Assembly: GCF_014193695.1 (NCBI RefSeq)
Contig: NZ_JACHZR010000002.1
Location: forward strand, 868,001-932,000
Reading direction: 5' to 3'
DNA length: 64,000 bases
Source: Rhizobium sp. BK316
Lineage (GTDB): Bacteria > Pseudomonadota > Alphaproteobacteria > Rhizobiales > Rhizobiaceae
Shown: positions 1 through 64,000 of the stretch, piece after piece
Position numbering within the stretch: the first letter of the stretch is position 1
Layout of the letters: each line of letters opens with the position of its first letter
Notes under the pieces: model-generated
The model's database searches: none
What the model was told of the DNA's origin: nothing
The model's input: only the letters and a program-made list of their open reading frames with translations
Position numbers and translations under genes: made by a program

Positions 1-73
1 CATTCGCCAGCCACGCCGCTTCCAGCCCGCCGCCGATCGCGATGCGCTTCAGACGCCGCTTCCACTGACCCAT
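1..73 (-). CDS. Polysaccharide deacetylase-like protein, 5' end only
   Basis: A leftward reading frame begins with ATG at 73 and runs off the left edge, so only 24 codons are visible. They read MGQWKRRLKRIAIGGGLEA and onward, a basic start followed by a short apolar stretch. In rhizobia a polysaccharide deacetylase family protein with a similar N-terminus often sits divergent from the DD-carboxypeptidase. That match is from memory of the family and rests on very few residues. The catalytic domain lies outside the window, so function is tentative. Confidence 0.4.
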   Translation of the reverse strand, partial: MGQWKRRLKRIAIGGGLEAAWLAN

Positions 74-119
74 TTTTCCCGTGACCCCGCTTTGTAATCG
101 TGTCACACAAGCTACCAAT

Positions 120-180
120 CTGCCGTTAAACCTTGCTGAATCCGGCCTGGAAAGTGGCTTCTTTATCGGCTGTTAACCAA
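120..180 (+). promoter_or_regulatory. Divergent promoter region with GANTC and TTAACC-like motifs
   Basis: The gap between the deacetylase-like gene and the DD-carboxypeptidase contains one GAATC (138-142), a GANTC site methylatable by CcrM. It also has GTTAAACC at 125-132 and TTAACC at 173-178, which resemble CtrA half-sites. Cell-cycle control of a cell-wall enzyme would be plausible in alphaproteobacteria. Such short motifs also occur by chance, so this is only a suggestion. Confidence 0.25.
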
Positions 181-305
181 GCGAAACAAAAGCTTGGAAA
201 AAACTTGGGCGTTGCCTCAAAGTCGCGCCAGATTGTGGGCATCTGTCACAATACGGGACATAATTCCGGTTGGAGCGACTCGCCGGATATAATGAGGGGA
301 AGTGC

Positions 306-1598
306 ATGAGAAGGCTTCTGGCTGCCATTTTGACCGCGACGCTGGCACTTTCTGCACCCGTTGCGGCCTTTGCCGGCAGCGCTTCCCTCGTGCTCGATGC
401 CCGCACCGGCAAGGTCCTTGCGTCCGAAAACGGCGATACGCTGAACCATCCGGCATCGCTGACGAAGATGATGACGCTCTATCTGACCTTCGAGGCGCTC
501 AATCGCGGCAAGATCACCTGGGATACGCCGGTCACGATGTCGAAATATGCGGCCTCCCGTCCGCCGACGAAGCTCGGCGTGAAAGCGGGCGGTACGATCA
601 CCGTGCGTGAGGCGGTCTATGGCATGATCGTCAAGTCGGCGAACGATGCTGCTGCCGCCATCGGTGAAAAACTCGGCGGTTCGGAAAGCAATTTCGCCCG
701 GCTCATGACCCAGAAGGCCCGCCAACTCGGCATGAGCCGCACGGTCTTCGTCAATGCATCCGGCCTGCCGGACAAGCGCCAGATCACGACGGCGCGCGAC
801 ATGTCCACGCTCGCCGTGGCGCTGATGAAGAACTATCCCAGCGAATATCGCCTCTTCTCCATCGCGAGCTTCAATTTCCGCGGCAAGACCATCCGCGGCC
901 ACAACAATCTAATGTATCGCTACGAGGGCATGGACGGCATCAAGACCGGCTACACCAATGCCTCCGGCTTCAACATCGTCAGCGCCGTGAAGGACGGCAA
1001 CCGCCGCGTGGTCGGCGTGGTGCTCGGCGGCCGCACGGCCCGCAGCCGCGACGCCAAGATGGCAGCACTCTTCGACCGCTACATGGGACGTGCCTCCTCC
1101 GGCGGCGCCAGGCTGACCGCCAGCATCAATGCCAAGCAGCAGGTCGAGGTCGCCTCGGCCGCCGATGACGCCGATGCTCCCGTGCCGGCGAGCGCACCGC
1201 GCGTTGTGGACGAACCCGCACCAAAGGCGCTCGGTTATGCCAGCGATGGGGTTATTCCGCTGGAGCGCCCGGCGGCAATGGACGAGATCATCAATGCCGG
1301 CAAGGCGTCGAAAGCGCCAGTCGCCAACGCACCAGCCGGCAAGGCAGGCGGCTGGCAGATCCAGATTTCCGCCGCCCCGAGCGCTGATGCCGCCCGCGCG
1401 CTTCTTGCGCAGGCTCAGTCCGAGGCCGGTGCACCGCTGGTCTCCGCCTCGCCTTATACTGAAGCTGTCGGCAAGGGCGCCAATGCGGTTTACCGCGCCC
1501 GCTTCACAGGGTTTCAGAGCAAGGAAGACGCGACCTCTGCCTGCGACGCTCTCAAGAAACGCTCTTACGACTGCATGCTCCTGCCGAACCAGGGCTGA
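306..1598 (+). CDS. dac: D-alanyl-D-alanine carboxypeptidase (penicillin-binding protein) with SPOR domain
   Basis: This is a periplasmic peptidase S11 enzyme that trims the terminal D-Ala from peptidoglycan stem peptides. The start at 306 gives a clean signal peptide, MRRLLAAILTATLALSAPVAAFA, after a GAGGGGA ribosome site; a TTG at 270 in frame is less likely. The three active-site motifs are visible: SLTK in the first 60 residues, SAND, and KTGYT. After an Ala/Pro-rich linker, the last 80 residues (GGWQIQISAAPS onward) form a SPOR domain that binds denuded septal glycan. The 430-residue length fits DacC-like enzymes with a C-terminal SPOR extension, common in Rhizobiales. Confidence 0.9.
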   Translation: MRRLLAAILTATLALSAPVAAFAGSASLVLDARTGKVLASENGDTLNHPASLTKMMTLYLTFEALNRGKITWDTPVTMSKYAASRPPTKLGVKAGGTITVREAVYGMIVKSANDAAAAIGEKLGGSESNFARLMTQKARQLGMSRTVFVNASGLPDKRQITTARDMSTLAVALMKNYPSEYRLFSIASFNFRGKTIRGHNNLMYRYEGMDGIKTGYTNASGFNIVSAVKDGNRRVVGVVLGGRTARSRDAKMAALFDRYMGRASSGGARLTASINAKQQVEVASAADDADAPVPASAPRVVDEPAPKALGYASDGVIPLERPAAMDEIINAGKASKAPVANAPAGKAGGWQIQISAAPSADAARALLAQAQSEAGAPLVSASPYTEAVGKGANAVYRARFTGFQSKEDATSACDALKKRSYDCMLLPNQG

Positions 1599-1660
1599 GC
1601 TGCACGCTCTGGACAATTTCCGGGAATCGGCGCTCTCCTCATAAACAAAAGGAGAACGTC

Positions 1661-1969
1661 ATGCTGCAACGGCTCGCCGATCAGTTCGAGACCTCATCGT
1701 CAACCTATGCCAGCGCCAACGGCATTGAGCGCGATGCCGACTGGTTCCTGCTGAAGCTGCAGGAGGAGATGGGTGAACTGACCCAGGCCTGGAACCGCCT
1801 GACCGGTCGTGGTCGTGCCAAAGGCCGTTCGCCCGAGGAGATGGAACGCGACCTCGCCGATGAGACCGCCGACCTGCTGGGCCATATTCTGCTGTTTGCC
1901 CGCCGTAACGATATCGATCTCGCCGCCGCGATCGAACGGAAATGGCGGTTCGAGCCGGCACAGACGTGA
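1661..1969 (+). CDS. MazG-like nucleotide pyrophosphohydrolase
   Basis: A 102-residue all-alpha NTP pyrophosphatase-like protein. The metal-binding pattern of the MazG/HisE superfamily is visible as EEMGELTQAW and DETADLLGHIL. It probably hydrolyses a nucleoside triphosphate or related phosphate to the monophosphate, for example in nucleotide-pool cleaning; the substrate cannot be read from sequence. AAAAGGAGAACGTC just upstream supplies a strong ribosome site for the ATG at 1661. It stands alone, 62 bases after the carboxypeptidase gene, and may be co-transcribed with it. Confidence 0.75.
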   Translation: MLQRLADQFETSSSTYASANGIERDADWFLLKLQEEMGELTQAWNRLTGRGRAKGRSPEEMERDLADETADLLGHILLFARRNDIDLAAAIERKWRFEPAQT

Positions 1970-1984
1970 GAGGGCTGAAGCACT

Positions 1985-2632
1985 TTAGGCTAGATCATCC
2001 GGTTTTGGGAAATCCGGCTGCGCTTCCGGTCTTGCCGATCGGAATGCATCGAGCACCACACAGCGCTGCTCAACCGAAAGCAATAGGGGGTAGGGTGAGA
2101 GATCATGGCCGAGACGACGGGCGTTGCTCATCTGCGGGATAAGATGCAAGTCAGCCCAGCCCGGGCGGTCGCCGAAACAGAAGGGCGACTGAATCTGACG
2201 CTGCGCGAGCGTTTCTTCGAGGGCGGTGAAGCCGAGGCCTAGCCAGTGCAGCACCCATTGCTTGACCTCCGCCTCGCTATCACCGAGTTTGTCCCGCAGG
2301 AAATGTCGGACGCGCTGGACCGTTAGGGAATGCATCTCCGAAGCAATGTGGGCAGCAAAACCTCTCGCTTGCGCACGAAGCGCCGGATCGTCGGGCAGGA
2401 GGCTCGGATCGGGATAGCGCTCCTCTATATAACTAAGTATGGCCGACGACTGCGGCACGACATGGTCGCCTATATGCAGCGCCGGCAGCAATCCTTGCGG
2501 ATTGAGCCGGTGATACTCGCCTGTTTCAAGCGAGCTAACCGGAATGTAGCGATAGGAAATACCTTTGAGGTTGAGCGCGATCCGCACCCGTTCTCCTGCC
2601 GAATTCTGCCATCGCGAGATCAGCCGCATCAT
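1985..2632 (-). CDS. maiA: Glutathione S-transferase / maleylacetoacetate isomerase
   Basis: A 215-residue zeta-class GST-like protein. The N-terminal thioredoxin-fold half carries SRWQNSAGERVRIALNLKG, where family members have an S-rich glutathione loop (usually SS-x-x-R-RI). It is followed by LLPALHIGD and QSSAILSYIEE, typical for glutathione binding. The C-terminal helical half has FCFGDRPGWADLHLIPQ. Maleylacetoacetate isomerase, of tyrosine/phenylacetate catabolism, is the best family guess, but no other genes of that pathway are nearby. The start is at the first ATG of a double ATG behind AGAAGG; the upstream in-frame extension is noncoding in style. Confidence 0.75.
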   Translation of the reverse strand: MMRLISRWQNSAGERVRIALNLKGISYRYIPVSSLETGEYHRLNPQGLLPALHIGDHVVPQSSAILSYIEERYPDPSLLPDDPALRAQARGFAAHIASEMHSLTVQRVRHFLRDKLGDSEAEVKQWVLHWLGLGFTALEETLAQRQIQSPFCFGDRPGWADLHLIPQMSNARRLGHDLSPYPLLLSVEQRCVVLDAFRSARPEAQPDFPKPDDLA

Positions 2633-2651
2633 AACCTTCTGAGAGCCTGAG

Positions 2652-3143
2652 TCAGCCGAGCTTATATTGGTAGAATTTGCTGTCCACCGCCATGAGTGGA
2701 AACGCCCGCGGCAGGTCCTTCTTGGGAATTTCTGAAAACCCGTTCTTTTCATAGAACCGCTGTGCAGCAAGAAACTTATCGGTGGTGCCGAGGAATATAT
2801 CGGTCACGCCGACTTCGCCGGCATGGGCAAAGAGCGCCTCGAGCAGCCGGTTGGCGACGCCGTGTTCGCGGCCTCGCACCTCGGCGGCCACGAACATCTT
2901 CCGGAGCGCAGCCTGATTGTTTCCGATATCCTTGAGGCCGAGCGTGCCGACGATGGCGCCGTCCTTGATCGCGACCCAGAACTGACCCTTGCCCGACTGG
3001 TAAAAGTCGGGAATGACGCGCAGGTCCGGCTGCGCGTCAGCGGTGATGTCGATGCCGAATTCTTCACGCTGGATCGGCAGGATGACCGAGATCACGTCAT
3101 CGGCATCGTCAGGGGCGAAGGTTCTGATTTCGATCTCGACCAT
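2652..3143 (-). CDS. GNAT family N-acetyltransferase
   Basis: A 163-residue acetyltransferase fold. The acetyl-CoA loop is recognisable in VAAEVRGREHGVANRLLEAL, a variant of the Q/R-x-x-G-x-G/A motif A, followed by LGTTDKFLAAQRFYEKNGF, the usual motif B. The substrate is unknown. It lies 13 bases downstream of tldD on the same strand and may be its last operon partner. The GST gene follows 20 bases later. Confidence 0.8.
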   Translation of the reverse strand: MVEIEIRTFAPDDADDVISVILPIQREEFGIDITADAQPDLRVIPDFYQSGKGQFWVAIKDGAIVGTLGLKDIGNNQAALRKMFVAAEVRGREHGVANRLLEALFAHAGEVGVTDIFLGTTDKFLAAQRFYEKNGFSEIPKKDLPRAFPLMAVDSKFYQYKLG

Positions 3144-3155
3144 GATTGTATCGCC

Positions 3156-4571
3156 TCAGGCCTGCGTGCCGCCGACGGTGACCTGATCCATGCGCAGATG
3201 CGGCTGGCCGACGCCGACAGGCACCCACTGGCCCGCCTTGCCGCAATTGCCGATGCCGGTGTCGAGCTTCATGTCGTTACCGACCATAGACACACGCTTC
3301 ATCGCATCCGGGCCGTTGCCGATCAGCATGGCGCCCTTGATTGGCGCACCGATCTTGCCGCTTTCGATGAGATAGGCCTCGGTGCAGCCGAAGACGAATT
3401 TGCCTGATGTAATATCCACCTGACCACCGCCGAAGGAGACGGCATAGATACCCTTCTTCACCGAGGCGATGATCTCCTCCGGTGACTTGTCCCCGCCGAG
3501 CATATAGGTGTTGGTCATGCGCGGCATCGGCACATGCGCATAGCCCTGGCGGCGGCCGTTGCCGGTAGGCGCCATGCCCATTAGCCGGGCATTCTGCCGA
3601 TCCTGCATGTAGCCGACCAATTTGCCGTTCTCGATCAGCACATTATAGGCCGAAGGCGTACCTTCGTCATCGATGGTGATCGAGCCGCGGCGGCTGTCGA
3701 TTGTGCCGTCGTCGACGACGGTCACGCCTGGTGCTGCCACCATCTGGCCCAGGAGACCCGCAAAGGCGGAGGTCTTCTTACGGTTGAAATCGCCCTCGAG
3801 GCCGTGACCCACGGCCTCATGCAGCATGACGCCCGGCCAGCCGGAGCCGAGCACGACGTCCATCGTGCCTGCCGGCGCGTCGATCGCTTCGAGATTGACG
3901 AGTGCCTGGCGCAGCGCTTCGTCGGCACCGTGCTGCCAGCTTCCCGTCGCGATGAAATCGCCGAAGCCGATGCGGCCGCCCTGGCCGTAGGAGCCGCTTT
4001 CCTGGCGATCGCCTTCGCCGACCATCACGGAGATGTTGATGCGCGTCATCGGCCGGATGTCCTGTACGCGATGGCCGTCGGCGCGCAGGATGTCGACCAC
4101 CTGCCAGCTTGCGGCGACGGAGGCCGTCACCTGCCGCACTTTGTCGTTCTTGCCGCGCAGATAGGCGTCGATATCGGTCAGCACCTTCACCTTCTCTTCG
4201 AAGGTCGGCGAACCGATCGGGTTCTCGTCGGTGTAGAGCTTGCGGTTGGTGCCCTGGGGCGCTGCCGCATAGCTGCCGGAATAGCCGCGCGTGACGGCGC
4301 CGACCGCATCGGCGGCCCGCTTCAGCGCCGAGACGGAGAGGTCACCCGCATGCGCATAACCGACAGCTTCGCCGGCCACGGCGCGCAGGCCAAAACCCTG
4401 CTCGGTGTTGAAGCTGCCGCCCTTGAGGCGGCCGTTATCGAAGGTAAGCGATTCCGCCTGCGCGTGCTCGATGAAGAGCTCGCCGTCATCGGCGCCGGAA
4501 AGCGCCTCGGCGACATGCTTGCGCATCGTCGCTTCGTCGGCATCGAAAAGCGTCAAGAGATCGGTGGTCAT
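3156..4571 (-). CDS. tldD: Metalloprotease TldD
   Basis: TldD of the TldD/PmbA (U62) family, a cytoplasmic metalloprotease that with PmbA processes or degrades peptides and matures some RiPPs. The zinc motif HEAVGHGLEGD lies in the central part. The C-terminal part contains the conserved GKFVFGCTEAYLIESGKIG and GNAGKAGQ-like segments (here GNCGKAGQWVPVGVGQPHLR). The start is set at 4571 (MTTDLLTLFDADEATM), 471 residues, the usual family length; a longer in-frame extension to 4640 lacks conservation character. pmbA is not in this window. Confidence 0.93.
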   Translation of the reverse strand: MTTDLLTLFDADEATMRKHVAEALSGADDGELFIEHAQAESLTFDNGRLKGGSFNTEQGFGLRAVAGEAVGYAHAGDLSVSALKRAADAVGAVTRGYSGSYAAAPQGTNRKLYTDENPIGSPTFEEKVKVLTDIDAYLRGKNDKVRQVTASVAASWQVVDILRADGHRVQDIRPMTRINISVMVGEGDRQESGSYGQGGRIGFGDFIATGSWQHGADEALRQALVNLEAIDAPAGTMDVVLGSGWPGVMLHEAVGHGLEGDFNRKKTSAFAGLLGQMVAAPGVTVVDDGTIDSRRGSITIDDEGTPSAYNVLIENGKLVGYMQDRQNARLMGMAPTGNGRRQGYAHVPMPRMTNTYMLGGDKSPEEIIASVKKGIYAVSFGGGQVDITSGKFVFGCTEAYLIESGKIGAPIKGAMLIGNGPDAMKRVSMVGNDMKLDTGIGNCGKAGQWVPVGVGQPHLRMDQVTVGGTQA

Positions 4572-4651
4572 GTCTTTTGCTCCGCAAGAAGAGCGGGAGT
4601 GCTCAATAGCCGATGTAGGTCTGTTGTGCTGCGCGAGCAAGCCCCGACGGA

Positions 4652-5281
4652 TCAGGGCAGGGCGTCGTAGCCTTCCGCAAAACCCTTGAGGTCGACGGGG
4701 ATGCCGATGCCTTCTTCCGGCGTCTGGAAGACGATGAAGGTCGCTTGGGCGCCGCTACGGAAGGTCTTGAGCAGTTCGTCCTCGAGAACGACTTCGGCAT
4801 AGCAGCCATCGGCAAAGCAGCGCACGAAATAGGCGCGGCCGATGTCCTTGCCGTCGACATTGAGGCCGAGGCCGTTTGGCAGCAGCACGCCGAGCGGTGC
4901 CAGCACGCGCAGGATCTTCGACTTGCGGTCAGCCGTCTTCAGGACGACGACGGACAGGCCGACCTCCGGCCGGTCTTCGGCGATGACGTTCTGCATCAAT
5001 GCGCACTGCTCGGTCGAAGCGCCGGGCGGCTTGTCGCAGACGACGGACCATGCGCCGTGGTTGGAACGAACCGTGCCGGGAGCCGGTGGCTGCGTTTGCC
5101 CAGGCGTCACCTGCTCGACGTTCGGCGTCGCAGACGGCTGTGCCGGAGCGGGCTTCGGGGCAGGCGTGGCGGGACGCGACTGCGCGGGCGCTGGTGCCTG
5201 CTGCGCGAAAACGGGGCTCGTCGCGGCGGCCGCGATGCCTGCGGTCAGAACAAACGACCGCGCGAGGGAACGGAAACCCAT
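4652..5281 (-). CDS. Invasion-associated locus B (IalB) family protein
   Basis: A secreted protein of 209 residues. The start at 5281 gives MGFRSLARSFVLTAGIAAA, a signal peptide ending near VFAQQ, behind AGAGG. A long Ala/Pro/Gln linker (QAPAPAQSRPATPAPKPAPA) precedes the IalB domain: WSVVCDKPPGASTEQCALMQNV, GVLLPNGLGLNVDGKDIGRAYFVRCFADGCYAEV. Paired cysteines suggest disulfides. IalB proteins were named from Bartonella invasion but are widespread in free-living Rhizobiales with unclear envelope functions. A 70-base gap separates it from tldD downstream. Confidence 0.8.
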   Translation of the reverse strand: MGFRSLARSFVLTAGIAAAATSPVFAQQAPAPAQSRPATPAPKPAPAQPSATPNVEQVTPGQTQPPAPGTVRSNHGAWSVVCDKPPGASTEQCALMQNVIAEDRPEVGLSVVVLKTADRKSKILRVLAPLGVLLPNGLGLNVDGKDIGRAYFVRCFADGCYAEVVLEDELLKTFRSGAQATFIVFQTPEEGIGIPVDLKGFAEGYDALP

Positions 5282-5619
5282 GAAAACCTCTGGATATCGA
5301 ATCATTGCCGCTATTTGTGAAGCTGCCCACAAAAAATGAAAAGCCCCACCCCGTGAAAACCGGGGGACTGCGGCAGAAATAGGACCTCGCCAAAAGAATG
5401 TGCCGCGAGCGGATTGGCCCCAAAGCGCGTTTTTCGTATGCTGATGAAAAGCTTGCAATGTTTTGCCATACCCGACGATGCGGTGCTGGAGCAAAAATGC
5501 CGCATAGACAATTGCTTCTGCCTGTTGCGGCGGATGCCAAACTGTGGTTTGAAGCGCAGAAGATGGCAAGGATTCTGCGTCCGAATTGATGCAGATCAGC
5601 GCTCGAGGGAGATTACAAG
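5282..5619. other. Intergenic region upstream of the cytochrome oxidase operon
   Basis: This 338-base gap separates the divergent ialB-like gene and coxB and must hold promoters for both. It is more AT-rich than its surroundings. I see no convincing ORF, long inverted repeat or terminator in it. The ribosome site GAGGGAG for coxB lies at its right end. Confidence 0.5.
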
Positions 5620-6513
5620 GTGATTAAGAAGGCTTTTGCAGCTCTGACCGCGCTGGTCTGTCTGCTTTTTGCTTCCGGCACATATGCCGATCAGCCGATG
5701 CCGTGGCAGGCTACCCTGCAGCCGGCAGCGACGCCGATCATGCGGGAGATCCGCTGGTTCGAACAATATACGCTGTGGTTCATTGTTCCGATCACACTGT
5801 TCGTTCTCGTTCTTCTTATCGTCGTCTGTTTCAAGTTCCGCGCTTCGGCGAACCCGGTTCCCTCTAAGACGAGCCACAATACGCTGATCGAAGTCATCTG
5901 GACCGTGGGGCCGGTCCTCGTGCTTCTCTTCCTTGCAGTTCCCTCTTTTAACCTGCTCACTGCGCAGTTGACGCTGCCGGAAAACCCCGATGTGACCATC
6001 AAGGCGACCGCGACCCAGTGGCAGTGGAACTATGAATATGAAGGCTCGGGCGAAACGCCCGTTGCCTTCGACTCCTATCTTCTGAAGGAGCCGGATCGTG
6101 CCGCTGCCGGCAAGACTGATCTTTCCGTCTATCCGCGCCTGCTGGCCGTCGACAACGAACTCGTGCTGCCGGTCGACAAGACCGTCCGTGTTCTCGTCAC
6201 CGCCGCGCCCACCGACGTCATCCACGCTTTCGCCATGCCGTCCTTTGGCATCAAGATCGACGCCGTTCCGGGCCGCCTGAACGAAACCTGGTTCCGCGCC
6301 GAGCGTGAAGGTCTCTTCTATGGCCAGTGTTCCGAGCTTTGCGGCAAGGACCACGCGTTCATGCCGATCGCCATCCGCGTCGTTTCCGAAGACAAGTACA
6401 AGCAGTGGCTGACCACGGCCGCCAGCGACTTGCCCGGCGCCTACAAGACACTGATCGCCGCTGCCGATGGTTCTGCAAAGACCGTCGATGTCGCTGAAAA
6501 CGTCGCAAAGTAA
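5620..6513 (+). CDS. ctaC: Cytochrome c oxidase subunit II
   Basis: CuA subunit of the aa3-type terminal oxidase in the inner membrane; it takes electrons from cytochrome c. The 297-residue protein starts with GTG after GAGGGAGATTACAAG. It has a signal peptide ending around GTYADQ, two transmembrane hairpins (residues about 45-110), and a periplasmic cupredoxin domain. The CuA ligands are in VIHAFAMPSFGIK and CSELCGKDHAFMPI. The aromatic patch ATQWQWNYEYEG for electron entry is present. It is first in the ctaC-ctaD-ctaB-coxF-ctaG-ctaE operon. The alternative name is coxB. Confidence 0.97.
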   Translation: MIKKAFAALTALVCLLFASGTYADQPMPWQATLQPAATPIMREIRWFEQYTLWFIVPITLFVLVLLIVVCFKFRASANPVPSKTSHNTLIEVIWTVGPVLVLLFLAVPSFNLLTAQLTLPENPDVTIKATATQWQWNYEYEGSGETPVAFDSYLLKEPDRAAAGKTDLSVYPRLLAVDNELVLPVDKTVRVLVTAAPTDVIHAFAMPSFGIKIDAVPGRLNETWFRAEREGLFYGQCSELCGKDHAFMPIAIRVVSEDKYKQWLTTAASDLPGAYKTLIAAADGSAKTVDVAENVAK

Positions 6514-6518
6514 GATAG

Positions 6519-8234
<1,716 letters not shown>

Positions 8235-8246
8235 GATGCCGGACTT

Positions 8247-8276
8247 CCAGACGCCGCAGGCCTCTGCGGCGTCTGG
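8247..8276 (+). other. Stable intercistronic hairpin between ctaD and ctaB
   Basis: A perfect 13-base-pair stem (CCAGACGCCGCAG pairing with CTGCGGCGTCTGG) around a GCCT loop lies 13 bases after the ctaD stop. No T-tract follows, so it is not a standard intrinsic terminator. It more likely stabilises the upstream ctaC-ctaD message or reduces transcription into ctaB, giving more structural subunit than assembly factor. Confidence 0.6.
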
Positions 8277-8297
8277 CGATTAGTAGATCAGGACGGA

Positions 8298-9257
8298 ATG
8301 ATGACGGTTGTCGACAATCACGAGGCTCTTGCGGACGAAGGCGATTTTCGCCTGTCGGAAGCCGGTGCGCGCGATTATTTCGAGCTTCTGAAGCCGCGGG
8401 TCATGTCGCTCGTGGTCTTCACGGCCTTTGCCGGCCTCGTGCTGGCGCCAGGCCACATCAATCCGGTCCTCGGCCTGATCGCCATTCTCTGCATTGCCGT
8501 CGGCGCAGGCGCGTCGGGTGCGCTGAACATGTGGTATGACGCCGACATCGACGCCGTGATGAGCCGCACTGCCAATCGCCCGATCCCGGCCGGCCGCATC
8601 ATGCCCAAGGAAGCCTTGGCCTTCGGCCTTGTCCTCTCCTGCTTCTCGGTGACGATCCTGGGTCTCGCCGTCAACTGGCTGTCGGCCTCCATCCTCGCTT
8701 TCACCATCTTCTTCTATGCCGTCATCTACACGATGTGGCTGAAGCGCTCGACGCCACAGAACATCGTCATCGGTGGCGCGGCCGGCGCTTTCCCGCCCAT
8801 GATCGGCTGGGCCTGCGTGACCAATTCCGTCACGATCGAAAGCACTGTTCTTTTCCTCATCATCTTCCTGTGGACGCCGGCGCATTTCTGGGCGCTCGCC
8901 CTCTTCAAGATGCGCGATTACGAAGCTGTCGGCGTGCCGATGCTGCCGAACGTTTCGGGTGAACGCACCACCAAGCACCAGATCGTCGCCTATGCCGTGC
9001 TGACCGCAGTCTGCGCCGTGCTGCCGACTTTCCTCGGTTTTGCCAGCGTCGGATATGGTGTGGTGGCCGCAGCGCTTGGCGCGGTCTTCATATACTGTTC
9101 CATCGCCGTCTGGCGTATGCCCGATGGCGATCTCAAGATGATCCCGGCGAAGAAGTTGTTCGGCTTCTCGATCTTCTATCTCTTTGCCGTGTTCTCCGCG
9201 CTGATGCTCGACCGGCTGGTTGCGATGCTGGTCTCGTATGCAGGAGGCTCGTTCTGA
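8298..9257 (+). CDS. ctaB: Protoheme IX farnesyltransferase (heme O synthase)
   Basis: UbiA-superfamily membrane prenyltransferase, 319 residues. It adds the farnesyl tail to protoheme IX to make heme O, the precursor of heme A used by subunit I. The prenyl-diphosphate motif [19 protein letters not shown] is present near residue 75, and the second Asp-rich loop [15 protein letters not shown] near residue 205. Eight or so hydrophobic helices follow the family pattern. It starts at one of two adjacent ATGs after GGACGGA. Its stop overlaps the next start as TGATG, indicating translational coupling to coxF. Confidence 0.95.
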
Positions 9258-9394
9258 TGGAATTGGTCAAGCTCACTGAGGCGCAACGCAAGTCGCGCCG
9301 TAATCGCAACATCGCGCTTGGTGTCGTGCTCGCCGGTCTGGTGGTTCTTTTCTACGCCATCACCATCATCAAATTCCTGGGACATGGAGGCTGA
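9257..9394 (+). CDS. coxF: CoxF small membrane protein
   Basis: A 45-residue protein between ctaB and ctaG. It begins with a basic soluble stretch ([18 protein letters not shown]), then one membrane helix ([22 protein letters not shown]). This size, layout and position match CoxF, a tiny protein found in alphaproteobacterial cox operons. Its role in oxidase assembly is not well defined. The ATG overlaps the ctaB stop and the stop is 4 bases before ctaG. Confidence 0.8.
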
Positions 9395-9398
9395 TACG

Positions 9399-10004
9399 AT
9401 GAGCGATGCCGTCAACGCACCGAAGAAGCCGCGCAACAATGCCGCCGTCGTCTTCATGTGCCTGAGCTTCGTCGTCGGCATGGGCGCGGCGAGCTATGCC
9501 GCCGTGCCGCTTTATCGCCTCTTCTGCCAAGTGACCGGCTATAACGGTACGACCCAGCGTGTCGATCAGGTTTCGAGCGTCATTCTCGACCGCACGATGC
9601 GCGTCACGTTCGACGCCAACGTCGCTCCTGGCCTGCAGTGGGAATTCAAGCCGGTCGAACGCGAGGTCAATCCGAAGATCGGCGAGACCATCCAGGTCAA
9701 TTTCATCGCCGAAAACCGTTCCAACGAAACCCAGCGCGGCCAGGCGATCTTCAATGTGACGCCGGGCGAGGCGGGCGCCTATTTCAACAAGGTGCAATGT
9801 TTCTGCTTTAATGAAACGGACCTGAAGCCGGGCGAAAAGCTTGAAATGCCGGTCGTGTTCTACATCGATCCGGATATTACCAAGGCCGCTGAATCGAAAA
9901 GCATTCACACGGTCACGCTGTCCTACACGTTCTATCCCAAAGAGGGTCCGAAGCCGGTGGCTTCGAATGAGGGTGGAACGGGACAGGCTGAAAAGAAACT
10001 TTGA
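9399..10004 (+). CDS. ctaG: Cytochrome c oxidase assembly protein CtaG (Cox11 family)
   Basis: Membrane-anchored copper chaperone that delivers Cu to CuB of subunit I. A single N-terminal helix ([23 protein letters not shown]) is followed by a conserved [12 protein letters not shown] segment and an immunoglobulin-like periplasmic domain with the copper motif CFCFNE near residue 135. The start at 9399 ([10 protein letters not shown]) follows GGAGG. A longer in-frame extension back to 9318 would overlap coxF in another frame and is rejected. 201 residues is normal for Cox11. Confidence 0.95.
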
Positions 10005-10061
10005 TTGAGGAGTGTTTCCGGCGGTGCCGGAAGCGGAGAAGGAAGACACCGGGGATCTGAC

Positions 10062-10940
10062 ATGGCCGATGCTCATCAGAAGAATCACGACTATCACATC
10101 ATAGCTCCGAGCCCGTGGCCGATACTGGCCTCGCTCGGCGCATTCCTGATGGCCTTCGGCGGCGTCGGCTATATGCGCTACCTGAACGGCGGCTCGCTGC
10201 ATGTTCTCGGTATCGAGTGGGCTCATCCGTGGGTCTTCTTCATCGGCCTCGCTGTCGTTTTCTACGTCATGTATGGCTGGTGGTCGGACACCGTGAAGGA
10301 AGCCCACGAGGGTGCCCATACGCGCGTCGTGTCTCTGCACCTGCGCTACGGCATGATCATGTTCATCGCTTCGGAGGTGATGTTCTTCGTCGCCTGGTTC
10401 TGGGCCTATTTTGACGCCAGCCTCTTTCCGCACGAAGCCATCCAGGCTTCGCGCCTTGCCTATACCGGCGGTGTCTGGCCGCCGAAGGGTATCGAGGTTC
10501 TCGATCCCTGGCACCTGCCGATCTACAACACCGTCATTCTGCTGCTCTCGGGCACGACGGTGACTTGGGCTCACCACGCTCTGCTGCACAACGACCGCAA
10601 GGGCCTTATCCAGGGCCTGACGCTGACTGTTTTGCTCGGCGTGCTCTTCTCTTCCGTCCAGGCCTATGAATATGCCCATGCACCGTTCGAGTTCCGCAAC
10701 TCGATCTACGGCGCGACCTTCTTCATGGCCACCGGTTTCCACGGTTTCCACGTTCTGGTCGGCACCATCTTCCTGCTGGTCTGCCTCCTTCGTGCGTTGC
10801 GCGGCGACTTCACGCCGAAGCAGCACTTCGGCTTCGAGGCGGCTGCCTGGTACTGGCACTTCGTCGACGTCGTCTGGCTGTTCCTGTTCTTCTGCATCTA
10901 CGTCTGGGGCGGCTGGGGCGCTCCGGTCGCCGCAGGCTGA
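10062..10940 (+). CDS. ctaE: Cytochrome c oxidase subunit III
   Basis: 292-residue third core subunit of aa3 oxidase, with seven hydrophobic helices. Conserved stretches include MLFIASEVMFF-type (here IMFIASEVMFFVAWFWAYF), TVTWAHHALL, and GFHGFHVLVGTIFL near residue 230. The C-terminus WYWHFVDVVWLFLFFCIYVWG is typical. The start MADAHQKNHDYH at 10062 is the family start. The 57-base gap after ctaG could hold weak control elements. A GC-rich hairpin follows the stop and may end the operon. The alternative name is coxC. Confidence 0.96.
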   Translation: MADAHQKNHDYHIIAPSPWPILASLGAFLMAFGGVGYMRYLNGGSLHVLGIEWAHPWVFFIGLAVVFYVMYGWWSDTVKEAHEGAHTRVVSLHLRYGMIMFIASEVMFFVAWFWAYFDASLFPHEAIQASRLAYTGGVWPPKGIEVLDPWHLPIYNTVILLLSGTTVTWAHHALLHNDRKGLIQGLTLTVLLGVLFSSVQAYEYAHAPFEFRNSIYGATFFMATGFHGFHVLVGTIFLLVCLLRALRGDFTPKQHFGFEAAAWYWHFVDVVWLFLFFCIYVWGGWGAPVAAG

Positions 10941-10966
10941 TCGAGACCGGATAGAGAAATTGAAAA

Positions 10967-10986
10967 GGCGGGTGCTCTGACCCGCC
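10967..10986 (+). terminator. Hairpin after the cox operon
   Basis: GGCGGGT pairs with ACCCGCC around a six-base loop, 26 bases after ctaE. The downstream sequence has no run of T, so this is a weak or Rho-assisted terminator candidate rather than a classic one. Confidence 0.45.
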
Positions 10987-11067
10987 TGATCGAAATGTGG
11001 AATATTCCCTGTCGCAAGTATTAGGCGCGAATTTCTGACTTTGCGGTTTTTGAGGCAGGAGTTTGAT

Positions 11068-11661
11068 TTAACGCTCGGAGAGTTTGAGCCGCATCAACGG
11101 TCGTCTCGGGGATCGGCGCGCGATCTCCGAGAATCCAAGGTTCCTGAATACCGAGGCGATGCCGACAAAACCCTCCCCCCATGTCAGAGGTTTTTCGGGA
11201 TCGATAGTGCAGGCGTCAACTGCAACCGCATTATTGGCTATCGCGAATTCAACAGCGGCGCTGGCAAGATGCCGCATGAGGCCTTGCCGGCGATAGCCCG
11301 TGCGAATGAAGAAGCACGTGATGGCATAGACACTCGAAGCGTCAGGCTCGCTCACATCCTCCGGCGGCCGTGAAGTTTTTGCGGCCTGGAAGCGTGAGGA
11401 GGCAGGCCGCGGGCCGATCGCACACCAACCGACCGCTTTCCCGCGATGATATGCAATCAGCCCCGGCGGTGGCCCAGCCTCCACGATCGCCCGGAAGGCA
11501 TCTTTCCGGCCAGTTTTCTCCATCGCCTTGTAGTCAGCGCCCTTGATGCGAGGCCACATGCACCAGCATCCCGAATTGGCTCCGCGCAATGGACCAAAAA
11601 GGTCTTCAAGATCGGCCCAACGATCGGCCGTCAATGGGTGGATATCAAACGTATCAGCCAT
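11068..11661 (-). CDS. GNAT family N-acetyltransferase
   Basis: 197-residue acetyltransferase. ITCFFIRTGYRRQGLMRHLASAAVEFA is the core strand plus the R-x-x-G-x-x acetyl-CoA loop, and FRNLGFSEIARR the C-terminal motif. The N-terminal part (GCWCMWPRIKGADYKAM, followed by LIAYHRGKAVGWCAIGPR) resembles a group of uncharacterised GNATs. The start at 11661 has GGAGG just upstream; the longer frame to 11757 is not supported. It interrupts the otherwise rightward oxidase-related genes. The substrate is unknown. Confidence 0.78.
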   Translation of the reverse strand: MADTFDIHPLTADRWADLEDLFGPLRGANSGCWCMWPRIKGADYKAMEKTGRKDAFRAIVEAGPPPGLIAYHRGKAVGWCAIGPRPASSRFQAAKTSRPPEDVSEPDASSVYAITCFFIRTGYRRQGLMRHLASAAVEFAIANNAVAVDACTIDPEKPLTWGEGFVGIASVFRNLGFSEIARRSPRRPLMRLKLSER

Positions 11662-11753
11662 TCCGCCTCCCAAAGGTATCTCAGTCGTTCGCGTAGCAGA
11701 CAGCCCGAAGTTTATTGCTGTCGGGATCGGTGTAAATCCCGAGTCTTTTTGTC

Positions 11754-12410
11754 TCAACCGCTGCCCGTCATCTTACCGTTGGCCAGCCTTTCGAAGACCG
11801 AAGGCTCGGGAATACCGAGATCCAGCTGATGGCGGATCGCCTCGGCGCATTCGAGCGCAGTCAGCACGGATGTATCGACCTCCATGTCGTAGAGACCCGG
11901 ACGATGCACCTCGTCCTGCCAGCGCTGCACCGGTTCGGGCACGGGTGTCTCCTCGGTGGCGCGCAGGTAGAGGGTCTCTCGCCCTTCCTCCGCGATCTCC
12001 CGCCGCCGCATGATCGTCTCGACCGGACATTTGACGCCGACGAACAGGACCGGAAAGCCCTCCAGCCGCCGGGCGCAATCTCCGAGAATGCCGAGCGGCT
12101 GGGAGTAGCTGTCATGATGGCAGAGATCAGCGACGACGTTGAGGCCCAATCCGGCATGGATGGCGATCGATTCATAGAGCGCTGCGTAGAGGAACGGTAC
12201 CAGTTCTTCCAGGTCCGGGCGTTCGCCGCCCGGCCTCAGCCCGATGCCGGGCAGGTAGCGCTTCGGCGTCATGGCATTATAGGTGTCGACGCCGAGGTTG
12301 ATCCACGGCCCCTCGAATTCTTCCTGGATTGCACGCGCAATGCTGGATTTGCCGCTTCGCGGCGCGCCGTTCAGGATTATGATCTGTCCGGCATGGCTAT
12401 CATCGCTCAT
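11754..12410 (-). CDS. Chloramphenicol phosphotransferase-like P-loop kinase
   Basis: 218 residues starting with a Walker A loop, IIILNGAPRSGKSSIARAI, followed by WINLGVDTYNAMTP, a pattern shared by the chloramphenicol 3-O-phosphotransferase-like (CPT) family of small-molecule kinases. A later FPVLFVGVKCPVETIMRRRE fits the nucleoside-kinase-like lid region. Actual substrates for environmental members are unknown; resistance should not be assumed. It sits 92 bases upstream of the GNAT on the same strand. Confidence 0.7.
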   Translation of the reverse strand: MSDDSHAGQIIILNGAPRSGKSSIARAIQEEFEGPWINLGVDTYNAMTPKRYLPGIGLRPGGERPDLEELVPFLYAALYESIAIHAGLGLNVVADLCHHDSYSQPLGILGDCARRLEGFPVLFVGVKCPVETIMRRREIAEEGRETLYLRATEETPVPEPVQRWQDEVHRPGLYDMEVDTSVLTALECAEAIRHQLDLGIPEPSVFERLANGKMTGSG

Positions 12411-12533
12411 CAGTCTTCTTCTGTTTGGCGCGAATCACTGAGGCGAAAACGCGCAGGCCTTTCCATTCGGGATGCGAATACTTTATGGGAGAGTTAAGGC
12501 AGACGACGAAAAGCCGTCGGCAGGGAGATGGTC

Positions 12534-12914
12534 ATGAGTGAAGACAACGCACAATTTCCACCGGTCGACCCGGTCAAGACCGGCATCAAGGGATGCTGCC
12601 CGCGCTGCGGTCATGGTCAGCTCTTCGATGGTGTCCTTGGCCTGAAACCACGCTGCGCCGCCTGCGGCCTGGACTATTCCTTCGCCGATGCAGGCGATGG
12701 TCCCGCCGTCTTCGTCATCCTCATCGTCGGCTTCATCATCATCGGTTCGGTGCTCTGGCTGCAGGTCAACTACGCTCCGCCGATCTGGGTCCACATCCTG
12801 CTCTTCGGTCCGCTGACGGTCATCCTTTCCCTGGTAGCGCTGCGCTGGTGCAAGGGTATCCTCATCGCCATGCAATATCGCCACAATGCCCGTGAGGGAC
12901 GCTTGAGTGATTGA
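12534..12914 (+). CDS. DUF983 family membrane protein
   Basis: 126-residue protein with an N-terminal zinc-ribbon-like CCPRCGHGQLFDGVLGLKPRCAACGLDY and two membrane helices (VFVILIVGFIIIGSVLWL and ILLFGPLTVILSLVAL). DUF983 proteins regularly sit beside SURF1 and cytochrome oxidase genes, suggesting a role in oxidase biogenesis that is not established. The second ATG at 12534 is chosen because AGGGAG lies six bases upstream; 12528 is the alternative. It overlaps the SURF1 gene by eight bases. Confidence 0.85.
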   Translation: MSEDNAQFPPVDPVKTGIKGCCPRCGHGQLFDGVLGLKPRCAACGLDYSFADAGDGPAVFVILIVGFIIIGSVLWLQVNYAPPIWVHILLFGPLTVILSLVALRWCKGILIAMQYRHNAREGRLSD

Positions 12915-13656
12915 TATTGAAAGTCCGGCCCCGCGCCGCAAGCTGCCGGTCTTTACCGGCATGGCGGTTCTCATTGCGCTCGCCATCCTGATCTCGCTCG
13001 GCACCTGGCAGGTGGAGCGCCTTCACTGGAAGGAAGGCCTGCTCGCGGACATCGCCGAGCGTCGTGCAGCCGTCCCGGTTCCGCTTGCGGACATAGAGTC
13101 TATGGCGGAGCAGGGCGGTGATATCGAATACCGCACGGTGACCGCCACCGGCCGCTATATCAACAACAAAGAACGCCACTTCTTCGCCACTTGGCATGGT
13201 CAGACCGGCTATTACGTCTATACCCCGCTGCAGCTTGAAGACGGGCGCTACCTCTTCGTCAACAGAGGCTTCGTTCCCTATGAGAACAAGGAGCCGGAAA
13301 TGCGCATGCAGGGTCAGTTGACTGGCCAGCAGACGGTAACCGGCCTCGCGCGTGCCAAACTCCCTGGCAAACCTTCCTCGCTCGTGCCTGACAATGACAT
13401 GGCGAAGAACATCTTCTACTGGAAGGATCTCGATGTGATGGCATCGAGCGTCGATCTCGACAAGGCTGATGTCGTGCCCTTCTTCGTCGATGCCGATTCC
13501 ACGCCCAACCCAGCGGGTTTTCCGATCGGTGGCGTGACACAGATTGATCTACCGAACGACCATCTGCAATATGCCTTCACCTGGTACGGGCTGGCGGTGG
13601 TGCTGGCCGTCGTCGTCGCAATCTCCTGGTTCCGCCGCAAGGGTGCCGCGCAATAG
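12907..13656 (+). CDS. SURF1 family cytochrome oxidase assembly protein
   Basis: 249 residues with the SURF1 layout: an N-terminal membrane helix (VFTGMAVLIALAILISLGTWQVERLHWKEGLL) and a C-terminal helix (YAFTWYGLAVVLAVVVAISWF) bracketing a periplasmic domain. The hallmark G-x-W-Q-V/L-x-R appears as GTWQVERL, and YLFVNRGFVP and PNDHLQYAFTWYGLA are the other signatures. SURF1 supports heme A insertion into subunit I. It starts with GTG inside the end of the DUF983 gene, so translation is probably coupled. Confidence 0.93.
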   Translation: MIDIESPAPRRKLPVFTGMAVLIALAILISLGTWQVERLHWKEGLLADIAERRAAVPVPLADIESMAEQGGDIEYRTVTATGRYINNKERHFFATWHGQTGYYVYTPLQLEDGRYLFVNRGFVPYENKEPEMRMQGQLTGQQTVTGLARAKLPGKPSSLVPDNDMAKNIFYWKDLDVMASSVDLDKADVVPFFVDADSTPNPAGFPIGGVTQIDLPNDHLQYAFTWYGLAVVLAVVVAISWFRRKGAAQ

Positions 13657-13717
13657 TATCGCTTCAATTCCATCCCATATTGGGTTAGAGGTCCCTGAAG
13701 CTTAACCTGGATATGTC

Positions 13718-14722
13718 ATGAACATTGCGGCAAAACCTCCTTTGACGATCAGGCTCTGCGGTCCGCGCGGCTTCTGTGCCGGCGTCGATCGGGCGATCCA
13801 GATCGTCGTGCTGGCGCTGAAGGCCTATGGCGCGCCCGTCTATGTCCGCCACGAGATTGTTCATAACCGCTATGTCGTGGAAGGGCTGGAAGCCAAGGGC
13901 GCGGTCTTTGTCGAGGAGCTTGACGAGATCCCGGCTGAACATCGTGCCCAGCCTGTCGTCTTTTCCGCCCATGGCGTGCCGAAATCCGTGCCCGAGGATG
14001 CGAATGCCCGCAACCTCTTCTATCTCGACGCCACCTGTCCGCTGGTCTCTAAGGTCCACAAGCAGGCGATGCGCCACAATCGCCTCGGCCGCCATGTCGT
14101 CCTGATCGGCCATGCCGGCCATCCCGAGGTTATCGGCACCATGGGCCAGCTTCCCGAGGGTACTGTCTCTCTGGTCGAAACCGTCGAGGACGTCGATGCC
14201 TATGAGCCCGCCGATCCCGATAATCTCGGCTATGTCACCCAGACGACGCTCTCGGTCGATGATACCGCCGGCGTTATCAAGCGGCTCGAAGAACGCTTCC
14301 CCAATCTGAAGGCGCCGGCTGCCGATTCCATCTGCTATGCCACGACCAATCGCCAGGAAGTGGTGAAGGAAGCTGCCCCCGGCTGCGATCTATTCATCAT
14401 CGTCGGCGCGCCGAATTCGTCCAATTCCAAGCGGCTCGTCGAAGTGGCGCTCCGGGCCGGGGCGAAGAAGTCGATCCTCGTGCAGCGCGCTTCCGAACTC
14501 GACTGGGATGAGATCGGCCCGATTGCCACGCTTGGCTTGTCCGCCGGTGCTTCCGCCCCGGAAGTGATCGTCAACGAGATCATCGAGGCCTTCCGCACCC
14601 GCTTCGATGCCCGCGTCGAGCTTGCCGAAACCGTGCAGGAAAACGAACATTTCCTCGTCAATCGCGAGCTGCGCAGTCTTGAACTGACCACGGCTGACAT
14701 GGCATTCGTGAACGGGGAGTGA
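13718..14722 (+). CDS. ispH: 4-hydroxy-3-methylbut-2-enyl diphosphate reductase
   Basis: Last enzyme of the MEP isoprenoid pathway. An iron-sulfur protein makes IPP and DMAPP from HMBPP. The three cluster cysteines lie in [27 protein letters not shown] and [11 protein letters not shown]. The catalytic Glu and His context is visible in [17 protein letters not shown] and [15 protein letters not shown]. 334 residues is standard. The gene follows SURF1 by 61 bases and precedes thrB, an order I know from rhizobial chromosomes. Confidence 0.97.
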
Positions 14723-14786
14723 GGCGAGGGGATCCCCTCCATCCTGCCCCATCTGATCAGACCGCCTCTACAGTGAGAGACCCACC

Positions 14787-15752
14787 TTGGCAGTTTATAC
14801 TGATATCGCCGAAGACGATCTGAAATGGTTTCTCACCGAATATGATGCCGGCACGCTGCTTTCCTACAAGGGCATCGCCGAAGGCGTGGAGAATTCCAAC
14901 TTCCTGCTGCATACATCTAAGGCGCCGCTCATCCTGACGCTTTACGAGAAGCGGGTGGAAAAGAGCGATCTGCCGTTCTTCCTCGGCCTGATGCAGCATC
15001 TGTCGGCCGGCGGCCTGTCCTGCCCGCTGCCGCTGCCGCGCAAGGACGGCGCTCTGCTTGGCACGCTGTCAGGCCGTCCCGCAGCGCTCATTTCCTTCCT
15101 CGAAGGCATGTGGCTGAGAAAGCCGGAACCGAAACATTGCCGCGAAGTCGGCAAGGCGTTGGCGCAGATGCATGTCGCTGGCGAAGGTTTTGCGCTGACG
15201 CGGCCGAACGCGTTGTCGCTGGAAGGCTGGCAGACGCTCTGGGACAAATCAGAGGCACGCGCCGACGAGGTGGAGTTCGGCCTGCAGAACGAAATCCGCA
15301 GCGATCTCGATTTCCTGCGGGCCTATTGGCCGAAGGATTTGCCCGCTGGCGTCATCCACGCCGATCTTTTCCCTGATAACGTCTTCTTCCTTGGTGACGA
15401 ACTCTCGGGCCTCATCGATTTCTACTTCGCCTGCAACGATCTGCTCGCCTATGACGTCTCGATCTGCCTCAATGCCTGGTGCTTCGAGAAGGATGGTGCC
15501 TACAACATCACCAAGGGCACGCAGATGCTCGAGGGTTACCAGAGCGTGCGGCCGCTGAGTGGTCAGGAGATCGCGGCGTTGCCGGTCCTCTCCCGCGGTT
15601 CGGCCCTGCGTTTCTTCCTGACCCGTCTTTACGACTGGCTGACGACGCCGGAAGGCGCGATGGTCACCAAGAAGGACCCGCTCGAATATCTGCGCAAGCT
15701 GCGCTTCCACCGCCAGATTTCCTCGCCGGCGGAATATGGACTGAGCCTATGA
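14787..15752 (+). CDS. thrB: Homoserine kinase (type II, APH fold)
   Basis: Phosphorylates homoserine in threonine synthesis. The 321-residue protein has the aminoglycoside-phosphotransferase/choline-kinase fold, not the GHMP fold of E. coli ThrB. Catalytic loop: [18 protein letters not shown]; metal-binding: [18 protein letters not shown]. The start is TTG ([16 protein letters not shown]), the family start. Its stop overlaps the rnhA start as ATGA. Threonine synthase, the next enzyme, is encoded on the other strand at about 28.2-29.6 kb. Confidence 0.94.
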
Positions 15753-16201
15753 AGCACATCGATATCTTCACCGACGGGGCATGCTCCGGCAACCCCGGCC
15801 CCGGCGGGTGGGGTGCCGTGTTGCGCTACGGCGAGGTCGAGAGGGAGCTCTCCGGCGGCGAGGCTGAAACCACCAACAACCGCATGGAACTTCTGGCTGC
15901 CATCTCCGCGCTGAGCGCCTTGAAAGAGCCCTGCGAGGTCGATCTCTATACCGATAGCGCCTATGTGAAAGACGGCATTTCCAAATGGATCTTCGGCTGG
16001 AAGAAGAACGGCTGGAGGACATCGGACAATAAGCCGGTGAAGAATGCCGAGCTCTGGCAGGCGCTGGAGGAGGCCCGCAACAAGCATAAAGTGACGCTCC
16101 ATTGGGTCAAGGGCCATGCCGGCCATCCTGAGAACGAGCGTGCCGACGAACTGGCGCGCAAGGGCATGGAGCCGTTCAAGAAGAGCAAGAAGGCAGGCTG
16201 A
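15749..16201 (+). CDS. rnhA: Ribonuclease HI
   Basis: 150-residue RNase HI that cleaves RNA in RNA-DNA hybrids. All four carboxylates are visible: [34 protein letters not shown] and [15 protein letters not shown]. The start at 15749 overlaps the thrB stop; a longer in-frame extension is just thrB in another frame. Coupled translation with thrB is likely. It is convergent with the metallopeptidase gene, whose stop begins at the next base. Confidence 0.96.
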
Positions 16202-17278
16202 TCAAGCTGCCTGTCGCTGCTCGTTGGCTGCATTCTGTATCAGTCGGTGCAGATATTCGAGCTTCGTTACGACTGGCGAAGACAGCACGAAGGGATAGGA
16301 ATCCGGCTGGCCCATGCTGCGCTGGATCGCATTGATCGCAAGGCTGAGCGGCACCCAGGCGCTGACGAGCTGTTCGGCGCTCTGTGCCCGATAGGGACTG
16401 AAATCCACCTCCGCCGCAATCTCTTCATGGCCGCGCGGATCGATCGCCATGCCGAAGCTGCGCGCGGTCTCCAGCGTATCGACGATGTGCAGGTAATGCG
16501 CGAAGCATTCCGCAAAATCCTCCCAGGGATGGACGGAGGCATAGGCGCTGATGAAGCTCTCCTGCCAACCGGGAACCGGCCCATTGGCATAGTGGTCCTG
16601 CAATGCCGCGCTATAGTCGTGCCGCTCGTCGCCGAAGACGGCGCGGAACTCGTCGAAACCATTGCGGTCGCGCACCAGCTTGTTCCAGATGAAATGCCCG
16701 GCCTCGTGACGGAAATGGCCGAGCAGGGTGCGATAGGGCTCGTCCATCGCCGTGCGCGCCTGCTCGCGGGTCACGTCATCCGCCTCCGCCGCACGGATGG
16801 CGATCAGCCCTTCTTCATGCCCTGTCATGGCCGGGACCACATTGCCGTCGTTTTGAACGGCGTCTTCGAGGAAGTCGAAAACGAGCCCGCCTTGCGGGTC
16901 TTCCTGCCGATCCGGATGCGGCAGGTTCCAGCGCAGCAGCGAATAGAAGAGGTGGCGCTGCGCCTGGCTGATGCGCCGCCAGCGGTCGATGCCTTCTGGC
17001 GTATCGGTGTTCGGCACCAGCCGGTTATGCCGGCAGGCGATGCAGAAATCATTGTTGTCATCGACCAGCCAGTTGCAGATATCGAGGCCCGCATTGGCGC
17101 AGAACCGCACGAGCCGGTTCGGATCGGAGACGAGCTGCCAATTTGCCTCATCGAACGATTCCAGTGCATGCGTGGAAAGATCGCCCGCAAAGAAGCCGAG
17201 GCGATGATTGCAGCGCACGCACTGCCTGTTGTCGAAATGGATGACCTGATCGCAATTGTCGCAGGCAAACAACCTCAT
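16202..17278 (-). CDS. Putative zinc-binding metallopeptidase with zinc ribbons (COG4307 type)
   Basis: 358 residues. The N-terminus has a double CxxC zinc ribbon (FACDNCDQVIHFDNRQCVRCNHRL) and a second C-x-x-C pair at FCIACRHNRLVP. In the middle, LGHFRHEAGHFIWNKLV contains the zincin HExxH motif as HEAGH. Later HPWEDFAECFAHYLHI may supply the third ligand and resembles other zincins. The family is widespread in proteobacteria with no assigned substrate. Lack of a signal peptide suggests it is cytosolic. Confidence 0.78.
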   Translation of the reverse strand: MRLFACDNCDQVIHFDNRQCVRCNHRLGFFAGDLSTHALESFDEANWQLVSDPNRLVRFCANAGLDICNWLVDDNNDFCIACRHNRLVPNTDTPEGIDRWRRISQAQRHLFYSLLRWNLPHPDRQEDPQGGLVFDFLEDAVQNDGNVVPAMTGHEEGLIAIRAAEADDVTREQARTAMDEPYRTLLGHFRHEAGHFIWNKLVRDRNGFDEFRAVFGDERHDYSAALQDHYANGPVPGWQESFISAYASVHPWEDFAECFAHYLHIVDTLETARSFGMAIDPRGHEEIAAEVDFSPYRAQSAEQLVSAWVPLSLAINAIQRSMGQPDSYPFVLSSPVVTKLEYLHRLIQNAANEQRQAA

Positions 17279-17367
17279 GGCAGCCCCCTAAATGCCCGCC
17301 GCTGGGGTGCCGCAGGCATTGCCGACGGAAAACGCTAATGAATGAGTTTCGTTCCGGAATGATGCAG

Positions 17368-17973
17368 TCAGGCGTGGCCGGCTTCGGCCGAAAGCATGGC
17401 AGGCGTGATACCCATGCTGGCGAGCGCCCGCTCATACTTGTCATCGAGGCAGCGATCGAAGATCAATTCCTCATTGGCCGCGCAATTGAGCCAGCCATTG
17501 GAGGCCACCTCGTTTTCGAGCTGGCCCGCGCCCCAGGAGGAGTAACCGAGCAGCATGGTCGCCCGCTTCGGGCCGCCGCCCTTGGAGATCGCGCGCACGA
17601 TATCGAGCGTCGCCGTCAGGCAGATATCGTCGCTGACGGGGATGGAGGAGTCGCTGACATAATCGTCGGAATGCAGCACGAAACCCCGCCCGCTCTCGAC
17701 CGGCCCACCGGTCTGGATCGGAAACTCCCGCGCATCCTTCGGCAGTACGATGGAATCTTCCTGCTTGATCATGTCGAGATGCAGCAGGACATCGGTGAAG
17801 GTGAGGCTTTGCGGGCGATTGATGACGAAGCCCATGGCCCCTGCATCCGAATGGGCGCAGATATAAATCACTGTGCGCGCGAAGTTGCGATCCTCCATGC
17901 CCGGCATGGCGATCAGAAACTGACCGTCGAAAAATCCGCGTTCCCGTCTGTTCTTCAGCGTTGCTAGGGACAT
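17368..17973 (-). CDS. YqgE/AlgH family protein (UPF0301)
   Basis: 201-residue DUF179 protein. Diagnostic stretches are [41 protein letters not shown] near the N-terminus, [14 protein letters not shown], and [21 protein letters not shown]. The molecular role of the family is unsettled. The start at 17973 ([12 protein letters not shown]) follows AGGAGG; the longer frame to 18021 is not needed. It stands alone between converging and diverging neighbours. Confidence 0.88.
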
Positions 17974-18114
17974 GGTTCCTCCTGCCGCCAGACCGCACAA
18001 AGGCTCCGACAAGAGAAACATGGGGCAATGTCACAAATCAATCAACTGAAAATGAAGATTTAAATGGGCAGGACTTCTGGCGGCAATTGGCAAGTTTCGG
18101 TAAACCCTTGTTCC

Positions 18115-18954
18115 ATGAGAGTTATTTCATTGCTCGCGCGCGCGCCATTAATTGCGGTCATTTTGGCTGCGTCCATGCTCGGATTGTTGCGTCCGGCGCA
18201 TGCGGAAATGAGCGACTGGGCGCAGAACGACGGCGGCCGGATGCGTCTCGTGGCACTGCCGCCGGACGCTGCCGGCCATATAAGGGCAGGCCTCCAGATC
18301 GAGCCGAAGCCTGGCTGGATCACCTATTGGCGTGAACCGGGCAATAACGGCATCCCGCCGCAGATCACCATCGCACCGCAAAGCGGCATAACGCTTGACG
18401 CCATTTCCTATCCCGTTCCGAAACATATCTCTAACGGCAAGGTCGAGGACATCGGCTATGAGGCGCCGGTGACCCTGCCATTATCGCTGACGGCTTCGAA
18501 AGTGGGGCCGGTCGTTCTCGACGCTACCGCTTTCATTGGCATCTGCAAGGATATCTGCATTCCTTTCCAGGCGCAGCTTTCACTGAAAATTGGTGCTGCC
18601 GCCCAGTCGCGCCCGCAGGAGGAGATGATTCTTCAGAGCGCCGCTGCCCGCCTTCCCGAAGCGCCGTCTGCTGATTTCGAGGTTGTCGCACATGCGATGT
18701 CATCCGACCTGAAGCAACTCTCGCTGAAAGTTACTCTGCCGGAAGCGGGGAATGGAACGCCCGAAATCACCGTCACCGGCCCGAGCGGCTATGCCTTCAC
18801 CAAGCAGATGAATGTGGGGCGCAGCGGCAAGGCCTATTCCGCCGATATCGCCATCGGAAAGCTCCCGAAAAATTACGATATCAAGGGCAAACAGTGGGGG
18901 GTGCTCATCGTTGACGGTGCCCGTGCCATGGAGACTACGCTTGCCTTTGATTGA
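18115..18954 (+). CDS. Secreted DsbD N-terminal (alpha) domain-like protein
   Basis: 279 residues with an N-terminal signal peptide (MRVISLLARAPLIAVILAASMLGLLRPAHA). The mature part matches the DsbD alpha domain: GHIRAGLQIEPKPGWITYWREPGNNGIPPQI, and a CKDICIPFQAQL pair near residue 150 like the C-x-x-x-C redox site. There is no membrane or thioredoxin domain, so this is a stand-alone version of the electron-transfer module. A partner DsbD/CcdA is not nearby. The start is the ATG at 18115, because the signal peptide begins there. Function is inferred from domain similarity. Confidence 0.78.
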   Translation: MRVISLLARAPLIAVILAASMLGLLRPAHAEMSDWAQNDGGRMRLVALPPDAAGHIRAGLQIEPKPGWITYWREPGNNGIPPQITIAPQSGITLDAISYPVPKHISNGKVEDIGYEAPVTLPLSLTASKVGPVVLDATAFIGICKDICIPFQAQLSLKIGAAAQSRPQEEMILQSAAARLPEAPSADFEVVAHAMSSDLKQLSLKVTLPEAGNGTPEITVTGPSGYAFTKQMNVGRSGKAYSADIAIGKLPKNYDIKGKQWGVLIVDGARAMETTLAFD

Positions 18955-19023
18955 CCGCATCTTATAGTCCCTCTCGATCCCCTGCGGCCATGCCGCGACC
19001 AGCCTGAACCGAGGAGAAAATCC

Positions 19024-19509
19024 ATGACCATCGCGATCGGCGAAAAGCTTCCTGCCGCCACCTTCAAGGAAAAGACTGCCGACGGCCCGGTCGAAATCAC
19101 CACCGAGCAACTCTTCGGCGGCAAGCGCGTTGTGCTCTTCGCCGTGCCCGGCGCCTTCACGCCCACCTGTTCGCTGAACCACCTGCCGGGCTATCTGGAA
19201 AACCGCGATGCCATTCTTGCCAAGGGCGTCGACGAAATCGCCGTTCTTGCCGTCAACGACTGGCATGTGATGGGCGCCTGGGCACAGTCTTCGGGCGGCC
19301 TCGGCAAGATCCATTTTCTTGCCGACTGGGATGCCGGCTTCACCAAGGCTGTCGGTCTCGATGCCGATCTCTCTGCCGGTGGCCTCGGCGTGCGCTCCAA
19401 GCGTTATTCCATGCTGGTCGAGGACGGTGTCGTGAAGTCGCTCAATGTCGAAGAAACGCCCGGCCAGGCAACGGTTTCCGGCGCGGCGGCGATGCTTGAG
19501 CAACTCTGA
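19024..19509 (+). CDS. Peroxiredoxin (Prx5/AhpC-TSA family)
   Basis: 161-residue thiol peroxidase. The peroxidatic cysteine lies in VPGAFTPTCSLNHLPGYL, the P-x-x-x-T-x-x-C motif of Prx5-type enzymes. The downstream arginine region is GVRSKRYSMLVEDGVVK. It would reduce H2O2 or alkyl peroxides with glutathione, glutaredoxin or thioredoxin. GAGGAGAAAATCC gives a good ribosome site. A strong terminator follows and is shared with the convergent parE. Confidence 0.92.
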   Translation: MTIAIGEKLPAATFKEKTADGPVEITTEQLFGGKRVVLFAVPGAFTPTCSLNHLPGYLENRDAILAKGVDEIAVLAVNDWHVMGAWAQSSGGLGKIHFLADWDAGFTKAVGLDADLSAGGLGVRSKRYSMLVEDGVVKSLNVEETPGQATVSGAAAMLEQL

Positions 19510-19533
19510 GCCGGAAACGGATCGATACCGATC

Positions 19534-19558
19534 AAAAGGCGCCCTTGGGCGCCTTTTT
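19534..19558. terminator. Bidirectional intrinsic terminator between peroxiredoxin and parE
   Basis: AAAAGGCGCCC-TT-GGGCGCCTTTTT forms a GC-rich stem flanked by A and T runs, so it can end transcription from both sides. The parE stop codon (19557-19559) lies in the T-run of the plus strand, so the toxin message must pass into the hairpin right after its last codon. Confidence 0.85.
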
Positions 19559-19865
19559 AATGCTGGGTGTTGAAATGCGCATCGATATCGCGATGGCCTT
19601 CGAAAATCTTGACGACCTCGAAGTCATCGCCGACATAGCGGAATATGATGACATAGTTGTTGTAGGCAAAGCTGCGGATTCCGTCGCCAAGTTCCGGGCG
19701 CGGTCGTCCGATGTGCCCGGGGAGCGATGCAAGATCCGAGCATTTCTGGATGAGCTTATTCGTGAAATTGCGTGCAATGCCGCGATTGCCGCTTTCTCTG
19801 GTAAGAAACCTGAAGATCTGGCCGATATCCGCCTTCGCGCTCTGTAGAAAGCGAAGTTGCGGCAT
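19557..19865 (-). CDS. parE: ParE-type toxin of a type II toxin-antitoxin system
   Basis: 102-residue RelE/ParE-superfamily toxin: LRFLQSAKADIGQIFRFLT, FTNKLIQKCSDLASLPGHIGRPRPELGDGIRSFAYNNYVIIFRYVGDDFEVVKIFEGHRDI. ParE members poison DNA gyrase, while RelE members cut mRNA; the sequence style fits ParE. It begins one base after the parD stop, typical of an antitoxin-toxin operon. Chromosomal copies often stabilise regions or are decayed; this one looks intact. Confidence 0.85.
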   Translation of the reverse strand: MPQLRFLQSAKADIGQIFRFLTRESGNRGIARNFTNKLIQKCSDLASLPGHIGRPRPELGDGIRSFAYNNYVIIFRYVGDDFEVVKIFEGHRDIDAHFNTQH

Positions 19866-19866
19866 A

Positions 19867-20112
19867 TCAATAACCTTCCTTTGCCAATTCGGCCTCTACT
19901 TCGTCCAGCGATGCCTGTAGCTCCTCTTCAGTGATCTCGCCGCCCGCTGTGATTGCTTCACCGATTTCACGGCGCAACGCATTCAGCTTCGCCTCCCGCT
20001 CCTCCACCAGTCGCAATCCTTCGCGTACAACTTCGCTTGCCGAACCATATCGGCCATCCTTGACGGCCTGCTCGACGAATTTCTCCCAGCGTTCACCAAT
20101 GGACACGTTCAT
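19867..20112 (-). CDS. parD: ParD-type antitoxin
   Basis: 81-residue ribbon-helix-helix antitoxin. MNVSIGERWEKFVEQAVKDGRYGSASEVVREGLRLVEERE is the classic ParD DNA-binding start, and the Glu-rich C-terminus (EEELQASLDEVEAELAKEGY) would wrap the toxin. The start at 20112 follows GGAGACGATTGCT; an in-frame ATG at 20154 is less likely. It probably autorepresses its own promoter in the gap to the zinc transporter genes. Confidence 0.88.
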   Translation of the reverse strand: MNVSIGERWEKFVEQAVKDGRYGSASEVVREGLRLVEEREAKLNALRREIGEAITAGGEITEEELQASLDEVEAELAKEGY

Positions 20113-20203
20113 AGCAATCGTCTCCGTCCAATCTCGATAACAAAATATGCGCATTGAATAGCATCACGTCAAGAATGAACCTCGCCTCATTCCTGCCGCA
20201 ATT

Positions 20204-20230
20204 GTTATAACATAACGGTAATGTTATTAC
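20204..20230 (+). promoter_or_regulatory. Probable Zur operator, two tandem dyads
   Basis: Two inverted repeats sit side by side: GTTAT-AAC-ATAAC at 20204-20216 and GTAAT-GTT-ATTAC at 20218-20230. They are AT-rich, contain the ATGTTAT core of known Zur boxes, and lie 15 bases before the leader ORF of a zinc ABC transporter. Zinc-dependent repression by Zur is the natural reading. The pair of dyads could hold two dimers. Confidence 0.7.
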
Positions 20231-20245
20231 GTAAAGGAATTGAGA

Positions 20246-20374
20246 ATGCCGCCCATATCCGCACATTTTGCCATTAGTCTCCTTGGGCAGTCGGCGTTTC
20301 TGCGCCTGAGCGGTGCGGGTGCCATCGTCGCGCTTCTTTGGCTGGCGATCCATTGGGCGATCCTGCTGCCATGA
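20246..20374 (+). CDS. 42-residue putative membrane leader protein of the zinc transporter operon
   Basis: A small frame, MPPISAHFAISLLGQ then a hydrophobic segment LRLSGAGAIVALLWLAIHWAILLP, begins at 20246. GTAAAGGAATTGAGA before it provides a ribosome site. Its stop overlaps the ATG of the ATPase gene (ATGA), which argues for real, coupled translation. One membrane helix is likely. I do not recognise the family. It could be a small transporter subunit, or a leader whose translation starts the ATPase gene. Confidence 0.6.
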   Translation: MPPISAHFAISLLGQSAFLRLSGAGAIVALLWLAIHWAILLP

Positions 20375-21111
20375 GCGTGCCGGTTATCCGCCTCGACAAT
20401 CTGACGGTCTCCTACGACCGTCATCCTGCGGTCCATCATCTCTCCGGCACGTTCCAGTCCGGCAGCCTGACGGCAATCGCCGGGCCGAATGGTGCGGGAA
20501 AATCCACGCTGCTCAAGGCGATCATGGGGGAACTGCGCCCGGCCGAGGGCAGGGTGGAGCATCGGCTGCAACGCACTGATTTCGGCTATCTGCCACAGGC
20601 GGCTGACATCAACAGGCGCTTTCCGATCTCGGTGCTGGATACCGTGCTGCTCGGAAGCTGGCGCTCGGCCGGTGCCTTTGGCCGCATCGCAAAGCAAGAC
20701 GCCGCATGCACCCGCGACGCACTCGCCACCGTCGGACTCGAGGGGTTCGAAAAGCGCCATATCGGCTCGCTTTCGGCCGGCCAGTTCCAGCGTGTGCTCT
20801 TCGCCCGCCTGCTGCTGCAGGATGCGCGCATCATCCTGCTTGACGAACCCTTCACCGCCATCGATGCCCGCACGACCAGGGATCTGCTCGACATTGTCGT
20901 CCGCTGGCATGGCGACGGGCGGACGGTGATTGCCGTGCTCCATGATTTCGAACAGGTGAGGGCGTATTTCCCGGAGACCTTGCTGCTCGCCCGCCGGCTG
21001 GTCGGCTGGGGGCCGACGCAGGAGGTCATGTCGTCTGCCAATCTTCTGCAGGCCCGCGCCATGGCCGAACGTTGGGATGAGGATGCCGAAGCCTGCGAGC
21101 CGGCGGCATGA
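20371..21111 (+). CDS. aztA: Zinc ABC transporter ATP-binding protein (AztA/ZnuC-like)
   Basis: 246-residue ABC ATPase. Walker A: AGPNGAGKSTLLKAI; signature: LSAGQFQRVLFARL; Walker B: ARIILLDEPFTAID; H-loop: VIAVLHDFEQV. The start at 20371 (MSVPVIRLDNLTVSYDRHPAVHHL) overlaps the upstream small ORF. The Azt rather than Znu assignment rests on remembered N-terminal similarity and on the companion binding protein lacking the long His-rich ZnuA loop. A ZnuC label would be acceptable. Zinc specificity is supported by the upstream Zur-like operator. Confidence 0.78.
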   Translation: MSVPVIRLDNLTVSYDRHPAVHHLSGTFQSGSLTAIAGPNGAGKSTLLKAIMGELRPAEGRVEHRLQRTDFGYLPQAADINRRFPISVLDTVLLGSWRSAGAFGRIAKQDAACTRDALATVGLEGFEKRHIGSLSAGQFQRVLFARLLLQDARIILLDEPFTAIDARTTRDLLDIVVRWHGDGRTVIAVLHDFEQVRAYFPETLLLARRLVGWGPTQEVMSSANLLQARAMAERWDEDAEACEPAA

Positions 21112-21980
21112 CGGCCTACGATATCTTCTTCGCCCCCTTTGCCGATTATGGCTTCATGCGCCGCGCCCTCGTCGCCTGCCTGTGCCTGGGGCTTGGTTCC
21201 GGCCCCATCGGTGTTTTCCTGATGCTTCGCCGCATGAGCCTCATGGGAGACGCCATGAGCCATGCCGTGCTGCCCGGTGCGGCGGTCGGTTATCTTGTCG
21301 CCGGCTCGCTGTCGCTGACGGCGATGGGTATCGGCGGACTTGTCGCCGGTCTTTCCGTCGCGCTGCTGTCGGGTGTCGTCAGCCGCATGACCGTGCTGCA
21401 GGAGGATGCAAGCTTTGCGAGCTTCTATCTCGCATCGCTGGCCTTGGGCGTTCTTATAGTCTCCTTGCGTGGCTCCAACATCGATCTGCTGCATGTGCTT
21501 TTCGGCACCATCCTCGCCATCGATGCGCCGGCGCTGACGCAGATCGGCGCCATCACGTCGGTCACACTACTGGCGCTCGCGGTCATCTATCGGCCGCTGG
21601 TCGCCGAATGCTTCGATCCGGGCTTCCTGCGCGCCGTCGGCGGGCGCGGACCGGTCTATCATTTCCTCTTCCTGCTATTGGTCGTGCTGAACCTCGTTGC
21701 GAGCTTCCAGGCGCTCGGCACGCTGATGGCCGTCGGCCTGATGATGCTGCCGGCTGCGATCGCCCAACTCTGGTCGCGCAGCCTGTCCGCCATGATGATC
21801 ATTGCGGCGGCAAGTGCCGCGGCTTCCGGCTATCTCGGCCTCATCGCCTCCTATCACCTGGAGCTTGCCTCCGGCCCGACGATCATCATGACCGCGGCTC
21901 TGCTCTACGGTCTCTCCATTTTCTTCGCGCCGTCGGGCCTTGCCCGGCGGTTCTTCCCCCGCCCGCATCTGAAGGGCTGA
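21108..21980 (+). CDS. aztB: Zinc ABC transporter permease (AztB/ZnuB-like)
   Basis: 290-residue ABC-3 family permease with eight or nine hydrophobic helices. Family hallmarks: GPIGVFLMLRRMSLMGDAMSHAVLPGAAVGYL near the N-terminus and FQALGTLMAVGLMMLPAAIAQLW in the second half. It would form the membrane channel for Zn(II) as a homodimer with the ATPase. It overlaps the ATPase gene by four bases (ATGA) and precedes the binding protein by 15 bases, so the three form one operon. Confidence 0.85.
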   Translation: MTAYDIFFAPFADYGFMRRALVACLCLGLGSGPIGVFLMLRRMSLMGDAMSHAVLPGAAVGYLVAGSLSLTAMGIGGLVAGLSVALLSGVVSRMTVLQEDASFASFYLASLALGVLIVSLRGSNIDLLHVLFGTILAIDAPALTQIGAITSVTLLALAVIYRPLVAECFDPGFLRAVGGRGPVYHFLFLLLVVLNLVASFQALGTLMAVGLMMLPAAIAQLWSRSLSAMMIIAAASAAASGYLGLIASYHLELASGPTIIMTAALLYGLSIFFAPSGLARRFFPRPHLKG

Positions 21981-21995
21981 TTACAGGAGACATCG

Positions 21996-22895
21996 ATGTT
22001 ACCTAGCAGATTGCTTCTTTCCGCCGCCTTGCCTGTCCTGATGACGCTTTCGGCCGTGCCGGCTTCCGCCGACACGCTGAAGGTCGTCGCCTCCTTCACC
22101 GTGCTTGCCGATGTCGTCCGCCAGGTCGGCGGCGACCACGTCAAGGTCACGAGCCTCGTCGGACCGAACGGCGATCCCCATGAATTCGAGCCGTCGCCGG
22201 CCGATGCGAAGGCGCTGAATGCCGCTAAAGTCACCTTCGTCAGCGGCGAGGGGCTGGAAGGCTGGATGGACCGCCTGATCACTGCCTCTGGCTACAAGGG
22301 CAAGCCGGTCACGGTCTCCGAGGGCATCAATACCCGCACGATGGAAGAGGACGGCAAGACCGTCACCGATCCGCATGTCTGGAACAGCCCCGTCAACGTG
22401 AAGGTTTGGGTCGCCAATATCGAGAAGGCGTTGTCCGACGCCGACCCGGCCGATGCCGCCGCCTACAAGGCCAATGCCGAGAAATATACAAAGAAACTGG
22501 ACGAACTGGATGCCTATGCGCATTCCAAATTCGACAAGATCGCCGATGACCGCCGCAAGGTGCTGACGAGCCACGATGCGTTCGGCTATTTTGGCCGTGA
22601 ATATAATGTCAGCTTCCTGGCACCGCTTGGTCTCTCGACAGAAAGCGAAGCCTCCGCAGCCGACGTCTCCAAGCTGATCGAGCAGATCAAACAGGAACAC
22701 GTAAAGACCTACTTCTTCGAAAACTCCAACGATCCGCGCCTCGTCAAGCAGGTCGCCACCGCGACCGGTGCCGAGCCGGGCGGTGAGCTCTATGTCGAAT
22801 CTCTCTCGGACTCGAAAGGCCCAGCCCCGACCTACGAGAAGATGTTCCGCTACAATGTCGACCAGCTCTCCACCGCCATGGCGAAGTCGAGCTGA
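21996..22895 (+). CDS. aztC: Zinc ABC transporter substrate-binding protein (AztC/ZnuA-like)
   Basis: 299-residue periplasmic cluster A-I metal-binding protein with a signal peptide (MLPSRLLLSAALPVLMTLSAVPASA). Candidate ligands: His in NGDPHEFEPSP, His in VTDPHVWNSP, His in LTSHDAFGYFG and a C-terminal Asp in YVESLSDSKGP. The third ligand is His, as in zinc binders, where Mn proteins such as PsaA have Glu. The His-rich loop of E. coli ZnuA is absent; the region is only a short TMEEDGKTVT turn. It ends the operon. Confidence 0.85.
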   Translation: MLPSRLLLSAALPVLMTLSAVPASADTLKVVASFTVLADVVRQVGGDHVKVTSLVGPNGDPHEFEPSPADAKALNAAKVTFVSGEGLEGWMDRLITASGYKGKPVTVSEGINTRTMEEDGKTVTDPHVWNSPVNVKVWVANIEKALSDADPADAAAYKANAEKYTKKLDELDAYAHSKFDKIADDRRKVLTSHDAFGYFGREYNVSFLAPLGLSTESEASAADVSKLIEQIKQEHVKTYFFENSNDPRLVKQVATATGAEPGGELYVESLSDSKGPAPTYEKMFRYNVDQLSTAMAKSS

Positions 22896-22907
22896 GTTAC
22901 CAAGGTC

Positions 22908-23216
22908 TCAGATGACGAGATCGAAAACCAGGAGGCCAGCAAGGCCTCCATCCGTCGACGTAACGATACGCTCGCCAACGGCTACATGCTCGGGATGCAC
23001 CAGATAGGCGTCCCGGGCCTCGGGGCTTTCAAAGGTCACGGCAAAGCCGTCGACGAAACCGCCATGCAGCCCCTCGGGCGAAACATTCGGCCCGTATTTT
23101 ATATCGAGGATCCCCGGTATCACCTGCTTCAGCGCCACGATGGCGTCGAACAGCGCCTGCTTGTCGTCTGGCGTCATGGCGCTCTTCAGTCGCATGAATA
23201 CGCAGTGCAGGATCAT
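22908..23216 (-). CDS. Dabb (stress-responsive alpha-beta barrel) domain protein
   Basis: 102-residue single Dabb domain: MILHCVFMRLKSAMTPDDKQALFDAIVALKQVIPGILDIKYGPN, later DGFAVTFESPEARDAYLVHPEHVAV. Dabb proteins form dimeric ferredoxin-like barrels; most are of unknown role. The start at 23216 is preferred over an upstream in-frame ATG at 23258, because the conserved domain starts at MILHCV. It is convergent with the zinc operon, 12 bases from its stop. Confidence 0.82.
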   Translation of the reverse strand: MILHCVFMRLKSAMTPDDKQALFDAIVALKQVIPGILDIKYGPNVSPEGLHGGFVDGFAVTFESPEARDAYLVHPEHVAVGERIVTSTDGGLAGLLVFDLVI

Positions 23217-23297
23217 ATGGTGCCTCCCGGTTGTATTTTTCGGCAGAATAGCTGTCATGGCGGTGAGGGCAAGGCGGTAAACCGCTTCTTCCCCGTC

Positions 23298-26210
23298 TCA
23301 AGCCCGCTTCGTCAGCGGGAAGCGTTCCCTCAGCAGCCGCAGCACCGATTCCGACGGCATCGGCGGGCCGAAGAGGTAGCTCTGGCCATAACTGCAGCCC
23401 ATCTTGGCAAGCTCGATCGCATCCTCGTTGGATTCGATACCTTCGGCCACAACCTTCATTTCCAACTCGCGCGCCATGGAAATGACTGATTTCAGCACGG
23501 TCGCCTTCTTGTCGCTATTGTCGCGCACCAGTGCCCTGTCGAGCTTGATCGTGTCGAAGGGGAAGCGAGTAAGGTAGGCGAGCGAGGAATAGCCGGTGCC
23601 GAAGTCGTCGAGCGCCAGGCCGAGGCCGGCTTCCTTCAGCTTTTGCAGCACCAGGCGCGCCTGTTCTGGATTCTCCATCACCATGGATTCCGTCAGCTCG
23701 AGCTTCAGTTGCGAAGGATTGCAATGGGTCTTCGCCAGCACCGAGCGGACGTCGTCGTAGAGCTCGTTGTTGAGTAGCTGCACACTGGACAGATTGATGG
23801 AAACGAAAATCGGCAGTTCGCCGGTCTGGTTCTGCCAGGCCATCAGGTCGTTGGTCGCCTGTTCCAGTGCGAAAATGCCGAGTGCGCCGATAATGTCGGA
23901 TGTTTCGGCGATCGGGATGAACTCGGATGGCGGGATATTGCCGCGCTTGGGGTGTTCCCAGCGCATCAATGCCTCGAAGCCGGCGATCTCGACATCTTCC
24001 AGCCGGGCGATCGGCTGGTAGACCATCGAAAGCTCCTTGCGCTCGATGGCGCGGCGCAGATCCGATTCGAGCTGCAAACGGTCGGTGCCGAAATCGCGGA
24101 AGGCCGGTTGGAAGGGCTCCACGCGGTTGCCGCCGGCGCGCTTGGCCCGATACATGGCAAGCTCGGCGTCGCTGAGCAGACCCGACGCGCTCTCCTGCTG
24201 GTCCACCCAGGAGGCGAGGCCGATGGAGGCTGTCAGGATAATCTCCCGGTTGGAGAAGTTGATCGGCACCATGATCGCCTTGCTCATTGCATCGGCGAAA
24301 TCCGCGACCTTGGCCGGATCATGCTCGGAAACGAGGATGAGGCCGAACTGATCGCCGGAAAGGCGCGCCAGCGTATCCTGCGGTTTCAGGAGGCGACGCA
24401 AACGGCGGGTAAGCGCGATCAGGATATTGTCGCCTGCGGCGACACCGAGGGAATCGTTGACCAGCTTGTAGCGGTCGATGTCGATCACCATGACGGTCGG
24501 GCGCAGCGTCTCGCCGCCCGGCGCCAGCGTCAGCACCGACTGCAGACGGTCGAGGAACACCTGCCGGTTCGGCAGCCCCGTCAGGTTGTCGTGCAATGCA
24601 TCGTGCAGCAGCCGCTCGACGGAATTCTTCTGTTCGGTCACATCGACAATCGTGCCGACGCAGCGGATGATCTCGCCGTTCGAGCCGAGAACCGGCCGAG
24701 CGCGGATCAGCAGCCAATGGAAATGGCCGTCTTCGGCGCGGATGCGGAACTCGTGGTTCAGCCGCCCGCGGCGATGTTCCAAGAGCACGTCGAGCGTGGC
24801 GCGGAAGCGATCGCGATCGTCAGGGTGCAGCCGCGGCAGCCAGTTGCGCGCCGCGCCGTGCATCGCACCCGGCGACAGCCCGAGCTTGACGGAAACGTCG
24901 GGAATGGTGACGACGCGGTCGCGCGCCACATCCCAGTCCCAGACCGTGTCGCCCGAGCCCGTCAGCGCCAGCGATTGGCGCTCGAGATCGGAGAAGAGAC
25001 CTTGCTGGAAGGCGCCGCCGGCAAAGGCATGCTGCATGACGGTAAAGCCGATCAGGAGCACGATGAGAACGAGGCCACCGCCAAGTGCCGGCTGGATGAT
25101 GTCATTATCGAGCCGACCGGTAATCGTCAGCCACGCACCGAACAGCCAGACGAGCGTCAGCGCCCATGCAGGCACGAGCAGGATGGCGCGGTCATAGCGG
25201 TTGAAGCCGAGATAGATGATGAGCAACAGGCCGGTCGCCGCCGTCAGCGCGAAGGACAGCCGCGCGATGCCGGCCGCGATCGACGGATCGTAGATCGCAA
25301 CGCCGAACAGCAGCGCGAGGCCCAGCACCCAGGCAAGCGTGGCATAGCCGAGATGCACATGCCATCGATTGAGATTGAGATAGGTGAACAGGAAGATGAC
25401 GAAACTGGAGGCGAGCGCCACCTCCGCACAGGCGCGCCATATTCGTTGATCCGCCGAGGCGACGCTGATCAGCTTTCCGAGAAAGCCGAAGTCGACGCAG
25501 ATATAGCCGAGCACAGCCCAGGCGAGAGCCGCCGTCGCCGGCAGCATCGAGGTTCCCTTGACGACGAAGAGGATCGTCAGGAAGACGGCGAGCAGGCCGG
25601 CAATGCCGAGAACGATGCCGCGATAAAGCGTAAAGGCGTTGATCGTGTCCTTATAGGCGTTCGGCTCCCACAGATAAATCTGCGGCAGATTGGGCGTTGC
25701 AAGCTCGGCGACGAAGGTGATGACCGCGCCGGGGTTCAGCGTGATGCGGAAGACGTCGGCATCGTCACTCGGCTGCCGGTCGAGTGCAAAACCCTCGCTC
25801 GGCGTGATCGCGATGATGCGCTGCGAGCCGAGGTCGGGCCAGAACAGCTTGGAATTGACGAGACGGAAGTGCGGCGCGACGATGACGCGCTCAAGCTGCT
25901 CTTCCGAAACGTTGGCAAGCGCAAAGACCGCCCAGTCGCCCTGATGGTTTTCCGAGCTCGACCGCACCTCGATGCGCCGGCGGATGCCGTCGGCGCCGGC
26001 AGCGGTGGAAACCTGGAAGGCCTCGCCCTGATTGGCGTAGATTTCAGTCGTGGCAGTCAGGTCCAGCGCGGTGTCGTCGCGGGAAATCTTCACCGGTTCG
26101 GCCGCCTGCGCGGTTCCCGCCGCAAGGGCGAACACAGACAGGAGAAGGGCTGCGATCACCGCGATCACTCGTCCGGACGGTGACGTCGGCAGCATGCGGT
26201 CTTTGTTCAT
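23298..26210 (-). CDS. Membrane PAS-GGDEF-EAL protein, probable c-di-GMP phosphodiesterase
   Basis: 970 residues (start 26210). Domains in order: signal or first helix (to about 37); periplasmic domain with 7TMR-DISM character (40-190); a block of seven or so membrane helices (195-400); PAS (about 415-525); GGDEF (535-705); EAL (715-965). The GGDEF signature is degenerate, RLSGDQFGLIL, so cyclase activity is unlikely. The EAL domain keeps key residues: FEALMRWEHP, SINLSS, ELTES, LDDFGTGYSS, IKLDR, VAEGIES and GQSYLFG. It should therefore hydrolyse c-di-GMP. The start overlaps the GNAT stop as ATGA. Confidence 0.88.
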   Translation of the reverse strand: MNKDRMLPTSPSGRVIAVIAALLLSVFALAAGTAQAAEPVKISRDDTALDLTATTEIYANQGEAFQVSTAAGADGIRRRIEVRSSSENHQGDWAVFALANVSEEQLERVIVAPHFRLVNSKLFWPDLGSQRIIAITPSEGFALDRQPSDDADVFRITLNPGAVITFVAELATPNLPQIYLWEPNAYKDTINAFTLYRGIVLGIAGLLAVFLTILFVVKGTSMLPATAALAWAVLGYICVDFGFLGKLISVASADQRIWRACAEVALASSFVIFLFTYLNLNRWHVHLGYATLAWVLGLALLFGVAIYDPSIAAGIARLSFALTAATGLLLIIYLGFNRYDRAILLVPAWALTLVWLFGAWLTITGRLDNDIIQPALGGGLVLIVLLIGFTVMQHAFAGGAFQQGLFSDLERQSLALTGSGDTVWDWDVARDRVVTIPDVSVKLGLSPGAMHGAARNWLPRLHPDDRDRFRATLDVLLEHRRGRLNHEFRIRAEDGHFHWLLIRARPVLGSNGEIIRCVGTIVDVTEQKNSVERLLHDALHDNLTGLPNRQVFLDRLQSVLTLAPGGETLRPTVMVIDIDRYKLVNDSLGVAAGDNILIALTRRLRRLLKPQDTLARLSGDQFGLILVSEHDPAKVADFADAMSKAIMVPINFSNREIILTASIGLASWVDQQESASGLLSDAELAMYRAKRAGGNRVEPFQPAFRDFGTDRLQLESDLRRAIERKELSMVYQPIARLEDVEIAGFEALMRWEHPKRGNIPPSEFIPIAETSDIIGALGIFALEQATNDLMAWQNQTGELPIFVSINLSSVQLLNNELYDDVRSVLAKTHCNPSQLKLELTESMVMENPEQARLVLQKLKEAGLGLALDDFGTGYSSLAYLTRFPFDTIKLDRALVRDNSDKKATVLKSVISMARELEMKVVAEGIESNEDAIELAKMGCSYGQSYLFGPPMPSESVLRLLRERFPLTKRA

Positions 26211-26821
26211 CGGCTGTTGGGTTTCCTGCCTGTATCCGCGTCGGTGGCCAAGCGTGAAAACATCACGTGATCGTGCCACTGACCGTTGATCTTCAAATAT
26301 CCGCGCAGGTAGCCTTCCCGCTGGAACCCGGCTTTCTCAAGCAGGCGAATGCTCCGTGCGTTGTCTGGAATACAGGCTGCTTCGATACGGTGCAACTCAA
26401 GCCCTGCGAAGATATAGGGAATAACCAGTTGAAGTGCGGCAAACATATGGCCCTGGCCGGCATAACGCTCGCCCATCCAGTAACCGATCATGCAGCTCTG
26501 GGCGGCTCCCCGGCGGATGTAGCCGATGGTGATACCGCCGACGAGCGCCATATCCTTTTTCTGGAAAATGAAGAGCGGGATCGCCTGTCCCGAGGCATAT
26601 TCCTGCTTACCGCGGATCACCCGGGCGCGAAAAGAACCTTCCGTCAGCTCGTCGCGGCGCCATGTCGGCTCCCAGGGTTCCAGAAAACGGCGGCTGTCGG
26701 CGCGAAGCCTGTGCCACTGGTTGAAATCCTGGTAGCGCGGCAGGCGCAGGATATATTTGTCGTCTTCGAGTTCGACCGCTTCAGGCTGTCGCGACAGGAA
26801 CCGAAAAACCGATTTTGGCAT
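26207..26821 (-). CDS. RimJ/RimL-type GNAT acetyltransferase
   Basis: 204-residue acetyltransferase of the RimJ/RimL group: YILRLPRYQDFNQWHRLRADSRRFLEPWEP at the start, then CMIGYWMGERYAGQGHMFAALQLVIPYIFAGLELHRIEAACIPDNARSIRLLEKAGFQREGYLRGYLKING. Family members N-acetylate ribosomal proteins or small molecules. The start at 26821 (MPKSVFRFLSRQPE) is chosen; three more codons upstream also begin with ATG. Its TGA overlaps the ATG of the EAL gene. Confidence 0.85.
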   Translation of the reverse strand: MPKSVFRFLSRQPEAVELEDDKYILRLPRYQDFNQWHRLRADSRRFLEPWEPTWRRDELTEGSFRARVIRGKQEYASGQAIPLFIFQKKDMALVGGITIGYIRRGAAQSCMIGYWMGERYAGQGHMFAALQLVIPYIFAGLELHRIEAACIPDNARSIRLLEKAGFQREGYLRGYLKINGQWHDHVMFSRLATDADTGRKPNSR

Positions 26822-26851
26822 CGATAACCCCCGACGCAACGGATATGTCCG

Positions 26852-28150
26852 TCAGCGGCTTGCCTGCCTCGTCTTCGGTGCCGAAACCGAAAGCGAGGCG
26901 GTGATGTCTTCCATCGGGGCAAGCTGCTCGAGCGGGCCGATCGCCGAAAGCGTCGGGACGGTATCGTAGAAGAGGCGGCCGGCAAGATCGGTCAGGCGCT
27001 CGATCGTGATGCCTTCCAAGCGTTCCATCATCTCCGGATTGGAGATCGGACGGCCGTAGAGCATCATCTGTCGGGCGACCTGACCGGCACGCGCCGCAGG
27101 ACTTTCCTGGCCCATGAGAAGCTGCGCACGGATCTGGGCGCGGGCTCGCTCGATTTCCTTCTGGTCGATATTGTCGGCCGATTTGTGCAGTTCGTCGATG
27201 ATGACGGGCACCAATTCCGGCAGGTTTTCACCGCCGGTTGCGGCATGGATGCCGAAGATGCCGGTATCGGAAAAGCCCCAGTGGAAGGCATAGACCGAAT
27301 AACAGAGACCGCGGAACTCGCGCACTTCCTGGAACAGGCGGGAGGACATGCCGCCGCCGAGGATATTGGCGAGGATCTGCGAGCAGTAGAAATCGCGGGC
27401 GTGATAGGCCTTGCCCTCGAAGCCGAGCAGAATCTGTGCGTCCATGAGATCGCGCGGTTCGCGCACATTGCCACCGATATAACGTGCGGCTTCCATGACC
27501 GGCGGCGCATTGGGCGCGGTCGGCAGACTTGCAAAACGGTCTTCGACCATACGCACGAATTCGTCATGCTCGACGGCGCCGGTTGCCACGACGAACATCC
27601 GGTCGGTCGTATAGTTGCGGCCGAGATAGGTGCGGATCTGCTGTGGTGTGAAGGAAACGACGGTTTCCGGAGTGCCGAGGATCGGCCGGCCGAGCGTCTG
27701 GCCGCGATAGGCCACCTCGGAGAAACGGTCGAAGACGACATCGTCGGGCGTGTCGTTGGCCGCATTGATCTCCTGCAGGATGACCTGCTTCTCGCGTTCC
27801 AACTCTTCCTCTTCGAAGGCGGATTCCGTCAGGATATCGGCCAGGATATCGACGGCGAGCGGCACGTGGTCCTTCAGAACCCGGGCATAATAGGAGGTCG
27901 TCTCGGTGGAGGTAGCGGCGTTCACTTCGCCGCCGACATCCTCGATTTCCTCGGCGATCTGGCGTGCGGAGCGTCGCCCCGTGCCCTTGAAGGCCATGTG
28001 CTCGAGCAGGTGGGCGATGCCATGCTCGTCTTCCGTCTCGTTGCGCGAACCTGATTTGATCCAGACTCCGAGCGCAGCGCTTTCAAGGTGCGGCATGGTC
28101 TGTGTGACTACTGTCAGCCCGGATTTGAGCCGGGTGCACTCAACTGTCAT
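26852..28150 (-). CDS. M16 family zinc peptidase (mitochondrial processing peptidase-like)
   Basis: 432 residues. The inverted zinc motif HxxEH appears as AHLLEHMAFKGTGRRSARQIAEEIE near residue 46, followed by the distal Glu (FEEEELEREKQVILQEI). The C-terminal half keeps the M16 fold, including GGGMSSRLFQEVREFRGLCYSVYAF. Such PqqL/MPP-like peptidases degrade small peptides; they lie next to thrC in many alphaproteobacteria. It is 27 bases downstream of thrC and 30 bases upstream of the GNAT, so one leftward operon is likely. Confidence 0.92.
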   Translation of the reverse strand: MTVECTRLKSGLTVVTQTMPHLESAALGVWIKSGSRNETEDEHGIAHLLEHMAFKGTGRRSARQIAEEIEDVGGEVNAATSTETTSYYARVLKDHVPLAVDILADILTESAFEEEELEREKQVILQEINAANDTPDDVVFDRFSEVAYRGQTLGRPILGTPETVVSFTPQQIRTYLGRNYTTDRMFVVATGAVEHDEFVRMVEDRFASLPTAPNAPPVMEAARYIGGNVREPRDLMDAQILLGFEGKAYHARDFYCSQILANILGGGMSSRLFQEVREFRGLCYSVYAFHWGFSDTGIFGIHAATGGENLPELVPVIIDELHKSADNIDQKEIERARAQIRAQLLMGQESPAARAGQVARQMMLYGRPISNPEMMERLEGITIERLTDLAGRLFYDTVPTLSAIGPLEQLAPMEDITASLSVSAPKTRQASR

Positions 28151-28177
28151 GTGCTATCTTTCTGCGCCTGCCGTCAT

Positions 28178-29578
28178 CTAGCTGCGGGCATGCTTGCCGA
28201 TAAAGGTTTCAACCGCTTTGAGCTCGGGCTCGATGATCTGGAAGCGCTCCTCCCTGTGCATCAGATCAGCAAGCCACGTCGGAAGCGCCGGGTCAATACC
28301 GGAGGCGGATTTTACGGCCGCCGGGAATTTTGCCGGATGGGCGGTGGCAAGCGTCACCATTGGGGTATCAGGCTTTTCCCTCTTGGCGGCCACGAAGACG
28401 CCGATCGCCGAATGCGGATCGAGCAGATAGCCGGTTTCCGCATAGGTCTTGCGGATCGTTTCCGCCACCTGGCGCTCGCTTGCGCGGCCGGCACGGAAAT
28501 CCTTTTTGATGAATTTCAGCGCTTCGGGCGAAATTTCGAAACCATTGGATTGCTTGAGGCTCTCCATTGCGGCACGCACCTTGGAGACGTCGCGGTCATA
28601 GGCTTCGAACAGCAGCCGCTCGAAGTTGGAAGATATCTGGATATCCATGGATGGAGAGGTGGTGGCCTTCACCGCCTTCATGTCATAACGGCCGGTCTTC
28701 AGCGTTCGCGCCAGGATATCGTTCTCATTGGTGGCGATGACGAGCTTGTCGATCGGCAGGCCCATGCGCTTGGCACAGTAGCCGGCGAAGATATCGCCGA
28801 AATTCCCAGTCGGTACCGTGAAGGAGATCTTCCGGTCCGGTCCGCCGAGTGCCACCGCCGTCGTGAAATAATAAACGATCTGGGCCATGATGCGCGCCCA
28901 GTTGATCGAGTTGACACCCGAGAGCTTCACCCTGTCGCGGAAGGCAACGTCGTTGAACATGGCTTTGACGAGGTTCTGGCAATCGTCGAAATTGCCCTCG
29001 ACGGCAAGCGCATGCACGTTGCCGGCCGTTGACGTCGTCATCTGCCGCTGCTGTACCGGCGAAACCTTGCCATGCGGGAAGAGGATGAAGATGTCGGTGC
29101 GCTCGCGGCCGGCAAAGGCGTCGATCGCAGCGCCACCCGTATCGCCCGAGGTGGCGCCGACGATGGTCGCCCGCTCGCCGCGCTTTTCCAGGGCGTAATC
29201 CATCAGACGGGCAAGAAGCTGCATCGCCACATCTTTGAATGCGAGCGTCGTGCCGTGGAAGAGTTCCATCACGAAACTGTTCGGGCCGGTCTGGACCAGC
29301 GGTGCGATCGCCGGATGGCGGAAAGTGCCGTAGGCCTCGTCGATCATCGCCCGGAAAGTGTCTTCGGGGATCTCGCCATTGGTGAAGGGCGACAGGATGG
29401 TGAAGGCGATCTCCTGATAGGTCTTGCCCCGCAGGCTGCGGATTTCCTTCTTGGAAAAACTCGGCCATTTTCTCGGAACGTAGAGCCCGCCGTCGCGCGC
29501 AAGCCCCGTCAGCAGGGCGTCGCAAAAGCCGAGGGAAGGGGCCTCGCCGCGGGTCGAGATATAGTCCACGTTCGTCAT
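28178..29578 (-). CDS. thrC: Threonine synthase
   Basis: 466-residue PLP enzyme converting O-phosphohomoserine to threonine. The start MTNVDYISTRGEAPSLGFCDALLTGLARDGGLYVP is the family N-terminus; the frame continues upstream to 29698 without support. The PLP lysine lies in LFHGTTLAFKDVAMQLLARL. The phosphate loop is ATSGDTGGAAI, and the later PTGNFGDIFAGY is typical. It completes the pathway with thrB at 14.8-15.8 kb. It is the first gene of the leftward operon. Confidence 0.96.
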   Translation of the reverse strand: MTNVDYISTRGEAPSLGFCDALLTGLARDGGLYVPRKWPSFSKKEIRSLRGKTYQEIAFTILSPFTNGEIPEDTFRAMIDEAYGTFRHPAIAPLVQTGPNSFVMELFHGTTLAFKDVAMQLLARLMDYALEKRGERATIVGATSGDTGGAAIDAFAGRERTDIFILFPHGKVSPVQQRQMTTSTAGNVHALAVEGNFDDCQNLVKAMFNDVAFRDRVKLSGVNSINWARIMAQIVYYFTTAVALGGPDRKISFTVPTGNFGDIFAGYCAKRMGLPIDKLVIATNENDILARTLKTGRYDMKAVKATTSPSMDIQISSNFERLLFEAYDRDVSKVRAAMESLKQSNGFEISPEALKFIKKDFRAGRASERQVAETIRKTYAETGYLLDPHSAIGVFVAAKREKPDTPMVTLATAHPAKFPAAVKSASGIDPALPTWLADLMHREERFQIIEPELKAVETFIGKHARS

Positions 29579-29845
29579 CCTTGATCTATGGCTGGAGAAA
29601 GTCGGTGCGGAAACGAGACGCTGCCGTTCCGCCGAAAACCGGAAGCTTGCCGGCCTGTTGGGGCAATGTCGCAGGTATCCTATTGAACTTGCCTGCATCC
29701 GGCGCCGAAAAGTGCATCAAAACGGTGCTTACCCAATCGATTTTTCTTTGCGCCGCTGATATAGACCATCGCCAACTGTCATGAAAGGCCTTGCGCGAAA
29801 GTCGCAAGCACCTAGAAGAAAAGCGTTTGCAAGGGGTGGAATATC

Positions 29846-30526
29846 GTGCTCGGCAAGGTCTCGCGTCTCATTGTTTCTGCATCGCTTTTTGCCGCCCTCG
29901 CTGGCTGCAATTCGCTCGGCCTCGGCGGCGACAGCAAGCCTGAAGCCGCAGCTGCGAGCAGCGGCCCCGCTCCGCTTCAGCCGAATGGCAATGCCCAGAT
30001 CATGCCGGTCGCGCCGACCAATCCTTCGTCGAACCAGGCCCCGATCGGCACCGGCATCACGGCGCAAGGAACGGTCGCACCCGTTGTGCAGGGTGCATGC
30101 CCGCAGATCTTCATGCGTGACAAGGACGCGATCTACCGCACCTATGCGAAAGGTGCGAAGACCGGTGATCCGCAGCAGGTCGTCTTCCAGGCATCTTTCG
30201 GCGACTATAGCCGCCAGTGCATGCTCAGCGACACGGCACTCTCCATGACCGTCGTGGCGCAGCTTCGCCTCGTCGCCGGTCCGGGCGGCACGCCGGGTCC
30301 GGTCACCCTGCCGATCCGCATCTCGGTGCTGGATGGTCAGGACGTGCTGTCATCGGAAGTCGTCAACTTCCCGACGCAAATTCCGGCGGGCTCCCCTGCC
30401 ACGCAGGTCATCTTCCGCCACGAAGGCATCAAGATGCCGGTCGGCTCCGGTGCGTTGGTTCGCGTCAATGTCGGCTTCGACACCCAGCCCGCCAAGAACG
30501 CCAAAAATTCCAAGAAGAGCAGCTAG
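29846..30526 (+). CDS. Putative lipoprotein of unknown function
   Basis: 226 residues from a GTG start behind AAGGGGTGG. The N-terminus MLGKVSRLIVSASLFAALAGCNSLGLGG is a lipoprotein signal with lipobox LAGC. After an Ala/Pro-rich linker, the C-terminal domain (CPQIFMRDKDAIYRTYAKGAKTGDPQQVVFQASFGDYSRQC onward) is a predicted beta-rich periplasmic module. I do not recognise a characterised family; similar hypothetical lipoproteins are common in Rhizobiales. It is divergent from thrC across a 267-base gap with no other feature I can support. Confidence 0.72.
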   Translation: MLGKVSRLIVSASLFAALAGCNSLGLGGDSKPEAAAASSGPAPLQPNGNAQIMPVAPTNPSSNQAPIGTGITAQGTVAPVVQGACPQIFMRDKDAIYRTYAKGAKTGDPQQVVFQASFGDYSRQCMLSDTALSMTVVAQLRLVAGPGGTPGPVTLPIRISVLDGQDVLSSEVVNFPTQIPAGSPATQVIFRHEGIKMPVGSGALVRVNVGFDTQPAKNAKNSKKSS

Positions 30527-30683
30527 GCAATCGGCTGCTCGCGATCTCGTACGGTCGAACGCGCTGTAGTGGCGCGGAACGTGCGGCACGCGACAAACCG
30601 TCATCCACATATAAAAGCGCGCGCGAATCTGGGGGCTCAGTGTGCGAGCTTCGGTGGGAGGCTGGAGGCAGCAAGGCTGCGGC

Positions 30684-31373
30684 TTAGGGCACGCCTTCCC
30701 ACTCTGCCAGCGCGGCGACCACGCCCGGCAGATCGTTCATGCGTGAGATGACGGTCTCCGCGCCTGCATCCGTCAACTTGTCGGCATGCGAGGGATAGGT
30801 GTGCGAGCCGCCGGTGAAGCCGATCACCCGCATGCCTGCAGCGCGCGCAGCGTGGACACCGTGCGTGGAATCTTCGACGACGACTGTCTTGGAAGGCGAA
30901 ACGCCCCTCTGGCTTGCGCCATGCAGGAAGATATCCGGCTTCGGCTTGGCGCGATCGGGGCCAAGATCCTTCGCAGAGAAGATGTTGGGCGCGAAGAGCT
31001 TCCTCAGGCCGACCTTGCCAAGCATCATGTCGAGCCTCTGGCTCGATGAATTCGAGCAGATGCAGCGCTTCATCGACAGGCGGCTGATGGCGAATTCGAC
31101 GCCGGGAATGGCCTGGACTTCCTGTTCGAGCCGGATATCCAGAAGCTTCTGCGACTGATCGATAAGGGACGCTGAGAGCGGAATGCTCGCTTCCCGTTCG
31201 ATCTGGAGCAGGATGTCGTGCCAGGTGAGACCGGCGAAGCGCTCGTTCATCTCCTCGATGCTGATCGGATAGCCTGCTTCCGTCAGCAGCTTGGATTCGA
31301 CATCCGCTGCGATGATTTCGGAATCGACCAGAACGCCGTCACAGTCGAAAATGATGAGGTCGAAACCGTCCAT
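30684..31373 (-). CDS. HAD superfamily phosphatase (phosphoglycolate/beta-PGM-like)
   Basis: 229 residues. Motif I: LIIFDCDGVLVDSEII; motif II near SNSSSQRLDMML; motif III/IV: VVVEDSTHGVHAARAAGMRVIGFTGG. An all-alpha cap (subtype I) lies between the first two. Substrates of this group include sugar phosphates, phosphoglycolate and nucleotides; this one is unassigned. It stands alone, with about 160-base gaps on both sides. Confidence 0.85.
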   Translation of the reverse strand: MDGFDLIIFDCDGVLVDSEIIAADVESKLLTEAGYPISIEEMNERFAGLTWHDILLQIEREASIPLSASLIDQSQKLLDIRLEQEVQAIPGVEFAISRLSMKRCICSNSSSQRLDMMLGKVGLRKLFAPNIFSAKDLGPDRAKPKPDIFLHGASQRGVSPSKTVVVEDSTHGVHAARAAGMRVIGFTGGSHTYPSHADKLTDAGAETVISRMNDLPGVVAALAEWEGVP

Positions 31374-31533
31374 ATACTCATGCCTTGTTCGGGGATGATG
31401 CGGCTTTACACGATGGCGGACGAAAGCTCAACCGATGGTGGGGCATGGCTGGAATGCGCGGCGCGGGCAGCTTTTGCGGCGAGCGGCTGCGGCACGGCCG
31501 CTCACCATCATTTAGGGACCAAGTCGTGCCCTG

Positions 31534-32220
31534 CTAACTTTGCAGCGGAAACAGCTTCAGAAACTGCCGATCGCCCTCGGGTGAAAAGACCACCGAGCGG
31601 CTTTCCGGTATTCGTCGCGCCCAGCCTTTCTCCATGAAACTCGCCAGCAGTGCTTTGCCGAGGCTGCCGGCGAGATGGGCGCGGCGTTCGCTCCAGTCGA
31701 GGCAGGAGCGGCAGAGCGGTCGGCGAGAGGATTTGAGGCTGCCGATATCGATGCCGATACATTGCAGATCGCTCTCGCCCTTGGTTGTTACCGCAAGCCC
31801 GTCGCCGATGGCATCGATCGATCCCGATGCGACCAGGCTGTCCAGCATGCGCACGCCGTAATCGCCGGCGAGGTGATCGTAGCAGATGCGCGCCTTGCGC
31901 AGTGCCGGATCCTTCGGTCCGGGCTGGTGGCGCAGATGCCCGCGGCTTGCGGCAAGACCCATCATGCTTTCGATCAGCCGGGCCACCGCCTCGTCGGCCA
32001 GGGTGAAATAGCGGTGCCGCCCCTGTTTGCGCTGGGCAAGCAAGCCACCGCCTTCCAGCTTTGAGAGATGTGAGCTCGCCGTCTGCAGCGTGATGCCGCC
32101 GGCTGCGGCGAGCTCCGTCGCCGTCAGCGCACGGCCGCCCGTCAGTGCCGCCAGCATGTTGGCGCGGGCCGGATCGCCGATGAGCGCACCGATCTGCGCG
32201 ATGTCAGGTCCTTCCTTCAT
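31534..32220 (-). CDS. ArsR family transcriptional regulator
   Basis: 228 residues. An N-terminal winged helix (IGALIGDPARANMLAALTGGRALTATELAAAGGITLQTASSHLSKLEGGGLLAQRKQGRHRYFTLAD) is followed by a C-terminal segment with PLCRSCLDWSERRAHLAGSLG, whose cysteines may sense a ligand. It diverges from a two-gene operon of NIPSNAP and ABM-like monooxygenase proteins, with only 71 bases between. It therefore most likely controls that operon and itself. TTCG and CGAA half-sites at 32223-32238 may belong to its operator. Confidence 0.86.
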   Translation of the reverse strand: MKEGPDIAQIGALIGDPARANMLAALTGGRALTATELAAAGGITLQTASSHLSKLEGGGLLAQRKQGRHRYFTLADEAVARLIESMMGLAASRGHLRHQPGPKDPALRKARICYDHLAGDYGVRMLDSLVASGSIDAIGDGLAVTTKGESDLQCIGIDIGSLKSSRRPLCRSCLDWSERRAHLAGSLGKALLASFMEKGWARRIPESRSVVFSPEGDRQFLKLFPLQS

Positions 32221-32291
32221 AGTTCGATCGTAACCGAAGCATCTCTGCAGCGCAATGTGTGAAAACTCCTCTCATACGAAAGGAGAAACCG

Positions 32292-32621
32292 ATGATTACC
32301 TGCTTCATCCGCTATGAGATCGACCCCTTCCGCAAGGATGCCTTTGCCGAATATGCCCGCAACTGGGGACAGGCGATCCCGCGCAACGGTGCCGACCTGA
32401 TCGGTTATTTCGGCCCGCACGAGGGTTCAGCGACGACGGCCTACGGCGTCTATAACATCGAAAGCCTCGCAGCCTACGAGGCCTACCGTGCAAGGCTAAC
32501 CGCCGATCCGCTCGGCCGGGAGAATTATGAGTTCGCCCGCCGCGAGCGCTTTATTCTCAAAGAGGACCGGATCTTTCTCAAGAACGTCTCGGTCCCGCAT
32601 GCGAAGCTGGTGCTGCCATGA
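32292..32621 (+). CDS. NIPSNAP family protein
   Basis: 109-residue ferredoxin-like alpha/beta barrel domain: MITCFIRYEIDPFRKDAFAEYARNWGQAIPRNGADLIGYFGPHEGSATTAYGVYNIESLAAYEAY. NIPSNAP relatives are poorly understood; small bacterial ones often accompany monooxygenases. The start at 32292 has GAAAGGAGAAACCG before it. It overlaps the next gene by four bases (ATGA). Confidence 0.82.
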   Translation: MITCFIRYEIDPFRKDAFAEYARNWGQAIPRNGADLIGYFGPHEGSATTAYGVYNIESLAAYEAYRARLTADPLGRENYEFARRERFILKEDRIFLKNVSVPHAKLVLP

Positions 32622-32977
32622 TCGCCGTCATCTTCGAAGTCATTCCCTATCTCGGCGAGCGCCACAAATATCTTGATCTTGCCGGCGAACTTAGATCCGA
32701 ACTCCAGAAGATCGACGGCTTCATTTCCATCGAGCGTTTCGAGAGCCTGACGATGCGCGGCAAGATCCTCTCGCTGTCCTTCTTCCGGGATGAGGAAGCG
32801 GTGCGCGAGTGGCGCAATCTCGAAGCCCATCGGGCGGCGCAAAAGGCCGGCCGCAACGGTATTTTCGCCGATTATCGTCTGCGCATCGGCCATGTCGTCA
32901 GAGACTACGGCATGCTTGAGCGGGCCGAGGCACCTGAGGACAGCAGGCAGGTTCACGCGCCTCAGGCGGCGCAGTGA
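32618..32977 (+). CDS. Antibiotic biosynthesis monooxygenase (ABM)-like protein
   Basis: 119 residues with the dimeric alpha-beta barrel of ABM/YgiN proteins: MIAVIFEVIPYLGERHKYLDLAGELRSELQKIDGFISIERFESLTMRGKILSLSFFRDEEAVREWRNLEAHRAAQKAGRNGIFADYRLRI. The conserved W-R-N-x-x-x-H stretch is typical. Likely a cofactor-independent small-molecule oxygenase or a heme/quinone-like binder. Both genes are presumably regulated by the divergent ArsR protein. Confidence 0.8.
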   Translation: MIAVIFEVIPYLGERHKYLDLAGELRSELQKIDGFISIERFESLTMRGKILSLSFFRDEEAVREWRNLEAHRAAQKAGRNGIFADYRLRIGHVVRDYGMLERAEAPEDSRQVHAPQAAQ

Positions 32978-32998
32978 AATCGGGGCGGGCTGTGCCGG

Positions 32999-34257
<1,259 letters not shown>

Positions 34258-34328
34258 GCAGCACCTTGCAAGGTTGAGACTTACCTTTCTTCCGGTTTGT
34301 ACCTCCAGTTACGGAAGAAGAAAAAGAA

Positions 34329-34352
34329 GCCCGGGGTCGAAAAACCCCGGGC
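34329..34352. terminator. Bidirectional terminator between ccrM and the NTF2-like gene
   Basis: GCCCGGGGT pairs with ACCCCGGGC around a seven-base loop. A T-run (TTCTTTTTC) follows on the minus strand, and CCTCTTGTTT on the plus strand. It serves convergent genes ccrM and the NTF2-like gene. Confidence 0.75.
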
Positions 34353-34379
34353 CTCTTGTTTCAGGACTGAAATTCTTCT

Positions 34380-34745
34380 TCAGAATTCCTGATAGTCGGT
34401 CACGTCGACGCGCGTGACCTTGCCGTCCTCGTTGAAGGTGATCGTCTCTTCGCCTTCGCGGATCAACGGCTTTCCGGTCTTGCTGTGCGTCGCCCGAACG
34501 GACCAGACGGCGCGGCCCGAAAGCGGCGTCAGGGTCTCGACCAGAGAATTCTCCGCCGTCTGATCCGGATAATCGTCGAAGTAGCGGCGGAAGGCGGCCA
34601 TGATCTCGGCCCGGCCGGCAAGGCTGCCGACGCCGTTGGAGACATAAGTCGCATCCTCGGCGAACCAGTTCTCGATCTCGGGAAAATCGAGCGCGTTGAT
34701 CGCCGCGTGGAAGCGGTCGATGGCATCAGCGGGATCGAAAGACAT
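34380..34745 (-). CDS. NTF2-like (SnoaL-type) protein
   Basis: 121 residues with the NTF2 cone fold: DAIDRFHAAINALDFPEIENWFAEDATYVSNGVGSLAGRAEIMAAFRRYFDDYPD, later VWSVRATHSKTGKPLIREGEETITF. Members act as small hydrolases, isomerases or binding proteins; the specific role is unknown. It begins four bases after the HAD stop and is probably co-transcribed with mutY and that HAD gene. Confidence 0.8.
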   Translation of the reverse strand: MSFDPADAIDRFHAAINALDFPEIENWFAEDATYVSNGVGSLAGRAEIMAAFRRYFDDYPDQTAENSLVETLTPLSGRAVWSVRATHSKTGKPLIREGEETITFNEDGKVTRVDVTDYQEF

Positions 34746-34748
34746 GGC

Positions 34749-35363
34749 TCAGGCCTTCAGTCCATAGGTGGCAAGATCGGCGCGCAGCTTGTCGGCGCCG
34801 GTAAAGAGCACGGCATTCCATCCGGCTGCCTTTGCGCCCTCGACATTGGCGGGTGCGTCATCGATGAAGATTGTCGCGGATGGATCGAGGTCGAAGCTCT
34901 TCGTATGGGTTTCGTAGATCGCGATATCCGGCTTGATGAGGCCGACATCACCCGAAACGGTCACGCCGCGTGGCTTCTTGAGAAAGGCGAAGCGCTCCTG
35001 CGCCTCGCGGAACGTGTCGGAGGCGAAGTTCGTCAGCATCGTCACGTCCCGGCCCTCGTTGATGAAGCCTTCCATGATCGCGACGCTGTCTTCATAGGCA
35101 TGCGGCACCATTTCGTGCCAGTGCTTGCGGAAGGCGCGGATATGCTCCGCGCGGGTCGGATGCTGCTCGATCAGCAATGCCTCGGCATCGGCCCAGGTGC
35201 GGCCGCGGTCCTGCTCGATGTTCCAGTCATGGGTACAGATATTGGCGAAAAACCAGTTGCGCTCGGCCTCATCGGGAATGAGGCGACTGAAGGGAATATG
35301 GGGATCGTAGTGAATAAGAACTTTGCCGATATCGAAAACGATATGCTTGATGTCGTTTGCCAT
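34749..35363 (-). CDS. HAD family hydrolase (YihX-like)
   Basis: 204 residues. Motif I reads HIVFDIGKVLIHYDP; DxG in place of DxD is common in the YihX/haloacid-dehalogenase branch, whose members include sugar-phosphate phosphatases. Motifs later: MLTNFASDTF, VGLIKPDIAIYE and ATIFIDDAPANVEGAKAAGW. Start: ATG at 35363 lies six bases after AAGGG; ATG at 35369 would overlap the mutY stop (ATGA) but leaves the ribosome site too close. Both are possible. Part of the mutY-HAD-NTF2 group. Confidence 0.85.
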   Translation of the reverse strand: MANDIKHIVFDIGKVLIHYDPHIPFSRLIPDEAERNWFFANICTHDWNIEQDRGRTWADAEALLIEQHPTRAEHIRAFRKHWHEMVPHAYEDSVAIMEGFINEGRDVTMLTNFASDTFREAQERFAFLKKPRGVTVSGDVGLIKPDIAIYETHTKSFDLDPSATIFIDDAPANVEGAKAAGWNAVLFTGADKLRADLATYGLKA

Positions 35364-35365
35364 AG

Positions 35366-36457
35366 TCATCCCTTGGCTGTTTTGAACGCGAGAGGAATAG
35401 CCGCTGCGATCGCTTTTTTCATGATGGTCGGCAGCGCCTGAGCTTCAAGATTTGTAACCGGTTCCCACCATCCGTCATTGGTCTGGACAGGGGCCGGGAT
35501 TGCCGCACGGAAGATCGAAAGCCTGAGCTCGAAATGCGTGAAGACATGCGTGACGGTGCCGGCACTTTCCCAGCCGGCTTCGAAAGGTGCAGCCTCTGCC
35601 GACGTTTCGCCATCCTGTCGCGCCGTCCACGCCGTCGTCGGAATTTCCGTCATGCCGCCGAGCAGGCCGCTTTCCACACGCCGCCGCAACAGGATCTCAC
35701 CCTCGGAGGTAACTGCCACAAAAGCTGCGCCACGGCGGATCGGCTTTTCCTTCTTCGCAGCCTTGACCGGGAACTGGTCGGGATCGTGCAACCGCAGGGC
35801 CTCACACGACCCGTTGAAGGGACAGAGCGAACAGGCCGGGCGTTTCGGCGTACAGATCGTCGCGCCGAGATCCATCATGGCCTGCGCAAAATCACCGGGC
35901 CGGTCGGCAGGCGTCAGCAGTGCCACTTTCTGGCGCATCAGCGGCTTGGCGGCCGGAAGTGGGGTGGCAATGGCATAGAGCCGTGAGATCACCCGCTCTA
36001 CATTGCCGTCCATAACGGCCGCTTGCCGGTTGAAGGCGATTGCCGCAACCGCTGCCGCCGTATAGTCGCCGATGCCGGGTAGGGATTTCAGACCCTCTTC
36101 GGAGTCCGGAAAAATGCCGCCATATTCGCTGGCAACGGCTTCGGCGCATTTCTTCAGATTGCGTGCCCGCGCATAATAGCCAAGCCCCGCCCAGGCGGCC
36201 ATCACTTCTTCGCTCGGCGCCTTTGCGAGATCGATCACCGAGGGCCACTTCGCCAGAAAATTGGCGAAATAGGGCTTTACTGCCGGAACCGTCGTCTGCT
36301 GCAGCATCACCTCCGACAGCCAGACGCGATACGGGTCGGCCTTGATGCCGCGTTTCGCCATCGGCGGTGATACGCGCCAGGGCAGGTCGCGGTGATGGCG
36401 GTCATACCATTCAAGGAGTAAGGAGGCGGTCGGCGCGTCCAGTGTGCGTGTCGTCAT
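35366..36457 (-). CDS. mutY: A/G-specific adenine glycosylase
   Basis: 363-residue base-excision enzyme removing A opposite 8-oxoG. Catalytic Glu: WLSEVMLQQTTVPAV; helix-hairpin-helix and Asp: LPGIGDYTAAAVAAIAF and AAVMDGNVERVISRLYA; 4Fe-4S cluster: CTPKRPACSLCPFNGSC. The C-terminal MutT-like domain (about 235-355) recognises 8-oxoG. It starts at 36457. Its upstream region overlaps the beginning of the divergent DUF721 gene's untranslated part. Confidence 0.95.
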   Translation of the reverse strand: MTTRTLDAPTASLLLEWYDRHHRDLPWRVSPPMAKRGIKADPYRVWLSEVMLQQTTVPAVKPYFANFLAKWPSVIDLAKAPSEEVMAAWAGLGYYARARNLKKCAEAVASEYGGIFPDSEEGLKSLPGIGDYTAAAVAAIAFNRQAAVMDGNVERVISRLYAIATPLPAAKPLMRQKVALLTPADRPGDFAQAMMDLGATICTPKRPACSLCPFNGSCEALRLHDPDQFPVKAAKKEKPIRRGAAFVAVTSEGEILLRRRVESGLLGGMTEIPTTAWTARQDGETSAEAAPFEAGWESAGTVTHVFTHFELRLSIFRAAIPAPVQTNDGWWEPVTNLEAQALPTIMKKAIAAAIPLAFKTAKG

Positions 36458-36554
36458 TATTTGCCGCGATCAGGGGAAGTGCTCTATACTTGGCGAAACA
36501 ACGCAGCGCGATCAAGCCGGCGGCTTCGAAAGACCACCGCTTACCAAGGTTTCG

Positions 36555-37043
36555 ATGAGTTATCCACGCAAAGGTGAGAAGCAGATTTCCGAGCTGACGA
36601 ACGGCATCATCGATCCCGTTCTCGCCCGCCGCGCCGGCATCAACTCCGCGCTTCTTGGTTCCTGGGACGAAATCGCCGGCGAGGATTTCGCCGATTGCAC
36701 CCGCCCGGAAAAGATCGCCTGGGCGCGCGGCGGTGATGACGGCAGCTTCCGCCCCGGCGTGCTGACGGTTGCCTGCGAGGGGGCGCGCGCGCTTTTTCTC
36801 ACCCACGCCCAGGGCGAGCTGATCCAGCGCATCAACAGCTTCTTCGGTTTTGCCGCCGTCCATCAGATCCGCATCGTCCAGAAGCCGGTCTACCAGCCGG
36901 TGAAGCGCTCCCGCACGCCCCCGCCACTGAAGGGCGAGGCGGCCCGCAAGCTGGAAAGCATGATGCAGGGCTTGGAGGACGAAAAGATCAGACAGGCGAT
37001 CACCCGGCTCGGCACGGCGGTATTGGGAAAACGGGGCAGATAG
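36555..37043 (+). CDS. dciA: DUF721 family protein (DciA-like helicase loader)
   Basis: 162-residue DUF721 protein: DPVLARRAGINSALLGSWDEIAGEDFADCTRPEKIAWARG, then GVLTVACEGARALFLTHAQGELIQRINSFFGFAAVHQIRIVQ. DUF721 was named DciA for loading the replicative helicase in bacteria without DnaC. The start MSYPRKGEKQISELTNG at 36555 is the usual one; an upstream frame to 36444 would overlap mutY codons. It is divergent from mutY across 97 bases. In many Rhizobiales this gene is followed by dsbA and smc, as here, though a TA module intervenes. Confidence 0.85.
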   Translation: MSYPRKGEKQISELTNGIIDPVLARRAGINSALLGSWDEIAGEDFADCTRPEKIAWARGGDDGSFRPGVLTVACEGARALFLTHAQGELIQRINSFFGFAAVHQIRIVQKPVYQPVKRSRTPPPLKGEAARKLESMMQGLEDEKIRQAITRLGTAVLGKRGR

Positions 37044-37071
37044 GTTTCGTTTGATATCGTATCGGCCCAGG

Positions 37072-37089
37072 TGCTATACAAGTATAGCA
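37072..37089 (+). promoter_or_regulatory. Perfect palindromic operator of the RelBE-type module
   Basis: TGCTATAC-AA-GTATAGCA is a perfect 8+2+8 inverted repeat 12 bases before the antitoxin start, overlapping the likely promoter. Antitoxin or antitoxin-toxin complexes usually repress by binding such palindromes. Confidence 0.75.
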
Positions 37090-37101
37090 ATGGAGGCTCC
37101 T

Positions 37102-37326
37102 ATGCTCGCTTTAAGATTGCCGCCGGAGATTGAAGCTCGCCTGGATGCGCTTGCCAAGCGCACCGGGCGAAGCAAGAGTTTTTATGCGCGGCAGGCCATC
37201 CTCGAACACCTTGATGATATGGAAGACATCTTCCTTGCCGAAAAGCGCCTTGAGGAGCTTCGCAAGGGAGAAACCGATACTGTGCCGCTCTCGGACTTGA
37301 TGGCGCGGTATGGCGTGGAGAATTGA
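37102..37326 (+). CDS. RelB-like ribbon-helix-helix antitoxin
   Basis: 74 residues: LALRLPPEIEARLDALAKRTGRSKSFYARQAILEHLDDMEDIFLAEKRLEELRKGE. The first third is a ribbon-helix-helix DNA-binding fold; the acidic C-terminus should neutralise the toxin. The start at 37102 is set by GGAGG five bases upstream; an ATG four codons earlier is unlikely. It overlaps the toxin gene by 17 bases. Confidence 0.85.
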   Translation: MLALRLPPEIEARLDALAKRTGRSKSFYARQAILEHLDDMEDIFLAEKRLEELRKGETDTVPLSDLMARYGVEN

Positions 37327-37579
37327 GTTTCACCGGGCTGCGGAGCGTGAACTCGAAAAGCTCGGCCGCGACGCCGCCAGCCGTATCCTCCGCTTTCTCA
37401 ACGACCGCATTTCAAAGTTGGACGATCCAAGATCGGTCGGAGAGGCGCTGAAGGACGCCGAGCTGGGAAACTTCTGGAAATACCGTGTCGGAGACTATCG
37501 CGTAATCGCTGACATCAATGATGGCGCGGTTCGCATTCTGATTGTGCGCATCGGCAATCGCCGCGATGTGTATCGATAA
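37310..37579 (+). CDS. RelE/ParE-family toxin
   Basis: 89 residues typical of RelE: MAWRIEFHRAAERELEKLGRDAASRILRFLNDRISKLDDPRSVGEALKDAELGNFWKYRVGDYRVIADINDGAVRILIVRIGNRRDVYR. The C-terminal Arg-rich YRVI ... RIGNRRDVYR corresponds to the RNA-cleaving surface of RelE toxins. The module sits between DUF721 and dsbA, a likely insertion point into otherwise syntenic sequence. Confidence 0.87.
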   Translation: MAWRIEFHRAAERELEKLGRDAASRILRFLNDRISKLDDPRSVGEALKDAELGNFWKYRVGDYRVIADINDGAVRILIVRIGNRRDVYR

Positions 37580-37718
37580 TGAGAAATCCTGCGTGGTTTT
37601 GACTACTCGTCTTTCGTAGGTCACAATTCTTTGAAGAAAGTTGGCGAAGCGTGCCTTGTTCGTGGCTTCTGGCCGTTATATCGCACAATCAGCTGCCACA
37701 CTTGTTTATGGGGAACCC

Positions 37719-38417
37719 ATGCGCATCTCTGAAATGCAACTGACGAAACGCCAGCTTCTGGGCGGTGTCGCCACCGCAACTGCATCCATGGCGGTATACG
37801 GCACGGCGCAGGCGCAGGCAGCCGTCGAAATCCCGAAGCCGGATGGCGATGTGGATATGGCCAAGGTGATGACCCCTGGCGCGCTGCCGGAAATGGCGCT
37901 CGGCAAGACCGATGCCCCGGTCAAGATCGTCGAATATATGTCGATGACCTGCCCGCACTGCGCCCACTTCCACAACACCACCTTCGATACGATCAAGCAG
38001 AAATATATCGACACCGGCAAGGTCGAGTTCGTTCTGCGCGAATTCCCCTTCGATCCGCGCGCTGCCGCTGCCTTCATGCTCGCCCGCTGCAACCCGCAGA
38101 AGCCGGAAGAGCTCGCAACGCCCGAGCAATATTTCCCGATGGTCGCCATGCTCTTCAAGCAGCAGCAGGTCTGGGCTGCCGCCGATGATGGCCGCGCCGC
38201 GCTGCTTCAGATGTCGAAGCTCGCCGGATTTACTGAGGATAGCTTCACGAAGTGCTTGACGAACCAGAAGCTGCTGGATGAAGTGAATGCCACGCGGGAA
38301 AGGGGTTCCAAGGATTTTGGCGTCAACGCCACACCGACGTTCCTCATCAATGGCAAGCGCTATTCTGGAGACATGCCGGTTGACACCATGTCGGCCCTCA
38401 TCGACAGCCTCCTCTGA
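37719..38417 (+). CDS. DsbA-family thiol:disulfide oxidoreductase
   Basis: 232 residues. MRISEMQLTKRQLLGGVATATASMAVYGTAQA is a signal peptide (start 37719 behind ATGGGGAACCC). The active site is CPHC in EYMSMTCPHCAHFHNTTFD. The later NATPTFLINGKRYSGDMP contains the cis-Pro. It belongs to the DsbA/BdbD-like group and would make disulfides in periplasmic proteins. It is 84 bases ahead of smc, with a terminator between. Confidence 0.9.
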   Translation: MRISEMQLTKRQLLGGVATATASMAVYGTAQAQAAVEIPKPDGDVDMAKVMTPGALPEMALGKTDAPVKIVEYMSMTCPHCAHFHNTTFDTIKQKYIDTGKVEFVLREFPFDPRAAAAFMLARCNPQKPEELATPEQYFPMVAMLFKQQQVWAAADDGRAALLQMSKLAGFTEDSFTKCLTNQKLLDEVNATRERGSKDFGVNATPTFLINGKRYSGDMPVDTMSALIDSLL

Positions 38418-38436
38418 TCCGTACCGTTTTGCGAAG

Positions 38437-38470
38437 GCGGGCGACGGCGAAAGCCGTGCGCCCGCTTTTT
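38437..38470 (+). terminator. Intrinsic terminator between dsbA and smc
   Basis: GCGGGCGACGGC-GAAA-GCCGT-G-CGCCCGC with a T-run (TTTTT) follows the dsbA stop by 20 bases. smc begins 32 bases later, leaving little room for its own promoter. The hairpin may therefore reduce, rather than end, read-through to smc. Confidence 0.75.
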
Positions 38471-38501
38471 CGTTTGGTGAAGCATTTGGTGAGGCGGCGG
38501 C

Positions 38502-41500
38502 ATGAAGTTCAACAAGCTTCGCCTTGTCGGCTTCAAATCCTTCGTCGAACCGACCGAATTCATCATCGAGCGCGGCCTGACCGGCGTCGTCGGTCCGAAC
38601 GGCTGCGGCAAGTCCAATCTCGTCGAGGCCCTGCGCTGGGTCATGGGCGAGAATTCCTATAAGAACATGCGCGCGTCCGGCATGGACGACGTGATCTTCT
38701 CGGGTTCGGGAAACCGCCCGGCGCGCAACACCGCTGAAGTCGGCCTCTATCTCGATAATGGCGAGCGCACCGCACCCGCCGCCTTCAATGACAGCGATGA
38801 AATCCAGGTCACGCGTCGCATCGAGCGCGAACAGGGGTCGATCTACCGCATCAATGGCAAGGAAAGCCGGGCCAAGGACGTGCAACTTCTCTTCGCCGAC
38901 GCCTCCACCGGCGCGCGTTCTCCCTCCATGGTCGGGCAGGGCCGCATCGGCGAGCTGATCGCCGCAAAACCGCAGGCTCGCCGTCAGTTGCTGGAAGAGG
39001 CCGCCGGCATTTCCGGCCTGCATTCCCGCCGCCACGAGGCAGAGCTTCGCCTGCGCGCGGCCGAAAGCAATCTGGAGCGTCTCGACGACGTCACCTCTCA
39101 GCTCGAAAGCCAGATCGAGAGCCTGAAGCGTCAGGCCCGCCAGGCAAACCGCTTCAAGACGCTTTCCGCCGATATCCGTGCCCGCGAAGCGATGCTCTTG
39201 CATATCCGCTGGGTGCAGGCGAAGGAGGCCGAGGCCGAAGCCGACAGCGCGCTCAACCAGGCAACCGTCGTCGTCGCCGAGAAGGCGCAGATCCAGATGG
39301 ATGCGGCAAAGAACCAGGGCATCGCCGCCCTGAAGCTGCCGGAACTGCGTGAAGGCGAGGCGAAGGCTGCCGCCGCACTTCAGCGCCTGCAGATCGCCCG
39401 CAGCCAGCTCGAGGAAGATGCCAACCGCATCCTGCGCCGCCGCGACGAACTTACCCGTCGTCTGACGCAGCTTGCCGAAGACATCAGGCGTGAGGAGCGG
39501 CTTGTCGCCGATAATGCCACGATCCTCGCAAGGCTTGATGCCGAAGAGGCCGATATCGCCGAAATCCTGGCCGATTCCGGCCGTTATGCCGAGGAGACGC
39601 GGCAGGCTTTCGAGGAGGCTGCCGCCAAGCTTGCCGACAGCGAGCGCATCTTCACCACCCTGACGGCAGACCGCGCCGAAGCCGCCGCCGGCCGCAATCA
39701 GCTTGAACGCGCCATCCGCGACCTCTCCGACCGCAAGCTGCGCCTCGAACGTCAGATGGAAGAGGCCAACCGTGAGCTCGCCGGCATCGAGCAGAAGATC
39801 GCGACACTGCCGGATCCGGACGAAAAGCGCGCCATGGTCGATGCCGGCGAGATTGCCGTCGCGGAGGCTGAGGCGGTGATCCAGTCTGTCGAACAGGCGC
39901 TTGCTAAAGCGCGCGAGACCGAGGCGCTCTCCCGCGCCCCGCTTGAGCAGGCGCGCAGCAAGCTCAACGCGCTGGAAACGGAAGCCCGTACCATCCAGCG
40001 CATGCTGGCCAGCGCCGCGGCAGGGGAATTCCCGCCGGTTGCCGAGGAGTTGAAGGTCGATCGTGGTTTCGAGACGGCGCTCGGTGCCGCTCTCGGAGAC
40101 GATCTCGAATCCCCGCTCGATCCGAATGCACCTGCCTACTGGTCGGAAAACGGCGACGGTGTCGGCGATCCGACCCTTCCTGCCGGCGCCGATCCGTTGC
40201 TGAACCATGTCCGCCCACCTGCCGCTCTGATCCGCCGCCTGCGCCAGATCGGTCTGGTCACTGCCGCTGACGCACCGCGTCTGGTGAAGGAGCTCAAGGC
40301 CGGCCAACGGCTGGTCACCAGGGAAGGGGCGGTCTATCGCTGGGATGGCCATGTCACTGGCGCGGATGCGCCGAGTGCGGCAGCACTCCGTCTTGCCCAG
40401 AAGAACCGCCTCGCCGAGCTGGAAGGCGAGGCTGAGCTTGCCCGCGATGTCCTCGCTGAAGCCGAAGAACAACTCGCCGCCGCTGCTGAAACCATCCGCG
40501 GCGAAGAGCGCCGGCTTGCTGACGCCCGTGATATGAGCCGCCTGTCCGCCCGCCATCTGGCTGAAGCGCGGGAAGCGCTTGCCGCTGCCGAGCGCGCTTC
40601 CGGTGATCTCATTCGCCGCCGCGATGTCATTGCCGAAGCTGTCAGCCAGTTGCAGGCCCAGCTTGAGGATATCGCCGTTCAGGAAGAAAATGCCCGTATC
40701 GAACTCGAAGACGCGCCGGATCTGACTGCGCTCGATGAACGGCTGCGCTTCCAGCAGGCCGAGGTCGCGACGGATCGCGGCGCCCTTGCCGAAGCCCGCG
40801 CCCGCCACGAGAGCCTCAACCGGGAGAATGACGCCCGCCAGCGCCGCATCGTCGCCATCGGCCAGGAGCGCGAGACATGGCGCCAGCGCGCTGCCAGCGC
40901 CGAGGACCACATCGCCACGCTCCGCGAGCGCGAAGAAGAGGCGCGTGAAGAGGCCGCCGAACTGGAAATGGCGCCGGACGAATTCGACGACAAGCGCCGC
41001 GCGCTGCTGACGGAGCTGCAGAAGGCCGAGGAAGCCCGTCGCCATGCTGCCGATCTCTTGGCCCAGGCCGAACTGCTGCAGCGCGATGCCGACCACAAGG
41101 CGGCGACGGCACTTTCCGAACTCGCCGAAAGCCGCGAGCGCCGCGGCCGCGCCGAGGAACGCCTCGTCTCCGCTCGCGAGAAGCGGCAGGAGAGCGAGCA
41201 GCGCATTCGCGAGGCGCTGAGCGTGGCTCCGCATGAGGCGCTGCGCCTTGCCGGCCGGCCGGGGCTGCAGAGCCTGCCCGATCCGCATGAGGTCGAGCGC
41301 GAGGTCGAGCGGCTGCGGATCGAGCGCGAGCGTCTCGGCGCCGTCAACCTGCGGGCAGAGGAGGAGCAGAAGGAGCTCAGCGAGAAGCTGGAGACGCTCG
41401 TCAAGGAACGCGACGACGTCATCGACGCTATCCGCAAGCTGCGCGGCGCAATCCAGAGCCTGAACCGCGAGGGTCGCGAACGCCTGATCGCCGCCTTCGA

Positions 41501-41960
41501 TGTCGTCAATGCGCAGTTCCAGCGCCTCTTCACTCACCTCTTCGGCGGCGGCACGGCGGAATTGCAGCTCATCGAATCAGACGATCCGCTGGAAGCTGGC
41601 CTCGAAATCCTCGCCCGCCCGCCGGGCAAGAAGCCGCAGACCATGACGCTGCTGTCGGGTGGCGAACAGGCGCTGACGGCGATGGCGCTGATCTTTGCCG
41701 TCTTTCTCACCAATCCTGCGCCGATCTGCGTGCTGGATGAAGTGGACGCCCCGCTCGACGACCATAATGTCGAGCGTTACTGCAATCTGATGGATGAGAT
41801 GGCAGCGTCTACGGAGACGCGATTCGTCATCATTACCCACAATCCCATCACCATGGCCCGTATGAATCGCCTCTTTGGCGTCACAATGGCCGAGCAGGGT
41901 GTTTCCCAGCTTGTTTCGGTCGATTTGCAGACCGCAGAGCGTCTGCGCGAGACGGCGTGA
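38502..41960 (+). CDS. smc: Chromosome segregation protein SMC
   Basis: 1152-residue condensin ATPase. Walker A: GVVGPNGCGKSNLVEALRWVMGE at residues 29-51. Two long coiled-coil arms (about 170-500 and 650-1000) flank a hinge near 500-640 (HVRPPAALIRRLRQIGLVTAADAP and neighbouring). ABC signature LSGGEQAL at about 1051, followed by ICVLDEVDAPLDD (Walker B). SMC with ScpAB compacts and segregates the chromosome. GAGGCGGCGGC precedes the ATG. Length is normal for alphaproteobacteria. A long ORF on the other strand here is a codon-bias shadow. Confidence 0.97.
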   Translation: MKFNKLRLVGFKSFVEPTEFIIERGLTGVVGPNGCGKSNLVEALRWVMGENSYKNMRASGMDDVIFSGSGNRPARNTAEVGLYLDNGERTAPAAFNDSDEIQVTRRIEREQGSIYRINGKESRAKDVQLLFADASTGARSPSMVGQGRIGELIAAKPQARRQLLEEAAGISGLHSRRHEAELRLRAAESNLERLDDVTSQLESQIESLKRQARQANRFKTLSADIRAREAMLLHIRWVQAKEAEAEADSALNQATVVVAEKAQIQMDAAKNQGIAALKLPELREGEAKAAAALQRLQIARSQLEEDANRILRRRDELTRRLTQLAEDIRREERLVADNATILARLDAEEADIAEILADSGRYAEETRQAFEEAAAKLADSERIFTTLTADRAEAAAGRNQLERAIRDLSDRKLRLERQMEEANRELAGIEQKIATLPDPDEKRAMVDAGEIAVAEAEAVIQSVEQALAKARETEALSRAPLEQARSKLNALETEARTIQRMLASAAAGEFPPVAEELKVDRGFETALGAALGDDLESPLDPNAPAYWSENGDGVGDPTLPAGADPLLNHVRPPAALIRRLRQIGLVTAADAPRLVKELKAGQRLVTREGAVYRWDGHVTGADAPSAAALRLAQKNRLAELEGEAELARDVLAEAEEQLAAAAETIRGEERRLADARDMSRLSARHLAEAREALAAAERASGDLIRRRDVIAEAVSQLQAQLEDIAVQEENARIELEDAPDLTALDERLRFQQAEVATDRGALAEARARHESLNRENDARQRRIVAIGQERETWRQRAASAEDHIATLREREEEAREEAAELEMAPDEFDDKRRALLTELQKAEEARRHAADLLAQAELLQRDADHKAATALSELAESRERRGRAEERLVSAREKRQESEQRIREALSVAPHEALRLAGRPGLQSLPDPHEVEREVERLRIERERLGAVNLRAEEEQKELSEKLETLVKERDDVIDAIRKLRGAIQSLNREGRERLIAAFDVVNAQFQRLFTHLFGGGTAELQLIESDDPLEAGLEILARPPGKKPQTMTLLSGGEQALTAMALIFAVFLTNPAPICVLDEVDAPLDDHNVERYCNLMDEMAASTETRFVIITHNPITMARMNRLFGVTMAEQGVSQLVSVDLQTAERLRETA

Positions 41961-42003
41961 GGCGGCATTTTAATTAAAGACCAAAAAAGGTCACCTTCAC
42001 ATC

Positions 42004-42030
42004 GGGTACGTACCCCATTTGGGTGATGCT
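42004..42030 (+). other. Overlapping palindromes downstream of smc
   Basis: GGGTAC-GTACCC (42004-42015) is a perfect 12-base palindrome. ACCCCATTTGGGT (42012-42024) can form a second, competing hairpin using the same CCC. No T-run follows. They may be part of the smc 3' end or an RNA switch, but no partner is visible. Confidence 0.4.
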
Positions 42031-42089
42031 CTTTTGCGCGTATTGCATTAGAAGTTGTTTTATCGCAACCGTGTCATTGCGGATAAGTA

Positions 42090-42248
42090 GCAATCGGTCG
42101 TTGCGTTCAGTGGAATTTGCAATGCAGTCTTCGGGCGGGGTGGGGACCGAAGGCCGCCAGGCATAAGTGGACCCCCCGTCCGGTTTTCCTGGCCGGACGG
42201 AAACAAGGCTTTGCGGGACCGTTGTTGCAGTCCCGCAAAGCTTTTTTT
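42090..42248 (+). ncRNA. Candidate small RNA or structured leader between smc and ppdK
   Basis: No gene fits 41961-42388. The segment ends in a strong intrinsic terminator (42208-42248), preceded by a second GC-rich hairpin (CCGTCCGG / CCGGACGG, 42176-42200) and a C-run (GGACCCCCC) that could act as an anti-Shine-Dalgarno seed. This resembles trans-encoded rhizobial sRNAs, though I cannot assign an Rfam family. The 5' end is not determined; 42090 is a guess. Confidence 0.4.
42208..42248 (+). terminator. Strong intrinsic terminator upstream of ppdK
   Basis: A 12-base-pair stem (GCTTTGCGGGAC / GTCCCGCAAAGC), ten-base loop and seven T residues. Lying 428 bases past smc but 140 bases before ppdK, it most likely ends a short transcript made in between. 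Confidence 0.88.
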
Positions 42249-42388
42249 ATGCGCCTCACGATTTTCAATCGTTTGATTCTGTATACCCTTAGGGATTTAT
42301 TGTGCGGCGCAACATTTCGCCGCAATTGTCGATTTTCATTTCAACACCAAGGGATTAAGCTGGTCCCCGAAATGGTGTTGGGGGGAAG

Positions 42389-45055
42389 ATGACCAAGTGG
42401 GTCTATACGTTCGGCAACGGGCAGGCTGAAGGCCGGGCGCGAGATAGGGAGATTCTTGGCGGCAAGGGCGCCAATCTCGCCGAAATGTGCAGCCTCGGTT
42501 TGCCGGTTCCTCCCGGCCTCACTATCGTCAGCGAAGCCTGCAACACCTATTACAAGAACGGCCGCAAGATCGATCCGGCATTGAAGGAGCAGGTGCTTGC
42601 GGGCATTGCCGGCATCGAGCAGACAACCGGCCGCCGTTTCGGTGCGGGCAACCAGCCGCTTTTGCTCTCCGTTCGCTCTGGTGCCCGTGTTTCCATGCCG
42701 GGCATGATGGATACGGTGCTCAATCTCGGCCTGAATGACGAGACGGTGCAGGCGCTCGGCCATGATGCCGGTGACGCGCGCTTCGCCTGGGACAGCTATC
42801 GCCGCTTCATCCAGATGTATGCCGATGTCGTCATGGGTCTCGGCAACGATCTCTTCGAGGAAATTCTCGAGGATGAGAAGGCACGCCTTGGCCATGAATT
42901 CGATACCGAGCTCAGCGCGACTGAATGGCAGCACGTCGTTTCGCTCTACAAGGCGCTGATAGAGGAAGAGCTGGACGAGTCTTTTCCGCAGGATCCGGCA
43001 ATACAGCTCTGGGGCGCTGTCGGTGCGGTGTTTGCAAGTTGGATGAGCGCACGCGCCGTCACCTATCGCCAGCTTCACAATATCCCGGAAGCCTGGGGCA
43101 CGGCGGTCAATATCCAGGCCATGGTCTTCGGCAATCTCGGCAATGCGTCAGCGACAGGTGTTGCCTTCACCCGCAATCCCTCGACCGGAGAGAAGATCCT
43201 CTACGGCGAGTTCCTTGTGAATGCGCAGGGCGAAGACGTGGTGGCCGGCATCCGCACGCCGCAGAGCATCACTGAGGAGGGGCGTATCGCCTCAGGCTCC
43301 GAGAAGCCTTCGATGGAAAAGCTGATGCCGGAGGCCTTCAAGGAGTTCGGCAGCATCTGCGCCGAGCTCGAATCTCACTACCGGGACATGCAGGATATCG
43401 AATTCACCATCGAGCGCGGCAAGCTCTGGATGCTGCAGACGCGCTCCGGCAAGCGTTCGACGCGCGCGGCGATGAGGATCGCCGTCGACATGGTGGACGA
43501 AGGCGTGATCACCGAGGATGAGGCCGTCCTGCGTATCGAGCCCTCGACACTCGACCAACTCCTGCATCCGACCATCGATCCGCGCGTCAGCCGCCAGGTG
43601 ATCGGTTCCGGCTTGCCGGCTTCGCCCGGGGCGGCAACCGGCGAGATCGTCTTCACGGCGGAAGAGGCGGTCGAGGCGGAGGCCGAAGGACGCAAGGTCA
43701 TTCTGCTGCGCGTCGAGACGAGCCCCGAAGACATTCACGGCATGCATGCGGCGGAAGGCATCCTGACGACGCGTGGTGGCATGACCAGCCATGCGGCCGT
43801 CGTTGCCCGCGGCATGGGTATCCCTTGCGTCGTCGGCGCCGGCACCATGCGCATCGACGCCCGCAACGAAAGGCTGATCGGTATCGGCGTGACGCTGAAG
43901 AGGGGCGATATCATCACCATCGACGGTTCCGCCGGCCAGGTGCTGAAGGGCGAAGTGCCGATGATCCAGCCGGAACTGTCGGGCGATTTCGGCCGCATCA
44001 TGGGCTGGGCAGACCGCGCCCGCCGCATGACCGTGCGCACCAATGCCGACACGCCGGCGGATGCCCGCGCGGCGCGCTCCTTCGGCGCCGAGGGCATCGG
44101 GCTTTGCCGCACCGAGCATATGTTCTTCGAGGGTGAGCGCATCCATGTCATGCGCGAGATGATCCTGGCTGAGGACGAGAAGGGCAGGCGGGGCGCTCTC
44201 GACAAGCTTCTGCCCATGCAGCGGAGCGATTTCACCGGCCTGTTCACCGTCATGCACGGCCTGCCGGTGACGATCCGCCTGCTCGATCCGCCGCTGCACG
44301 AATTCCTGCCGAAGAGCGATGAGGAGATTGCCGAGGTCGCCTATGCAATGGGCATGGAACCCACGGCGCTGCGCCAGCGCGTCGATGCGCTGCATGAGTT
44401 CAATCCGATGCTCGGGCATCGCGGTTGCCGCCTTGCCATCTCCTATCCCGAAATCGTCGAGATGCAGGCCCGTGCCATCTTCGAGGCAGCCGTCGCCGCG
44501 GCACAGGAAACCGGTGCCGCCGTCGTTCCCGAAATCATGGTGCCGCTCGTCGGCCTGCGTTCCGAGCTCGATTACGTCAAGGCGAAGATCGATGCCGTGG
44601 CGCAGGATGTCATGTCGGAGGCCAGGATGCGGATCGACTATCTCGTCGGTACGATGATCGAGCTGCCACGCGCCGCACTGCGCGCCCATGTCATTGCGGA
44701 AGCGGCCGAATTCTTTTCCTTCGGCACCAACGACCTGACGCAGACCACCTTCGGCATTTCACGTGACGATGCCTCGGCCTTCATCCCGACCTATCAGCGT
44801 AAGGGCATCATCGAGCACGATCCCTTTATCTCGCTGGATTTCGATGGAGTTGGCGAACTCATTCGCATCGCCGCAGAGCGCGGCCGGCGCACGCGCAACG
44901 ACATGAAGCTCGGCATCTGCGGCGAACATGGCGGCGATCCCGCCTCGATCCATTTCTGCGAGACGATCGGCCTCGACTATGTCTCCTGCTCGCCCTTCCG
45001 CGTACCGATCGCCCGACTTGCGGCGGCCCAGGCGGTGATCTCAGGCGCTCAGTGA
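42389..45055 (+). CDS. ppdK: Pyruvate, phosphate dikinase
   Basis: 888-residue PPDK interconverting pyruvate + ATP + Pi and PEP + AMP + PPi. ATP-grasp domain: ILGGKGANLAEMCSLGLPVPPGLTI and GEFLVNAQGEDVVAGIRTPQ; phospho-His swivel: GGMTSHAAVVARGMGIPCVVG, with catalytic His; PEP-binding TIM barrel: GLCRTEHMFFE, FNPMLGHRGCRLAISYPE and CGEHGGDP. A GGGGGGAAG ribosome site precedes the ATG. It supports gluconeogenesis in rhizobia. Its end overlaps the convergent lipoprotein by seven bases. The 5' leader has a GCGGCG/CGCCGC hairpin at 42304-42323. Confidence 0.97.
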   Translation: MTKWVYTFGNGQAEGRARDREILGGKGANLAEMCSLGLPVPPGLTIVSEACNTYYKNGRKIDPALKEQVLAGIAGIEQTTGRRFGAGNQPLLLSVRSGARVSMPGMMDTVLNLGLNDETVQALGHDAGDARFAWDSYRRFIQMYADVVMGLGNDLFEEILEDEKARLGHEFDTELSATEWQHVVSLYKALIEEELDESFPQDPAIQLWGAVGAVFASWMSARAVTYRQLHNIPEAWGTAVNIQAMVFGNLGNASATGVAFTRNPSTGEKILYGEFLVNAQGEDVVAGIRTPQSITEEGRIASGSEKPSMEKLMPEAFKEFGSICAELESHYRDMQDIEFTIERGKLWMLQTRSGKRSTRAAMRIAVDMVDEGVITEDEAVLRIEPSTLDQLLHPTIDPRVSRQVIGSGLPASPGAATGEIVFTAEEAVEAEAEGRKVILLRVETSPEDIHGMHAAEGILTTRGGMTSHAAVVARGMGIPCVVGAGTMRIDARNERLIGIGVTLKRGDIITIDGSAGQVLKGEVPMIQPELSGDFGRIMGWADRARRMTVRTNADTPADARAARSFGAEGIGLCRTEHMFFEGERIHVMREMILAEDEKGRRGALDKLLPMQRSDFTGLFTVMHGLPVTIRLLDPPLHEFLPKSDEEIAEVAYAMGMEPTALRQRVDALHEFNPMLGHRGCRLAISYPEIVEMQARAIFEAAVAAAQETGAAVVPEIMVPLVGLRSELDYVKAKIDAVAQDVMSEARMRIDYLVGTMIELPRAALRAHVIAEAAEFFSFGTNDLTQTTFGISRDDASAFIPTYQRKGIIEHDPFISLDFDGVGELIRIAAERGRRTRNDMKLGICGEHGGDPASIHFCETIGLDYVSCSPFRVPIARLAAAQAVISGAQ

Positions 45056-45324
45056 CGATAGCGGTAATAGCGCGGATAGACGTAGGGGCCGTTCAGATTA
45101 TAGGCCATGTCGGCCATCACCCAGTCGCTGTCGTAGCGGGCCTGGGCGCGGCGGTCGAGATCGATGCGCTGCAGGCAATTGGCAAAACCGTCCGTACCGC
45201 GTTTGAAGCCGTAGCCGAGACAGGTCTGCTCGTCACGAGCCCGGCGCTCCTCGGGCGTCAGGGTCTGGCAGGCGGCAAGCCCGACGGCCAGAACGGCAAG
45301 AAGCGGCAGAACATATGGGCGCAT
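45049..45324 (-). CDS. Small putative lipoprotein
   Basis: 91 residues. MRPYVLPLLAVLAVGLAACQTLTPEERRARDEQTC has a lipoprotein signal with lipobox LAAC. The mature part is short, with one more cysteine pair and a C-terminal Tyr-rich tail (NGPYVYPRYYRYRH). The function is unknown; small outer-membrane lipoproteins with this layout recur in Rhizobiaceae. The last codons overlap the end of ppdK on the other strand. Confidence 0.75.
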   Translation of the reverse strand: MRPYVLPLLAVLAVGLAACQTLTPEERRARDEQTCLGYGFKRGTDGFANCLQRIDLDRRAQARYDSDWVMADMAYNLNGPYVYPRYYRYRH

Positions 45325-45415
45325 CGGTCTATTCCTTGGAGCATCAACGTCCGACCAGGAAAATCCATCTCCCAGGCGCCGTCAACCTGCCAGGCTCATC
45401 AACCTGACTGTGATA

Positions 45416-45613
45416 TCAGGCCGCGCCCGCAGGGTCGCCAATCGGCAGCAGCGCCGGGTCAAGCGGCTTGCCTTCCGGGTTCTTCGTGTCGCTCGGGTCC
45501 TGTACTGGCGGCAGCGGCGGTTTTTCCCGAATGCGGTCGGGAATGCCTGGGGTCGGCTGCGGGCCAAGCGGCGTCTCTTCGCCGGGAGTGGGAATCGGAT
45601 CTTTGTTCGGCAT
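45416..45613 (-). CDS. Small Pro-rich hypothetical protein
   Basis: 65 residues: MPNKDPIPTPGEETPLGPQPTPGIPDRIREKPPLPPV and so on, rich in Pro, Gly, Asp, with no membrane segment and likely disordered. AAGGAGG stands six bases before the ATG, the best reason to call it a real gene. No family is recognised. It is divergent from the zinc-ribbon gene at 45723. Confidence 0.6.
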   Translation of the reverse strand: MPNKDPIPTPGEETPLGPQPTPGIPDRIREKPPLPPVQDPSDTKNPEGKPLDPALLPIGDPAGAA

Positions 45614-45722
45614 GATTCGCCTCCTTCATCGAGGAAGGAACGACAGGATGCATGCTTGGTTCCACTTTCCCCGCCATGCGTTCCTATGTAAGAGCAAAGA
45701 CAGCAGCACTGGAAAGAGCACC

Positions 45723-45968
45723 ATGGCGATCCGCGATCGATTTTCGAAGAAACTTACCTGCCCGCAATGCGGCAATAGTGGCTTTGCCGAAGCCTCCGAG
45801 ATCGACGACGCCAAGCGCAAAACCCCCGACTTCAAGGTGGATCAGCTGCCGCGCGGTTTCTTCGTGCAGCGCCCCTCGGTCCATCAGGAAAGCTTCATGC
45901 TGAAATGCGAATGCGGCCGCAAGTTTCCCTTCCGCTCGCTGGCGGAAGCCGCAGCCGGCCGCGACTGA
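45723..45968 (+). CDS. Small zinc-ribbon-like protein
   Basis: 81 residues. LTCPQCGNSGFAEASEIDDAKR and MLKCECGRKFPF supply two cysteine pairs spaced as in a zinc ribbon. The start at 45723 (MAIRDRFSKK) follows GAAAGAGCACC. The function is unknown; such proteins may aid nucleic-acid or protein binding. Confidence 0.65.
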   Translation: MAIRDRFSKKLTCPQCGNSGFAEASEIDDAKRKTPDFKVDQLPRGFFVQRPSVHQESFMLKCECGRKFPFRSLAEAAAGRD

Positions 45969-45972
45969 TGCT

Positions 45973-46362
45973 CTAAATCCGCTCCAGCACTTCGATGAAG
46001 GCATCGGCGAAACGCACAAGATGCTCGGTATTTTCATCGGGCGCCTGCATGCGGATTTCCGTGCCATTCTGATCGAGCAGGGCAAGAACCACACGCATCT
46101 TCTTGTCCGACGTCGGGATGCGCAGCACGGCAATGCGCCGGCAATCCTCGACAAGACCTGCCGCCGGCAGGTCGAAGAGAAATTCGCCGCGCGTTTCAGT
46201 CGCTGCCTTGCGCACCGCCTCGCAGAAGCCGGCCTCGCCGCCAGCATAACCTTCCAGTGAAAGTTCGAGTTCGAGAAGTTCCAGCGGCAGCAGCGGCTCG
46301 GCGCGGTCAATGCCGCCAAGCGAGGAAGCCTGCTGCCTTTCCATCGTCTGGGATGAGATCAT
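45973..46362 (-). CDS. Hypothetical protein
   Basis: 129 residues from 46362 (MISSQTMERQQASSLGG), with GGAGAG eight bases upstream. The protein is soluble and alpha/beta in style: LELLELELSLEGYAGGEAGFCEAVRKAA, FLFDLPAAGLVEDCRRIAVLRIPTSDKKMRVVLALLDQNGTEIRM. No family is recognised. It is convergent with the zinc-ribbon gene, four bases from its stop. Confidence 0.62.
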   Translation of the reverse strand: MISSQTMERQQASSLGGIDRAEPLLPLELLELELSLEGYAGGEAGFCEAVRKAATETRGEFLFDLPAAGLVEDCRRIAVLRIPTSDKKMRVVLALLDQNGTEIRMQAPDENTEHLVRFADAFIEVLERI

Positions 46363-46587
46363 CTGTCTCTCCTGTTTCGTGGGAAATACATGAGACCCCG
46401 GCAGAATGGCCTTTTTACGGCATATCAGCAATGGCTTATGTAGATCGTGTGCTCTTTGATTTGGCCTTTGAAGTGGATTGCTTCGGCAATCCTCAGACAA
46501 GAGTTTCAATTTAGACGAATCTTGCACTAGAAAAGTTGATGGCGGCAGGTGCATTCAAAAGCTGCCGCCGACCAACCGGTAAATTTA

Positions 46588-47493
46588 ATGGCCATCCGCT
46601 TCGATCGTCCCGTTTCCAGCGCTGCCCGCTTTTCGCGGCATTTCGGGGCGTTTGCGCTTGTGCTTTCGGTGGCGGTGCTGATCGCCCATCGCTTCGGCGG
46701 GCTGGCGACCCCCTATCTCATCCTGGTGCTGCTCGTTTCCGTCGGCTGCGCTGTCCTCGCCACCCTGCTGGCCGCGATCGGCCTGCGCAGCCTCTGGATG
46801 ACGGGTGCCGAAGGCGGGCTGAATGCGCTGGCGGCCCTCATCTACGCCGCCTTTCCGCTCGGCATCGGCGCTTTTGCGGCAGAGCGCTACTTCACCCTGC
46901 CGGCGATCTATGACGTCACCACGGATACGGCCGCCACACCCGACTGGCTCTCGCCGCCGCAGGCCGACCAGATCTGGCTTCCGCGCGACCCGGTGATCAC
47001 GCCGGGCGACCGCGAGAGGCAGCTTGTCGCCTATCCTGAGCTGACCGGCCGCCGCTACGACGGCGCGCTCGACCGCGTTCTCGAGGCGGTCAAGAAGGTC
47101 GCCAAGCAGAACGGCATCACCATCACCAAAAGCGAAGGCGATACGACGCCCGGCCGCGAATTGGAGGACAAGCCCGTTCCCGCTCAGCCGGAAAACGGTG
47201 TGGCCGACTCACCCGATGTCATCCCCGTGCCGACGCCGCGGCCCTATGAGGATAGTGTTGCCAAGCTGATCCGCGGGGCGAATGGCGTGATCGTGCAGGG
47301 CACGACCCGCACCTTCATCCTCGGCCTGCGTTTCGACATCATCATCCGTCTGCGTGAAGAAGCTGAAACCACCTTCGTCGACGTGCGCGTCGCCTCCCGC
47401 TACGGCCAGCACGATCTCGGCTTCAGCGCCGAAGTGGCCGAGCAATATCTGGGTGCTCTCGACTCCGAACTCCTGGGGATCGCGGGTGGGTGA
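46588..47493 (+). CDS. DUF1499 membrane protein
   Basis: 301 residues. Three N-terminal membrane segments (FGAFALVLSVAVLIAHRF; YLILVLLVSVGCAVLATLLAAIGL; GLNALAALIYAAFPLGIGAF) precede a DUF1499 domain, seen in YDVTTDTAATPDW and FDIIIRLREEAETTFVDVRVASRYGQHDLGFSAEVAEQYLGAL. The function is unknown. The start at 46588 is chosen by domain layout; an in-frame ATG at 46549 is possible and neither has a strong ribosome site. Confidence 0.8.
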   Translation: MAIRFDRPVSSAARFSRHFGAFALVLSVAVLIAHRFGGLATPYLILVLLVSVGCAVLATLLAAIGLRSLWMTGAEGGLNALAALIYAAFPLGIGAFAAERYFTLPAIYDVTTDTAATPDWLSPPQADQIWLPRDPVITPGDRERQLVAYPELTGRRYDGALDRVLEAVKKVAKQNGITITKSEGDTTPGRELEDKPVPAQPENGVADSPDVIPVPTPRPYEDSVAKLIRGANGVIVQGTTRTFILGLRFDIIIRLREEAETTFVDVRVASRYGQHDLGFSAEVAEQYLGALDSELLGIAGG

Positions 47494-47500
47494 GCCCCGG

Positions 47501-47581
47501 TGCCGCAAAGCGGCAGTAATCGATCCAGTGGATCGATTACAGGGGCGAACGCCCGGAGCCATGCGAAGGGCCGGGATCCGG
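47501..47581. repeat. Cluster of palindromic elements (REP/RIME-like)
   Basis: Four inverted repeats follow the DUF1499 stop: TGCCGC-AAA-GCGGCA (47501-47515); GTAATCGATCC-AGT-GGATCGATTAC (47516-47540, a perfect 11+3+11); GGGCG-AA-CGCCC (47543-47554); CCGG-GAT-CCGG (47571-47581). This looks like a repetitive intergenic mosaic element of rhizobial genomes. Other copies were not sought in detail. Confidence 0.5.
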
Positions 47582-47663
47582 TGAGGCATATTAAAACACC
47601 CCTATTACTAACCTCTCCTGGAATGCGACGTGCCAGCAAGTCCCGTGCGGTCCAGCGCACGCC

Positions 47664-48119
47664 TCACCCCAAAAACCGCTCCCGCATATCCGCCGTCGGC
47701 ACCACGCAGCTCTCCCTGCGCCCCGCGATCCTCAGCCTATTCCGCGCAACCACCCCATAAGCCGCATCCGCAATCCACCGCGGCACGATCCTGAGCAGAG
47801 CGGCCAGAGCCCACGGCATGCCGAGCCCCTCCAGCATGCGGATCGTCGCATCGGATTTGTAATAGGCGCGGCCCTTGTCGATGAGCAGGTTGGTCTCGTA
47901 GTTCCGCGTCTCCAGCCCGTAATGCCGGTAAAGCGCCTCGCCGAGCGGCGTCTGGGCAACGATGAAGCGGTAGCGCTTTTCCGTGTCCCGCTTCAGCAGG
48001 AACTGCACCCAGCCGGAGCAGAAGACGCATTCGCCATCGAAGAGGATCAGCGGCTTGTCGTCGGCAAAAGCTGGCACGGACGGATCGTCGCGATAGCTGT
48101 AATCCGCACGCGCCGCCAT
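47664..48119 (-). CDS. DCC family thiol-disulfide oxidoreductase-like (DUF393)
   Basis: 151 residues. The DCC motif appears as LILFDGECVFCSGWVQFLLKRD, the putative CxxC active site. RYRFIVAQTPLGEALYRHYGL and a conserved hydrophobic tail (YKSDATIRMLEGLGMPWAL) match DUF393. The role is uncertain. It starts just after the MBL gene's stop on the same strand and ends in the palindrome-rich gap. Confidence 0.85.
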   Translation of the reverse strand: MAARADYSYRDDPSVPAFADDKPLILFDGECVFCSGWVQFLLKRDTEKRYRFIVAQTPLGEALYRHYGLETRNYETNLLIDKGRAYYKSDATIRMLEGLGMPWALAALLRIVPRWIADAAYGVVARNRLRIAGRRESCVVPTADMRERFLG

Positions 48120-48121
48120 CG

Positions 48122-49036
48122 TCAGTCTCCCGCCAATCGATAATGCGCAAAGAGAGACGGCGGCCCGTCGGCGCTGACCTCGCCGCGCTCCATCAATTCC
48201 TCGATATGCGCCAGCACCGAGAGTGCCGCAGCACCATGCAGATGCTTATCGGTATCGCGGTAGATCACCTCGACCATTTTGGGGATGGTGCTGTCCCCCT
48301 TCCGAAGACGCTCGATGATGGATCGCTCGCGCAGACGCCTGTGCGTCTTCAATCCGCGCAGGAAGGGCGCAGGCGAGGTGACCGGTCCGCCATGGCCGGG
48401 CAGCAGCAATTGGTCGTCGCGGTCGAGCAGCTTGTCGAGCGAGGCCATATAGTCCGCCATGGAACCATCGGGGGGTGCGACGATCGTCGTCGCCCAGGCC
48501 ATCACATGATCCGCAGAAAACAGGATGCCGCGGCCCTCGAGCGCGAAGGCCGCGTGATTGGCCGTGTGGCCCGGCGTCAGCACGCCCGTCAGCGCCCAGC
48601 CGTCGCCGGAAATCGTCTCTCCATCACGAATAGCGATATCGGGCAGGAAATCCATGTCCGAGCTCTCCGCAAAGGGATTGATCTCGCCGTCGCGTAGCGG
48701 TCGTGATGGGCGATGCGGCCCTTCGCCGACCGTCAGCGCTCCCGTTTCTTGGCTCAGTCGCCTTGCGAGCGGCGAGTGGTCGCGGTGGGTGTGGCTGACG
48801 AAGATATGCGTCACCTGCCGGCCGGCAAGCGCTGCCATCAGCGCTTCAAAATGCGCTTCGTTCTCAGGACCCGGATCGATGACGGCGACCGACGAGCTGC
48901 CGACGATATAGCTGTTCGTGCCATGGAAGGTGAAAGGGCTCGGATTTTTTGCCGTCAGGCGCTGGATACCATCGGCGACGGCAACTGCCTGGCCATAGGC
49001 CGGATCGAAGAAGAGATCGAAGTTCGCGCCGGACAT
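48122..49036 (-). CDS. MBL-fold metallohydrolase
   Basis: 304 residues of a metallo-beta-lactamase fold: motif HTHRDHSPLA, GVLTPGHTANHAAF and LLLPGHGGPV. The HxHxDH variant indicates two metals. The C-terminal winged-helix extension (LREREIERLRKGDSTI-like) resembles LACTB2/glyoxalase II relatives. The substrate is unknown. It forms a compact run with the downstream DUF393 gene and the upstream cupin. Confidence 0.86.
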   Translation of the reverse strand: MSGANFDLFFDPAYGQAVAVADGIQRLTAKNPSPFTFHGTNSYIVGSSSVAVIDPGPENEAHFEALMAALAGRQVTHIFVSHTHRDHSPLARRLSQETGALTVGEGPHRPSRPLRDGEINPFAESSDMDFLPDIAIRDGETISGDGWALTGVLTPGHTANHAAFALEGRGILFSADHVMAWATTIVAPPDGSMADYMASLDKLLDRDDQLLLPGHGGPVTSPAPFLRGLKTHRRLRERSIIERLRKGDSTIPKMVEVIYRDTDKHLHGAAALSVLAHIEELMERGEVSADGPPSLFAHYRLAGD

Positions 49037-49038
49037 GT

Positions 49039-49347
49039 CTATTTATATTCGATCTCGATGAAGGACATGGGTTTGTCGCCGGCATTGACGACATTGTGTT
49101 CCGTCCCGGCCTCACGGCGATAGGCCGCTCCCTTGGCGACATCCACCCTGCGACTGCCCTCGGCATCCTCGATCAGGAACTGGCAATCGGTCATCGGCAC
49201 CACGACATAGCCGAACCCATGAGTATGAACGCCGGTATCGGCACCCGGCTCGAAATCCCACTGGGTGATGCGCACGACGGCATCGTCGAGGATCAGCGTG
49301 GCAAGCGCGGGCGGACGGGCGCGATATTGGCTCAACGGTAGCTCCAT
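49039..49347 (-). CDS. Small cupin-domain protein
   Basis: 102 residues: MELPLSQYRARPPALATLILDDAVVRITQWDFEPGADTGVHTHGFGYVVVPMTDCQFLIEDAEGSRRVDVAKGAAYRREAGTEHNVVNAGDKPMSFIEIEYK. The cupin motif has histidines in GVHTHGFGYVV and GTEHNVVN. The frame stays open further upstream into the tRNA-Gln gene, but that part is read from a tRNA and is not protein. The exact start (49347 or 49377) is uncertain. Confidence 0.75.
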   Translation of the reverse strand: MELPLSQYRARPPALATLILDDAVVRITQWDFEPGADTGVHTHGFGYVVVPMTDCQFLIEDAEGSRRVDVAKGAAYRREAGTEHNVVNAGDKPMSFIEIEYK

Positions 49348-49493
49348 TGGCTGTGTCGATCCCAGAAGTCCTACCATGCCGGTGGGACAGCGCATACAAA
49401 TATGACGTCGCAGTGAACTTAGTGATTGTCGGGCAGACAGACCTTTGCTAATCAGGCCACGTTTTGGCGAAGCGGCACGCGCTTCGGCTCTGG

Positions 49494-49568
49494 TGGGGCG
49501 TAGCCAAGCGGTAAGGCAGCGGTTTTTGGTACCGCCATCCCCTGGTTCGAATCCAGGCGCCCCAGCCA
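49494..49568 (+). tRNA. tRNA-Gln (UUG)
   Basis: TGGGGCG acceptor strand pairs with CGCCCCA, anticodon stem GCGGT/ACCGC with loop TTTTGGT gives anticodon TTG, TTCGAAT T-loop, and encoded CCA (49566-49568). A hairpin with T-rich tail follows. Confidence 0.96.
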
Positions 49569-49598
49569 CATTTCCAGATACCGATCATGTTATCGAAG

Positions 49599-49628
49599 GC
49601 CCTGTCGCGAAGCAGGGCGAGGCTTTTG
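49599..49628 (+). terminator. Likely terminator after tRNA-Gln
   Basis: GCCCTG and CAGGGC form a stem (49599-49604 and 49613-49618) followed by GAGGCTTTTG, with T residues. Suitable to end the tRNA transcript. Confidence 0.55.
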
Positions 49629-49646
49629 CGCTTTTCTAGCCACGCA

Positions 49647-49679
49647 AAGAAAAAGCCCGCCGATTTTCACCGGCGAGCC
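49647..49679 (-). terminator. Intrinsic terminator of the lipoprotein gene at 49709
   Basis: Read on the minus strand: GGCTCGCCGG-TGAAAAT-CGGCGGGC followed by TTTTTC. Directly downstream of the leftward lipoprotein gene. Confidence 0.8.
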
Positions 49680-49708
49680 TCGATCGAACGTCTTTCAGGC
49701 AGTCAGAC

Positions 49709-50119
49709 TTACTTCTGAGCCGGTGCCAGGAATTCGGCGCAATAGGACGGTCCGTCCACGCCGGGGATATCGTTGACGGTGCGGATGTCGCGGATCGTGT
49801 AGTCGGAATTGGTGGTGATTTCGGCCTGGCAGCGCAGGTAGAGCGTGCGGGCGCTCGCAATCTGCTTGCCGCGCTTACCGTCAGCACCTTCGGCATATTT
49901 CGCGGGAACGCGCACCGTCTTGTAACCGCCCTTCCAGGTGTAGATCGTCGAAGAGCCTTCGTCGCGGTCGCTGAGCGGCGGGCCGTAGGCGGCAAAGAAC
50001 TTGCCGGCCGACTGGCCGACCCAGCGTGCCTCGATCGGGTTGCCGGGAGTAGGTATGGTGGTGCATCCGGCAAGCGCAATCGCAAGCGCGGCGGCCCCGG
50101 TCATGGTGCGGAATTTCAT
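49709..50119 (-). CDS. Putative lipoprotein of unknown function
   Basis: 136 residues. Signal peptide with lipobox: MKFRTMTGAAALAIALAGCTTIPTP. The mature part contains WVGQSAGKFFAAYGPPLSDRDEGSSTIYTWKGGYKTVRVPAKYAEGADGKRGKQIASARTLYLRCQAEITTNSDYTIRDI. Two further cysteines could pair. I do not recognise a named family. A good terminator follows it. Confidence 0.75.
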   Translation of the reverse strand: MKFRTMTGAAALAIALAGCTTIPTPGNPIEARWVGQSAGKFFAAYGPPLSDRDEGSSTIYTWKGGYKTVRVPAKYAEGADGKRGKQIASARTLYLRCQAEITTNSDYTIRDIRTVNDIPGVDGPSYCAEFLAPAQK

Positions 50120-50380
50120 CGTGTCGTCCCTGATATCTAGCCAGTGGCTGCGAAGCCGCCTTCACGACGGTTTCGCCTGTCCCGCCAAGCCCTTTAGCGC
50201 GTAACCCGGCAAAAGAAAATTGCCACTTGGCCGCTTCTGAGGAATTTGCCGCGGGTGTGGCTTTTTGCTGCACGGCCGGCTGAAGGGGTTTGTCACGAGC
50301 CTGTCAAAAATTCCCGCGGCTTTTTGAATTTTGGTGCTTGCACAACATGATAGGCCGGTCTATAGAGGCGCCGCTGGTCA

Positions 50381-50457
50381 CGGAGTGTAGCGCAGTCTGG
50401 TAGCGCACCACGTTCGGGACGTGGGGGTCGAGTGTTCGAATCACTCCACTCCGACCA
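50381..50457 (+). tRNA. tRNA-Pro (CGG)
   Basis: CGGAGTG pairs with CACTCCG; anticodon stem CCACG/CGTGG with loop TTCGGGA gives anticodon CGG; T-arm GTTCGAATC; encoded CCA at 50455-50457. It forms the left end of an accessory region and is the likely integration target. Confidence 0.97.
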
Positions 50458-50460
50458 GCT

Positions 50461-50485
50461 AAAACCCTTGGCCTATAAGGGTTTT
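50461..50485 (+). terminator. Terminator after tRNA-Pro
   Basis: AAAACCCTT-GGCCTAT-AAGGGTTTT is a nine-base-pair hairpin flanked by A and T runs, three bases after the tRNA. It can work in both directions. Confidence 0.8.
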
Positions 50486-50528
50486 CATTCCCGAACAGAT
50501 TTCTTCAACAAACCCAAATCAATATAAG

Positions 50529-50552
50529 CGGACCGATTGCTTCGGCGGACCG
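50529..50552 (+). repeat. CGGACCG heptamer repeats, left cluster
   Basis: CGGACCG occurs at 50529-50535 and 50546-50552, just beyond the decayed integrase stop. The 12-mer CGGACCGATTGC (50529-50540) recurs exactly at 52165-52176. These may be remnants of attachment or arm sites of an integrated element. Confidence 0.5.
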
Positions 50553-50553
50553 G

Positions 50554-50705
50554 TTAAAATGCATTGGCCGCTTGCTGCTGGAAGTTCGGACTTGCATGGG
50601 CGCAGGTGCTCGAACTCCTCAGCCGTCATGCCGAGAGATGTCGCTGCTTGCTCTGTATCAACGCCTGCCTGAGCCAGCCAGGTTGCACCTGCGCACCTTA
50701 TTCGT
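50554..50705 (-). pseudogene. Remnant A of a tyrosine recombinase (integrase C-terminus)
   Basis: On the minus strand IRCAGATWLAQAGVDTEQAA, then TSLGMTAEEFEHL, matches the region after the RHTGAT-W box of phage-type integrases. The reading then leaves frame; a shift gives AHASPNFQQQAANAF and a stop at 50554. The expected E-R-I-Y-A-H with its catalytic tyrosine is lost at the frameshift. No upstream portion remains. It is a dead fragment, evidence of past integration at tRNA-Pro. Confidence 0.75.
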
Positions 50706-51683
50706 CTAAACTGTGAGCGGATGCGCTGTCCGCCCGAGCGCATGGTCGCTCCCGTTAAACACGATCAACTGCGGGTTCGTTATTTTTGTAATATCGATTT
50801 TAGGGACATAGAACGTCTTGAAGTTCGGATTGAGCATTGAAATCCTAAACAGCTCATTGAACTGCGTTCCAATCGTGCCACGGTTTTCAATCAACCGATA
50901 GGGACCAAATCTCGCGCAGAATAGCGCCACATTGGCTGCGACCGCTTCAATACAATGCTGCAGCGTCGCGTCGGCGAAGTGATTTTTCTTGTCGTGTTTC
51001 GTTTTGTTATATGCGTCATACCAAGGGAGCGACTGGGTTGTTGCAGGCGTTGACCAACCACGGAATGGGGCGACTGCAGCAACATTTGCGTAAGTCGGCA
51101 TCCCAACCTCGAATTCGGCAAGATGCAGGGGTGCCTTTAGACGGAAATAGTCCTTGGTCTTGAGGATAGCTTGCGTAACGCCGGCCGAGCGGAGCATCTG
51201 GCTCCATTGATCTTCAACCTCGGTGCATGCCAGTATCAACAACTCTCTGGTGCGATGACCGTACGAGGCCAACCCTTGGGTTGAGGGCTCAATAAAGTTC
51301 AGTACCTCGTTTAATCGATGGAAAAGCAAGAGAAGACTTCTCTCCGTCTGCTGAATTTCATGCATCGACAGATTGAGTGCTTGAAGGATGTCGACCTCGT
51401 AATAGAGGCCAGGTCGCCACACTTTATCTATCACTTCGCCTTCGGCCAACCTTGCCGTTTCAATCCCCTGAGCGCCAAACCGCTGTACGACCCAGCTTTG
51501 AAGCGACGAGCCTGATTTGGCCTCGGTAACAGTTAAGCCAGGTGAAATCGTGTATACGCCGTCGCCACCGCCGTACTGATGTACAAAATGAGTACTGGTT
51601 TCGTACGCTATACCACGCGGCGTTTTGCTGAAAAAATTCCAGTTGGGGGGATCAGCGGTACATTGGTAGACGATAACAGCCAC
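50706..51683 (-). CDS. Hypothetical protein with YNxxKHD motif, possible HEPN-like
   Basis: 325 residues from a GTG start, with AGAGGATTTT upstream. The N-terminal part (VYQCTADPPNWNFFSKTPRG, YGGGDGVYTISPGLTVTEA) is unfamiliar. The C-terminal half has LPWYDAYNKTKHDKKNHFADATLQHCIEAVAANVALF. This N-x-x-K-H-D stretch in a helical context recalls HEPN-type proteins in defence loci, but lacks a definite R-x4-6-H. I do not recognise a family. Codon use is AT-richer than the flanks. It ends where the integrase remnant begins, so it is likely cargo. Confidence 0.6.
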   Translation of the reverse strand: MAVIVYQCTADPPNWNFFSKTPRGIAYETSTHFVHQYGGGDGVYTISPGLTVTEAKSGSSLQSWVVQRFGAQGIETARLAEGEVIDKVWRPGLYYEVDILQALNLSMHEIQQTERSLLLLFHRLNEVLNFIEPSTQGLASYGHRTRELLILACTEVEDQWSQMLRSAGVTQAILKTKDYFRLKAPLHLAEFEVGMPTYANVAAVAPFRGWSTPATTQSLPWYDAYNKTKHDKKNHFADATLQHCIEAVAANVALFCARFGPYRLIENRGTIGTQFNELFRISMLNPNFKTFYVPKIDITKITNPQLIVFNGSDHALGRTAHPLTV

Positions 51684-51771
51684 TTAGAAAATCCTCTGCT
51701 TTGAATTTACGAATTACACACCTCGGTGTGCTGAAAGGCATTATCTGCAGTAATTCGAAAGTCTTCTACCA

Positions 51772-52077
51772 ATGGTATACATTGATTTCATAATTAATCA
51801 CGCAGCAGGAATCTTGGTGCTCGTGTTATCAGCGATCGCGGCCAAGTGGCTTTATGATAAGGCTGAAAAAATGAGGGGCCGCCTTAGTGCTACTGGGTTC
51901 CCACGCGATGATGGTTTCGTTAGACAGGACGCGGAGATGCCGCGCAGATATTGGAAGGACTGCCTTCCGGTATGTGCCGTCTATTTCCTGGCAATCGTCA
52001 GCGGCTGCCTGTTCATCTATATGCTCTGGTACCTCTATCCTTTCTTTCCCAAGTCAACAATCGCCGGGTCTTTCTAG
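51772..52077 (+). CDS. Hypothetical two-helix membrane protein
   Basis: 101 residues with two membrane segments: IINHAAGILVLVLSAIAAKWL near the start and CLPVCAVYFLAIVSGCLFIYMLWYLYPFF near the end, joined by a basic loop. No good ribosome site is seen and no family is recognised. It is divergent from the 325-residue gene, in an AT-rich gap; it may be cargo of the same element. Confidence 0.45.
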   Translation: MVYIDFIINHAAGILVLVLSAIAAKWLYDKAEKMRGRLSATGFPRDDGFVRQDAEMPRRYWKDCLPVCAVYFLAIVSGCLFIYMLWYLYPFFPKSTIAGSF

Positions 52078-52164
52078 ACTTCACGCGGATTTGTCGGGGC
52101 CAAGCTCCTTGATCGTCGTTCCACGTTTTCGATGCTTCGGACGACGGCTTTGAAACGAGATCGA

Positions 52165-52199
52165 CGGACCGATTGCGGACCGTTTGAAATAGCGGACCG
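52165..52199 (+). repeat. CGGACCG heptamer repeats, right cluster
   Basis: CGGACCG at 52165-52171, 52176-52182 and 52193-52199 precede the second integrase remnant (plus-strand order), matching the left cluster. The spacing is irregular. Confidence 0.5.
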
Positions 52200-52200
52200 C

Positions 52201-52341
52201 TCAGAAGGGGTTCGCTGCCGCCTGCTGGAAGTCCGGGCTTGCACGCGCATAGATCCGTTCAAACTCTTCCGCCGTCGTCCACAATGCTGCTGCCGCCTGC
52301 TCGGTTTCAACACTGGCCTAGGCGAGCCATCTGGCTCGTGT
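52201..52341 (-). pseudogene. Remnant B of a tyrosine recombinase (integrase C-terminus)
   Basis: The minus strand reads GRHTRARWLA, a stop codon (TAG where CAG is expected), then ASVETEQAAAALWTTAEEFERIYARASPDFQQAAANPF and a natural stop. It keeps the RHT box and the catalytic tyrosine in ERIYAR, but has the nonsense codon and several substitutions. The rest of the gene is missing. It lies in the same orientation as remnant A. Confidence 0.78.
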
Positions 52342-52534
52342 ATGGCGCCCATTAGCGCTTCCCCTTCTGTTGCATTTTGGCTGCGCGCTATGAGAGCATA
52401 TTGCTGAGTCGGGAGGAAGATGGGTGCGTTTCAAGAAAATGCGTGACAACAAGTACTTCCATACCTGCGATCTGCCTTTTCTGCATTTGCGAAATACCTG
52501 AATGATCTGACAAAAGAGGATGATTTGAATAACC
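52342..52534. other. Unassigned AT-rich spacer in the accessory region
   Basis: Sequence between integrase remnant B and the 249-residue gene. It has no ORF or repeat I can support; it presumably holds the promoter of that gene. AAGAGGATGA lies just before its ATG. Confidence 0.4.
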
Positions 52535-53284
52535 ATGACGACCGACAGAGCCGAGCGGCTTCACTTACTGATTGAAAATATCAGGGAAATTTTAGCGAAG
52601 CGGAATCAAGGCCAAGAATTATTCCATAATCTTGCTGCCTTAGCAGCAGGTACGGGTTCCGAAAATTATGCTTCATTTCATTTCCAATATCAGTCGTTGT
52701 GCGGAGCCCTGCGCCGTGATGTAGAAGCGGTGCCTTTAAAGAAGGAAAGCGTAAGGGAGCACTGGCTAAGTTGCGTTGAAGCTCTCTCGTTAACATTTGA
52801 TGTGAAAAATTTGCTCACCAGAACCGACCAGGTGCTGGGTAATCATTATACAGCTACGAACCTCCAAGCCCTTGATGCTATGTCCGAGCGTTTGCAGGCT
52901 GTGGAACTCTACGAAACACCAAATGATGAACTCGAAACAGCATTAAATGCAATTCACGAAGCAATCCGGGAGATGTTGAAAGCTGGCCAGCTTGACCGGC
53001 GTGTAGCGAATGTACTCGAACATTACCTTATTCAAATCGAGACGGTGTATCGGTCGAGTGCAGCGTTCGGTGATGAGCTGTTTTGGAAAACTTACAAAGA
53101 GATATTCGGGATGTTTATCCAAACCCATCCCTTGATCGCAAAGCTTGAAAACAAAGAAGTCATTTTTGCAAAGATAAAAATCGCTGCCGGTAAGCTTTCT
53201 TCTTCCACGATTTCGGGAGTTTCATTCCTGGCAAATTTAGGTACGGCCGCAACTATATTTCTTCCTTTGCTCGCCAGCAAATGA
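52535..53284 (+). CDS. Hypothetical helical protein with hydrophobic C-terminus
   Basis: 249 residues, mostly helical: RAERLHLLIENIREILAKRNQGQELFHNLAALAAG, NELETALNAIHEAIREMLKAGQLDRRVANVLEHYLIQIETVYR, ending in STISGVSFLANLGTAATIFLPLLASK, a possible membrane-inserting helix. Codon use is clearly AT-rich for this genome. It is not recognised. Its position in a tRNA-linked island suggests cargo; a membrane-active effector is one idea without direct support. Confidence 0.6.
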   Translation: MTTDRAERLHLLIENIREILAKRNQGQELFHNLAALAAGTGSENYASFHFQYQSLCGALRRDVEAVPLKKESVREHWLSCVEALSLTFDVKNLLTRTDQVLGNHYTATNLQALDAMSERLQAVELYETPNDELETALNAIHEAIREMLKAGQLDRRVANVLEHYLIQIETVYRSSAAFGDELFWKTYKEIFGMFIQTHPLIAKLENKEVIFAKIKIAAGKLSSSTISGVSFLANLGTAATIFLPLLASK

Positions 53285-53329
53285 TGCAGCTCATCGAAAA
53301 TCACAATTGAGAAAAATCCGGGGCATCGA

Positions 53330-53467
53330 TCATCCGTCTATTTCTTCTCGAGCTTCCAGCGGAGTCTTCTGAGCGGCGAGTTCACAAAGGGCTTGGTTGG
53401 TCAAATGCGTCAGGTTGACGTGAATGAGTTCGCCTGCGGACTTCTCCGAACCGATTTGAACAAGCAA
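53330..53467 (-). CDS. Possible 45-residue small protein
   Basis: A TTG-initiated frame LLVQIGSEKSAGELIHVNLTH and on to LEAREEIDG has codon usage like a real gene but no clear ribosome site. It could be a small gene or the tail of a decayed one. Confidence 0.28.
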   Translation of the reverse strand: MLVQIGSEKSAGELIHVNLTHLTNQALCELAAQKTPLEAREEIDG

Positions 53468-53539
53468 AACTCTAAATTTTAGACATTGCTAACGAACAAA
53501 TAGCCGCTAAGCTAGTTTCCCTCGGAGGAGGAAGCGTCA

Positions 53540-53725
53540 ATGAAGCAGATGAACAATCGCCAAGTCCGGATTCCCGGCCCGAAAGATCAGGATATCGCTG
53601 AACATTGCCGAAAATTCGGGATAGGCCCGGCCGAGGAGAAGAAGCTGAAGAAGCTCCTGGGCCATCGGGCACCACTCCACGAGATCCAGGCAAACGCGTC
53701 CACGCCTCAGCCGAAGTGGCGCTAG
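53540..53725 (+). CDS. Small basic hypothetical protein (DUF3606-like)
   Basis: 61 residues: MKQMNNRQVRIPGPKDQDIAEHCRKFGIGPAEEKKLKKLLGHRAPLHEIQANASTPQPKWR. GGAGGAGGAAGCGTCA gives a strong ribosome site. The pattern, a helix with KFGIG then LKKLLGH, resembles DUF3606 proteins of rhizobia, though I cannot be sure. It sits at the right end of the accessory stretch. Confidence 0.6.
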   Translation: MKQMNNRQVRIPGPKDQDIAEHCRKFGIGPAEEKKLKKLLGHRAPLHEIQANASTPQPKWR

Positions 53726-54055
53726 ACCGGAAGCTGTCTTCACCTCAAGCTATGAATGATCGTTGCGCGTCGCTCTGCTCTGACGCAGCGTTTTCCCATG
53801 TCCCGGATGCTGAAATAAAAAGCCCCGCCGGTGGCTTTCGGCGGGGTAGATAGGGAAAGCTCTCCGAAAGGTGGCAGGAGAGCGTTTGCATTTCAGCAAG
53901 ACTGGAAGAATGAGGCGAGGGCACTTTTGCCGGATTCGGTACAGTTCGCTTAAAAACCCGTAATTTTTAGTGGGAAAATTTGCGATTTCGGCCTTGCGCC
54001 GTTTTTTGGCAAGGAGAGCACGCCGTCGTAACGACGCGCCGCCTTTCCGGTATCG
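53726..54055. other. Spacer at the right end of the accessory region
   Basis: 330 bases without a supported gene. It holds one terminator on the minus strand (53816-53846) and otherwise simple AT-rich sequence. Confidence 0.5.
53816..53846 (-). terminator. Terminator for the YghU-like gene
   Basis: On the minus strand CCCCGCCG-AAAGCCAC-CGGCGGGG is followed by CTTTTTATTTC. It lies about 210 bases downstream of the leftward gene at 54056. Confidence 0.75.
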
Positions 54056-54934
54056 TCACTCGGCTGCCTGCAGCTTGTCCTGCGTCTTCGTCTCGAAGTC
54101 GCTGGCGTCATGGCGTTCGTGGAGCTGGCTGGAGGGCTCGCCGCTGACGCGGTTGACCATGCGGCCGCGCTTGACGGCCGGGCGGTCGCCGATCAGGTCG
54201 GCCCAGCGCTTCATGTTCCTGTATTCCTGCACCTGCAGGAATTCGGCGGAATCACCGTACATCCAGCCCTTCACGAGGCCGCCATACCAGGGCCAGATCG
54301 CCATGTCGGCGATGGTGAACGCGTCGCCGGCGATATATTCGCTTTCGGCCAGGCGCCGGTCGAGCACGTCGAGCTGGCGCTTGGTTTCCATGGCGAAACG
54401 GTTGATCGCATATTCGATCTTCGTCGGCGCATAGGCATAGAAATGGCCGAAGCCGCCGCCGAGATAAGGCGCGCTGCCGACCTGCCAGAACAGCCAGGAG
54501 AAGCATTCGGCACGCTTGGCCGGATCGGTCGGCAGGAAGGCGCCGAATTTTTCCGCGAGATAGGTGAGGATCGCGCCGGATTCGAAGATACGCACCGGCT
54601 TTTCGCCGCTGCGGTCCATCAGCGCCGGGATCTTGGAATTCGGGTTGACCTCGACGAAGCCGCTGCCGAACTGGTCGCCATCGCCGATCCTGATCAGCCA
54701 GGCATCATATTCCGCGCCGCTGTGGCCGAGCGCCAGCAGCTCCTCCAGCATGATGGTGACTTTCACGCCATTCGGCGTTCCCAACGAATAAAGCTGCAGC
54801 GGATGGCGGCCGACTGGCAGTTCCTTGTCATGCGTCGGCCCGGCGATCGGGCGATTGATGCTGGCGAACTGGCCGCCGTTTTCCTTGTCCCAGGTCCAGA
54901 TCTTGGGGGGCGTATACTCGGACGAACTGGTCAT
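54056..54934 (-). CDS. yghU: YghU-type glutathione S-transferase (disulfide-bond oxidoreductase)
   Basis: 292 residues. PPKIWTWDKENGGQFASINRPIAGPTHDKELPVGRHPLQLYSLGTPNGVKVTIMLEELLALG is the characteristic N-terminus of YghU/YfcG-like GSTs, here with TPNG as the glutathione loop. NSKIPALMD and ESGAILTYLAEKFGAF complete the thioredoxin half, and DQWVFWQVGS-type sequence (here FSWLFWQVGSAPYLGGGFGHFYAYAP) the helical half. It reduces disulfides or peroxides with glutathione. The start at 54934 lies behind AGGAGCT. Confidence 0.9.
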   Translation of the reverse strand: MTSSSEYTPPKIWTWDKENGGQFASINRPIAGPTHDKELPVGRHPLQLYSLGTPNGVKVTIMLEELLALGHSGAEYDAWLIRIGDGDQFGSGFVEVNPNSKIPALMDRSGEKPVRIFESGAILTYLAEKFGAFLPTDPAKRAECFSWLFWQVGSAPYLGGGFGHFYAYAPTKIEYAINRFAMETKRQLDVLDRRLAESEYIAGDAFTIADMAIWPWYGGLVKGWMYGDSAEFLQVQEYRNMKRWADLIGDRPAVKRGRMVNRVSGEPSSQLHERHDASDFETKTQDKLQAAE

Positions 54935-55128
54935 ATGAGCTCCTGACAGAATAACTTCGTGCTTTACGTGAAAGGCCCAATCCTTAACGGCAATTGAGGC
55001 CCATGAACATATTGGTAGCAATGAAGTTCTTGTCATCGGGGCTGCGGCTTTTTTGTCGCCGCCGCTTTCAGTATGTCGTCCAAAGCGTGACAGCGTATCT
55101 GAAAGATCGCGGCACGCTGGGAGTTCAT

Positions 55129-55788
55129 TCAGAAGCTGAGCTTGCTCTTCTGCTGGCCGTCGGCTTCGAAATTCTCAGGCGCGAGCCATGCCTCATATCC
55201 TGCCTTCAGCTTCGGCCAGTCCCCATCGGTCATGGCAAACCAGGCGGTGTCGCGGTTGCGGCCCTTCTGCACCATATGCTGGCGGAAGATGCCCTCGAAG
55301 GAGAAGCCGAAGCGTTGTGCCGCCCGCTTCGACGGTTCGTTGAGGTTGTTGCACTTCCATTCGAAGCGCCGGTAGCCGAGCGTGTCGAAGACATAAGCGG
55401 CGCAGAGATAGAGCGCTTCGGTCGCAACCCGCGTGCGGGCGATCGAGGGTCCCCAGAGAATGTTGCCGATCTCGATGACGCCGTTCGCGGTATCGATGCG
55501 CATCAGTCCCTGCCGGCCCTCGGCCCGTCCCGTCGCCTTGTCGATGACGGCGAAGAACAGCGGATCCTCGCTTGCCACGGACCTTTCGAGCCAGGGGGTG
55601 AAGGCTGCCATATCGGCGGGTACGCTTTCGAAGAGATAGCGGAAGCGGTCTTCCGCGCCGGGCTGTTGCGCCGAGCGAAGCAGATCGGCGCCGTGCCTTG
55701 CGGCGTCCAGCGGCTCCAGGCGGGTGTAACGGCCCTCAATCGGGGCGCGGGCGGGGCGGGCGACACCCTTCCAGTTGGAGAGATCCAT
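55129..55788 (-). CDS. GNAT family N-acetyltransferase (RimL-like)
   Basis: 219 residues: YTRLEPLDAARHGADLL, LFFAVIDKATGRAEGRQGLMRID, IGNILWGPSIARTRVATEALYLCAAYVFDTLGYRRFEWKCNNLNEPSKRAAQRFGFSFEGIFRQHMVQKGRNRDTAWFAMTD. The open frame extends much further upstream but that part overlaps the divergent mocR gene and is spurious. The start at 55788 (MDLSNWKGV) or 55809 is uncertain. It is divergent from the MocR-type regulator, possibly its target. Confidence 0.82.
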   Translation of the reverse strand: MDLSNWKGVARPARAPIEGRYTRLEPLDAARHGADLLRSAQQPGAEDRFRYLFESVPADMAAFTPWLERSVASEDPLFFAVIDKATGRAEGRQGLMRIDTANGVIEIGNILWGPSIARTRVATEALYLCAAYVFDTLGYRRFEWKCNNLNEPSKRAAQRFGFSFEGIFRQHMVQKGRNRDTAWFAMTDGDWPKLKAGYEAWLAPENFEADGQQKSKLSF

Positions 55789-55816
55789 CGTCTTTATCCA
55801 TTGTTGCATCAAACCT

Positions 55817-55858
55817 GACCGGTCTTGCCTTGCAAATGGACTGGAGTAAAAGTCCAGT
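55817..55858 (+). promoter_or_regulatory. Candidate operators between the GNAT and MocR genes
   Basis: A perfect palindrome GACCGGTC (55817-55824) and an inverted repeat ACTGGA-GTAAAAG-TCCAGT (55840-55858) lie in the 99-base divergent gap. MocR-type regulators usually bind two repeats in such gaps. Confidence 0.45.
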
Positions 55859-55887
55859 TCTGACCTTTTGAGCAGACCAGTGGAAGA

Positions 55888-57315
55888 ATGACGCCGACAC
55901 CTGCATGGCTCGACCTCGATCGCGACGGAGGCGATCTCGCCGGCCAGATCTATCGAAGCCTGCGCGACCGTATCCTGCTCGGCCAGCTTCCGGCCGGTCA
56001 TAGGCTGTCGTCGACCCGCGCTTTTGCGGCGTCTCTTGGTGTTGCGCGCTCGACGGTCGTCGAGGCTTACGACCGCCTGAAATCCGAAGGATATATCGAA
56101 GCCTCCGCCGGCGCCGCGACACGGATTGCCGCCCTTGCACGGATGCGGCCCGAACGGCAGCAGGGCGACCGCGTGCCGATGAAGGAGGAAAGTCCGGAGC
56201 AGCCGCCCTACCGCGCCCTGTTCCGGCCGGGCGCGCCTGACATATCGGATTTCCCGCATGCCGTCTGGAGCCGCCATCTTGCTGCACGCAGCCGATCTCT
56301 GCGCATCCATCATCTCGGCTATGAGCATGCAACCGGTATCCGCGAACTGCGCGAAGCCATCCTTGAGCATGTCTCGGTGACGCGCGGCGTGGTCGCCGAG
56401 CCGGAGCAGGTCATGATCGTGCCCTCCACGCGCGCGGCGATCGACATGCTGGCGAGAACCATGTTGCGAAGGAGCGGGCGCAGAGCCGCATGGATGGAAG
56501 ATCCCGGCTATCCCGCCGCGCGCTTGCTGCTTGGCGATGCCGGCGCCGACGTCGTGCCGGTTCCCTGCGATGATCAGGGCATCGACGTTTCCAGGATGGA
56601 CGGCCCGCAGCCGGCGCTGATCCCAGCGCTGATCCCAGCACTGATCTATGTGACGCCATCCCATCAATATCCGACCGGCGCCACGCTGAGCCTGCCGCGC
56701 CGGCTGGCGCTGCTGGAGGCGGCGCGCCGTCACGAGAGCCTTGTCGTCGAGGATGACTACGACAGCGACTTTCAATATGGCTCGCGGCCGATCGCCGCCT
56801 TGCAGGGCATCGACAGGGCGGAGGTCGTGGCCTATGTCGGCACCTTCTCGAAGGTGCTGGCGCCCGGCCTGCGCGTCGCCTACGCGGTCGTGCCGCGCTG
56901 GCTGGTATCGGAGGCTTCCGAGGCGCTGCATCGCAGGGGTGTTGCCGTCTCCACCCATGTCCAGGCCGCCCTTGCCGATTTCATCAATGAGGGCCGTCTG
57001 CGCGCCTATTTGCGGCGCATGAACCAGCAATATGCCGAGCGCATGGCCCGGACGATCGGAATGCTGGAAAGCCACTTTGGCGGAAGGCTTTTCATTTCGG
57101 GCGGCAATGGCGGATTGCAGCTTGCGGCCTGGTTTCGCGATGAGACGGTGGATGACCGGGCGGTCGTCGCGAAGGTGAATGCATCAGGATATGGTCTGAT
57201 GCCGATGTCGGGTTTCTTTATCGGCAAATCCGCCCCCGGCATTCTCTTCGGTATCTCGCAAGCGGAAGCGGCCGCCGTTCAAAGACTGGCAGCCGATCTC
57301 AAGGCTGTGCTCTAG
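55888..57315 (+). CDS. MocR-type regulator (GntR HTH fused to aminotransferase domain)
   Basis: 475 residues. The GntR winged helix is at 20-85 (GQIYRSLRDRILLGQLPAGHRLSSTRAFAASLGVARSTVVEAYDRLKSEGYI), and the fold-I aminotransferase-like domain at 120-470. The PLP lysine is in VGTFSKVLAPGLRVAYAV. VTPSHQYPTGATLSLPRR and VEDDYDSDFQY are the usual core. Residues PALIPALIPALIYVT contain a 12-base tandem repeat, an unusual insertion. MocR proteins sense PLP, GABA, taurine or similar; the ligand is unknown. Its likely target is the divergent GNAT. Confidence 0.9.
   Translation: MTPTPAWLDLDRDGGDLAGQIYRSLRDRILLGQLPAGHRLSSTRAFAASLGVARSTVVEAYDRLKSEGYIEASAGAATRIAALARMRPERQQGDRVPMKEESPEQPPYRALFRPGAPDISDFPHAVWSRHLAARSRSLRIHHLGYEHATGIRELREAILEHVSVTRGVVAEPEQVMIVPSTRAAIDMLARTMLRRSGRRAAWMEDPGYPAARLLLGDAGADVVPVPCDDQGIDVSRMDGPQPALIPALIPALIYVTPSHQYPTGATLSLPRRLALLEAARRHESLVVEDDYDSDFQYGSRPIAALQGIDRAEVVAYVGTFSKVLAPGLRVAYAVVPRWLVSEASEALHRRGVAVSTHVQAALADFINEGRLRAYLRRMNQQYAERMARTIGMLESHFGGRLFISGGNGGLQLAAWFRDETVDDRAVVAKVNASGYGLMPMSGFFIGKSAPGILFGISQAEAAAVQRLAADLKAVL
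56614..56646 (+). repeat. Twelve-base tandem repeat inside the MocR gene
   Basis: GCGCTGATCCCA is repeated twice and then partly (GCACTGATC), encoding the ALIP-ALIP-ALIY run. As a multiple of three it keeps the frame and could expand or contract by slippage. Confidence 0.85.
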
Positions 57316-57383
57316 CCATTTGTTTTCACGCAATTCCGGACGCAAAACCGCTGCACACTTTGCTGGAATTGCTTAGAAACGCA

Positions 57384-57408
57384 TGCGCCCGGAACTGGTC
57401 CGGGCGCA
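57384..57408 (-). terminator. Hairpin downstream of the DegP gene
   Basis: TGCGCCCGGA pairs with TCCGGGCGCA around five bases, 20 bases past the protease stop (leftward). T-content afterwards is modest, so it is weak as a terminator. Confidence 0.5.
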
Positions 57409-57427
57409 GCGCTCACGTGGGTGCCCT

Positions 57428-58933
57428 TCAAGCGGCGGCGAAGGGCACGGCCACGAAGGTCTTGTTGCCGCCACGTTCGATCAGGAGCAGTACCGACTTG
57501 CGGCCGGCCTTGCCGGCATCGGCAACGGCGGTCTTGACGTCGCGGGCATCATGCACCGGCTTGTCGTTGACCGAGACGATCACATCACCGGGCTGGATGC
57601 CGGCGGCAGCGGCAGACTTGTCCGGGTTGACGTTGGCAACGACGGCACCGTTGACGCCGTGGGGCAGGTTGAGCTGCTGGCGGACATCAGGGGTCAGATC
57701 GGCAAGGCCGATGCCGAGGCTCGGCTGGCCGGCAGCCTGGCCCTGATCGTCGCTGCTCTCGACGGCGGCGGCCTGCTTCTGGGTGTCTTCATTGCCGCCG
57801 ACGGTGACGTTGAGATCGACCGTCTTGCCGTCACGCCAGACGGCCAGCGTTTCCTTGGCACCCGGCGACAGGTCGGCAACGAGGCGCGACAGGTCCTTCG
57901 GGGTCTTGACGTTTTCGCTGCCGACGGCCGTTACGATGTCACCCGTCTTGATGCCGGCATGGGCAGCAGGCGTTCCATTGGTAACGGCGGCAACCAGCGC
58001 GCCTTCGGCCTTGGAGAGGCCGACGGCATCGGCGACATCCTGGGTGACCGGCTGGATCTGCACGCCGAGATAGCCGTGATCGATCGAACCGTCCTTCTGC
58101 AGCTTGGCGACGATCGTCTTTGCTTCAGATGAAGGAATGGCGAAGCCGACGCCGACGCTGCCGCCGTTCGGCGAGTAGATGGCGGTATTGATGCCGACGA
58201 CATTGCCGTCACGATCGACCAGCGGGCCGCCGGAATTGCCGTGGTTGATCGGCGCATCGATCTGGATGAAATCGTCATAGGGGCCGCTGTGCAGGTCGCG
58301 GCCGCGGGCCGAGACGATACCGGCCGTCACCGTCGTGCCGATGCCGAACGGATTGCCGATGGCAAGGATCTGGTCGCCGAGCTTCAGCTTGTCGGAATCA
58401 CCCCAGGCGATGGTCGCAAGCGGATGCGGAGCCTGAACCTTCAGAACGGCGAGGTCGGACTTGGCATCGGCGCCAAGCAGCTTGGCCGGCAGCTCGGTGC
58501 CGTCGTCGAGCGTGACCTTGATGTCGATCGCATTGTCGATGACGTGATTGTTGGTGACGATCACACCGTCGGGGCTGATGATGAAGCCGGAGCCGAGCGC
58601 CATGGCATGCTGTGACTCGTGCTGCTGCGGCGCCTGATGCGGAAGGGGAATGCCCTGCTGTTCGAAGAACTGGCGGAACTGCTCGTCCATCGGTGAACTG
58701 TCGGCGCTGGCATTGGTGGCCTTCATCGTCGTCGTGATGGTCACGACAGCCGGCTTGTCGGCATCGACGATGGAAGCAAAGGAGCCGTTGGAGGCCAGAA
58801 TGCCGCCGGTCTCGGCCGGTGCAGCAAGAGCCGTCGAGGAGGAAGAGATGGCGAAGGGCAGGGAGGCCGCGCCGAGAACGATAGCCGCTCCGACAAGTGC
58901 TGCAGCCCGGTGCTTGCGAAGAATGTTTGACAT
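57428..58933 (-). CDS. degP: Do/DegP-family periplasmic serine protease
   Basis: 501 residues. A signal peptide (MSNILRKHRAAALVGAAIVLGAASLPFAISS) leads to a trypsin-like domain with triad His (VIVTNNHVIDNAIDI), Asp (DAKSDLAVLKV) and Ser (INHGNSGGPLVD). Two PDZ domains follow (LGVQIQPVTQDVADAVGL ... and LGIGLADLTPDVRQQLNLP ...). It degrades or refolds damaged envelope proteins. The start at 58933 is set by the signal peptide. It is divergent from the LacI gene across a 521-base AT-rich gap. Confidence 0.93.
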   Translation of the reverse strand: MSNILRKHRAAALVGAAIVLGAASLPFAISSSSTALAAPAETGGILASNGSFASIVDADKPAVVTITTTMKATNASADSSPMDEQFRQFFEQQGIPLPHQAPQQHESQHAMALGSGFIISPDGVIVTNNHVIDNAIDIKVTLDDGTELPAKLLGADAKSDLAVLKVQAPHPLATIAWGDSDKLKLGDQILAIGNPFGIGTTVTAGIVSARGRDLHSGPYDDFIQIDAPINHGNSGGPLVDRDGNVVGINTAIYSPNGGSVGVGFAIPSSEAKTIVAKLQKDGSIDHGYLGVQIQPVTQDVADAVGLSKAEGALVAAVTNGTPAAHAGIKTGDIVTAVGSENVKTPKDLSRLVADLSPGAKETLAVWRDGKTVDLNVTVGGNEDTQKQAAAVESSDDQGQAAGQPSLGIGLADLTPDVRQQLNLPHGVNGAVVANVNPDKSAAAAGIQPGDVIVSVNDKPVHDARDVKTAVADAGKAGRKSVLLLIERGGNKTFVAVPFAAA

Positions 58934-59454
58934 GGTGGAAGTCCCTTGCGAGAGCGTTGGCATCAGATGACGCTTGGTTCCATGCCATGGACCTAGGCGT
59001 CGAGGAGTATTTCCGCCAATTATTGCTGACTTTTACTTGTGTTTCACTGGTTGAAAGCGGATATTACTGTGGTCGGAAACAATTGGCGCTTAATACCTAT
59101 ATGATCCGTTCTGTGGGATTTACAAATTAAACATTGATCATGTTTATATTACGGTATCGTAAGACATTACTATAATTTAATCTTGTCTGACCCGACGTCG
59201 CCGTAGTTTCGTGAATGCTCTCCTGTTGACCGCGTCTGAAGGGCCAGAACAGTGAAACATATTTCATTTGCTGTGATCCGCCGCCCTCTCGGCTACGTAA
59301 TAAATTGAACCACTCGCGGCACTTATTTGGGATTTTTCGCGTTTCGGTTGATGCGGGAACTTAAAATGTTAGTAGACTCTAAATTATTTATTCTTCAGAA
59401 AGAAGGAGTTGCGAATCGACGGGGGCGAGGTTCGCGGCGACGTGCGGGAAAGCG
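58934..59454. other. AT-rich divergent intergenic region
   Basis: 521 bases without a supported gene. It is unusually AT-rich in the middle and holds the palindromes at 59128-59162. AGAAGGAG at 59399-59406 is not followed by a start codon in the frame of the LacI gene. Confidence 0.5.
59128..59162. promoter_or_regulatory. Tandem palindromes between degP and the LacI gene
   Basis: TAAACAT-TGATC-ATGTTTA (59128-59146) and TTACG-GTAT-CGTAA (59149-59162) are two perfect inverted repeats in the divergent promoter gap. They may be operators, for example for the LacI regulator or an envelope-stress regulator. Confidence 0.45.
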
Positions 59455-60507
59455 ATGAGGGATTCAGTGAAGCCGGGGCGGGAAAAGAAGCGCAGTTCCC
59501 ATGTAAAGTTGAGTGATGTTGCAAAGAGGGTAGGGGTCAGTCCGATCACTATCTCGCGTGCGCTTCACAACCCGGATATCGTCTCCGAAGAGCTGCGCGA
59601 GGTCATTCTGCGCACCGTCGACGAGATGGGTTACATCCCCAATCTTGCCGCCCGCGCGCTTGCCGGCCGCCACAGCGGCATCGTCGGCGTCATCACGCCG
59701 TCGCTTCATCACCCCTGCTTCACAGGCGTCATGATGGGCATCGAGGAGCGGCTGCGTGCCACGGATCTGCGGGTGCAATATGCCAACACGCTCGATGACG
59801 GCGATCAGGAGATCAGCCAGTTCAAATCCTTCCTGGCGCAGAAGCCGGCCGGCATTATCCTTATCAATGCGGAATATTATGACGGGCTCGCGCTGTTGAT
59901 CGATACGGCCGCATTTCCGGTGGCCCACGTCGCCGACCTCAGCCAACCGCCGGCAACGCTGCTCGTCGGCATGTCGCATCATGTTGCTGCTGCTGCCGCG
60001 ACCCGTTTCCTTCTGTCGAAGGGATACAAGCGAATCGGTTTCATCGGCGGGCTCGGCGATATCCGCTCGCGCCGCAGCCGAGCGGGGTATGAGGAAGCCA
60101 TGCGCCAGGCCGGTCTCGACAATCCGTCGCTGATGCATGGCGAAGACGGTTCCACCAGCATCGGTCTCGGACGGCGCCTGTTCAGCGAGCTGCTGGAGCG
60201 GGTACCGGATCTCGATGCGATCCTTGCGCAAAATGATGATCTCGCCCTTGGCGCGCTGATCGAATGCAACGAACGCGGTATCAGCGTGCCCGATGATTTC
60301 GGCATCTGCGGCTTCAACGATCTGGAATTCGCACAATTCACCTCGCCGTCTCTGACGACGGTTCATGTCCCGCGTCACGACCTCGGCCGCCGCGTCGCCG
60401 ACATGCTGTTGCGCGCCATTCGCGAAGAGCCGCCGGAAGAACACAGGGTCGATCTCGGATTCTCGATCATCGAGCGCGGTTCGACGCGCCCGGGACCGCA
60501 GCAGTAA
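59455..60507 (+). CDS. LacI-family transcriptional regulator (GntR-repressor-like)
   Basis: 350 residues. Helix-turn-helix: HVKLSDVAKRVGVSPITISRALHNPDIVSEELREVILRTVDEMGYIPNLAARALAG, followed by the periplasmic-binding-protein fold (GIVGVITPSLHHPCFTGVMMGIEERL, KRIGFIGGLGDIRSRRSRAGYEEAM, LDAILAQNDDLALGALIECNERGISVPDDFGICGFNDLEFAQF). It looks like the gluconate-repressor branch, but no sugar genes are adjacent, so the effector is unknown. A weak ribosome site (GGGAAAGC) precedes the ATG. Confidence 0.88.
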   Translation: MRDSVKPGREKKRSSHVKLSDVAKRVGVSPITISRALHNPDIVSEELREVILRTVDEMGYIPNLAARALAGRHSGIVGVITPSLHHPCFTGVMMGIEERLRATDLRVQYANTLDDGDQEISQFKSFLAQKPAGIILINAEYYDGLALLIDTAAFPVAHVADLSQPPATLLVGMSHHVAAAAATRFLLSKGYKRIGFIGGLGDIRSRRSRAGYEEAMRQAGLDNPSLMHGEDGSTSIGLGRRLFSELLERVPDLDAILAQNDDLALGALIECNERGISVPDDFGICGFNDLEFAQFTSPSLTTVHVPRHDLGRRVADMLLRAIREEPPEEHRVDLGFSIIERGSTRPGPQQ

Positions 60508-60518
60508 ACGAAGAGCAT

Positions 60519-60544
60519 AAAAAAGGGGCCGATCGGCCCCTTTT
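60519..60544. terminator. Bidirectional terminator between the LacI gene and cysN
   Basis: AAAAAAGGGGCC-GATC-GGCCCCTTTT: six-base-pair GC stem flanked by A and T runs. It serves both the LacI gene and the leftward cys operon. Confidence 0.88.
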
Positions 60545-60546
60545 CC

Positions 60547-62031
60547 TTAGATGTCGCTTGCCGCGCTCGACCAGAGCTCGGCTGCTTCCGATGCTGTCAT
60601 GCGGCGCACTTCCGCCTCATGGCGGCGCTGGGCAAACAGCTCGCTCGCCATGATCTGCTCGGCAAGATCGGCCGGAAGCGAGAGGATCACACGGGCATCG
60701 CTGCCGTGCAGGCCACTGACATCGGCGCGCTTGCCGGTCACCATGCCGCCGGCGATGGTGTTGTTCGTCTCCGGGTCGATCAGGATGAAGGAACCGGTAG
60801 CGCGGTTCTGCTCGTAGGGATCGAAGATCGCGGCTTCGTCGAATACGAGGCGCACCTTGCCGATGGCGTTCATGTAGAGCCGCTGGGCGGAATTCCACGT
60901 GCCGGTCTTCAGCTCCAGCTGGCTGATGGGCTCGACCTGAACGCGCTGGCGGCGCGAGCCGCTCTTCAGCCAGTAGCGCTTGCCGGCCTCGATACCCTCA
61001 GGCTGCAGGGCAACGACCTGCGCATCGAAGGAAAGGCCCGTCTGCGGCTGCGAGTCGATCGAAACGATCATGTCGCCGCGCGCCACGTCCACCTGACGGT
61101 CGAGAACGAGTGTGACCGCGTCACCGGCAACGGCCGCGTTGCGCACCAGATCGAAGGTGACGATCTTGGTGACATTGGCGACCATGCCCGAGGGCAGGAT
61201 CATGACGCTGTCGCCCGGCTTGACCGAACCGCCGGCAACCGTGCCCTGATAGCCGCGGAAGCTTTCGCCGGGGCGCGAGACGCGCTGGACGGAAAGACGG
61301 AAGCCGGTCGACTGGCCGGAACGGACGGTCGCATGTTCCAGCGTCTCGACCAGCGTCGGACCATTGTACCAGGGCATTGCTGCCTGGCCGGAATAGACGA
61401 CGTTTTCCCCCTTCAGCGCCGACATCGGGATCGCGGTGATCTGCTTGACGCCGAGCGACAGCGCAAATTCCCTGAACTCGTGGGTGATCTTGTCGAAGCC
61501 GGCACGGTCATAGTTCGTCAGGTCGATCTTGTTGACCGCGAGCACGAACTGCTTGATGCCGAGCAGCGAGGCGATCGTCGCATGACGGCGCGTCTGCTCG
61601 AGGATGCCGGCGCGGGCATCGACCAAGAGCACGGCGAGATCGGCGGTGGAGGCGCCGGTCGCCATGTTGCGGGTATACTGCTCGTGGCCGGGCGTGTCGG
61701 CGACGATGAAGGAGCGCTTGTCGGTCGAGAAATAGCGATAGGCGACATCGATGGTGATGCCCTGTTCGCGCTCTGCCTGCAGACCATCGAGCAGCAGCGC
61801 GAAATCGGGCAGGCCAAGATCGTTCTGCTTGCCGGTGGAATCGCGGCGGAGCGTTGCCGCCTGATCTTCCTTCACTGCCTTGGTATCCCAAAGCAGGCGA
61901 CCGATCAGCGTGGACTTGCCGTCATCGACGCTGCCGCAGGTGATGAGGCGCAACGGGCGCGAGTCGCGCACGGCCTTCAGAGGCTCGGCGGCGGGTACGG
62001 CGACGACGTTTGCGGGAACGGCTGCAGTCAT
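60547..62031 (-). CDS. cysN: Sulfate adenylyltransferase subunit 1 (GTPase)
   Basis: 494 residues. GTPase motifs: CGSVDDGKSTLIGRLLWDTK, DTPGHEQYTRNMATGAS, AVNKIDLTNYD. It activates sulfate to APS together with CysD. There is no fused APS-kinase domain (as in NodQ), which agrees with the APS-type reductase in the same operon. It starts at 62031, one base after the cysD stop. A longer frame to 62148 is not used. Confidence 0.95.
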   Translation of the reverse strand: MTAAVPANVVAVPAAEPLKAVRDSRPLRLITCGSVDDGKSTLIGRLLWDTKAVKEDQAATLRRDSTGKQNDLGLPDFALLLDGLQAEREQGITIDVAYRYFSTDKRSFIVADTPGHEQYTRNMATGASTADLAVLLVDARAGILEQTRRHATIASLLGIKQFVLAVNKIDLTNYDRAGFDKITHEFREFALSLGVKQITAIPMSALKGENVVYSGQAAMPWYNGPTLVETLEHATVRSGQSTGFRLSVQRVSRPGESFRGYQGTVAGGSVKPGDSVMILPSGMVANVTKIVTFDLVRNAAVAGDAVTLVLDRQVDVARGDMIVSIDSQPQTGLSFDAQVVALQPEGIEAGKRYWLKSGSRRQRVQVEPISQLELKTGTWNSAQRLYMNAIGKVRLVFDEAAIFDPYEQNRATGSFILIDPETNNTIAGGMVTGKRADVSGLHGSDARVILSLPADLAEQIMASELFAQRRHEAEVRRMTASEAAELWSSAASDI

Positions 62032-62032
62032 C

Positions 62033-62986
62033 TCAGAAATATCCTTCACGCTTCTTCTTTTCCATGGAACCGGACTGGTCACGGTCGATGGCGCGGCCCT
62101 GGCGCTCGGAAACCGTAGCGATTTCCAGCTCCGCGATGATCTCTTCAAGGCTGGTGGCAGTGGAGCGGATCGCGCCCGTCAGCGGGAAGCAGCCGAGCGT
62201 GCGGAAGCGGATGGAATCTTCCTGCTTCGTTTCGCCGGGCAGCAGCTCCAGACGCGGATCGGAGGCGGCGATCATCATGCCGTCGCGCTCGACATAGGGG
62301 CGTTTGGCGGCAAAATAAAGCGGCACGATCGGGATGTCCTCGGCCTGGATGTAGCGCCAGATATCGACTTCGGTCCAGTTCGACAGCGGGAAGACGCGGA
62401 CGCTTTCGCCCTTGCGGATCTGGCCGTTATAGATGTTCCAGAGTTCCGGGCGCTGGTTGCGCGGATCCCAGCGATGGTCGGGCGTGCGGAACGAATAGAT
62501 GCGCTCCTTGGCGCGGGAGGCTTCCTCGTCGCGCCGCGCGCCGCCGAAGGCCGCGTCGTACTGGCCGGCGTCCAGCGCGTTGCGCAGCGCTTCCGTCTTC
62601 ATGATGTCGGTGTAGCGGGCGGAGCCAAAGGTGAACGGCGTGATATTCTCAGCCGCACCGCGCGGATTGATATACTCGATCAGGTCGAGATCGTACTTCT
62701 TCACGATCTCGTCGCGGAAGGTGATCATCTCCGCAAACTTCCAGCCCGTATTGACGTGCAGCAGCGGGAAGGGCACGCGGCCGGGATAGAAGGCCTTGCG
62801 GGCAAGATGCAGCAGCACGGAGGAATCCTTGCCGATCGAATAGAGCATCACCGGACGCTCGAATTCGGCGGCAACTTCGCGGAAGATATGGATCGCTTCG
62901 TTTTCCAGCGCCTTCAGATGCGGGTCGAGCGGCGGCTTGGCGCTCTGCGGATTGGTCAGTTCCGTATCCTGACGGGTATCGGGCAT
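62033..62986 (-). CDS. cysD: Sulfate adenylyltransferase subunit 2
   Basis: 317 residues. The PP-loop [17 protein letters not shown] binds [15 protein letters not shown] and [16 protein letters not shown] are further family motifs. It forms ATP sulfurylase with CysN. The start at 62986 lies behind GGAG; the earlier in-frame ATG is not used. It is 17 bases after cysH. Confidence 0.95.
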
Positions 62987-63003
62987 TTCGTACTCCAGAC
63001 TTC

Positions 63004-63747
63004 TTATTGCTGCGCGACGATTGAAGCCGCTTCTTCGGCGACATGCAGGCCGCATTCGCGCTTCTCATCCTGCTCCCACCACCAGCGGCCGGCGCGTTCC
63101 GGCTCGCCGGGCTTGATGGCGCGGGTGCAGGGCTCGCAGCCGATCGAAGGATAGCCACGGGCATGCATCGGGTTGATCGGCACGCCGTTATCGGCGACGA
63201 AGGCCTTGATTTTGTCGATATCCCAATCTGCGAGCGGATTGACCTTCAGGAGGTGGCGCTCGGCGTCGTATTCCGCAAACGGCGTCTCGGCGCGGTTGGC
63301 CGACTGGCCACGGCGCAGGCCGGTGATCCAGATCGTCGCGCCTGCCAGAGCCCGCGCAAGCGGCTTCAGCTTGCGCACGCCACAACAGGCATGCCTGGCT
63401 TCGACGCTCTCGTAGAAACCGTTCATGCCGTATTTCGCCGCGTAAGCGTCGATGTCGGCCTGCTCCGGTTCATAGCGGGTGATGTGAATGTCGTACTGGC
63501 TCTCGGTCTCGCCAATCAGATCAAGCGTTTCCTTGAAAAGCCGGCCCGTCTGCAGCGTCACGACGTCGATCGGCAGGCGATGCGTGCCGATTTCTGCAGT
63601 GATGACCTGGTCTTCGATGCCGAGCGAGGTGGTGAAGACCACACGTCCGCCAAGGCCGGCGACGAACGAAAGCCGGCCGGCGAGGTCGAGGCCCGAAAGC
63701 TTGTCAGCCAAAGCCTCGGCTTCTTCGATCGGATTGATAACAGTCAT
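63004..63747 (-). CDS. cysH: Adenylyl-sulfate (APS) reductase, CysH family
   Basis: 247 residues. The CC...CxxC pattern ([17 protein letters not shown] and [21 protein letters not shown]) marks the 4Fe-4S assimilatory APS reductase rather than the cluster-free PAPS reductase. The catalytic Cys is in KRECGLHV at the C-terminus. It reduces APS to sulfite with thioredoxin. The start at 63747 lies behind GACAGGATCCCCC. First gene of cysH-cysD-cysN. Confidence 0.93.
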
Positions 63748-64000
63748 GGGGGATCCTGTCCTTGATGTTGGCCGGAGTATTACAGCTGAAGGACGGATCG
63801 GACAGAAAAAGGGATTTCGAAAGGACTGCTTAGCGGAGCAAATATCTCTCCCATCCTGCCGCAATGCAGAAAAGCAGCCGCCGACGTCAAGAAGACGCCT
63901 CAAACTTAATGTCTATAGAAATAGTAGTGTTACACGGCGCCTGTCAATTGGAAATCGGAAGTGATGGCGATAATGATGAAAATTGCCGTTTTTTGAAGTA
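63748..64000. other. Upstream region of the cys operon, right edge
   Basis: 253 bases with no supported gene on either strand. It is AT-richer near the right end. It should contain the promoter for cysH. Confidence 0.5.

Follow-up and report, generated by a model that had tools for sequence, protein, structure and literature searches.

The window, by which we mean the whole 64-kb stretch of DNA analysed here (G000:C2:868001-932000, in a genome of 6.36 Mb), carries an intact tRNA-Pro(CGG) gene followed by two truncated stretches that resemble the 3' end of an integrase gene, two blocks of CGGACCG repeats and three open reading frames (Table 1). The two truncated stretches, referred to as remnants A and B, lie on the minus strand with their 3' ends facing the tRNA, and the end of remnant A is found 96 bases past the tRNA gene. 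Their stop codons, TAA at 50554-50556 for A and TGA at 52201-52203 for B, are 1647 bases apart, in agreement with a first-pass annotation that had described two integrase ends in the same orientation at a distance of 1.65 kb.

Table 1. Features at the tRNA-Pro(CGG) locus, in positions of the window
Feature	Position	Strand	Evidence or remark
tRNA-Pro(CGG), intact, integration target	50381..50457	+	ARAGORN; Rfam RF00005
Attachment core, the 3' half of the tRNA	50412..50457	+	46/46 to the attP core of PPF1, RHph_Y25 and 16-3
Two CGGACCG repeats, probable arm sites (50529, 50546)	50529..50552	+	Between the core and the end of remnant A
Integrase remnant A	50554..50688	-	Last ~46 codons, frameshifted; translation, comparison with intact integrases, shuffles
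Open frame, 325 aa, PHROG 19461 (unknown function)	50706..51683	-	PHROGs E 1.2e-72
Open frame, 101 aa	51772..52077	+	No family above cut-off
Three CGGACCG repeats, probable arm sites (52165, 52176, 52193)	52165..52199	+	At remnant B; no core on the left
Integrase remnant B	52201..52348	-	Final ~48 codons with an internal TAG; translation, alignment to intact integrases, shuffles
Open frame, 249 aa	52535..53284	+	No family above cut-off
Right edge of the foreign stretch	53436..53441	.	Similarity begins at 53436 (G046) and 53441 (G019)

Translation of remnant A gives ATWLAQAGVDTEQAATSLGMTAEEFE and, in a different frame, NFQQQAANAF-stop, and that of remnant B gives TRARWLA-stop-ASVETEQAAAALWTTAEEFERIYARASPDFQQAAANPF-stop in a single frame, so that the frameshift previously noted in A and the nonsense codon (TAG) noted in B are both visible. 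Aligned with rhizobial integrases, both fragments match a 371-aa integrase that is intact in Rhizobium sp. BK602 (G002) and that has been used as the query throughout. By tblastn, remnant B matches it at 73% over residues 324-371, and remnant A at 77% over residues 323-353 and 76% over residues 355-371. The corresponding scores, 49.7 bits for A and 69.3 bits for B, are far above the 20.4 bits that were at most reached by 100 dinucleotide shuffles of each, which supports the earlier description of both as C-terminal ends of the same integrase type. Compared with each other as DNA, the two remnants score 75.4 bits, against at most 24.0 bits for shuffled sequences (n=200). In a self-comparison of 50000-60000 they are alike in 67.5% of 166 columns, 50528-50691 against 52175-52340, and the likeness therefore takes in a non-coding stretch next to the stop codons. 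This non-coding part contains the CGGACCG repeat block, which lies on the tRNA side of the stop codon.

With regard to protein families, Pfam gave no match on A alone and, on B alone, only DUF7889 with an E of 0.019, which does not reach the cut-off; when the entire own genome was searched for Phage_integrase, eight matches came up elsewhere, and neither A nor B was among them. These Pfam results would be in keeping with a chance resemblance and no integrase at all, an idea that the shuffle controls, the matching repeats, the tRNA context and the intact relatives, which do match Phage_integrase, already refute and to which we give practically no credence. As judged by their translations and alignments, A and B are the C-terminal end of one type of tyrosine integrase, namely that of temperate rhizobiophages. 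A complete catalytic domain and an open frame are absent in both, only the last ~46 codons being left, and on this basis they are classed as pseudogene remnants, not as working members of the PPF1-type integrase genes. The extents first given for them need a minor correction: DNA similarity to intact genes ends near 52346-52348 in B and near 50686-50688 in A, where integrase likeness stops at about 50688 and not at 50705, and the bases 50689-50705 are not clearly integrase sequence.

The loss of similarity at nearly the same codon in A and B had at first suggested a shared cutting event. This idea was dropped after an eight-remnant alignment, which comprised A, B, the second G046 remnant, G129, G100, G029, G123 and G053 and did not include the first G046 remnant, G124 and G175, and in which the breaks fall, by eye, at about codons 243, 245, 306, 308, 317, 319, 322 and 355. 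All eight breakpoints are confined to the C-terminal third (~codons 243-355, by eye), and this could reflect either a deletion preference or simply the shorter length of older remnants.

The attachment core is present next to the integrase end at remnant A and is absent at remnant B. The best candidate within 50459-53440 agrees with the core at 22 of 46 positions, compared with 22-26 in 20 shuffles (ungapped), and nothing above chance turned up in ungapped or gapped searches of the interval separating A from B and of the right edge. An attR core is likewise absent, as no 11-base word of 50381-50475 recurs in the 64-kb window, and a search for flanking direct repeats (attL and attR) revealed nothing above shuffles in 50459-53440. 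The own genome has one second copy of the core, which lies 227 kb away and is not flanking. This copy, outside the window at G000:C2:690757-690803 (locus L052:8758-8804), is an orphan tRNA-Pro 3' half without the surrounding tRNA, with a direct repeat of TCGCCACCGATA (two copies) to its right, where arm sites would be expected. About 2.3 kb past this orphan core, a long ORF resembles, by eye, a mobilisation protein and has no PHROG match; the orphan core is possibly the attachment site of a third type of element.

The GC content drops to 49.6% in 50458-53435, and the flanking 5-kb segments have 61.5% and 62.1%. In G019, which has no island at this position, the right flank of the window comes about 95 bases after tRNA-Pro, and it is by this one genome that an insertion relative to an empty site is borne out. 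Based on these sequence comparisons, the foreign stretch is placed at about 50458-53436, a scar of about 3 kb that contains both remnants and the three ORFs. The right flank is common to only two of the 15 tRNA-bearing stretches compared (G046 and G019); the position of the edge therefore rests on two genomes, and the flank varies in the genus. G019 carries a 61-aa frame and then, within 0.9 kb, a gene matching window positions 57428-58963, which we take to be a DegP-like protease. In the window itself, the 61-aa frame and this gene are separated by 3.7 kb (53726-57427), including a GST-family gene that was not found in the compared stretches of G019 or G046. As far as these comparisons show, the right flank has gained or lost genes as well.

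Relatives of the integrase have been searched for in the genus, where 40 of the 148 genomes (own included) match the query at E 0.001 or better, many of them through weak, partial matches to other integrases. Five full-length relatives that are 58-100% identical to the query (G002, G173, G138, G018 and G112) all adjoin tRNA-Pro(CGG); among them, G112 is R. freirei PRF 81 and G138 is R. rhizogenes 17-2069-2c, both of the same genus as the window. A second core is found at the far end of four of these elements, about 40 kb downstream in G018 and about 55 kb downstream in G002, and likewise in G138 and G173. In named genomes, ten of the 12 relatives lie within 200 bases of tRNA-Pro(CGG), one has this tRNA at a distance of 1.1 kb, and the stretch around the last one contains no tRNA. 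An intact integrase of this type is missing from the own genome, in which only A and B match the query and the other encoded integrases do not.

More distant integrases adjoin the same tRNA or others. Full-length integrases in G024, G104, G142 and G129, at 34-35% to the query (tblastn), also adjoin tRNA-Pro(CGG), and the three of them that were compared with the integrase of phage 16-3 are 70-72% identical to it. The integrases of G118, G109, G047 and G128 adjoin tRNA-Val(GAC), which suggests a change of target within the integrase family; these loci (L090-L093), together with L101, a C-terminal piece in G124, all lie at tRNA-Val(GAC). Those of G003 and G170 (~26-32%) are near a tRNA-like core of 85-87%, at which no tRNA gene was found. 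In the phage collection, 27 records match the query, the best matches being PPF1 (82%), phi3LM21 (80%) and four R. etli phages (69.5%), and the integrase of 16-3 is at 34.5%. Of the phages that share the 46-base core, PPF1, RHph_Y25 and 16-3 show no mismatch and phi3LM21 agrees at 40 of 46 positions. The phage records themselves annotate a putative attP at the core in PPF1, a functional attP in 16-3 and, in the phi3LM21 record MF614628, an attachment site in tRNA-Pro(CGG). In the available part of PMC5537653, 16-3 and phi3LM21 are listed at tRNA-Pro(CGG). The available part of PMC11476347 places S. meliloti 16-3-like prophages, classed by the whole prophage and not by the integrase, at other tRNA genes; likeness to 16-3 alone therefore does not fix the target, and integrase likeness and prophage likeness need not coincide. 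As to this particular tRNA-Pro site, the portions available of PMC11476347 and PMC10460002 add nothing.

The CGGACCG repeats appear to follow the integrase. The plus strand of the 64-kb window contains seven copies, five of which are within the A and B blocks, and the reverse complement CGGTCCG occurs nine times; in PPF1, CGGACCG is found at three places to the right of the core and at two to the left. The repeats were surveyed at 38 loci, of which 35 were examined; those left out are L144, whose match ends at residue 301, and also L131 and L140, which have too little sequence past the integrase. At least two copies between core and integrase are present in 23 of the 23 loci whose integrase is at least 57% identical to that of G002, six of these having a core that agrees at only 37-40 of 46 positions, and in none of the 12 loci at 55% or less, four of which (L150, L151, L162 and L163) have no recognisable core; the 35 loci include some phages or strains twice and are not all independent. 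When the 23 sequences were shuffled in 200 rounds, no locus reached two copies. Another repeated unit (CGCACAGTTT-like) is seen by eye in seven of the 12 more distant loci. The unit differs between integrase clades: the PPF1 type carries CGGACCG, most loci of the 52-55% group a CGCACAG-like unit and 16-3 a GGCAATGATT-like one. On the left arm, CGGACCG stands at -101 and/or -90 in all six complete sites examined (G018, G002, G173, G138, PPF1 and Y25) and in neither of two internal cores (G129 and G046). Their position and their covariation with the integrase clade indicate that the CGGACCG repeats are probably arm sites of the integrase.

Several genomes present two such elements in a row. In G046, the tRNA is followed by a 16-3-type remnant (87% to the 16-3 integrase, residues 288-370) and, after 3.8 kb, by an internal core (45/46) and a PPF1-type remnant. 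In G129, an intact 16-3-type integrase next to the tRNA is followed after 17 kb by a core (46/46) and a PPF1-type remnant. The internal cores of both genomes have, by eye, 16-3-like repeats on the left and CGGACCG on the right, as is expected when one element integrates next to another. G123 has a second core about 36 kb from tRNA-Pro(CGG), followed by a remnant; this core is adjoined by an integrase 37% identical to that of 16-3, and no integrase of either type (PPF1 or 16-3) was found beside the tRNA. Tandems at tRNA-Pro(CGG), looked for among some of the genomes that match the G002 integrase in the genus search, thus occur in at least four of the 148 genomes, the window included. Single remnants at tRNA-Pro are found in G029, G100, G053 and G175.

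Since tandems occur at the same tRNA in G046, G129 and G123, successive integration is the likelier origin of the two remnants, and the stretch from tRNA-Pro(CGG) to about 53436 is best explained as a scar left by two or more PPF1/phi3LM21-type prophages, most likely integrated successively at the same tRNA, a reading to which we assign a probability of roughly 0.82. The phage integrase would recombine its attP core with the 3' half of the tRNA, to which the core is identical, and the tRNA would stay whole. Because the integrase gene would lie next to attL and read in the direction of the tRNA, the part of it left there would be the 3' end. A second phage would then use the rebuilt core, giving the order tRNA, phage A, internal core, phage B and right core. 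Subsequent deletions would take the internal and right cores, almost every phage gene and the greater part of each integrase gene, sparing the two 3' stubs with their repeats as well as three accessory ORFs. Present-day recombination at the scar is not expected.

Two arrivals have to be weighed against a tandem duplication of one element, or of its left end, within this lineage, which would make A and B decayed copies of one integrase end. The two remnants do represent the same end in the same orientation, and a tree in which they are forced to be sisters is 5 log-likelihood units worse without being rejected (AU p 0.133). However, A and B are identical in only 66.7% of the 174 columns they share, whereas A is nearest to the second G046 remnant (77.1% of 170 columns) and to PPF1 (77.0% of 174), and B to G029 (82.4% of 187) and to PPF1 (81.8% of 187). 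The distant G112 and G123 are the only sequences that resemble A less than B does (65.5% and 62.5%), and also the only ones that resemble B less than A does (57.1% and 58.2%). In the tree, which is based on about 187 columns and in which many other nodes are weak, A groups with the G046 remnant with a support of 91.3/86, and the branch uniting A and B in the constrained tree has near-zero length. Furthermore, the self-comparison finds no likeness between the A and B regions past 50691/52340. Duplication is thus unlikely, and on these alignments two separate arrivals are favoured over it, though not proven.

The earlier proposal of successive integrations at one tRNA is upheld as far as the integrase type is concerned, which is tied to tRNA-Pro(CGG). 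As B has no core and the attR core is gone, the case for a second integration at the tRNA comes from the comparison with other genomes and not from a surviving junction, and we only infer that B arrived by its own integration at tRNA-Pro. Some other element could instead have brought B in as a fragment, or prophages could have recombined with each other; the lack of a core to the left of its repeats would fit such an origin, and so would the similarity to relatives, which stops at 52160-52175, at or just before the first repeats. Against this, the five intact PPF1-type copies of the genus are all at the tRNA-Pro core, and in three other genomes the tRNA-distal remnant has kept its core. We regard this account as quite unlikely; it partly overlaps the preferred explanation, and the weights given to the alternatives do not sum to one.

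Persistence of the core and of two repeats at A, and of three open frames among which no phage structural gene is recognised, could also be understood if the stretch were a small cis-mobilisable element, with stub, repeats and core kept for an incoming phage integrase that moves the cargo. There is, however, no right core, the core of B is lost, A has one repeat fewer than B and PPF1, and the own genome lacks an intact integrase of this type, which makes such an element very improbable.

The preferred reading, successive prophages followed by decay, can be compared with known systems. The modules of PPF1, phi3LM21 and RHph_Y25 have the same integrase C-terminus in the same placement beside the core and in the same direction toward it, as well as CGGACCG repeats as in the window, and the core is identical in PPF1 and Y25. 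In contrast, the window keeps ~46 codons per integrase, one core instead of the three of a tandem and no attR, and no match to a phage structural family was found for its three scar ORFs. Phage 16-3 and its relatives share the tRNA-Pro(CGG) core (46/46) and the layout, but the 16-3 integrase is distant from the PPF1-type query (34.5%, as given above) and other repeats lie beside the core. The parts available of PMC5704250 and PMC3146451 describe tandem integration and decay at one tRNA/tmRNA site, and the decay of a resident element before the next arrival is part of their scheme. In such tandem accretion with CIME-like members, successive elements occupy one core and some are decayed, as here. 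Unlike a mobilisable tandem, the window has neither internal nor right cores and is a scar, and the attL and attR that are both kept in a CIME are not retained together. Among the open-licence literature titles and abstracts listed, none reports tandem integrase remnants at tRNA-Pro in rhizobia.

The open frames in the scar have few known relatives. For the scar ORFs, neither Pfam nor PADLOC returned a hit above cut-off, NCBIfam had no match at all, and PHROGs matched the 325-aa frame only. This frame is at 41% to a gene of Salmonella phage SEN8, which lies beside the putative cos site of that phage, and at 43% to genes on two Klebsiella plasmids; relatives occur in 11 plasmid records of several bacteria, and one in R. 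ruizarguesonis adjoins an AbiE-type toxin-antitoxin pair. Within the genus, it has partial matches only, in six of the 147 other genomes, and scans of genome_contigs and viral_contigs returned no relatives. The 249-aa frame has no relatives in the other 147 genus genomes or in the phage or plasmid collections, and no relative of either frame was found in PPF1-type phages. With no genus relative of the 249-aa frame and only partial ones of the 325-aa frame, these frames give no date for the scar. A role of these frames in phage defence is a guess. It is conceivable, if rather doubtful, that decay purges phage genes and keeps accessory ones, and that repeated integrations seed tRNA-Pro with small cargo genes, possibly for phage defence; if true, the cargo (the 325-aa PHROG 19461 protein and the 249-aa orphan) would outlast the dead integrases by a long time.

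The comparisons document that prophages have used tRNA-Pro(CGG) repeatedly as a site in this Rhizobium-type genus. The case in the window is real, well explained and ordinary: a known process, strongly eroded here, at a site already known from rhizobiophages. The variation of the repeats with the integrase clade is a small and testable by-product, and clade-linked repeats could serve to sort att sites without recourse to the integrase gene. Moreover, a double integration can be recognised after near-total loss of the elements from the 3' end of the integrase and its clade-specific repeats, even where the core is gone.
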